32,598 nucleotides of DNA from a virus. Both the position numbers and the translations under genes were made by a program. Location of the stretch: the IMG/VR virus record IMGVR_UViG_3300035157_000195, positions 1 through 32,598 of that record; one strand, written 5' to 3'. The notes under the pieces are model-generated. The model was not told the DNA's origin and did not search any database. It saw only the letters and a list, made by a program, of their open reading frames with translations. Below are positions 1 through 32,598 of this stretch, one piece after another. Position 1 is the stretch's first letter, and each line of letters starts with the position of its first letter.

Positions 1-1
1 T

Positions 2-2761
2 GTTTCAAGTGGTGTTATCACATCTGCTACTGTAACTGACTCTGGTACAGGATATACTGCTGGATTTAGTATAACAATACCTGCAGAATTTGGTGGTGGT
101 AATGGAGCAATCTTAACTGCTGTTAAGGGTACTATTAACCGTGTATATGGTAACATAGAAATTGACATGAGGAAGGGTGATAACCTTACTCCTGCCGCTA
201 CTGTCTATGGTAACTACGGTGTATTCAGATTTAGAAAAGATGTTGCTAACCAGGCAGTTGGTAACCAAGATCAAGGTGGTTTTGTAATTGATAACGATGG
301 TCAGGTCACAATAGATCAAGGACCAGGATCAGAACTTAATGCTGACAAACTAGATGGTAACCACGGTGCATTCTATCAGAACGCTGGTAGTTTGAATGCT
401 GGTACACTTGATCCCGCACGTCTTGCAAATACCACATACGCAATATCAATATCTGGTACTGCAGATACTGCAAACAGAATATTTAACGAGACTGCATCAC
501 TTACATCAAATCCTGGTCCTGCACAGGCAGCAAACGGTATATCCGCTGCTCTTAGAAATAACAGTGCAACTGGTCTAACTGATGGTGGTACCACACACGG
601 TATCATGACCTACAGAAGGGAAGCAACAGGTTCTGCTGCTATCCAAATTGGTTATACTGATAATGATAATCTTTGGTTAAGAGGTAACTCTGGTGGTAAC
701 ACTGTATATGGTAACTGGTCTAAGATTTGGTCAGGTTCTAATGATGGTGCTGGAAGTGGATTAGATGCTGATAAACTAGATGGTTCACAAGGTCTATGGT
801 ATCAGTCAGGTTATAACTTCGGTAACTCTAAGGGTGGAATCAATACACCTATGGGTGATATGTTCTTACCTGAAGTTCTTGGTCAAGACAAGATGGTCTT
901 CGAGAACTTCTATCTTAATGATAGTGGTCTGAAGTACACATTATACATCCCAGATTTCCATTGTAGGACTGGTGCTAATGGTAACATCAACCCAAGTGGT
1001 ACTTACACTATCTACTCTGATGTAGGTGCAACAAACAACATTGGTTCTATCGTAGTTGATGCTAATGGTGTTACTGAAGCAACTCATACATCTGGTGAGA
1101 TTTATTCATTAGTAACAGGTACAATCGCATTTGTTGGTAATAATACTAACGCAAACATATATGTTGTTGGTCCTAACCCAGGAACTAAGTGGACTGTAAC
1201 ATCATCTAACCCAATCTCTAGTGGTTCTACTACTGTTATTGGATTACGTGATGCTGCTGCAGGTGCTAAACTACAGATTGGTAAGGCAGCTGTTTCCACA
1301 ACTCCAACAGTAGACTTCCGTTCTTCTGGACAAGCTCCTGATTATGACGTTCAGTTCTATATTTCTGGTGGTAATAGCAACAACGGAAATGGTACTTTAA
1401 GAATTAATACTGGTGACATTACCGTTAATGGTAATACGGTGTGGCACGCAGGTAACGATGGTAGTTCATCTCAGCTAGACGCTCATTACTTAGATGGATT
1501 CACACAGTCTACTGCAGCAAATGCTAATACAATCGCTCGTAGAGACGCTTCTGGACACCTTACAGTTAACGATTTAACTGCTGACCAAGGTACATTCAAT
1601 AACACTGGTACTGGAGTTCTACAACTTGCTGGTGCTAATGGTATTGACTTAGGTAAGGCAGCAACTAACTCTCTATCCATCAAGGGTAGAAACAGTGGTT
1701 CTGTTGGTTACATCCGCTTTGGTACTGACAGTAATGACTTTGGTTGGAATGGAACTCATCTATCATACAACAATGTATACTTCCGTAATGGTCGCTTAGG
1801 TATTGGTCAGAGCAATCCTGGAACACCTTTACACGTCGTTAATAATGCTGATGGTCTTTCTGCATTCGCAATCTTTGAAAAGGGTGGTTCAAATCAAGGT
1901 CGTATATTACTTGGTGGTAGTGGTGGATCTCCTTCTATCACATTTGATGATAAAGATAATGATCATGCATGGGTCGTGGGTGCAGATGATGCTAACGCAT
2001 CATGGTTCGTTATTAAAGGATTTGCAAGTCCTGGTACTGCAGCAACTATTAATTCTCAAGGTTCTACTGGATCTTGTAACCTTTCAATCTATGAAGGTAC
2101 TGGTAGATGGTTCATCAATAAGGCAGGTGGTACTGGAGCTGGTTCAAGGATAAATGTTGGTGGTACTATTGAAACTGACAGTCAATTCAAGTCTACTGTT
2201 GCAACTGGTACTGCACCACTTAGCGTTAGTTCTACAACTGTTGTTTCTAACTTGAACGCTGATTTACTTGATGGTTACAGTGCACTTAACCTACCTTATC
2301 TACAAGGTGTAGTTAACACTTGGATATCAGATGATGGTGGTCAGCAAAGATTCTACTTCTCTAACAACAGTCATACTTACTTTAGAACTGGTGATGATTT
2401 CTTCTTTAGAAATGATAGTGACCAAACATTTGCATCATGGGATCAGGGTGGTAGATGTCATTTCCACGAACCAGGTGGCAACTCTATTCAATCAACATAT
2501 AGAGTACAAGTTACTGGAGATAGTGGTCTAAATATAAATGCATCCGAAGGATTATCTAGTGGACAAAAAACTACTGTTCTTAGAGCAAGTGGTGATAAGC
2601 AATGGATTGATTCATATGGAGTATTCAAACGCAATAGAAGTTCCGTTTCGGAAAACATTACTGTTGCAAATGGAGATTGCTGTATGAGCGCAGGACCATT
2701 GGAGATAAATAACGGTAACACTGTTACTATAGACAACGGCGGTAGCTGGACAATTATTTAA
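2..2761 (+). CDS. Large tail fibre / virion structural protein, 5' end outside the window
   Basis: The frame is open from base 2, so the gene begins upstream; the first ATG in view (167) is internal. At least 919 residues are visible. The opening segment holds a GTGY-type beta motif (DSGTGY) followed by a Gly-rich strand, similar to modules inserted in gp14 of this phage. A repeated fibre motif of the form L-(N/D)-A-x-x-L-D-G occurs at about 335, 761, 1475 and 2252, the third preceded by VWHAGNDG and the second by a similar IWSGSNDG. The last 40 residues, with MSAGPLEI, NGNTVTI and a final SWTII, resemble the closing beta segment of many marine T4-like phage fibre proteins. No enzyme motif is seen. 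Role inferred: a long trimeric fibre or appendage for host recognition. The fibre class is well supported; the exact T4 counterpart is not. Confidence 0.8.
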   Translation, partial: VSSGVITSATVTDSGTGYTAGFSITIPAEFGGGNGAILTAVKGTINRVYGNIEIDMRKGDNLTPAATVYGNYGVFRFRKDVANQAVGNQDQGGFVIDNDGQVTIDQGPGSELNADKLDGNHGAFYQNAGSLNAGTLDPARLANTTYAISISGTADTANRIFNETASLTSNPGPAQAANGISAALRNNSATGLTDGGTTHGIMTYRREATGSAAIQIGYTDNDNLWLRGNSGGNTVYGNWSKIWSGSNDGAGSGLDADKLDGSQGLWYQSGYNFGNSKGGINTPMGDMFLPEVLGQDKMVFENFYLNDSGLKYTLYIPDFHCRTGANGNINPSGTYTIYSDVGATNNIGSIVVDANGVTEATHTSGEIYSLVTGTIAFVGNNTNANIYVVGPNPGTKWTVTSSNPISSGSTTVIGLRDAAAGAKLQIGKAAVSTTPTVDFRSSGQAPDYDVQFYISGGNSNNGNGTLRINTGDITVNGNTVWHAGNDGSSSQLDAHYLDGFTQSTAANANTIARRDASGHLTVNDLTADQGTFNNTGTGVLQLAGANGIDLGKAATNSLSIKGRNSGSVGYIRFGTDSNDFGWNGTHLSYNNVYFRNGRLGIGQSNPGTPLHVVNNADGLSAFAIFEKGGSNQGRILLGGSGGSPSITFDDKDNDHAWVVGADDANASWFVIKGFASPGTAATINSQGSTGSCNLSIYEGTGRWFINKAGGTGAGSRINVGGTIETDSQFKSTVATGTAPLSVSSTTVVSNLNADLLDGYSALNLPYLQGVVNTWISDDGGQQRFYFSNNSHTYFRTGDDFFFRNDSDQTFASWDQGGRCHFHEPGGNSIQSTYRVQVTGDSGLNINASEGLSSGQKTTVLRASGDKQWIDSYGVFKRNRSSVSENITVANGDCCMSAGPLEINNGNTVTIDNGGSWTII

Positions 2762-2767
2762 AAACTC

Positions 2768-3727
2768 ATGAGTATTTTATCAGTCAATAAGTTGCAGGGA
2801 ATTGCTTCTTCAAATAATAAACTCAATGTCCCGTCTGGTCATGAGTTGGATATAGATGGTAGGTTTCGTTTGCCAAGTTATGCTGGTAACGCAAAACCAA
2901 ATTCCCCTTCTGTAGGTGAACTTATTATCAATACTGATTCAGCAACTTTAGAAGTTTGGACTGGAGATAGGTGGGCAAACTGCGGTGGAGGAAACCGTGG
3001 TGGATCCCAAAGTAATCCTGCATTTTCTGCTAAAGACGCATATGAACAGGGTAACCAAACATCGGGGAATGTATGGGTTACAATACCTGGAAGTGGAGCA
3101 TTTCAGTTTGAATATGATGCAACTGATCGTTATGGTACTGGTGATAATGGGTGGATTAAATATGATGCTGCATTCTTTGGTGCAAATAACTCTGCTATAG
3201 CACATACTGAATATGGAAGTCCAAGTACGATTATTCCTGCTTGGAACACTAACTCTACTAGCAGTACTAATAATGATACCATTGGACAAGGAACTCATAG
3301 AATTGGTAGAGAGCAAAGTCATGCTGGTGGTAACTCACTATCTACAATTAGATGTAGTTTACCTAAATTGACTAAGGTGCATTATCAAGCAAGTTATGTA
3401 TCTGGTGGTAGTCAGACTGCTGACTTCTGTGCATTTACTCAAAACTTTAGTGGTATCGTAAACAACTCACCATACCAAAACAATGGTTGTGGTTATTGGG
3501 CTGTTATTTTTGATGGTAATACATCTGGAAACTTTAGTAGCAATATGCTTATTATTGATCCAGGTAACTTGACTAGTGGTAACAACGCCCACTCTCAGAA
3601 TATTGGACCTCTATCTTTTGGTACTGAAAGAGGAAGTTCTTCAGCACCTTGTCAGGTGATTTGGGGAACCACAGATGCTTATAATGAGTATCGTTATACA
3701 AACGCTTGGACCCTTTGGTTACATTAA
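2768..3727 (+). CDS. Putative fibre-associated virion structural protein (319 aa)
   Basis: This gene starts 6 bases after the preceding fibre gene, so the two are probably co-transcribed. Residues about 1-75 form an adaptor-like segment: a NKLQG/LNVPSGHELDIDG stretch, then GELIINTDSATLEVWTGDRW. That 'text string plus W-x-G-x-x-W' pattern recurs in the protein at 8177 and is typical of short phage fibre proteins that dock on a baseplate or fibre partner. The remainder is Ser/Thr/Asn/Gly-rich with several cysteines, ending in a short aromatic tail (AWTLWLH). There is no signal peptide, membrane segment or catalytic motif. I read it as a small fibre or whisker-like surface protein; the precise role is unknown. 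Confidence 0.65.
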   Translation: MSILSVNKLQGIASSNNKLNVPSGHELDIDGRFRLPSYAGNAKPNSPSVGELIINTDSATLEVWTGDRWANCGGGNRGGSQSNPAFSAKDAYEQGNQTSGNVWVTIPGSGAFQFEYDATDRYGTGDNGWIKYDAAFFGANNSAIAHTEYGSPSTIIPAWNTNSTSSTNNDTIGQGTHRIGREQSHAGGNSLSTIRCSLPKLTKVHYQASYVSGGSQTADFCAFTQNFSGIVNNSPYQNNGCGYWAVIFDGNTSGNFSSNMLIIDPGNLTSGNNAHSQNIGPLSFGTERGSSSAPCQVIWGTTDAYNEYRYTNAWTLWLH

Positions 3728-3733
3728 AGAGAC

Positions 3734-4900
3734 ATGGCATCTAGAATTAAAGTTGATGAAGTAACGAATAGGAATGAATCGGGAGCCGTAAGCTTCCCGA
3801 CTGGAGGTGCTTCTTTTAGTGGTAATGTATCCGTTACTGGAAATATAGATTTTACTGGTACTCTATTACAAAATGGACAACCATTTGTAACTCTACCAAC
3901 TCAGGATGTAACTAACATTGGTGCTGTTCTGAGATCTGGTGGTAGTAGTGGTCAGGCTTATTGGGATGAAGGTGGAGAAGGAACTGCAGGAGGTGCGAAT
4001 CAGGCAGCATATAAAGCAGGATTTGATATAACCAGAGGATTTAGTCAGTGTGGATATCGTGGAGGAACCTCTTACAAGAACGTTAATAGACTTGTACACT
4101 CAACATTTACTCAGAGTAATCTAGGAGATTTAACTACATGGTCAGGTGCTTATATTGACTCTGCATGGAACACATCATTTAAGAGTTACATATTCTGTAC
4201 TGGAGATAGTTGGAACGCAACTACTGACCTAGTATCATCTATCAGTATGGTGACAGAAACCAATACTGGTGCAGCAACCTCTATGGCAGGAACAAAACAT
4301 AGAGCTACCTGCATGAAGAAAGATTTTACTTTTGCATATGTACATGGTGGTGGTAATAGCAGCAACATGGTAAAATATAACTTATCAACTGCTGCAAACT
4401 CTTTTAGTACAAACCATCCCAATGGTACACAGAACAACCCTGCTGGTGGACAAGGTGCTACTGTAGGTTGGATTGCTACTGGTAGTAAACAAAGTTTCAA
4501 CTTCTCTACCGAAGTATTCCATGGTTGGACAGACGGACCAGGAACTGACGGTACTAACAAAACACTCTCAAGTAGAAATGGTTTTGGGTACTGGAACACT
4601 GGTGGTGGTTATCGTACTTCTAGTGACTGGCATGTAAGAGATTCTTACAATGGTGGTCGTAGAGCATCTGTCAGTAAAAATGGCATAACTACTGGTGAGG
4701 AAACGATGCATACTGGAAACGAGTATGGATTTATTTGTGGTCAGTATGATGGTAACCAGAATAACAATGGTTATCTATTTACTTACGCAAGTCACAGTTT
4801 CCAAAGAGATAGTCGAATGGATAGGAGTGGTCCTCCAGGAACAGCATCTGCTGCTGGTTCCGAATATGGTACCTTAATGTACGGATACACAGGATTCTAA
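3734..4900 (+). CDS. Putative virion structural protein, possibly kelch-like beta-propeller (388 aa)
   Basis: It begins 6 bases after the previous stop. The N-terminus (MASRIKVDEVTNR, then SFSGNVSVTGNIDFTG) looks like a fibre attachment segment with short beta repeats. A Gly-rich hinge near residues 70-95 precedes a body of loosely repeated units of about 50 residues with GG, aromatic and Asn-rich turns (for example YVHGGGNSSNM and VFHGWTDG). This is reminiscent of kelch-like propellers in marine phage surface proteins, but the repeats are too degenerate to count reliably by eye. It ends one base before the next ATG. Most likely a receptor-binding or decoration protein of the fibre cluster; the propeller reading is inference. 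Confidence 0.6.
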   Translation: MASRIKVDEVTNRNESGAVSFPTGGASFSGNVSVTGNIDFTGTLLQNGQPFVTLPTQDVTNIGAVLRSGGSSGQAYWDEGGEGTAGGANQAAYKAGFDITRGFSQCGYRGGTSYKNVNRLVHSTFTQSNLGDLTTWSGAYIDSAWNTSFKSYIFCTGDSWNATTDLVSSISMVTETNTGAATSMAGTKHRATCMKKDFTFAYVHGGGNSSNMVKYNLSTAANSFSTNHPNGTQNNPAGGQGATVGWIATGSKQSFNFSTEVFHGWTDGPGTDGTNKTLSSRNGFGYWNTGGGYRTSSDWHVRDSYNGGRRASVSKNGITTGEETMHTGNEYGFICGQYDGNQNNNGYLFTYASHSFQRDSRMDRSGPPGTASAAGSEYGTLMYGYTGF

Positions 4901-4901
4901 C

Positions 4902-5675
4902 ATGAGTGAAGAAATCAAATTAAAATACTTCATAGGAAGAAGAAGTGATGATATTGATTGGTTGTCAACAGCCAATATCATCTGGAATATGTTTGGTATC
5001 TGCGTATTTTCCGTAGAAGAAAAATGGGTTAGAGATTTATATACTCTACCAAAATCATATGAAGAGATAAGTGAAGATCTAGGTAGGTGGGGAACCAAGC
5101 ACTTTGGAGAAATTCGTGCTGTAGTTAAAGTTACAGATGAAGACCCTTTATCTGAAGATGATGAGTATTTACTTGAAGAAGTTGGTGATGGTAAAACTAA
5201 AGTTGAACTACCACAAGAAAGATTTGATGCTGCCATAGCATTTATGAAGTTAGCAGCAAAACTTATTATTGAAGATCAATATGATCGTAAGTTCCTTACA
5301 CTCAAGGCAGAAGAATCTAAGATTGAACAGTTTCTTTGGGAATCTCAGATCAGAGAAGCGAACAATTTGGATGGTGAAACACCTGTTATAGATAGTATTG
5401 TAGCTGTTAAAGGTTCAACAAAAGAAGAAGTCGCTGCTGCAATTAAAGCAGGTCAAGCAGATTTCAAAGAAAAAGTAGTAGCTCTTTACGCAGATATGCT
5501 GAAGATCAAGCAAGAATTCAAATCTTGTGCTACAATAAAAGAACTAAACGTACTTTATCAGAAGTACATGGGTATGCCAGTACCTTACAAACAAGCAGAG
5601 GAACTTGGTCAGACTCATGAGGGTCTCAATGGAGTACAAACCGTAGACAACGTGGAGCCTGGATTAAAAGTTTAA
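4902..5675 (+). CDS. Hypothetical phage protein, acidic, 257 aa
   Basis: I do not recognise this family. The ATG lies one base after the preceding stop, indicating translational coupling with the fibre genes. The N-terminal half contains a Trp-rich, probably folded segment (residues 10-50, with DDIDWLS and IIWNMFG), followed by an acidic linker near residues 85-105. The C-terminal half is largely charged helix (EEVAAAIKAG, DMLKIKQEFKS). There is no signal peptide, membrane helix or known catalytic motif. Codon use and composition match the neighbours. Its place between fibre genes and the next coiled-coil protein suggests a virion or assembly role, for example a fibre chaperone, but that is only positional inference. 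Confidence 0.55.
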   Translation: MSEEIKLKYFIGRRSDDIDWLSTANIIWNMFGICVFSVEEKWVRDLYTLPKSYEEISEDLGRWGTKHFGEIRAVVKVTDEDPLSEDDEYLLEEVGDGKTKVELPQERFDAAIAFMKLAAKLIIEDQYDRKFLTLKAEESKIEQFLWESQIREANNLDGETPVIDSIVAVKGSTKEEVAAAIKAGQADFKEKVVALYADMLKIKQEFKSCATIKELNVLYQKYMGMPVPYKQAEELGQTHEGLNGVQTVDNVEPGLKV

Positions 5676-5687
5676 TTATTTTATACT

Positions 5688-6464
5688 ATGACTGAGATTA
5701 CCGCCCAGAATATAGAGGATTGGGTAGAAACCTCTATGCACTATGGCATGACTGGAGAGCAAATTAAAAATTTTGTTATCAATTCACATGTCACTGATTT
5801 TCGTCAACTACGTCAAGCTCTAATTGAGATTGAAAGTAGGAACCATGAAAGGAAGAAAGTAAAATTAGATAGAAAGAGAAAGACTGTAAAGATACGTCAA
5901 CTTGAAGAGAAATTAGAAACAGAAGATGATCCTTTTGAAAGGGAACTCATCGAATTAGATATTGCTGAATATAAATTAGACTTAGGTAAGTTTGATGTGA
6001 GCATACGTCAGTATGATCATGAACTGGAACCTTTTATGAATTATGTTCGTAAGCATTATAAGTCCATTGAAGAGATGGGAGAAGCTGCTGACTATACTGA
6101 AGAGGAAGAAAGAAAATACTGGATTGCTCGTATGGGTAAACAGGCTGCTATTGACATATATGCTAATGGTAGAATAGGTATTGGTAATATGGATTCTATT
6201 GCTATGATGAGAGAGGAGGATCAGATCTATGCTGTCAGTATAGCAATGCAATATTCAGGAATGCTTAATGCAGGTATTGCTAAGGTTCAGAATAGTATGA
6301 AACCTCAAATTGATAAGATGTTAACAGATGGAGAACCACCTAGGTTCCCAACCTTCGATAACATTGAAGATAACCTCAACTTAGAATTATTCAATCAACT
6401 GACAGCGGAACATAGTAATGAACAAAAGAGTCTTCAGTCTACCGATAAATCCGAAGCTGAGTGA
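5688..6464 (+). CDS. Hypothetical coiled-coil protein, 258 aa
   Basis: Unrecognised family. It starts 12 bases after the previous gene. Residues about 45-100 are a strongly charged, heptad-compatible region (KKVKLDRKRKTVKIRQLEEK and the following acidic stretch), predicted to form a long helix or coiled coil. The C-terminal part has a conserved-looking segment with GKQAAIDIYANGRIG and a run of Met-rich helix (MMREEDQIYAVSIAMQYSGM). Its last 47 bases overlap the next gene in another frame, a tight coupling. No transmembrane or export signal. It could be an assembly chaperone or core protein for the fibre module; nothing in the sequence fixes this. Confidence 0.55.
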   Translation: MTEITAQNIEDWVETSMHYGMTGEQIKNFVINSHVTDFRQLRQALIEIESRNHERKKVKLDRKRKTVKIRQLEEKLETEDDPFERELIELDIAEYKLDLGKFDVSIRQYDHELEPFMNYVRKHYKSIEEMGEAADYTEEEERKYWIARMGKQAAIDIYANGRIGIGNMDSIAMMREEDQIYAVSIAMQYSGMLNAGIAKVQNSMKPQIDKMLTDGEPPRFPTFDNIEDNLNLELFNQLTAEHSNEQKSLQSTDKSEAE

Positions 6465-8151
6465 GCACTTTGTAGTCAATACATTTCTTCCGTTCTTAGA
6501 AGAATATAAAGAATACATATTAGATTTATATTTCACTTGCAGAATCCCCCCATTCGATCAGGATGCTATGGGGGATTGTTTTGCTGAGAATCAAGCTTTA
6601 ATACAATCTGCATGTTATATTTCAAATAAATCTAATATTCCATTATCAGCTACATTTAATAATATATGGGTGAGACCAGATCAAAAGAATTTAGATCTTT
6701 GGATTGAAAATTTTGCTCCCATTTATAATGCTGGTGTTAGAGTGGTAACACTACCACATACATCATGGGTATCTACTGGTCAGATTCAACAAGCATTTCC
6801 AGATCTGTTTATTAAGAATACTATTCTTAGAGAAGTCACAAGACCTAATGAGATAGTAGCATTAGCAGAGGCTGGATTTCATTATATAAATCTTGATCGG
6901 GATCTCATGAGAGATCGTGATCAATTAATTCGTATTCAGAAGGCAAAGGATTACTGTAAGTTCTTAGGTAAACCTGTCATGTTATCAATGCTAGTCAATG
7001 AAACATGTTGGGGTGGTTGTCCTATCATGCCAGAGCATTATCAATATAATAGTACAAGAGGACCAAAGGATCCTATATTCTTTGCTAGTCCTATTAGTAG
7101 AGTATCATGTTCTACTTGGGATGTACAACATCCAGAGTATGATTTAAAAGCAGCAAATCTTCCACCATGGAGAGATGACTGGTTAGAATTTCTTGAGTTG
7201 GGTATTGATACTTTTAAACTACATGGTAGGGAAAGTATGATGAGACTTCAAGAGAGTATGGATCTCATCAAAAGATGGGCAGCTAAAGAGGAATATATGT
7301 TTCCAGAGTATATTAAATATAATGCTCAATTGGAAATAAAAGATTCTCCTGTTAGGATGTGGAGGCAGAAAATAAAAACATGTAAGTTTGATTGTTGGGA
7401 TTGCAACTACTGTGAGAAAGTAGTAGAATCTCATATGAAGAAAGCTGATCTGATTGTACATCCACAAGTAGAAACTTGTATGGAAGCATTTATTAATTCT
7501 GGTAAGTACTTATCAAATCATAAGGCTTATGATCCTAAAGATCCTGATGCGTATTATAATGTACCTGGATTATCGTCATCTAGAGTAAGACATTTCTTAA
7601 ACAACCTCTGCTCCCAGGAAGGTGCTGTCTATCTTGAAGTAGGTGTGTTTGCTGGATCTACATTCTGTGCAGCTATTCAGAATAATGATATGGTTGCTGC
7701 ATATGCAAATGATAACTGGTCAGAACCAAATCTACAACCAGCTAGAAAGGATATTACTTTACCATTAGAGGATGTTACTGTTAATACTTTTGTTAAAAAT
7801 TTACAGACAAATATAACCACAGACACTTTAGATTTTGATATACAAGTTCTCAATGGTGATTCATCCCAATTGGGTAAGAAAGATTTTAAGGAGAATGTTA
7901 ATATAATCTTTTATGATGGGGATAATGCCGAGCATAAAATGATAGAATTTTTTAACAATATGCTAGGGTTTACTGAAAATGTTTTTACTTTAGTAGTTGA
8001 TGATGCAAATGTAGAACAGAATGTTGCTATCACTAAAGGTTGGGTTGAGAAGCAAAAGTTAAATATTTTATATGAAAGAGAACTTATCAATGATCAAGAG
8101 GATGATAAAATGTGGTGGAACGGTTTATATGTTTTAGTCTTGGCTAAATAA
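6418..8151 (+). CDS. Fusion of peptidase-U32-like Fe-S barrel and SAM-dependent methyltransferase
   Basis: Two parts are visible in 577 residues. Residues about 1-345 look like a U32-family TIM barrel: NETCWGGCP (194-202), a Cys at 231, and DTFKLHGR (264-271), which matches the K-(I/L)-x-G-R strand of U32 proteins. A cysteine cluster C322-x3-C326-x2-C329-x2-C332 could hold an Fe-S centre. Residues about 385-577 look like a class I methyltransferase: YLEVGVFAGSTF (405-416) as the SAM-binding loop, FYDGDN (498-503) and VVDDAN (526-531) as later strands. Known U32 members (UbiU/UbiV, RlhA, TrhP) act in hydroxylation rather than proteolysis. The fusion suggests a two-step modification of an unknown substrate. 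It overlaps the upstream gene by 47 bases. The methyltransferase assignment is firmer than U32. Confidence 0.65.
   Translation: MNKRVFSLPINPKLSEHFVVNTFLPFLEEYKEYILDLYFTCRIPPFDQDAMGDCFAENQALIQSACYISNKSNIPLSATFNNIWVRPDQKNLDLWIENFAPIYNAGVRVVTLPHTSWVSTGQIQQAFPDLFIKNTILREVTRPNEIVALAEAGFHYINLDRDLMRDRDQLIRIQKAKDYCKFLGKPVMLSMLVNETCWGGCPIMPEHYQYNSTRGPKDPIFFASPISRVSCSTWDVQHPEYDLKAANLPPWRDDWLEFLELGIDTFKLHGRESMMRLQESMDLIKRWAAKEEYMFPEYIKYNAQLEIKDSPVRMWRQKIKTCKFDCWDCNYCEKVVESHMKKADLIVHPQVETCMEAFINSGKYLSNHKAYDPKDPDAYYNVPGLSSSRVRHFLNNLCSQEGAVYLEVGVFAGSTFCAAIQNNDMVAAYANDNWSEPNLQPARKDITLPLEDVTVNTFVKNLQTNITTDTLDFDIQVLNGDSSQLGKKDFKENVNIIFYDGDNAEHKMIEFFNNMLGFTENVFTLVVDDANVEQNVAITKGWVEKQKLNILYERELINDQEDDKMWWNGLYVLVLAK
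8144..8150 (+). promoter_or_regulatory. Late promoter box CTAAATA
   Basis: CTAAATA, the marine variant of the T4 late -10 element TATAAATA, lies 26 bases upstream of the ATG at 8177 and overlaps the stop codon of the preceding gene (gct aaa taa). It would be read by host RNA polymerase with the phage gp55 sigma and gp33/gp45 system. Confidence 0.6.
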
Positions 8152-8176
8152 GTTAGGATAAAAATTATTAGAAATC

Positions 8177-9418
8177 ATGAGTACGATTAACGTCGGTACC
8201 GTAAGTTCTACAGCAGGTATAAAATTTGCAGGGTTTAACGGTTCTGGAAATTACCCAACAGGTTTAGGTGCAGGGGATGCTGGTTTTATGATATATGATA
8301 CCAGTACTAAAGGTCTGGTTCTATGGGATGGTACAGCATGGAGCACAGTTAAGATGCAAGGTGCTGTAAATGATGGTACTTCCTCAGATAAAGCAGCTGC
8401 ATCAGCACTAGCAATACTAGTAGATGTTATAGCAGCTGGTGGAACTATGAATGATGTTAAAGCACTTGAAGGTCCATTGTGGCTTAATCCTGCTAAGTTT
8501 GCTGGTTCTAATAGTGGTGCAGCACCATTCCAAGTTTGGTGTGATATGAATACACAAGGTGGTGGATGGACATTATCTATTAAGTATGATAGAGATGTAG
8601 CATCTAATAACAATTATTCATTGGAAGATCAAGGTGGAAGACAATACAATGGACACACTGGTCTAAGTACATTGAATGCAAATGGTTCTCTTTATGAAAC
8701 TTTAAATATTAGAGATCTAATTAATTTCAATAAAACCCTTGGTAATGGATATGGTGGTAGGTGGATGATGCACGCTTGTACTGATTCTGCATCTGGACAT
8801 GGTAGAAATGAATATACATCATCAACAAGTTTCACAAGTGCTAACCAGTCAGCATCAAGTGTTACTGCTGGTACTTCGACAACATTGAGTTTCTCACCAA
8901 TGTTTTCACAGTTTCATAAGAATGTTATTTCTGATCCAAATAGACTATGGGATACTGATGGATCAAGTGTAACTAACTCTGGTGGTAGTACATCTTCTAC
9001 ATATCAGGACTATCAAAGTTCTAGTGATATCACTAACTATGGTGGGGGCAACTTCTATAAATTAGGTGAGGATGCTACAAACCCATCAGAATCTTTCATC
9101 ATGACTAACGCTTCTTTGATTACTTCAACAAGTGATACTACAGGTAGAGTATTGAGACAAGATACTTTAGATGGTAACTATATGTTCTCATGTTGTGGTC
9201 GTGAAGGTGGTGTGTATTGTTCTGGAACCAACCAGTCTGGAGTTTTGACAGGTCACAACTCACCTGCATTTAACTGGGGTTTCCACTCTAAGGACAACTC
9301 TTCTCAAACATATGGTTATGGTAATAACTCTACTATTGGTACTCATTGTAATGATGACAATTTGAATAGTTCAAGTAGAAGACCAGGTAAACGTATGAAC
9401 TATATGTTTGTTCGGTAA
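8177..9418 (+). CDS. Fibre protein with fibrinogen-like (FReD) domain, 413 aa
   Basis: Residues about 1-60 form a fibre adaptor with GFMIYDTSTKGLVLWDGTAW, the same pattern as in the protein at 2768. Residues about 98-135 carry the fibrinogen C-terminal domain signature: a GPLWLNP strand followed by PFQVWCDMNTQGGGWTL, which matches the y-C-D-M-x-t-x-G-G-G-W-T core. Six cysteines (122, 201, 339, 340, 348, 391) could form disulfides. The C-terminal segment, with WGFHSKDNSSQ, GTHCNDDN and RRPGKRMNYMFVR, resembles the end of fibrinogen/intelectin-like lectins. These domains usually bind acetylated sugars or glycans, so a receptor-binding tip is a reasonable inference. The gene has its own late promoter box and is followed by another. 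Confidence 0.72.
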   Translation: MSTINVGTVSSTAGIKFAGFNGSGNYPTGLGAGDAGFMIYDTSTKGLVLWDGTAWSTVKMQGAVNDGTSSDKAAASALAILVDVIAAGGTMNDVKALEGPLWLNPAKFAGSNSGAAPFQVWCDMNTQGGGWTLSIKYDRDVASNNNYSLEDQGGRQYNGHTGLSTLNANGSLYETLNIRDLINFNKTLGNGYGGRWMMHACTDSASGHGRNEYTSSTSFTSANQSASSVTAGTSTTLSFSPMFSQFHKNVISDPNRLWDTDGSSVTNSGGSTSSTYQDYQSSSDITNYGGGNFYKLGEDATNPSESFIMTNASLITSTSDTTGRVLRQDTLDGNYMFSCCGREGGVYCSGTNQSGVLTGHNSPAFNWGFHSKDNSSQTYGYGNNSTIGTHCNDDNLNSSSRRPGKRMNYMFVR

Positions 9419-9434
9419 AGGGTTTTGTGCTATA

Positions 9435-9441
9435 ATAAATA
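9435..9441 (+). promoter_or_regulatory. Late promoter box ATAAATA
   Basis: ATAAATA in the 44-base gap after the fibrinogen-like gene, 21 bases before the ATG at 9463. It fits the cyanophage late consensus (N-ATAAATA) and probably starts transcription of the small coiled-coil, 106-residue and aminotransferase genes. Confidence 0.55.
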
Positions 9442-9462
9442 ATACACTTATGATTTTAAAAC

Positions 9463-9642
9463 ATGGATATTGACAAAATGGTGGAGGAGTTCACCAATCA
9501 ATTGAAAGAACAGAAAGCAACTGTAGTGGAACTTGAAAAGCAACTCAAATCTCGTAATGAACAAGTCTTGAGATTGGAAGGAGCTATTGAAGCACTTCAA
9601 TTAACACAGAAAGAACCAGAGACAGATGATAGTAAAGAGTAG
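9463..9642 (+). CDS. Small coiled-coil protein, 59 aa
   Basis: A short ORF starting ATG-GAT-ATT at 9463 and ending TAG at 9642. Nearly the whole product is a heptad-patterned helix (VEEFTNQLKEQ, VVELEKQLKS, VLRLEGAIEALQ) with a short acidic tail. It lies directly after a late promoter box and overlaps the next gene by 17 bases in a different frame, so the two are translationally coupled. Real coding potential is supported by position, the promoter, codon use like its neighbours and the clean coiled-coil pattern. Function unknown; small coiled coils of this kind can be assembly adaptors. Confidence 0.65.
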   Translation: MDIDKMVEEFTNQLKEQKATVVELEKQLKSRNEQVLRLEGAIEALQLTQKEPETDDSKE

Positions 9643-9946
9643 TGCAGCTCGACAAAAAGAACACGTAGAATCAACTCAGTTCTATATTCCTTTTGATGGA
9701 ACTGAGGAAACTTGTCCATGGAAGGTCGGGGATGTTTATGATACCCGACCAATCATAGCAATTGGATTTAGTGAAAATGTTTATGGGCATTACTATCATC
9801 TTATTGTAGAACGAGATAGAACTCATTTAAGAACTAAGTTCCAATTTGATTCAGCACATGATTTAAAATTCAGTAAGCCAGTAGAGAGAATGACTGCTGC
9901 ACCTACTGAGGCAGAACTTAAGAAATACTTACCAGATGGGTTATGA
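9626..9946 (+). CDS. Hypothetical protein, 106 aa
   Basis: Unrecognised compact protein whose 5' end overlaps the coiled-coil gene by 17 bases and whose 3' end overlaps the aminotransferase gene by 11 bases. It looks like a single small beta-rich domain, with WKVGDVYDTRPIIAIGF, YGHYYHLIVERDRTHLRTKF and a C-terminal EAELKKYLPDGL helix. Its single Cys and two close His (GHYYH) do not make a recognisable metal site. The chain of overlapping starts and stops implies co-expression with the aminotransferase. A GC-rich stem-loop is embedded in the gene at 9724-9750. Confidence 0.55.
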   Translation: MIVKSSAARQKEHVESTQFYIPFDGTEETCPWKVGDVYDTRPIIAIGFSENVYGHYYHLIVERDRTHLRTKFQFDSAHDLKFSKPVERMTAAPTEAELKKYLPDGL

Positions 9947-11138
9947 ACTTAGGGCTTGGAGTAAAGAACCCCTAGATAAAGTTGTAACTAAGACGGATAG
10001 ATATTGGATAGAATATTCTGATGGAACTAGACTGATAGATCTCCAGTCTGGAAATTCTGCGTATATATTAGGTTACGGTAATAAAGAAGTAATGGGTGCT
10101 TTGGCACCTGAAGTTAATTTTGTCAGAGGTAATCGAGGAGAGACTTCTGAACTGTGTATAAAGATGACAGACCTAGTTTGCTCAACAGGCAACTGGGATG
10201 TTTTGTCTTGGGCTATATCTGGATCATCTGCAGTTGAAGCTGCAATCAAAATGAATGATCAGTATTGGGGCAATCAAAGTAATTACATAGTTACCTTCAC
10301 ACCAAGCTATCATGGAACAACATTCCTCACTAGAGATATGAGTGAAGTTGATAGTGTAAGTAAGAGACTGAAGAAGGTACCAACTCCTATATGGAAAGAT
10401 GTAAAGGATCAAGCAAAGGCTGAGGAGAAAGCACTTAAGTATTTGGATCTTGTTATTAAGTCATATAATTGTTGTGGGAGAAAGATTGGATGTATAGTTA
10501 TGGAAACTTTACCATGGATCAATGGTGGTATTCCATGGTCAAAATCTTGGTGGAAAATGATTCGTCATATATGTGATGAGAATGATATCCTTATGATGAG
10601 TGATGATTGTGCAGTGTGTTGGGGTAAGGGTGGAGATTACCATGGATATAAGAGGTATGGAGTACAACCTGATATATCTGCATTGGGTAAATCTTTAACT
10701 GCTGGATACACACCTCTTGGTTGTGCTGTTGCTAATAAGAAGGTTGGGGATGTAATAAAGAAAAAGGATTGGACTTGGGGGCATACTTGGCAACCTACCA
10801 TGACAGGTATATCTGCTATGAATACAGTTAATGATATTATTGTACGTGAGAATTTGTTTAGTAAATGCCAAGGTATAGAAGATAAACTCAGATCTGTTTC
10901 TGAAAGTTTATTGAATAAAAACTATATTACAGGGTATAGGCTTAGTGGTTTACTACTCTCTTTAGATGCACATAGGGATTTAAGTCAAGAGGAATTGCAG
11001 GAATCAGGAATAGTTTTAACAAAGACTAGGAATAAGTCTATGAGAATTATTGCTAATTTCCTATGGGATGATGAATTCTTTTATGAAATGGAAAAAAGAC
11101 TATCCAATTTTTTCAGTATAAATACAACTGAAGGATAA
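9936..11138 (+). CDS. Class III PLP-dependent aminotransferase
   Basis: At 400 residues this is near the usual family length. Motifs of fold-type I, class III enzymes (BioA, GSAM, ornithine/omega-aminotransferases) appear in order. They are SGSSAVEAAIK (95-105, phosphate-binding region), PSYHGTT (123-129, Tyr-His-Gly stacking on PLP), MET-LPWINGG (189-198), SDDCAVCWGKGG (222-233, where the Asp that pairs with the PLP nitrogen sits), and ALGKSLTAGYTPLG (249-262, with Lys252 as the likely Schiff-base lysine). WGHTWQP (281-287) corresponds to the phosphate-cup TFGHT segment. It should therefore bind PLP and move an amino group, but the substrate cannot be read. It overlaps the upstream gene by 11 bases and carries a late promoter for the protease gene inside its 3' end. 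Its setting suggests amino-sugar or fibre modification, by inference only. Confidence 0.85.
   Translation: MGYELRAWSKEPLDKVVTKTDRYWIEYSDGTRLIDLQSGNSAYILGYGNKEVMGALAPEVNFVRGNRGETSELCIKMTDLVCSTGNWDVLSWAISGSSAVEAAIKMNDQYWGNQSNYIVTFTPSYHGTTFLTRDMSEVDSVSKRLKKVPTPIWKDVKDQAKAEEKALKYLDLVIKSYNCCGRKIGCIVMETLPWINGGIPWSKSWWKMIRHICDENDILMMSDDCAVCWGKGGDYHGYKRYGVQPDISALGKSLTAGYTPLGCAVANKKVGDVIKKKDWTWGHTWQPTMTGISAMNTVNDIIVRENLFSKCQGIEDKLRSVSESLLNKNYITGYRLSGLLLSLDAHRDLSQEELQESGIVLTKTRNKSMRIIANFLWDDEFFYEMEKRLSNFFSINTTEG
11117..11124 (+). promoter_or_regulatory. Late promoter box TATAAATA (exact T4 consensus)
   Basis: An exact TATAAATA lies within the last codons of the aminotransferase gene, 16 bases before the GTG at 11141. 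Transcription would start near 11130, just ahead of the AAGGA Shine-Dalgarno at 11131-11135, giving the protease gene its own late transcript. Confidence 0.65.
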
Positions 11139-11140
11139 TA

Positions 11141-14100
11141 GTGCCAGTTAGAATGAAGAGGGTAGTCGTTAGGGTATCTGATAATTATAGTTTGGATTCC
11201 GCTGCTGCAGCAATTCTCAAATTATACGGTTATCTCACCTTTGTAGAATCATTTAGAAGTTTCGCAATCATAACTTTTGATTGTCCAGATAAGTATTCAA
11301 GTGGATTGCTTGAAAAGCTGAATGCTTTGGGGCCAGTCAAGAAGTGTACTTGGGATGCTGATGATAAGTTTTCTATAGATCCTGTTGACACAGGTGCTAC
11401 TTTATCTGTGGATAATTCAGATACATTAGATACTAATACTTCTGCTGAGTCTTCAACCACAAGTAATACTAGAAACCTAACCACCACTGGTTCAGGTACC
11501 ATGTATGTGAAGGTACAAAATTTTAGTGGTAATGATCTCTTTGTATTTTCTAGTAGTCCCACTGGAACTTATTCTTTATTTTCAAACCTAACTGGTTTTG
11601 TTCAAGGTGGTACATACACATTCGATCAGTCTGACGCTTCAAACGCTGGTCATCCATTTAGATTTTCTATAACACCAGATGGAACTCATACTACAGGTGG
11701 TACAGAGTTTTCAACAGGAGTAACTACTGCTGGTACACCAGGTACAGATGGTACTACAGTTTTATCCATAAGTGCTTCAACTCCTTCAATCTTATTCTAT
11801 TATTGTACTGCTCATAGTAATATGGGTAGGTATTCATATTCTCCTATTAGTAGATATGGTAGTGTTAATGTACATGACTTCTGGCACTTAGATAGAATCA
11901 CAAAGCAGGATAGACAATACTTAAACGGAGAATATAGTTATACTCAAACAGGTGATGGTGTTGACATATATGTAATTGATACTGGTGTTCGTGGAGCAAG
12001 TAGACCAACTGGTAACAACGCTGCATTACATCCAGAATTATATGATCCTGATTTTGTATCAGATTTGAACGGTGCTTCTGAGCAACAGAACTATCGAGTG
12101 TTCCAGATGTCTAATTATTCTGGTTCTTATGGAACTAATAATGAAGATGATAATGGTCACGGAACTTATTGTGCTATTCTAGCTGCTGGTAGAACTGCAG
12201 GTGTCGCTAAGAATGCAAAAATATATGCAGCTAAAGCATTTAATTCTAGTAACTCTGGATCATTTACTGCTATCTTAAGTGCTTATCAAGCAGTCATTGA
12301 TCATAATGATTCTACTCATGTTGATTATAAAGGTAATACTAGACCTGCAATTATCAATGCTTCATTTGGTCCTACTATACCTAATGAAAACTATCCTTAT
12401 GTTGAATTAAATGATGCTGGTGGTGATAGTGGTACTGATGAAGAAATACTAGATGATATTGAAGGAACTATTTCAGATAGTCATAGTATAATTGTATGTC
12501 GATCTGCAGGTAATGGATTTAAGAACAGTAGTGATGTGTTTGTAGGACCAATGCAAACCAAAGCTATTGCTGGATCAAGAACTGCTGGTTATTCAGATAA
12601 TCCTACAGGTGGTATTAACACGGTAGATACTGATCAGAAAAAGATTTGTGTTGGTGCTACAGAATATAATGATAGATGGGCAGACTTCTCAAACTATGGT
12701 GCTGGTGTAACTACTGTTGCTCCTGGTGCTAGAATCTGTACTCCAACATATGATTGGACTGCTAATACACCATATACAAGTACAGCAAATTACAGTACTA
12801 TAAATGGTACATCATTCTCATGTCCAATAGTTTCTGGTATTATTGCAGCATGGTGTGGTAAGAATGGTTTTACTCTTAATACAAATAATATAGCAGGTCA
12901 GGCAAAACAATTCTGCAGATCTGTCTCATCTAGCAATGGTGATATTACTAAGGGTGCTCATGGTAATTATCCAGTCAATAGTATAATAGATAAGAAGCTT
13001 CCAGCGGATCCATTTGAAACTTCAAATGGTTCTGACTATGTTGTAGTTTCGTTTAATCCTGCTGATGCAGCACATTTCATTGGTAATGTTGGTAAGAAAG
13101 TTCAATTGAGAACTGTAGGATCAACTGGATCATTAACTGTTGGTGGTATTGATCTTGCTCTACTATCTCAATCTGGATGGTTGAATATTCAGGCAGAGAG
13201 TGCTGTTAATAATACTATTACCATTCAGGCTCAAAGTGTTGCTAATGCTGGTACAACTGGTGGTGGATCGAATAACTATCTTGCTCTGATAAACCCAGAG
13301 GAAAAATATCATGAGGGTACAGATGGAGTTATTCTGACAGAAACAACTTTAAGATCCCAAACTGATGTACAAGAAGCTGCTGGTACAGGAACTTATACTA
13401 ATGTCATATATTTCCCAGTAGATAGTGGTGTTGACTTTAAGTATGATGCTAATACAGCTCCTCTCACAACGAAGCGTGGTGTATTCTTCCCATATATTGA
13501 TACTAATGTAACATGGCAAGCATCTTCAGGAGCAATAAGTGGATCTCCATTTACTAATGGTGCAAGTGTTAATATAGATCTTGGACTGAATGGAACAACG
13601 TTTGCAAGTGAACCAACTCAAGAATCATATAGTCTTAGTGGAGATGCCATAGGTGCATCTGGTCTTGCTCTTGACACTTCTACAGGTATTCTAAGTGGTA
13701 CTGTAACTTCTGATTATCTTGACACAACATTTAATTTTACTGTAACTGAGAACATTACTGGTAATGCTCAATCTTATAGCTTTACTACAACAGGAACTGG
13801 TGTTCTAGTTACAATCACCCAACACCCAACTAATGCTTCAGTAGAAGCTGGATCTGGAAATACTGCTACGTTTGGTCCTGTATCTGGTATTAGTTCTGAT
13901 GGATCTACCATTACATTCCAATGGCAGTTCTCAAGTAATGGTGGTGTAGGTTGGTCTGATGTTTCTAATGGTGGTGGATATAGTGGAGCTACTACTAATA
14001 CACTTACTGTTGATGATGATTTTGCCAAGAACACTTACCAATATCGTTGTAAGTTAGATACAAATACTGCTGTAGTTCCTGCATATACTACTGCTGCTAC

Positions 14101-16300
14101 CCTAACAGTATTCCGTACTATTACTATAAGTAATCAACCAGTAGATTCAGCTCCAGTTGCACCTGCAACTGCATCATTTACTGTTGCTGCTAGTACTCTT
14201 GATTCTGCTCCTATATCATATCAGTGGGAGAAATCAGAGAATGGTGATGGGGTAAGTTATACTCCTATAGGTGGAGCTACCTCATCGACATATACTACTG
14301 GTTCTACTACATACGATGATAGTTATGGAGATTACTATCGTTGTATTTTATCTGCTTCAGGTGCAGCAAATGTAACTTCTTCTGTTGCTAGAAGTTTAGT
14401 AACAAGAACAATTAGTATTACTGCACAACCAACGAATACTACTGGTGCTGTTGGTGGTCAAGAACAGTTTGGAGTTGCTGCAACTACATCTGACAATGAC
14501 GCAGGTGATATTACATACCAGTGGCAGGTTTCTATTACTGCTGGTGCTTCATGGTCTGATGTTACTGAAGGAACTGGAGGTACAACAGCAACATATACAA
14601 CACCTACATTAACTACAACATACGACGAGAATCAATATCGTTGTTTACTTGCATGTCCAGGTGCAACAACTATACCTAGTAATGCTGCTACATTACAAGT
14701 AGAAACTGTAACTGTAGTTGTTTCAACTCATCCATCCGATGCTACAGTCAATGAAAATGCTACTGCAACGTTCACTTGCTTGGGTGATGTTACTATGCAA
14801 CCTTTTGGTGGTAATGCTGCTAGTTCATCATTTGATACAGAAACCTTTACAACTCCTGCTGGAGGAGGAGGTGGAGGATTTGAAGGTCAATCACACCACG
14901 AACCTTCAGTAACATATCAGTGGCAGAAATCTGATGATGCTGGATCTAACTGGAGTGATATTGGTTCGGCAACATCTGCATCATACACAACTGCTGCATT
15001 AACATATGCTGATGATAACCAAGATTTATATCGTTGTAAGTTAGATGCTACTGGAGCAGCTGCTTCTGCGTATACAAATAATGCAACTTTAACTGTACAA
15101 AGAACATTCTCTATTACAGCACAACCTTCTAACCCAACTGCAAATGAAGGTGCAACTGCAGCATTCTCAATTACTGCAACATCAAGTAGTGGAACACCAA
15201 CATATCAGTGGGAAAGATCTGATGATAATGGTTCAAACTATGCGTCTGTAGGTGGTGCAACTAACAATACATATACAACACCAACATTAGTACATGCTGA
15301 TGACGATGATGATCGCTATCGTTGTGTAGTTTCTCTTGTTGGATCTGCTGGAGATATAACTTCAGACCATGGATTATTAACTGTTCTGAGAGTTATTTCT
15401 ATTAGTCAGCAACCAGTTGATACATCCGTTATTGAAGGGCAAACTGCAACCTTTAGTATTACTGCTGCAATTACAAGTGATGTAATTTCATATCAGTGGC
15501 AGAATTCAGTCAACTCTGGTGCATCATGGTCTAATATTAATGGAGCTAATGCTTCTAGTTACACTACACCAGCAACTGTATTCCCAACAAATCCATCTGA
15601 AAAGTTTAGAGTTGTTCTATCTAATGCTGAGGCAACTACAGTAACTTCTAATGCGGTAACTCTTACTGTTAATGAATCTGAGTTTGTATCTGGACCTGTA
15701 TCTGTAACTCCATTTATTGATGCTGATACTACTAAGACACTTTCAAGACAACCAGTTATTACTACTTCTGCTTTTATTCAGGAATATGCAGGGTCAATTC
15801 ATTACTCTACATTCTGGAGGATAAGAAGAACTAGTGATAACGTAACTGTATATGATACTGCAGGAACGTTTGCTCAGGGTGACACAGGTAACTTAACAAC
15901 CTTTACTGTTCCTGTATCAGTTTTAGATTTTGATACAGCATACTTTGTTCAGGTTAAATTCAGAGATAATAATGGACTAGAGAGTGCATATACTTCTGCT
16001 GCTAATTTCTCAACTCCAATTGTTGATCAACCAGACATTCAAGTAATAACACCAGCATTTAATCCAACGATTAATGTTGATCCTATTGCAATGAAGACTG
16101 GATATCAGCATACATCTAGTGACTGGCAATTTGCTCCTAATGTAGAAGTACCTGTATCTAACCCACAGTTTACAACTATTCTACATCAATCTCTTGGTAA
16201 CTCGACTAACAAAGTAGCATACACACTACCTAATAATGTTAATCTTGATGCAAATACTACATATCTAGTGAGAATTAGATTCAACGTTAACCCAACTTAA
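11141..16300 (+). CDS. Giant modular protein: cupredoxin-like domain, subtilisin-like S8 protease, Ig-like repeats
   Basis: At 1719 residues, this is the largest gene here. The GTG at 11141 has an AAGGA five bases upstream; ATG 11153 is the alternative. Residues 5-75 look like an inhibitor-I9-type propeptide. Residues about 118-235 resemble a cupredoxin, with potential copper ligands His171, Cys222, His225 and Met228. Residues about 240-600 form an S8 peptidase with Asp280 (VIDTG), His340 (NGHGTYC), oxyanion Asn458 (SAGNG) and Ser558 (NGTSFSCP). A He_PIG-like segment follows (GLALDTSTGILSGT), then six Ig-like units of about 95 residues with YQWQ/YRC hallmarks, roughly 13800-15680. A FN3-like C-terminus ends the protein. 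No signal peptide is seen. All catalytic residues are present, so an active virion-bound protease is plausible; its target, capsule, surface protein or phage fibre, is unknown. Confidence 0.85.
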   Translation: MPVRMKRVVVRVSDNYSLDSAAAAILKLYGYLTFVESFRSFAIITFDCPDKYSSGLLEKLNALGPVKKCTWDADDKFSIDPVDTGATLSVDNSDTLDTNTSAESSTTSNTRNLTTTGSGTMYVKVQNFSGNDLFVFSSSPTGTYSLFSNLTGFVQGGTYTFDQSDASNAGHPFRFSITPDGTHTTGGTEFSTGVTTAGTPGTDGTTVLSISASTPSILFYYCTAHSNMGRYSYSPISRYGSVNVHDFWHLDRITKQDRQYLNGEYSYTQTGDGVDIYVIDTGVRGASRPTGNNAALHPELYDPDFVSDLNGASEQQNYRVFQMSNYSGSYGTNNEDDNGHGTYCAILAAGRTAGVAKNAKIYAAKAFNSSNSGSFTAILSAYQAVIDHNDSTHVDYKGNTRPAIINASFGPTIPNENYPYVELNDAGGDSGTDEEILDDIEGTISDSHSIIVCRSAGNGFKNSSDVFVGPMQTKAIAGSRTAGYSDNPTGGINTVDTDQKKICVGATEYNDRWADFSNYGAGVTTVAPGARICTPTYDWTANTPYTSTANYSTINGTSFSCPIVSGIIAAWCGKNGFTLNTNNIAGQAKQFCRSVSSSNGDITKGAHGNYPVNSIIDKKLPADPFETSNGSDYVVVSFNPADAAHFIGNVGKKVQLRTVGSTGSLTVGGIDLALLSQSGWLNIQAESAVNNTITIQAQSVANAGTTGGGSNNYLALINPEEKYHEGTDGVILTETTLRSQTDVQEAAGTGTYTNVIYFPVDSGVDFKYDANTAPLTTKRGVFFPYIDTNVTWQASSGAISGSPFTNGASVNIDLGLNGTTFASEPTQESYSLSGDAIGASGLALDTSTGILSGTVTSDYLDTTFNFTVTENITGNAQSYSFTTTGTGVLVTITQHPTNASVEAGSGNTATFGPVSGISSDGSTITFQWQFSSNGGVGWSDVSNGGGYSGATTNTLTVDDDFAKNTYQYRCKLDTNTAVVPAYTTAATLTVFRTITISNQPVDSAPVAPATASFTVAASTLDSAPISYQWEKSENGDGVSYTPIGGATSSTYTTGSTTYDDSYGDYYRCILSASGAANVTSSVARSLVTRTISITAQPTNTTGAVGGQEQFGVAATTSDNDAGDITYQWQVSITAGASWSDVTEGTGGTTATYTTPTLTTTYDENQYRCLLACPGATTIPSNAATLQVETVTVVVSTHPSDATVNENATATFTCLGDVTMQPFGGNAASSSFDTETFTTPAGGGGGGFEGQSHHEPSVTYQWQKSDDAGSNWSDIGSATSASYTTAALTYADDNQDLYRCKLDATGAAASAYTNNATLTVQRTFSITAQPSNPTANEGATAAFSITATSSSGTPTYQWERSDDNGSNYASVGGATNNTYTTPTLVHADDDDDRYRCVVSLVGSAGDITSDHGLLTVLRVISISQQPVDTSVIEGQTATFSITAAITSDVISYQWQNSVNSGASWSNINGANASSYTTPATVFPTNPSEKFRVVLSNAEATTVTSNAVTLTVNESEFVSGPVSVTPFIDADTTKTLSRQPVITTSAFIQEYAGSIHYSTFWRIRRTSDNVTVYDTAGTFAQGDTGNLTTFTVPVSVLDFDTAYFVQVKFRDNNGLESAYTSAANFSTPIVDQPDIQVITPAFNPTINVDPIAMKTGYQHTSSDWQFAPNVEVPVSNPQFTTILHQSLGNSTNKVAYTLPNNVNLDANTTYLVRIRFNVNPT

Positions 16301-16303
16301 GAC

Positions 16304-17119
16304 ATGGCTTCTCCTTCCACAAGGCAGGGACTTATTGATTACGCACTTCGTCAAAATGGTGCCCCTGTTCTAGAAATAAACATTGAAGATGATCAGATAT
16401 CTGATCTAGTGGATGATGCCATCCAGTTTTATAATGAACGTCACATGGACGGTTATATTAGAACTCATTTAAAAGTGAAGTTCACACAGGCCATGATTGA
16501 TGACATGACTACTGATTCAACTACAGCAGTAGCTGCTGCAACTTCATCAGCAATATCAGTTAATTGGGAAGAGCAAAATAATTATATTAAAGTTCCTGAG
16601 CATGTCACTAGCGTTATAAAAGTATTTGATTTTGTATCTAAGAATGTCACAAACTTATTTGATGTTAGATATCAGTGGAGATTGAATGATCTTTGGGATC
16701 TAACTAATACAGAAATTCTTACTTACGAAATGGTTAACCGTAGGTTGGAAGACATATACTTCTTGCTGGAAGGACAGAAGCAAACTAGATTCCAGATGAG
16801 AGGAGATAGACTTTATTTGGATCTTGACTTTAAAACTGATGTTAAAGAGAATGATTATTTAATTCTTGAAGTCTATCGTGCAATAGATCCTAGCAATACA
16901 TCTGCTGTATATAATGATCTTTGGATGAAGAGATATGTTACTGCACTTGTTAAGAGGCAGTGGGGATCCAATTTAATTAAGTTTCAAGGAGCACAATTAC
17001 CTGGTGGAATTACTATGAATGGTGAGTTCATTTATAATGAAGGTAAGCAAGCAGTTGAGAAACTTGAAGATGAGATGATCCGTAGTTATGAGACACCACC
17101 ACTTGACATGATTGGCTAA
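16304..17119 (+). CDS. gp13: Neck protein gp13, head completion
   Basis: At 271 residues, it is slightly shorter than T4 gp13. The N-terminal region (TRQGLIDYALRQNGAPVLEINIEDDQISDLVDDAIQFYNE, read as two halves) has the helix pattern that opens gp13 in T4-like phages. The C-terminal part has the charged helices and the ALVKRQWGSNLIKFQGAQLPGG region typical of cyanophage gp13. Together with gp14 it forms the collar that seals the filled head and prepares it for tail attachment. Its stop overlaps the ATG of gp14 by one base. Position 5' of gp14, gp15 and the terminase matches the conserved order. Confidence 0.87.
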   Translation: MASPSTRQGLIDYALRQNGAPVLEINIEDDQISDLVDDAIQFYNERHMDGYIRTHLKVKFTQAMIDDMTTDSTTAVAAATSSAISVNWEEQNNYIKVPEHVTSVIKVFDFVSKNVTNLFDVRYQWRLNDLWDLTNTEILTYEMVNRRLEDIYFLLEGQKQTRFQMRGDRLYLDLDFKTDVKENDYLILEVYRAIDPSNTSAVYNDLWMKRYVTALVKRQWGSNLIKFQGAQLPGGITMNGEFIYNEGKQAVEKLEDEMIRSYETPPLDMIG

Positions 17120-18459
17120 TGGCAAGAACTACTTATTTTACACACGGTACTAGGAACGAACAGTTCCTACAGCAAGATCTGACAGAAGAATTTCTTAGGA
17201 TGTTTGGGATGGATATCCTATATTGTCCTAGAGAGATTATGGAAAAGGATGGTGTGTTTAATGAGGAAGTAATTGGTGAGTTTAATGATGCATATATTAT
17301 AGAAGCATACATGGAAAACTATGATGGATTCCAAGGAGGTGGGGATTTATTAACTAAGTTTGGTGTTGCACAGACCGATGAGATAACAATGGTTATATCT
17401 CAGCAAAGATTCTCTGATCTTATTTCTCAGTTTCTTTTACTAGATAAAGACTACCAAGCACCAGAGAGGCCACAAGAAGGAGATTTAATATACCTACCAC
17501 TAACAAGTAATTATTTTGAGATAAAATTTGTAGAGCATGAAGAACCATTTTATCAGTTAGGTAAAGGATACGTTTATAAACTTAAGGCAGAACTATTTGA
17601 ATACAGTGATGAGCAAGGAGATCTATTCGAGAGTGATGAGGATCTGGTCGATTACGGGTACACAGTCAAGCATTTTTATCTTCCTACAAATGGTATTACT
17701 GCTACTGGTACTCCAGTTATTAGCAATACCAATACTATAGAGAATATCTATATTAGTGATAATGGATCCAAGTATAATGAGACTCCTACTGTCACTATTT
17801 CTGGAGATGGAACTGGTGCAACTGCTACAGCATACCTAACTAACATTACACTTAGTGGTGGATCACCAACTACTCAAGCTGTGATTCGAGGTACTGTTAA
17901 AGAGGGTCAGATTAGATCTGTTCAGATTCTTGATGGTGGTTCTGGATATGATGAGGATAGAACTACTCTAGTAGTTAGTGCTCCAGATGGAGGTGCAGTT
18001 CCTGCAGTAATAACACCCACATTCACTGGTGGAGTTTTAACTGCTGTTAATATAGTTAATGGTGGTTCTGGATATAAGAGTGTTAAAGTAGTTGATATAA
18101 CAAATGCTGGTAGTTCTTATACATCTGCTACTGTTGCATTCACTGCAGCACCTACTGGTATAACAGGTACTTTCCAAGTTCCAGAAACAGTTACTGGTGG
18201 TACTACTGGTGCAACTGCTCAGATGGTTGAGTGGGATGCACAGGAAGGTTGGATTAAATTGAAGTCACCAACCGCTACCTTTGTTATAGGTGAAACAATC
18301 ATGGGATCAGATTCTGGTGCTACAATTGTGCTAGATAATAGAGATGAAATGGCAACAGCAGATCCTAAATACTCTGAGGCTGTCACTTTTGAAACAGCTG
18401 GTGATGATATATTAGACTTCACTGAAACAAACCCATTTGGATTAGCAGGTAACTTGTAA
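17119..18459 (+). CDS. gp14: Neck protein gp14 with a large beta-rich insertion
   Basis: Residues 1-190 (NEQFLQQDLTEEFLRMFGMD, then YCPRE and GYVYKLKAELFEYSDE) and the last 35 residues (DDILDFTETNPFG) match the two ends of gp14, the head-completion partner of gp13. T4 gp14 has about 256 residues, while this protein has 446. The extra material is about residues 195-410. It holds repeated GSGY-type units (DNGSKY, DGGSGY, NGGSGY, NAGSSY) with Thr/Val strands and a final segment about continuing GATIVLDN. The insertion probably projects from the neck and could act as a whisker or decoration domain. One-base overlaps link it to gp13 and gp15. Confidence 0.88.
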   Translation: MARTTYFTHGTRNEQFLQQDLTEEFLRMFGMDILYCPREIMEKDGVFNEEVIGEFNDAYIIEAYMENYDGFQGGGDLLTKFGVAQTDEITMVISQQRFSDLISQFLLLDKDYQAPERPQEGDLIYLPLTSNYFEIKFVEHEEPFYQLGKGYVYKLKAELFEYSDEQGDLFESDEDLVDYGYTVKHFYLPTNGITATGTPVISNTNTIENIYISDNGSKYNETPTVTISGDGTGATATAYLTNITLSGGSPTTQAVIRGTVKEGQIRSVQILDGGSGYDEDRTTLVVSAPDGGAVPAVITPTFTGGVLTAVNIVNGGSGYKSVKVVDITNAGSSYTSATVAFTAAPTGITGTFQVPETVTGGTTGATAQMVEWDAQEGWIKLKSPTATFVIGETIMGSDSGATIVLDNRDEMATADPKYSEAVTFETAGDDILDFTETNPFGLAGNL

Positions 18460-19460
18460 TGTTAGGTGCATACACATACAATAAAATTATTAGAAAGTGC
18501 GTCATAGGATTTGGTACACTCTTCAATAATATAGAAGTTCGTAAGGAAAAGTCAGACGGTACTACTTACAGTAGAATGAAAGTACCTCTTGCTTATGGTC
18601 CGCGACAGAAATTTTTAGCAAGATTAGAACAGCAAGCAGATCTTAATCAGAAGGTTGCTATTACTGTTCCTCGTTTGTCATTTGAAATGACAGGTATTTC
18701 ATATGATGCTGGTAGGAAACTTGCTCCTACAACTTTGACATTAAAGGCAAATACTAAGGATGCTGTAAAGAAACAGTTCACTCCTGTTCCATATAATATT
18801 GATTTTGAATTGAATATTATATCTAAGACTAATGATGAAGCATTAGAAATAACTGAACAGATTGTTCCAGTGTTTCAACCATCATATCAGATGACTATTA
18901 AGTTAGTTGATGAAATGAATGAGTATAGAGATATTCCTATTGTATTGAATAGTATTAGTTATAGTGATGATTATGAAGGTTCTTTTGATGACAAAAAGAT
19001 AACCTTAATCACTATGCAGTTCACAGTCAAGTCTTACATCTTTGGACCTGTTGGAACTCAGGGACCAATCAAGAAAGCAAAAGTCGATACTACTTTGGAT
19101 GTCGATCTTACCAAGACAAGGCAGATTGCTTATCAGGTTGTACCAAAAGCAAAGACAGACAAAGATCAGGATGGTACTACAGAACTTGCAGGTGCAATTA
19201 CCGCAAGAAATCTTGTTATAGAAGTTCAAGACTACAGCAACATTCCTACTCAATCCTATATTGAGATTGGTAATGAAGTGTTCTATGTCAAGAGTAAAAC
19301 TTCTCCAAACAAACTAACTGTTAGGAGAGCACAGAATGGAACTACTGCTGCAGCTGCCGCAGCTGGTAGTAAGGTCGATCTAATTGATGCTGCTGATGAT
19401 GCACTATTAACAAGTGATGATGATTTTGGATTTGGAGAAACCATAGCGTATTATGAGTAA
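18459..19460 (+). CDS. gp15: Tail sheath stabiliser and completion protein gp15
   Basis: 333 residues. The N-terminal part (GAYTYNKIIRKCVIGFGTLF, then a NIEVRKEKSDG strand, VPLAYGPRQKFLARL and PRLSFEMTGISYDAGRK) matches the start of T4 gp15, which forms the hexameric ring capping the tail and docking to the head neck. The middle, with VPYNIDFELNIISKTNDEALEITEQIVPVFQP, is also typical. The C-terminal 60 residues include an Ala-rich run (GTTAAAAAAGSKVDL) and a domain with YIEIGNEVFYVKSK that is longer than in T4. It overlaps gp14 by one base and gp16 by eight. Confidence 0.9.
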   Translation: MLGAYTYNKIIRKCVIGFGTLFNNIEVRKEKSDGTTYSRMKVPLAYGPRQKFLARLEQQADLNQKVAITVPRLSFEMTGISYDAGRKLAPTTLTLKANTKDAVKKQFTPVPYNIDFELNIISKTNDEALEITEQIVPVFQPSYQMTIKLVDEMNEYRDIPIVLNSISYSDDYEGSFDDKKITLITMQFTVKSYIFGPVGTQGPIKKAKVDTTLDVDLTKTRQIAYQVVPKAKTDKDQDGTTELAGAITARNLVIEVQDYSNIPTQSYIEIGNEVFYVKSKTSPNKLTVRRAQNGTTAAAAAAGSKVDLIDAADDALLTSDDDFGFGETIAYYE

Positions 19461-19932
19461 TTGGGCAAAGAAAAAAACAGCAGAAGATAGAATCGAAGAT
19501 GACACTTCTGGATTGGATGAAGCGTTTGAAACTGTAGAAGCAGTTGCAACCGAAGTTAGTACTACACCTGAAGGTGGGTGTAGTAAAAGAAAAGATCAAC
19601 TTAAAAAAGTTGATGGACAAGATCAAGTACAGGATGATTATGAGTATGCACGAGGAAACCTTTACCTATTGGTGGATAAGGGACAAGAAGCTGTCAACGG
19701 TGCTCTTGATTTGGCTATGTCTTCTGATCACCCTAGAGCATATGAAGTTGCTGGACAACTCATTAAGCACGTCGGAGATGTAGCTGACAAATTAATGGCA
19801 CTACAAAAAGACAAGAAAGCTGTCAAAGAAGAGAGTGCTAAGAAGGTAGTTACTAACAACTCATTGTTTGTTGGTAGTACTGCTGATCTTCAGAAGATGC
19901 TGAAAAAGGTATCTAAGGAAACAGATAAATAG
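19453..19932 (+). CDS. gp16: Terminase small subunit gp16
   Basis: 159 residues, close to the family norm. The central helical region (YEYARGNLYLLVDKGQEAVN, then LDLAMSSDHPRAYEVAGQLIK and the following VADKLMALQK helix) is the oligomerisation core of T4 gp16. The C-terminus, with VFVG-like NNSLFVGSTADLQKML, also fits. The N-terminal 60 residues are acidic and variable. gp16 recognises concatemeric DNA and stimulates the gp17 ATPase to start packaging. It overlaps gp15 by eight bases and is separated from gp17 by four small genes. A stem-loop lies inside at 19561-19584. Confidence 0.87.
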   Translation: MSNWAKKKTAEDRIEDDTSGLDEAFETVEAVATEVSTTPEGGCSKRKDQLKKVDGQDQVQDDYEYARGNLYLLVDKGQEAVNGALDLAMSSDHPRAYEVAGQLIKHVGDVADKLMALQKDKKAVKEESAKKVVTNNSLFVGSTADLQKMLKKVSKETDK

Positions 19933-19936
19933 TCAC

Positions 19937-20194
19937 ATGGCATACCAAAGAAACGACGAAAACTGCGATCCCGTAAGTCCACAACCAGGCAGTACAACTG
20001 TCAACTGGTTTAATGGTAATGAAGGGTGGTCTACCAAGACCTTCAAGAATTGGAATGCAGATTACCAAGCTCGTAACACTGACAATACTGCAAGAACACC
20101 TGGTACATATCAGGCAAGGAATACTGACAATACTGCCAGAACTCCTGCAGCATATCAGCGTCACGACAAAGACTGTAACGCTGTATCAGCATAA
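19937..20194 (+). CDS. Small protein with two tandem 15-residue repeats, 85 aa
   Basis: The ORF starts four bases after the gp16 stop and ends in TAATG shared with the next gene. Residues 43-57 and 58-72 are near-identical 15-mers (YQARNTDNTARTPGT and YQARNTDNTARTPAA), followed by a third start YQR. The same register is hinted at near the N-terminus (YQRNDENCD versus YQRHDKDCN at residues 3 and 73). The product is polar, Asn/Thr-rich and probably disordered or a small repeat fold. No family is recognised. Its position between the terminase subunits and the tight coupling argue that it is a real gene. Confidence 0.6.
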   Translation: MAYQRNDENCDPVSPQPGSTTVNWFNGNEGWSTKTFKNWNADYQARNTDNTARTPGTYQARNTDNTARTPAAYQRHDKDCNAVSA

Positions 20195-20727
20195 TGGCAT
20201 CGCGCATCCCTACAATGTACGGGAGGTACTATGTTCTCACCGTCGTATGGCGAGGTAGAGAATATGATATCACTGTGTTTAGGAGTAAGTTACAAAAACT
20301 TCAAAGACCTCAAGCACAGAAGATAGCACAGAGTGTCTATCCTGGTAGTAGGGTTATTAAGTATCACGAATCAGATCCTACTGATGGAACTGTATTCATG
20401 ACTAATGAATCTTTAGCATCAAGCACTGGCGGTGGTGGAGGTTTAGCAGCAAAGACTGATGGTGGTTCTGCAGGTATAGCAGCAAAAACTAAGAAGTCAT
20501 CTAACTGGAAAAAGAAAGGTCAATCCAAGAAACCTCTTAAACCAAATATTTCAGATGGCCATTGGTCAGCTGATAGTACTAAACAAGCTTTACCCCCTGC
20601 AGTAGGTGGTATCTTTGGAGAGGATGCACCTCCTGGAAGAGAGAAGCAAGTCAAGGCTTTGAAAAAGAAAGTCGGAAAAGATAAAGCATACGCATTTGCG
20701 TGGGCGCAACACAACAAGAAAAAATAA
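20194..20727 (+). CDS. Hypothetical basic protein, 177 aa
   Basis: The start overlaps the stop of the previous gene (TAATG). Residues 1-70 look like a small folded beta domain (YGRYYVLTVVWRGREYDITV, then SKLQKLQRPQAQKIAQ and VYPGSRVIKYHES). Residues 75-145 form a low-complexity linker with a duplicated GGLAAKT/AGIAAKT element and a lysine-rich stretch (KKSSNWKKKGQSKKPLK). The last 30 residues, with GREKQVKALKKKVGKDKAYAFAWAQHN split across a basic helix, are a motif I have seen in phage proteins of unknown role. The strong positive charge suggests DNA or nucleic-acid contact during packaging, as inference. Confidence 0.55.
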   Translation: MASRIPTMYGRYYVLTVVWRGREYDITVFRSKLQKLQRPQAQKIAQSVYPGSRVIKYHESDPTDGTVFMTNESLASSTGGGGGLAAKTDGGSAGIAAKTKKSSNWKKKGQSKKPLKPNISDGHWSADSTKQALPPAVGGIFGEDAPPGREKQVKALKKKVGKDKAYAFAWAQHNKKK

Positions 20728-20743
20728 CATACGGACCTATATA

Positions 20744-20899
20744 ATGGATAAGCGAATTGCCGAATTACAATCTGAACTACAAGTCCTCGAAGCATTCGGG
20801 GATTCTACTAGAGCTAAATTGCTTAGATCTATGCTAGAATATGAGCTCAAGAAATCGGAGGTCCAGAGCCATGACAACAGTTCCAGAAGATCGTCTTGA
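20744..20899 (+). CDS. Small helical hypothetical protein, 51 aa
   Basis: An ATG at 20744, 16 bases after the preceding stop, gives MDKRIAELQSELQVLEAFGD and then a second charged helix (TRAKLLRSMLEYELKKSE). I prefer it to the in-frame ATG at 20696, which would lie inside the upstream gene and add a basic stretch unlike the rest. The 3' end overlaps the next small gene by 29 bases. Two amphipathic helices are all that can be seen; no family assigned. Confidence 0.5.
   Translation: MDKRIAELQSELQVLEAFGDSTRAKLLRSMLEYELKKSEVQSHDNSSRRSS
20857..20861 (+). promoter_or_regulatory. Shine-Dalgarno GGAGG deciding the start at 20871
   Basis: GGAGG (within cggaggt) ends nine bases before ATG 20871. It supports that start over the upstream in-frame ATG at 20841, which has no such site and would add a basic, unlikely N-terminus. 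Confidence 0.5.
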
Positions 20900-21032
20900 T
20901 CCAGATTGGATCGACTATGAAGGTATCATAGGGTATGATCAAGTTGATCACCAATATACCCTGCAATTAAATAGACACCTTCATTTTTTCGACACTAAAA
21001 AAGAAGCAGAGGAGTGGCTAGCGACCCATTAG
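20871..21032 (+). CDS. Small hypothetical protein, 53 aa
   Basis: Starting at 20871 the product is MTTVPEDRLDPDWIDYEGII, continuing through an aromatic strand (HQYTLQLNRHLHFF) to a short acidic helix ending WLATH. It overlaps the previous small gene by 29 bases in another frame and ends one base before the terminase start. The pattern suggests a single small alpha/beta domain; the family is not recognised. Coupling to gp17 hints at a packaging-related role. Confidence 0.5.
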   Translation: MTTVPEDRLDPDWIDYEGIIGYDQVDHQYTLQLNRHLHFFDTKKEAEEWLATH

Positions 21033-21033
21033 T

Positions 21034-22722
21034 ATGGCAGATCAATCAGATTTTTACTTAGGTAATCCCAATCTTAAAAAGGTTGGTACTGAGATACAAT
21101 TTACTCAAGAACAAATTGAGGAGTATCTTAAGTGTAAGGATGATCCTATCTATTTCACTAGGAACTATATCAAGATCATATCTCTTGATGAAGGTATAGT
21201 TCCATTTGAGATGTGGGATTTTCAGGAAGAACTGATTGAGAAATTCCATAAGCATAGATTCAATATAGCAAAGTTACCTCGACAGACTGGTAAGTCCACT
21301 ACGTGTGTGTCTTACCTTTTGCATTATGCTTTGTTTAATGATAATGTTAATATTGGTATTCTTGCAAACAAGTTATCCACTGCTAGGGACTTGCTTGGAA
21401 GATTACAATTAGCATATGAGCAATTACCTTTGTGGCTACAACAGGGTATTGTTGTGTACAACAAAGGTAGCATGGAGTTAGAAAATGGATCAAAGATACT
21501 GGCAGCTTCTACATCTGCAAGTGCTGTCCGAGGCATGTCGTTCAATATCATTTTCCTCGACGAGTTCGCCTTTATCCCAAATCATATCGCAGAAGCATTC
21601 TTTAGTTCTGTTTATCCTACTATTACGTCTGGTACAAAAACAAAAGTCATCATCATCTCAACTCCATATGGGATGAATCATTTCTACAAACTTTGGGTTG
21701 ATGCTCAGAAAGGTAGGAATGGATATGCATGGACTGAGGTACATTGGAGTAAAGTGCCTGGCAGAGATGCCAAGTGGAAAGAAACAACTATTGCCAACAC
21801 ATCTGAAAGACAGTTCACTCAAGAGTTTGAGTGTGAGTTCTTAGGATCTGTTGACACATTGATATCGGCTGCTAAACTAAGAACATTGGTTTACGACGAC
21901 CCAATTATAAAAAATGCTGGACTAGATGTTTATGAAGATCCTTTGGATGGTCATGATTACATCATATGTGTTGACGTATCTCGTGGTTTATCACAGGATT
22001 ACTCTGCCTTTGTAGTTATTGACATAACAAAAGCACCATGGTCATTGGTTGCTAAGTATAGGAGCAATGAAGTAAGACCTATGCTATTTCCCAACATAAT
22101 GTATAATGTTGGTACAAATTATAATAATGCACATATATTAATTGAGGTGAATGATATTGGAGAAGCAGTAGCTTCGAGTTTGTTCTATGATATTGAGTAT
22201 GAGAATGTCCTTATGTGTGCTATGCGTGGTAGGGCAGGTCAAGTAGTAGGTCAGGGATTCTCAGGTAATAAGACACAAATGGGTGTCAAGATGAGTAAGA
22301 CCGTTAAGGCACAAGGGTGTGCTAACTTGAAGCATTTAATAGAAGATGATAAGTTACTTGTTAAGGATTACAACATTGTTGCTGAGCTAACTACCTTTAT
22401 TCAAAATAAACAATCCTTTGAAGCAGATGAAGGATTTAATGATGACCTTGTAATGTGTCTTGTTATTTTTGCATGGTTAGTGCAACAGGATTACTTTAAG
22501 GAGATGACGGATCAAGATATCCGTAAAAGAATATATGAAGAGCAGAAGAATCAGATAGAACAGGACATGGCTCCCTTTGGTTTTATTGATGATGGATTGG
22601 AAGATGAGACTATTGTAGATAACGACGGAAATATTTGGACCATTGATATGAATGATTCTGATCCAGAAAATTGGAAGTTAGATGAGTATGGAGATAGAAA
22701 CTACATGTGGGAGTATCGCTAA
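21034..22722 (+). CDS. gp17: Terminase large subunit gp17 (packaging ATPase and nuclease)
   Basis: 562 residues. The ATPase domain has a Walker A PRQTGKST (82-89), Walker B IIFLDEF (172-178, with Asp176/Glu177) and the coupling motif STPYGMNHFYKLW (209-221). The C-terminal RNase-H-like nuclease shows ICVDVSRG (Asp314), ILIEVNDIG (Glu371) and NDDLVM (Asp470/471), which correspond to the T4 triad Asp401, Glu458 and Asp542. It is somewhat shorter than T4 gp17 (610), mainly in the termini. The protein docks on the gp20 portal, translocates DNA using ATP and cuts at headful. It is the most secure anchor for placing this phage in the T4 supergroup. Confidence 0.98.
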   Translation: MADQSDFYLGNPNLKKVGTEIQFTQEQIEEYLKCKDDPIYFTRNYIKIISLDEGIVPFEMWDFQEELIEKFHKHRFNIAKLPRQTGKSTTCVSYLLHYALFNDNVNIGILANKLSTARDLLGRLQLAYEQLPLWLQQGIVVYNKGSMELENGSKILAASTSASAVRGMSFNIIFLDEFAFIPNHIAEAFFSSVYPTITSGTKTKVIIISTPYGMNHFYKLWVDAQKGRNGYAWTEVHWSKVPGRDAKWKETTIANTSERQFTQEFECEFLGSVDTLISAAKLRTLVYDDPIIKNAGLDVYEDPLDGHDYIICVDVSRGLSQDYSAFVVIDITKAPWSLVAKYRSNEVRPMLFPNIMYNVGTNYNNAHILIEVNDIGEAVASSLFYDIEYENVLMCAMRGRAGQVVGQGFSGNKTQMGVKMSKTVKAQGCANLKHLIEDDKLLVKDYNIVAELTTFIQNKQSFEADEGFNDDLVMCLVIFAWLVQQDYFKEMTDQDIRKRIYEEQKNQIEQDMAPFGFIDDGLEDETIVDNDGNIWTIDMNDSDPENWKLDEYGDRNYMWEYR

Positions 22723-22734
22723 AATCACTTTTTT

Positions 22735-22741
22735 CTAAATA
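22735..22741 (+). promoter_or_regulatory. Late promoter box CTAAATA upstream of gp18
   Basis: CTAAATA in the 58-base gap between gp17 and gp18, preceded by a T-run (22728-22734). It lies 39 bases before the gp18 ATG, with an AGGAG ribosome site at 22769-22773. High expression is expected for the sheath, present in well over a hundred copies per virion. Confidence 0.65.
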
Positions 22742-22780
22742 ATATTAGACAAAAATTGATTTATCATCAGGAGTAAACGC

Positions 22781-24790
22781 ATGGCTAGCACGCTCTTATC
22801 GCCAGGAGTTGAGATCCAGGAAAGGGATCTGACTATTGGTTCGATTGAGACCGTTGACGTAAACGTAGGAGCTATCGCTGGTGCCTTCACAAAAGGACCA
22901 GTATTGACACCAATACGTATATCAACAGAAGCTCAATTAATTGAAACCTTCGGTGAACCCACAGACGCAAACGCAGAAACATGGTGGACTGCTGCAAGTT
23001 TCCTATCATACGGTGGAGTATTAGATGTTGTTAGAGCATCTACTTCAGGACAACTAAGTGCTTCAGACGACAGTACAACTTCTCCATATATTCTTTCTAT
23101 TCCAACAAAGGATGTATATGAAGCAACCTACTTCGATGCAGGTAATAACGCATTCAAGTGGGCATCAAGAAATATTGGTGCAGAGCAAAATGCTCTTAGA
23201 GTAGCAACTATTGATGCTGGTGCTGATATAACACTAACACTCGATGGTGCATTAGGAACAACAACAGTAGGTACCCAAGTAGTCACTGCCTCTGCTAGCC
23301 CCAACGGTGCTAAATCTGGGTACATCTTCGAGTGGGATGCTGCTAATAACAAGGTATCCTTAATTACTTCTGACACTTGGGTTGCAACTGACCTTATTGA
23401 GAACGGTGTTACCGACCTTAACGTCACAGCAACTGCTGAGTGGTATGATGAGCAAACAGTTTTCACAGGTCTGAACTGGAGTTCAATTGCTCCTCGTCCT
23501 GGAACTTCTCCTTACGTCGCTGCTCGTGGTGGATCTAAGGATGAAATTCATGTAGTAGTATATGACGGAACAGGCGATATTAGCGGAGTTCCAAATACAG
23601 TTCTTGAGAAGTTTACTTATTTGACTAAAGCAAATAATGGTAAGACTGCTGAAGGATCTGGTAACTACTATCCACAAGTTTTCCTAGACAAATCCAACTG
23701 GGTATACTGGGGTTCTCATGAAGCAACTTCAGTTTATGATGTAAGTGCTAATCAGAGTGCAACAGGTGGTAACGTTGCTGGTACTAACAATGCTGGTAGC
23801 GATAGCACAACAGCATTCGACTTACTTGGTGGAAGATCTTACACCTTAGCAAAAGGTGCAGAATCAGGTGGTGCAACATCTGGTGAGATCATCTCAGCGA
23901 TGCAAGAGTTCGCTGATCCTGAAACAATTCTGATCGATTATCTATTGGCAGGTCCAGGAGATGTTGGAAGTGGTGCATCTGCAAAGACTAATTCAAAGGC
24001 TGTTGCAGCTGCTGCATTAACAATTGCTTCTGCTCGTAAAGATTGTATTGCATTCCTCTCACCATATAAAGGGGATGTTGTTGGAGTAACAAGCTCTGCA
24101 ACACAAACACAAAACGTAGTTGACTTCTACAATACACTTCAAGCAACATCATTCGGTGTGTTTGATAATACTTGGAAGTATGTCTACGACAGATTTAGTG
24201 ACAAGTATCGTTACGTTCCCTGCAACGGAGACACAGCAGGATTATGTGCCGCTACTACTGCTAATGGATTACCTTGGTTCTCACCTGCTGGTTTGAATCG
24301 TGGTTCAATCAAGAATGCTGTTAAACTTGCATTCTCACCAACAAGAACAGAGAGAGACAAACTCTATCAGAATAGAATTAACCCAGTTACTTCTCTTCCT
24401 GGTCAGGGTATCATTCTGTTCGGAGACAAAACTGCTCTCGCTTCACCATCTGCTTTTGATCGCATAAACGTTCGCCGTCTCTTCAACGTGATTGAGAAGA
24501 CAATCGGTAACGCTGCGAAGGGGGTTCTTTTTGAACTTAATGACGAGTTCACTCGTAACAACTTTAAGAATGTTGTTGAACCATATCTTAGAGGCATTCA
24601 AGCCGAAAGAGGTATCACCGACTTCCTAGTTGTTTGTGATAGTACCAATAACACTGGTGCAGTCATTGACGCTAACGAGTTCAAGGCTGATTTCTACATC
24701 AAGCCAGCACGCTCGATCAACTTTATCACACTGACATTCATCGCCACCAGAACTGGTGTTAGCTTTGAAGAAGTCGTCCCCAAACGCTAA
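22781..24790 (+). CDS. gp18: Tail sheath protein gp18
   Basis: 669 residues, close to T4 gp18 (659). The N-terminus (TLLSPGVEIQERDLTIGS, then TKGPVLTPIRISTEAQLIETFG) is the conserved sheath opening that makes the inter-subunit strand. The C-terminal core (NVRRLFNVIEKTIGNAAKG, then FVVEPYLRGIQ-like and YIKPARSINFITLTFIATRTG) is the region conserved across contractile sheaths. The variable middle (about residues 90-330) corresponds to the surface-exposed insertions. It assembles around gp19 and contracts at infection. More Cys/GC-balanced codon choices than the fibre genes are consistent with high expression. Confidence 0.97.
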   Translation: MASTLLSPGVEIQERDLTIGSIETVDVNVGAIAGAFTKGPVLTPIRISTEAQLIETFGEPTDANAETWWTAASFLSYGGVLDVVRASTSGQLSASDDSTTSPYILSIPTKDVYEATYFDAGNNAFKWASRNIGAEQNALRVATIDAGADITLTLDGALGTTTVGTQVVTASASPNGAKSGYIFEWDAANNKVSLITSDTWVATDLIENGVTDLNVTATAEWYDEQTVFTGLNWSSIAPRPGTSPYVAARGGSKDEIHVVVYDGTGDISGVPNTVLEKFTYLTKANNGKTAEGSGNYYPQVFLDKSNWVYWGSHEATSVYDVSANQSATGGNVAGTNNAGSDSTTAFDLLGGRSYTLAKGAESGGATSGEIISAMQEFADPETILIDYLLAGPGDVGSGASAKTNSKAVAAAALTIASARKDCIAFLSPYKGDVVGVTSSATQTQNVVDFYNTLQATSFGVFDNTWKYVYDRFSDKYRYVPCNGDTAGLCAATTANGLPWFSPAGLNRGSIKNAVKLAFSPTRTERDKLYQNRINPVTSLPGQGIILFGDKTALASPSAFDRINVRRLFNVIEKTIGNAAKGVLFELNDEFTRNNFKNVVEPYLRGIQAERGITDFLVVCDSTNNTGAVIDANEFKADFYIKPARSINFITLTFIATRTGVSFEEVVPKR

Positions 24791-24814
24791 ATTTAATTAA
24801 GGAGTATTAAAAAA

Positions 24815-25417
24815 ATGGCGGCAACTGAACCAACCAAATTAGGTCTACTAAGTTTCCAGGAAGCTATAAGAGGTGGTGTTCGTCCTAACCTCTTCATGGT
24901 TAATCACACTTTCCCTGGTGATGTTACAGATCCAGTCATTCCAGGTGCAACTAAACCAGTACAATTTATGTGCAAGTCTGCTGCATTACCAGCAACTAAT
25001 GTAGGTACAGTAGAACTTCCTTTCCGTGGTCGTGTTGTTAAAGTTCCTGGAGACAGAACTTATGAGACATGGACTGCTACATTCTATAATGATGACGCAT
25101 TCAAGATGCGTGCTGCATATGAGAAGTGGATTTCTCTAACAAATGGTGTAGACGTTAACTTAGCAGAAGCAGACATCTCTTCAACTTTCAAGGATATTAC
25201 TATATCTCAACTTGATAAGTTTAGTAAGACAGATGATCTAACTGTTATTCGTTCTTATGATTTAGTAGGAGCATGGCCAGTTAGTGTTTCACAGATTTCT
25301 GTTGCTTACGACAACAATGATTCTTATGAAGAATTTGATGTTGAGTTTGCATATCAATACCACGTCACTAAGGATGGTGATGGAGTTAATTTAGTTGAAG
25401 CTTCTTTGGACAGCTAA
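24815..25417 (+). CDS. gp19: Tail tube protein gp19
   Basis: 200 residues, longer than T4 gp19 (163). The T4 gp19 pattern is clear: NLFMVNHTFPG, QFMCKSAALPATNVGTVELPF, GRVVKVPGDRTYETWTATFYND and, near the end, YDLVGAWPVSVSQISVAYDN with a final EFAYQYH strand. It forms hexamer rings that stack into the DNA conduit inside gp18. An AAGGAG at 24799-24804 precedes the start. The extra 35 residues are in the 120-150 region. It lies 24 bases after gp18, as in other T4-like phages. Confidence 0.95.
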   Translation: MAATEPTKLGLLSFQEAIRGGVRPNLFMVNHTFPGDVTDPVIPGATKPVQFMCKSAALPATNVGTVELPFRGRVVKVPGDRTYETWTATFYNDDAFKMRAAYEKWISLTNGVDVNLAEADISSTFKDITISQLDKFSKTDDLTVIRSYDLVGAWPVSVSQISVAYDNNDSYEEFDVEFAYQYHVTKDGDGVNLVEASLDS

Positions 25418-25420
25418 ATA
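25414..25420 (+). promoter_or_regulatory. Late promoter box CTAAATA upstream of gp20
   Basis: CTAAATA overlaps the gp19 stop codon (agc taa ata) and lies 26 bases before the gp20 ATG. It would allow the portal gene to be transcribed separately from the sheath and tube genes. Confidence 0.55.
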
Positions 25421-25446
25421 GAAGGTAAGCAGAAACCAAAAATATT

Positions 25447-27060
25447 ATGGCAGAGTTATTCGGTTTCTCGTTTAAGAAGAAGGTTCAGGAGAAGGACAGA
25501 GCTCCTTCTCCAATAGCCCCTTCAAGCGAGGACGGCGCAACCAGTTATATTGCGGGTGGTTACTATGGTCAGTATCTTGATCTAGACGGTAACTTCAAGA
25601 CCGAGTACGATATGGTGAAAAAGTATCGTGAGATGGCGATGCATCCAGAAGTGGATTCAGCTATCGAAGATATTATTCATGAAGCAATCGTTGCTGACAA
25701 GAACGATAGTCCTGTACAAGTTAACTTAGATAATCTCGAAGTTAGCGAAAGTGTCAAGGGGATGATTCGTACAGAGTTTGATTACATTAAAAACTTATTT
25801 GCATTTGATAGTAAAGCCCATGAGATGTTCCGTAGATGGTACATTGATGGGCGTTTATATTATCATAAGGTAATCAATTTAGATGCACCCCAAGATGGTA
25901 TTCTTGAGGTTCGTTATGTTGATCCTTCAAAGATTAAGAAAGTAAGGCAGATCAATAAACCTAAAACTGCAGATGAATTTATGAAGTATGACTTTGGTAA
26001 GTCAGAAGAATACTTCATATACAATCCTAAAGGGTTGAATAATACATCTGCTAATAGTGGAATCAAGATTGCAAAGGATGCTATAACCTATATTACTTCT
26101 GGTATCATGGATACCAATAGAAATATTGTATTATCTTATTTGCATAAGGGTATCAAAGTACTCAATCAACTTAGAATGATTGAAGATTCTTTGGTCATCT
26201 ATCGTATATCTCGTGCACCAGAGCGTAGAATATTCTATATCGACGTAGGTAATCTTCCGAAAGTTAAAGCGGAACAGTATCTTCGTGAAGTTATGGGAAG
26301 ATATCGTAACAAATTAGTATACGATGCTGCCACTGGTGAGATAAGAGACGATAGAAAATACATGTCTATGATGGAAGATTTCTGGTTACCTCGCCGTGAA
26401 GGTGGTAGAGGAACAGAAATTACCACACTTCCAGGGGGTCAAAACCTTGGAGAGCTTACAGACGTGCAATATTTCCAAACAAAACTTTACAAAGCGTTAA
26501 ATGTTCCTGCTGGTAGATTAGATTCCCAGACATCATTTAACCTTGGTAGATCTTCAGAGATCACTAGAGATGAACTGAAGTTTACTAAGTTTGTAGGAAA
26601 ACTCCGTAAGAAGTTTAGTGATATCTTCCAAGATACATTAAAAACTCAACTCATTCTTAAGGGTGTTATTACTCCTGAAGATTGGGAGGATATGAAAGAG
26701 CATATTCAGTATGACTATCTCTATGATAATCATTTCACGGAACTCAAGAACCTTGAGATGATGAATGAGAAATTAAATGTCATTGCTGCAATGGATCCTT
26801 TCGTTGGTAAGTATTTCTCTACGGAATATATCCGTACTCAGATTCTTGGTCAGACTGAAACTGAGATACAAGAAATAGATGCAGAGATGGCTGATGATAT
26901 CAAGAATGGACTTGCATTAGCACCTTCAGATCTACTTGCAATGGACGTTCAAAGCATGGAAACCGACCAGGCTGCTGCGGAACAGGACGTAGAATTGAAG
27001 AAGGCTCAGACCAAGCAAGCACTCAAACCCGCGCCTCAAAAAGCAAACGGTAATAAATAA
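25447..27060 (+). CDS. gp20: Portal vertex protein gp20
   Basis: 537 residues versus 524 in T4. Typical portal segments: YREMAMHPEVDSAIEDIIHE, MFRRWYIDGRLYYHKV, RVVYRISRAPERR-like VIYRISRAPERRIFYIDVGN, DDRKYMSMMEDFWLPRREGG, and RGTEITTLPGGQNLGEL. The C-terminal ELKNLEMMNEKLNVIAAMDP and FVGKYFSTEYIRTQILGQ helices also fit. Twelve copies form the ring at one head vertex through which gp17 drives DNA and to which the neck binds. The last 50 residues are Ala/Lys/Gln-rich and variable. This gene is widely used as a marker for cyanomyoviruses, and the sequence here is wholly in keeping with that group. Confidence 0.97.
   Translation: MAELFGFSFKKKVQEKDRAPSPIAPSSEDGATSYIAGGYYGQYLDLDGNFKTEYDMVKKYREMAMHPEVDSAIEDIIHEAIVADKNDSPVQVNLDNLEVSESVKGMIRTEFDYIKNLFAFDSKAHEMFRRWYIDGRLYYHKVINLDAPQDGILEVRYVDPSKIKKVRQINKPKTADEFMKYDFGKSEEYFIYNPKGLNNTSANSGIKIAKDAITYITSGIMDTNRNIVLSYLHKGIKVLNQLRMIEDSLVIYRISRAPERRIFYIDVGNLPKVKAEQYLREVMGRYRNKLVYDAATGEIRDDRKYMSMMEDFWLPRREGGRGTEITTLPGGQNLGELTDVQYFQTKLYKALNVPAGRLDSQTSFNLGRSSEITRDELKFTKFVGKLRKKFSDIFQDTLKTQLILKGVITPEDWEDMKEHIQYDYLYDNHFTELKNLEMMNEKLNVIAAMDPFVGKYFSTEYIRTQILGQTETEIQEIDAEMADDIKNGLALAPSDLLAMDVQSMETDQAAAEQDVELKKAQTKQALKPAPQKANGNK
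27052..27059 (+). promoter_or_regulatory. Late promoter box AATAAATA
   Basis: AATAAATA overlaps the end of gp20 (aat aaa taa) and is 21 bases before the ATG at 27081. Same arrangement as at 8144 and 25414, where the box spans the upstream stop codon. Confidence 0.5.
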
Positions 27061-27080
27061 ATTACAGACAACGTTACATT

Positions 27081-27386
27081 ATGGCTACACAAGAACGAGA
27101 AATCGTTGATTTACTTTGGGATGGTGGACAGGATGCTGATGCACTGGACAAGCTCAAAGATATGTTGCAAGTGAAAGCTGCTGCTGCAGTGGACGCTAGT
27201 AAACTGGACGTTGCTAATCGCATGTTTCCACACGTTCCCGATGAGGGTAACGTAAATGCTAGGGAAACAGGTCTGCCACCAGAGGGTGAAGCTTCACCTG
27301 AAGAGACGGCAGATGTGATCAACCGCAATCCAGATGAAAACGAAACTAAGGAAGACGATGATGAAACTGATCACGGAACAAATTGA
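27081..27386 (+). CDS. Putative prohead core protein (gp67-like), 101 aa
   Basis: A small acidic protein in the slot where T4 has genes 67 and 68 (between 20 and 21). Residues 5-55 are helical (EREIVDLLWDGGQDADALDK, then MLQVKAAAAVDASKLDVANRMF) and the last 40 residues are Glu/Asp-rich and probably disordered (ETKEDDDETDHGTN). T4 gp67 is likewise small and very acidic and helps form the scaffold core. Sequence identity to gp67 is not something I can see, so the name rests on position, size and charge. Its 3' end overlaps the gp21 start by 26 bases. Confidence 0.55.
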   Translation: MATQEREIVDLLWDGGQDADALDKLKDMLQVKAAAAVDASKLDVANRMFPHVPDEGNVNARETGLPPEGEASPEETADVINRNPDENETKEDDDETDHGTN

Positions 27387-28008
27387 ACCCGTTGAAGTTC
27401 TAACCGAAGATAAGGACGGTAAGAAAGACACCTACATTAAGGGTGTATTTTTGCAGACCGAGATCACTAACCGCAATGGTCGTATGTACAAGTACGATAC
27501 TATGCAGCGTGAAGTCAGCAAGTACAATGAGGAGTTCATCCAACGCGGAAGAGCACTCGGAGAACTTGGTCATCCTGAAGGTCCAACTATAAACTTGGAT
27601 CGTGTTTCACATAAGATAGTTGAGTTAACACCAGAAGGTAAAAACTTTATTGGAAAGGCGAAACTACTAGAAACCCCTATGGGTAAGATCGCAAAGAACT
27701 TGCTTGAGGAAGGGGTACAACTCGGTGTGTCTTCCAGAGGTCTAGGCTCTCTTAAAAAAGAGGGTACAACATCTGTGGTCGCCGATGACTTCATTCTTTC
27801 AACAGCAGCAGATATAGTTGCTGATCCTTCCGCACCTGATGCTTTTGTTCAGGGAATATATGAAGGGAAGGAATGGGCTTTGGTTGATGGCCAAATTAAA
27901 GAAGCACAAATCGAGGCAGTCAAGGAATCACTTGACAACGCACCCTCACTTGAGGAACTTGCTGAGAGAAAGATCCGCGCATTTGATCAGTTTCTCAGAA
28001 GTTTGTGA
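27361..28008 (+). CDS. gp21: Prohead core protease gp21
   Basis: I choose ATG 27361 (MKLITEQIE, the usual opening in cyanophage gp21) rather than 27334, which adds nine residues inside the upstream gene. This gives 215 residues, like T4 gp21 (212). The catalytic region is clear: GELGHPEGP (67-75, His71) and GVSSRGLGSL (122-131, Ser124/125), matching T4 His85 and Ser140. The FLQTEITNRNGRMY segment (30-43) and DPSAPDAFV (155-163) are also conserved. The enzyme cleaves gp22, gp23 and other head proteins after (I/L)-x-E during maturation, then digests itself. Translational coupling to the core gene fits joint assembly in the prohead. Confidence 0.94.
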   Translation: MKLITEQIEPVEVLTEDKDGKKDTYIKGVFLQTEITNRNGRMYKYDTMQREVSKYNEEFIQRGRALGELGHPEGPTINLDRVSHKIVELTPEGKNFIGKAKLLETPMGKIAKNLLEEGVQLGVSSRGLGSLKKEGTTSVVADDFILSTAADIVADPSAPDAFVQGIYEGKEWALVDGQIKEAQIEAVKESLDNAPSLEELAERKIRAFDQFLRSL

Positions 28009-28010
28009 TT

Positions 28011-28018
28011 TATAAATA
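28011..28018 (+). promoter_or_regulatory. Late promoter box TATAAATA (exact T4 consensus) upstream of gp22
   Basis: TATAAATA lies two bases after the gp21 stop and 49 bases before the gp22 ATG, with AAGGAG at 28054-28059 as ribosome site. A strong promoter at this point suits the two most abundant head proteins, gp22 and gp23. Confidence 0.72.
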
Positions 28019-28067
28019 AATTATAGAAATTACCCCGTTTAATTTTATCCAGTAAGGAGTTACTTAA

Positions 28068-29123
28068 ATGTCTACTATTGATGAAAAATTTCAAAAGGTG
28101 ATCGCAGAAAAGGCGGCTCCTGAGAAAACAATCGAGGAAGATGCCGCAGTCGGCGATGCAGCCATCAAGAAAGGCGCAGTACCTCAACAGAAATCCGACC
28201 TAAAAAATAGTGCTATCGAAGTCGGTGGAAGCACAAAAGAAAAGCCTGAAGGACCAGATAACGTAGGCGCAAAAGCCGCTGCTCCTGTAGGTGCTACAAA
28301 AGATTCTACAATTCAAACAAAGCCAAGTGGTGCTTCACCTAGTCTTCCAGGTGGACTTTCTGCTAAGATCTTTGATGATGTAGAAAAAGAAGGAGAGACA
28401 ATCTCCGAAACAGAAGTCAAAGAGGACATCGCTGCTGTACTTGCAGGTGCCGATCTTGACGAAGAATTCCAAAAGAAAGCAACAACTGTTTTTGAAGCCG
28501 CTGTACATGCTAAGGTACAAGAGCAAGTTGCTGGACTTAAGGAAACCGCAGAGACCAGAATTGGTGAAGAACTTGAAAAGATCAAAGAAGAGTTCGCTGG
28601 TCGCGTAGAGAATTTCCTCTCATATGCTTGTGAAGAGTGGATGACTGAGAACGAACTTGCTGTAGAAGCAGGTCTTCGTGCTGAAGTCACCGAAGCATTC
28701 ATGGGTGGATTAAAGAAATTGTTCGTTGAAAGCAACATCAATCTTCCAGATGAGAAGCTTGATGCAGTTGCTGAGATGAGCGAGAAACTTGATGAAATGG
28801 AGACCCGTCTTAACGAACAAGTTGAGAAGAACGTTGGACTGCATGAGAAGGTAGCAACCTATCGTAAAAATGAGATTTTGACAGAACTATCCAGAGGACT
28901 TGCTGAAGTCCAGAAGGACAAGTTTACCTCTCTAGCTGAAGCAGTCGAGTTCAAAACTGAAGAGACGTATCGTGAAAAGCTTGGACAAATCAAAGAGAGT
29001 TACTTTGGTGCTAAGTCACCTGAAGTAGCAGAAGAAATCTCTTCTGAAGAGCCAGCAAAAGTTGAAGCACCTTTATCAGAATCAATGACATCTTATGTCG
29101 CTGAACTGGCAAAGAGGCTCTAA
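28068..29123 (+). CDS. gp22: Prohead scaffold protein gp22
   Basis: 351 residues. It is strongly helical and acidic with long coiled-coil stretches (LDEEFQKKATTVFEAAVHAK, then TRIGEELEKIKEEFAGRVEN and LDEMETRLNEQVEKNVGLHEK), as expected of the T4 scaffold core. The segment with SYACEEWMTENELAVEAGLRAE is a conserved gp22 hallmark. It ends with MTSYVAELAKRL, the typical C-terminal helix in this family. The first 110 residues are Ala/Lys/Pro-rich, low complexity and longer than in T4. The protein forms the inner scaffold for capsid assembly and is degraded by gp21. It immediately precedes gp23. Confidence 0.92.
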   Translation: MSTIDEKFQKVIAEKAAPEKTIEEDAAVGDAAIKKGAVPQQKSDLKNSAIEVGGSTKEKPEGPDNVGAKAAAPVGATKDSTIQTKPSGASPSLPGGLSAKIFDDVEKEGETISETEVKEDIAAVLAGADLDEEFQKKATTVFEAAVHAKVQEQVAGLKETAETRIGEELEKIKEEFAGRVENFLSYACEEWMTENELAVEAGLRAEVTEAFMGGLKKLFVESNINLPDEKLDAVAEMSEKLDEMETRLNEQVEKNVGLHEKVATYRKNEILTELSRGLAEVQKDKFTSLAEAVEFKTEETYREKLGQIKESYFGAKSPEVAEEISSEEPAKVEAPLSESMTSYVAELAKRL

Positions 29124-29161
29124 TACTGTAAACCCAAAAAACAAATTTCGGAGTATCTAGC

Positions 29162-30532
29162 ATGTTTAATGCAGAACAACTCCAAGAGAAGTGGGCACCA
29201 GTACTTAACCATGATGGTCTTCCTGAAATTAAGGACAACTATCGTAAGTCGGTAACCGCAATTCTTTTGGAGAACCAAGAGAAGGCACTACAAGAAGAAC
29301 GTGCCGTTCTTACAGAGGCACCAACAAACGTTGGTCCAATCAACACTCAGACAACAGGTTCTGGTGCAGTATATGGTTTCGACCCTATCCTCATCAGCTT
29401 GATCCGTCGTGCTATGCCTAAGCTAATTGCTTATGACATCGCTGGCGTTCAACCAATGTCAGGTCCAACTGGACTCATCTTCGCAATGCGTTCTCGCTAC
29501 ACCAACCAAACTGGTGGAGAAGCATTCTTCAATGAGCCAGACGCTCAGTTCTCTGGTACTAAAGGTGGTACACCTCCAACAGCTACTACAGAGAAAAACC
29601 CAGGTCTTATCAACGACGCAACTGGTGGTGGTACAACTGCTACTAACTATGACCTTGCTTCTAGCAAGTTCTCTACAGGCGATCTTGAAGGACTAGGCGA
29701 TGGACAAGCTGGTAATGCCTTCATGGAAATGGCATTCAGCATCGACCGTATTGCTGTAGAAGCAAAAGGTCGTGCCCTAAGAGCTGACTACTCAGTTGAA
29801 CTTGCTCAAGACTTGAAAGCAATCCACGGATTAGATGCCGAGTCTGAACTAGCAAACATTCTTTCAACAGAGATCCTTGCTGAAATCAACCGTGAAGTTG
29901 TACGTACTGTTTACCGTGGTGCTAAGCCAGGTGCTCAGGCAAACGTAGCAAACCAAGGTGTATTCGACCTTGACGTTGACAGTAATGGTAGATGGTCTGT
30001 TGAGAAATTCAAAGGTCTTCTATTCCAGATCGAAAGAGATGCCAACGCAATCGCACAGGAAACTCGTCGCGGGAAGGGCAACATCATCGTAACATCCGCT
30101 GACGTTGCATCTGCTCTTGCTATGAGTGGAACTCTTGACTATGATTCAGGTATCACTGGAGCAACTGGTGGACTTGGAGAAGTTGATGACACAGGTAACA
30201 CATTCGTTGGAACACTCAACGGTCGTTACAAGGTATACATCGACCCATATTCAGCTAACGTAAGTTCTGATCAGTACTACGTTGTTGGTTACAAAGGATC
30301 CAATGCATACGATGCTGGATTATTCTACTGTCCTTATGTACCTCTCCAGATGTACAGAGCGATTGGTCAGGATTCATTCCAACCACGTATCGGGTTTAAA
30401 ACTCGTTACGGAATGGTTCTTAACCCATTTGCTAAGGGACTTGCTGCTCTATCTGATTCAGATCCACAAGCAGCTGGTAACCTCAACGCTAACGCTTACT
30501 ACAGAAGAGTTAGAGTTGCAAACCTAATGTAA
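29162..30532 (+). CDS. gp23: Major capsid protein gp23
   Basis: 456 residues, in the cyanophage range (T4 has 521). Conserved segments include QLQEKWAPVLNHDGLPEI, DPILISLIRRAMPKLIAYDI, GVQPMSGPTGLIFAMRSRY, VEAKGRALRADYSVELAQDL, and FYCPYVPLQMYRAIGQDSF near the end, with the final ANAYYRRVRVANL. The HK97 fold is expected. A gp21 cleavage site fits LTE-A at residues 50-53, which would remove a 52-residue propeptide. GGAG at 29150-29153 is the ribosome site. The gene uses more GC-ending codons (aac, gac, ttc) than the fibre genes, in keeping with high expression. A strong terminator follows 21 bases after the stop. Confidence 0.98.
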   Translation: MFNAEQLQEKWAPVLNHDGLPEIKDNYRKSVTAILLENQEKALQEERAVLTEAPTNVGPINTQTTGSGAVYGFDPILISLIRRAMPKLIAYDIAGVQPMSGPTGLIFAMRSRYTNQTGGEAFFNEPDAQFSGTKGGTPPTATTEKNPGLINDATGGGTTATNYDLASSKFSTGDLEGLGDGQAGNAFMEMAFSIDRIAVEAKGRALRADYSVELAQDLKAIHGLDAESELANILSTEILAEINREVVRTVYRGAKPGAQANVANQGVFDLDVDSNGRWSVEKFKGLLFQIERDANAIAQETRRGKGNIIVTSADVASALAMSGTLDYDSGITGATGGLGEVDDTGNTFVGTLNGRYKVYIDPYSANVSSDQYYVVGYKGSNAYDAGLFYCPYVPLQMYRAIGQDSFQPRIGFKTRYGMVLNPFAKGLAALSDSDPQAAGNLNANAYYRRVRVANLM

Positions 30533-30553
30533 TTCATATTGCATATTCAACAC

Positions 30554-30581
30554 AAAGAGACCCTACGGGGTCTCTTTTTTT
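30554..30581 (+). terminator. Rho-independent terminator after gp23
   Basis: A perfect 10-bp stem (AAAGAGACCC with GGGTCTCTTT, loop TACG) runs straight into a T-tract. It lies 21 bases past the gp23 stop and would end the strong gp22/gp23 transcript. Confidence 0.92.
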
Positions 30582-30583
30582 GT

Positions 30584-30590
30584 CTAAATA
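30584..30590 (+). promoter_or_regulatory. Late promoter box CTAAATA after the gp23 terminator
   Basis: CTAAATA begins three bases after the terminator T-tract and 20 bases before the ATG at 30611, so the synthetase-like gene and tRNA have their own late start independent of gp23. Confidence 0.6.
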
Positions 30591-30610
30591 AACTAGTTTG
30601 ACTAAAAATA

Positions 30611-31414
30611 ATGACTGCACTAATTGACCCAAAAAAGTATACTAAGACACTTGACCTATTGAGGTCATTTTTTTTGTCTAGAGGTTTCCTTGAGGTACAT
30701 ACACAGAACCGTTTAAGTATCCTTGCTGCTTGTGAAGATCCAGAAACAGTAGCAACTTATGAATATAACGGTGAAGTATGGCCGTTACCACAGACAGGAC
30801 AGATGTGGTTGGAATATGAACTACTTAAGAATCCAGAAGTACCTGGTTTCTTTTGCTTATCCACTTCATACAGACAAGAACCAAACCCAGTTGAAGGTAG
30901 ACATGAAGTAATCTTTCCCATGTTTGAGTTTGAAATGCACGGTGGTGTAGAAGAACTGGAAGAGATGGAAAAGGATTTAGTCGCACACTTAGGTATTGAA
31001 TTTATGGATTCCCATGTTAAACCATATAAGAAATGGGCAGGAATTTTTGGTCATGAAGAATTAGATCATGACGATGAAGAAAAAATTCAAACAGGTATGA
31101 TTACAGAATTCCCTGAGTGGACATCTCCATTCTGGAATATGGCAAGGTATGATGATGGTAAAACCAGTAAAAAGATTGATGTAATCTTAAATGGTATGGA
31201 AACTATTGGATCTGCTGAACGTAGTACTGATAAGAAACAGATGCGTGATACATTCCATACTATATCTGATGGTGAATATGCTAATCTACTTTACAAATTA
31301 TTTGGTAAGGAAAGAGTAGAAAAAGAACTAGAAGAGTTCCTTGAGTTCGACTTCTTCCCTAGAAGTGGTGGAGGGATAGGAGTTACACGTATCATGCAAG
31401 CAATCCCTGATTAG
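30611..31414 (+). CDS. Stand-alone class II aminoacyl-tRNA-synthetase-like catalytic core (Asp/Asn/Lys type)
   Basis: 267 residues, little more than one catalytic domain. All three class II motifs are visible: motif 1 around FFLSRGFLEVHTQ (20-32, with Gln in place of the usual Pro), motif 2 STSYRQEP...RHEVIFPMFEFE (84-108, Arg88, Glu90, Arg97-His98), and motif 3 SGGGIGVTRIM (252-262, Arg260). The segment IDVILNGMETIGSAERS (189-205) matches the class IIb xNGxE...GSxxR strand of AspRS/AsnRS/LysRS. The N-terminal OB anticodon-binding domain of that subclass is absent, and there is no insertion. Such truncated paralogues include AsnA-like asparagine synthetases of AsnRS descent and EpmA-like lysyl ligases. 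A tRNA with an Asn anticodon starts nine bases downstream, which suggests but does not prove a functional link. Confidence 0.8.
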   Translation: MTALIDPKKYTKTLDLLRSFFLSRGFLEVHTQNRLSILAACEDPETVATYEYNGEVWPLPQTGQMWLEYELLKNPEVPGFFCLSTSYRQEPNPVEGRHEVIFPMFEFEMHGGVEELEEMEKDLVAHLGIEFMDSHVKPYKKWAGIFGHEELDHDDEEKIQTGMITEFPEWTSPFWNMARYDDGKTSKKIDVILNGMETIGSAERSTDKKQMRDTFHTISDGEYANLLYKLFGKERVEKELEEFLEFDFFPRSGGGIGVTRIMQAIPD

Positions 31415-31422
31415 GGATTCTT

Positions 31423-31507
31423 TGTGAGGTGGCGAAACGGTAAACGCTCTAGTCTGTTTAACTAGTGTCTCTGGCGGGACTTGTAGGTTCGACTCCTACC
31501 CTCACAG
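31423..31507 (+). tRNA. tRNA with GTT (Asn) anticodon and long variable arm
   Basis: A complete cloverleaf can be folded. The acceptor is TGTGAGG/CCTCACA (31423-31429 with 31500-31506), followed by discriminator G at 31507. The D arm is GCG/CGC (31432-31434, 31445-31447). The anticodon stem CTAGT/ACTAG has a seven-base loop CTGTTTA, anticodon GTT at 31456-31458. The variable arm has 17 bases with a five-pair stem (31467-31471 with 31476-31480). The T arm is GTAGG/CCTAC with loop TTCGACT. CCA is not encoded. U1-A72 and G73 are bacterial tRNA-Asn traits. The long variable arm and the TGGCG...GGTA D-arm look like tRNA-Leu or Ser. Base 37 is T, where a purine is usual. Asn is the best call from the anticodon. 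Confidence 0.82.
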
Positions 31508-31618
31508 TTAAAACAATATTTATGCTATAGGTATAAACTCGTAGGCATTTCTTTTTGTTAAATGTATCGGTAAATACTGTGCGAATTTCCATACATAGTA
31601 GTAGAATTGGAGAGCAAG
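31508..31618 (+). other. Gap between tRNA and leader ORF; possible late promoter GTAAATA
   Basis: The 111 bases hold no convincing coding sequence. GTAAATA at 31570-31576 is a one-base variant of the late box, 42 bases before the ATG at 31619, and is a weak candidate promoter. No terminator hairpin follows the tRNA, so it is probably co-transcribed with downstream genes. Confidence 0.3.
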
Positions 31619-31678
31619 ATGAACCCAAATCATTTTGTTATGGAGTTCAATTTTTTAAGGGAGGTGCCTCGTGCATAA
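31619..31678 (+). CDS. Possible 19-residue leader peptide
   Basis: ATG at 31619 opens a 19-codon ORF (MNPNHFVMEFNFLREVPRA) with a GGAG eight bases upstream. It ends eight bases inside the next gene, whose Shine-Dalgarno site lies in its codons 13-16. This layout would couple translation of the two. It may equally be a chance ORF in the leader of the next gene; I rate it as tentative. Confidence 0.3.
   Translation: MNPNHFVMEFNFLREVPRA
31657..31666 (+). promoter_or_regulatory. Strong Shine-Dalgarno AAGGGAGGTG deciding a GTG start
   Basis: AAGGGAGGTG is nearly complementary to the 16S anti-SD, and the spacing from GGAGG to GTG 31671 is six bases. It supports translation from this GTG rather than from the ATG at 31728. 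Confidence 0.65.
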
Positions 31679-31850
31679 CATAGTCTCGCAAAATCAACTA
31701 GGCAGTTGGAATCGGATCGATAGTAGTATGACCCAATTAAGCGAAGATACCGCAACGATAGAGAAGATCGATGATTATTTTGAGTGCCTCATAGAATGTG
31801 AAGACTTACCCGCCTCGTGTAAATCAATCTGTAAAAACGTATTCGATTAG
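31671..31850 (+). CDS. Small four-cysteine protein with twin CX3C motif, 59 aa
   Basis: Starts at GTG 31671 after a strong ribosome site and ends TAG 31850; a shorter product would start at ATG 31728 (40 aa). The C-terminal half is a helical hairpin pattern with Cys39-x3-Cys43, six residues, then Cys50-x3-Cys54 (ECLIEC and SCKSIC). This could form two disulfides or bind one metal ion. The N-terminal 20 residues are polar and may be poorly ordered. It is followed by an intrinsic terminator, so it closes its transcript. No family recognised. The spacing and charge pattern, and a GC-balanced codon use, argue for a real gene. Confidence 0.6.
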   Translation: MHNIVSQNQLGSWNRIDSSMTQLSEDTATIEKIDDYFECLIECEDLPASCKSICKNVFD

Positions 31851-31876
31851 AACCATGCACTGAAAACTTTAAGTTT

Positions 31877-31904
31877 GAGGGGGTCGAAAGACCCTCTTTT
31901 TTTA
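31877..31904 (+). terminator. Rho-independent terminator
   Basis: The stem AGGGGGTC/GACCCTCT (one G-T pair) with a GAAA tetraloop is followed by a T-run. It lies 26 bases after the four-cysteine gene and just ahead of the next late promoter box. Confidence 0.9.
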
Positions 31905-31909
31905 TGTCT

Positions 31910-31916
31910 CTAAATA
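31910..31916 (+). promoter_or_regulatory. Late promoter box CTAAATA
   Basis: CTAAATA directly follows the terminator at 31877-31904 and lies 22 bases before the ATG at 31939. Same terminator-promoter pairing as at 30554-30590. Confidence 0.6.
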
Positions 31917-31938
31917 ATACGGAGACCTGCGTGAACTA

Positions 31939-32496
31939 ATGGCTTACGATCAATCCCTATTCTCTCCTGCTAACAAAAACTTTTTATCTCCCGTAGGTTT
32001 TAAATTTGTTATTGGTAGGACACCTAATGTAGATTACTTTTGTCAATCGGCTTCTATACCAGAAGTTAGTATTGGGACAAGAGATATTCAGACACCAGTA
32101 AAGGACTATACTATTCCTGGTGATAAGATGACGTTTGGGGATTTACAATTAAGTTTCCTAGTCAATGAAGATCTTGATAACTATTATGAAATCTACAAAT
32201 GGTTAAAGGGACTTACTAACCCCAAAGAGCAACGAGAATTTTTTGATTATATTGAGACGGTTGATGAGAAAGGTAGGATAGGTTCTTTTAAGAAACAAAT
32301 GAGTGATGCTCGTTTATTGATTCTGAATAGTAACTATAATACAATCTCTGCTATTAACTTCTTTAATATATTTCCAACAAGCTTAACCACTCTAGAGTTT
32401 GATGCATCTGCAACTGACATCAATTACTTTACAGCTCAGGTTAACTTCAAGTATGCTCTGTATGAGATAACCGATAAGAACAATAAGAAAGTATGA
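31939..32496 (+). CDS. Tail tube-fold (gp19-like) tail or baseplate protein, 185 aa
   Basis: The sequence has the layout of tail tube-type domains: GFKFVIGRTPNVDYFCQSAS, a SIPEVSIGTRDIQTPVKDY strand, then IPGDKMTFGDLQLSFLVNED and YYEIYKWLKGL, and a closing NYFTAQVNFKYALYE strand. This parallels gp19 here (CKSAALPATNVGTVEL, VPGDRTYETWTATF) but with little identity, so it is a paralogue, not a second gp19. Candidates are a tube initiator such as gp54 or the tail terminator gp3, which sits between gp23 and uvsY in many T4-like cyanophages. A GGAG at 31921-31924 is rather far from the ATG. The stop overlaps the next ATG (ATGA). Confidence 0.6.
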   Translation: MAYDQSLFSPANKNFLSPVGFKFVIGRTPNVDYFCQSASIPEVSIGTRDIQTPVKDYTIPGDKMTFGDLQLSFLVNEDLDNYYEIYKWLKGLTNPKEQREFFDYIETVDEKGRIGSFKKQMSDARLLILNSNYNTISAINFFNIFPTSLTTLEFDASATDINYFTAQVNFKYALYEITDKNNKKV

Positions 32497-32598
32497 ACCC
32501 AGACACTTTGAATGACATGTGGGAGAAAGACTCACAACTAAATGATGAAAAATTAGATCATGACAGTTTAGAGATCCCCAGATTACACGCTAAATATT
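32493..32598 (+). CDS. uvsY: UvsY-like recombination mediator, 5' part only
   Basis: The first 35 residues are visible (MNPDTLNDMWEKDSQLNDEK, then LDHDSLEIPRLHAKY) before the window ends. The D-x-x-x-L-x-I-P-x-L-H-A-K-Y pattern is the usual opening of cyanophage UvsY. UvsY loads the UvsX recombinase on single-stranded DNA coated by gp32. The ATG overlaps the stop of the previous gene by four bases, so it is translated together with it. Only the N-terminus is seen, but the match and location after gp23/gp3-like genes are consistent. Confidence 0.78.
   Translation, partial: MNPDTLNDMWEKDSQLNDEKLDHDSLEIPRLHAKY

Follow-up and report, generated by a model that had tools for sequence, protein, structure and literature searches.

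The window analyzed here is the whole 32,598-nucleotide stretch of the IMG/VR record IMGVR_UViG_3300035157_000195, a fragment of a T4-like cyanophage genome carrying gp20-gp23 and tail genes. After gp23, a late-promoter box, an open reading frame for a 267-residue protein resembling asparaginyl-tRNA synthetase (AsnRS) and a class II tRNA gene lie in succession (Table 1), the tRNA beginning eight bases after the stop codon. The gp23 protein is 91% identical to that of Prochlorococcus phage P-HM1, which has no such cassette between gp23 and gp3. A preliminary description, made from the sequence alone, had reported a class IIb synthetase catalytic domain lacking the anticodon-binding domain, placed just ahead of an unusual tRNA between a terminator and its own late-promoter box, and this observation is confirmed by the present analysis, although the pyrimidine at position 37 of the family and the loss of U33 in some members had escaped notice.

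Table 1. Features of the cassette and its borders (window coordinates).
Position	Strand	Feature	Basis
30557..30582	+	Intrinsic-terminator-like hairpin and T-run closing the gp23 transcript	Direct reading, GAGACCC-TACG-GGGTCTC-T(8)
30585..30590	+	TAAATA late-promoter box, first element of the cassette	TAAATA in the 60 nt upstream of the gene in 88 of 89 related loci, 85 of them at -26 to -30; DNA similarity to P-SSM7 starts here (30580-31600, 77%)
30611..31414	+	AsnRS-like catalytic core, 267 aa (PHROG 29758; 'tRNA ligase', T4-GC 194 in P-SSM2/P-SSM7)	Pfam and PHROG profiles, AF2 model and fold search, invariant active-site residues in 105 homologues, dN/dS about 0.07-0.16
31423..31507	+	Class II tRNA-like gene, 85 nt, anticodon GUU, loop CUGUUUA (U37), U1-A72, G73, 5-bp V-arm, no encoded CCA	ARAGORN, Rfam, covariation, family tallies
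31517..31522	+	TATTTA element 9 nt after the tRNA, conserved edge of the cassette	TATTTA or TATATA within 45 nt after the tRNA in 79 of 83 loci, mostly at 8-14 nt

A synthetase-like core paired with an atypical tRNA

The protein matches PF00152 (E=4.9e-15, residues 12-264) and PHROG 29758, a family of unknown function (E=1.6e-156), and is under strong purifying selection, the dN/dS range in Table 1 being derived from four pairs. An AF2 model (pLDDT 93.8, pTM 0.91) aligns over residues 1-267 to the catalytic halves of AsnRS and AspRS, with no OB fold, and the predicted structure is therefore that of a complete class IIb core and nothing else. The best fold matches are AsnRS (VIA Z 25.9, rmsd 2.3 A over 244 residues), AspRS (24.9), the archaeal asparagine synthetase AS-AR (23.7, 3rex), EpmA (23.1) and LysRS (22.6). 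The ATP-binding residues of motifs 2 and 3, including R88, E90 and R260, are invariant in 105 homologues. In the side-chain pocket the family displays LPQTGQMWLE, with T62, G63, Q64, L67 and E68 each conserved in 105/105, which corresponds to SGQLxxE of AsnRS and not to the lysine-containing SPQLFK of AspRS or SSAILYK of AS-AR-type proteins. Nevertheless, the score against the curated NCBIfam asnS model (TIGR00457) is only 18.5 bits for a cut-off of 342.6, and in a quick tree with long branches and uncertain placement the family forms one clade far from AsnRS, AspRS and AS-AR. Phages with the linked tRNA fall on at least two separated sides of this clade, so the association is old, or was transferred or gained more than once.

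The tRNA was detected both by ARAGORN (Asn, GUU) and by the Rfam tRNA model (52.8 bits), and folds into a cloverleaf with a 7-bp acceptor stem and a long V-arm. In an alignment of 32 relatives, 19 of 24 base pairs show two-sided compensatory changes, so the RNA is real. Its body resembles tRNA-Leu, a covariance model of the family picking mainly host tRNA-Leu as next best. GUU and G73 are kept, with GUC in a single locus (L198), as is U1-A72, which is A-U in one distant group of phages (clade 2), whereas the variable region ranges from 13 to 39 nt. Position 37 is a pyrimidine in 71 of 71 family members and position 33 is C, A or G in 12 of 71, against 124 of 125 with U33 and 124 of 125 with a purine at 37 among 125 other tRNAs scanned in the same way. 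The 71 members in this tally were selected with a pyrimidine-37 filter, but all 75 tRNAs collected without that filter agree, and the copy in the window has U33 and U37. An elongator tRNA-Asn would instead have U33, a purine (A, t6A) at 37 and a short variable loop. G73 and G34-U35-U36 (and, as a lesser element, A37) are bacterial Asn identity elements, and U1-A72 marks Asp-tRNA-Asn for GatCAB (PMC9976931), so the charging marks are kept and the decoding marks are not.

In viral contigs the pairing between gene and tRNA is essentially obligate. At least 595 stretches of viral contigs encode relatives of the protein, and in nearly all close loci with room the tRNA follows the gene by 7-17 nt, or by about 90 nt in loci such as L012, L032, L039 and L049, in which an inserted hairpin element of about 80 nt (AAAGATGGTCTGAGTATT...AATACTAACTGACCATCTTT) separates the two. 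A search with the tRNA alone returned 80 stretches, 72 with the gene immediately upstream, 3 with the gene within 93 nt and 5 with no upstream sequence, and none with room but without the gene. In 50,697 phage records the full tRNA occurs only in P-SSM2, P-SSM5 and P-SSM7, the gene-bearing cyanophages, since two huge-phage records gave a partial, weaker match that is a tRNA-Leu; the pairing was also seen in distant phages. A natural loss of the tRNA next to an intact gene (90% identical) was found in one close contig, L008 (IMGVR_UViG_3300046171_000231, 4798-4830), a 235-kb cyanophage contig that keeps pyrE. The edges of the cassette are constant, TAAATA lying at about -27 and the element after the tRNA being in most cases its reverse complement, while the surroundings vary, 17 loci lying beside gp23 and 62 not. 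Together with the reciprocal co-occurrence and the fact that P-SSM2 has only this tRNA (PMC3037559), these contexts rule out a chance neighbor or a passenger from a tRNA cluster. In P-SSM2 (NC_006883.2) RefSeq places the tRNA-Asn at 164094-164179, but the sequence lies at 162083-162168, directly after the gene (6825-6910 against 4814-4899 in the extracted stretch), and the annotation looks shifted from the coordinates of record GU071092. No third conserved partner was found from the context of the cyanophage loci. In freshwater phages, a full HSP70 gene lies near the synthetase-like gene in 13 viral loci (L241, 2458-4317, +, and 12 others), and a frame joining a polyphosphate kinase 2 domain to a phage lysozyme domain lies near it in L203 (3001-4785, -) and related loci. 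Freshwater jumbo phages also carry odd long-arm tRNA-like genes that share the acceptor AGTCAGG/CCTGACT but have dissimilar anticodon arms (L256 1500-1586, L257 1525-1615 and L258 1794-1887, all on the minus strand); these were rejected as partners because they have A73 and are not linked to the gene.

Linkage to pyrimidine synthesis and a proposed role

The family also occurs in 125 stretches of bacterial and archaeal genomes, and in those tested the class II tRNA is not found near the gene, apart from locus L154, which may be viral. A hidden partner tRNA in cells was looked for with the covariance model, which returned only tRNA-Leu or Tyr hits among those inspected, and by a full tRNA scan of the 831-kb contig 1 of a Patescibacterium (genome G024), which found none; the same contig yields 41 tRNA calls but no tRNA-Asn, even allowing introns, although this may lie on another contig. 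Clustering of the neighbors of 80 cellular loci placed pyrE/pyrF/UMP synthase (OPRT/OMP decarboxylase) beside the gene in 23 and pyrD in 11, including operons in the order gene-pyrE-pyrF (loci L104, L117, L126, L090 and L110), and in Pasteurella atlantica pyrF lies 5 nt downstream. Of 20 such genomes, CarB, PyrB, PyrC and PyrD score over the curated cut-off in 3, 3, 1 and 13, respectively, whereas all 14 control genomes have CarB, PyrB and PyrD over the cut-off and 11 have PyrC. A tblastn search with E. coli CarB, PyrB and PyrC finds nothing in the 831 kb of G024, which has PyrD, nor in 69% of the P. atlantica chromosome, whose weak PyrB hit reads as an ornithine carbamoyltransferase. Genome by genome the picture is mixed: the absence of these three enzymes is supported in G019, G024, G028, G031 and G034 and not in G021, G035 and G037, while G026 and G027 have PyrC-like hits and G038 has CarB. 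Many of these genomes are MAGs or reduced genomes of unknown completeness, several of the 20 lack PyrD as well, and two patescibacterial loci (L118, L139) have an amidohydrolase nearby that could be a divergent dihydroorotase, so PyrC may not always be absent.

A similar link is observed in phages. Among about 457 T4-like cyanophage records (gp23 at least 60% identical), the gene and pyrE, searched independently, occur in the same six, belonging to P-SSM2, P-SSM5 and P-SSM7; pyrE also occurs in some partial marine single-cell virus contigs and in a few unrelated phages. The long T4-like contigs with the gene carry pyrE as well (G001, G014, G159, G160, P-SSM2 and P-SSM7), including G001, which lost the tRNA but kept gene and pyrE, whereas three shorter contigs of 45-60 kb do not; the window, as a 32.6-kb fragment, does not allow the same comparison within its own genome. 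A 312-kb jumbo phage contig (G002, 292735-294635, the contig of locus L172) has DHO-dehydrogenase-like and OPRT-like frames within 2 kb. On the other hand, the phage pyrE sits among replication genes while the cassette has a late box, and freshwater relatives have neither the tRNA nor pyrE in the contigs seen.

Based on these associations we tentatively favor the hypothesis that the cassette is mobile and that its enzyme is the catalytic core of an AsnRS-like ancestor which now works in de novo pyrimidine synthesis, upstream of PyrD/PyrE/PyrF, where its cellular relatives appear to stand in for CarAB-PyrB-PyrC. Asparagine contains N1, C4, C5, C6, the carboxylate and N3 of dihydroorotate, and only C2 is missing; an Asn-binding, ATP-using core in operons that lack CarAB/PyrB/PyrC but contain PyrD/E/F would most simply insert CO2/bicarbonate between the alpha-amine and the amide nitrogen, giving dihydroorotate for PyrD and for the PyrE of phage or host. 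In this view the tRNA would be a dedicated, non-decoding Asn carrier, keeping the positions read by the charging and amidating enzymes of the host (GUU, G73 and, in the cyanophage clade, U1-A72) but not those needed on the ribosome (U33, purine 37), so that Asn could be held for, or handed to, the enzyme without loss to translation, which would be useful if the host holds Asn mainly on tRNA. What the analysis establishes is the pairing, the atypical tRNA, the Asn-type pocket and the pyrimidine association in cells and phages, whereas the reaction, any charging of the tRNA by the enzyme and any physical use of the tRNA are inferred from chemistry and context in the absence of biochemistry. Accordingly, we regard membership in the pathway as well supported and likely, the conversion of Asn to dihydroorotate as possible only, and the carrier role as slightly less likely still. 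The core reaction cannot need this tRNA everywhere, and the conservation of GUU would also suit decoding. The combined reading, in which the enzyme closes the ring directly on asparagine and replaces CarAB, PyrB and PyrC in several bacterial and archaeal lineages, and marine phages carry it with pyrE and a carrier tRNA, i.e. tRNA-dependent nucleotide synthesis, is possible but less likely than not.

ALTERNATIVES and relation to known systems

The interpretation offered in the preliminary description, that an enzyme without an anticodon-binding domain might recognize the acceptor stem and the long arm of its own tRNA, is supported in part. The core, the odd tRNA beside it, the two-way co-occurrence in viruses and the AsnRS-type pocket all hold, but the occurrence of the gene without the tRNA in relatives, which had been named beforehand as refuting evidence, was found in bacteria and archaea and in the viral contig L008, and the cellular homologues lie in pyrimidine operons. 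A private pair in which the core charges the adjacent tRNA with Asn for phage translation, through G73, the first pairs and the V-arm instead of the anticodon, nevertheless remains the main rival, although we consider it unlikely. It is favored by the tight linkage, the pocket, the best fold match to AsnRS and the nearly invariant GUU and G73. In contrast, cellular homologues with the same invariant residues have no such tRNA, pyrimidine 37 and non-U33 would impair decoding, the motif-2 loop (EPNP..GRH) resembles that of the tRNA-independent AS-AR, and no residue separates tRNA-linked from pyrimidine-linked members at the thresholds used.

Less probable is a regulatory paralogue, a non-catalytic subunit or sensor controlling PyrE or the pyr operon, with the tRNA as passenger or antagonist. 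The adjacency to the phosphoribosyltransferase PyrE/UMP synthase recalls HisZ, a synthetase paralogue working with the phosphoribosyltransferase HisG, but HisZ is reported to have no adenylation activity (PMC9437257), whereas here all class II catalytic residues are invariant, and the missing CarB/PyrB/PyrC would be left unexplained. Similarly improbable is a counter-defense tRNA-Asn that escapes anticodon nucleases with a private synthetase to keep it charged; phage tRNAs with loop mutations that evade tRNA-targeting defenses are described (PMC10264068, PMC11555353) and the changes here lie at 33 and 37, but the loss of U33 and purine 37 should damage the translation that such a tRNA must support, and the pyrimidine linkage in cells and phages is not explained.

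The two alternatives put forward in the preliminary description, an asparagine synthetase and an EpmA-like ligase, fare badly. AS-AR (3P8T, 3REX, 3RL6) shares with the family a stand-alone class IIb core of about 270-350 aa with no tRNA domain and a similar EPN..GRH loop, but a free asparagine synthetase is very unlikely because the AS-AR-type proteins examined keep the AspRS lysine (LYKQ in L441-L447, Thermoproteota sequences chosen by weak PRK06462 matches and length in place of a true Thermococcales AS-AR) where the family has L67-E68, family members score at most 33.5 bits against curated cut-offs of 309-389, and the tree places AS-AR with AsnRS and apart from the family. The family also differs in being linked to pyrimidine genes and, in phages, to a tRNA. 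EpmA/GenX and GluQ-RS, which act on EF-P or on queuosine, are likewise synthetase cores that have lost the anticodon domain, but the LysRS-type pocket (LRIAPELYLK, EISNxxxEL) is replaced by GxETIGSAER and TGQMWLE, and acylation of queuosine-34 requires U33-G34-U35, which is not conserved in this tRNA. PylRS-tRNA-Pyl and other orthogonal pairs also join a synthetase gene to an unusual neighboring tRNA with no anticodon recognition expected, but here the anticodon is an ordinary sense triplet within a non-canonical loop and the cellular relatives lack the tRNA.

The gene has been annotated as 'tRNA ligase' in P-SSM2 and P-SSM7 (PMC3037559), and no description of this pair, of a long-arm phage tRNA-Asn or of an Asn route to dihydroorotate was found in the open-access literature, to which the search was limited. 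The system would be categorically new only under the pyrimidine reading; even in the plainer one, a private AsnRS-tRNA pair, it is a compact natural class II pair of use for genetic-code engineering. The first steps of pyrimidine synthesis (CarAB-PyrB-PyrC) are treated as nearly universal, and a single synthetase-derived enzyme that bypasses them would be a new pathway in reduced bacteria and archaea, would explain how organisms with PyrD/E/F but no PyrB/C make UMP, and would reveal a phage metabolic gene hitherto annotated only as 'tRNA ligase' or unknown. A tRNA gene kept with it and stripped of decoding features would be a natural tRNA dedicated to metabolism.
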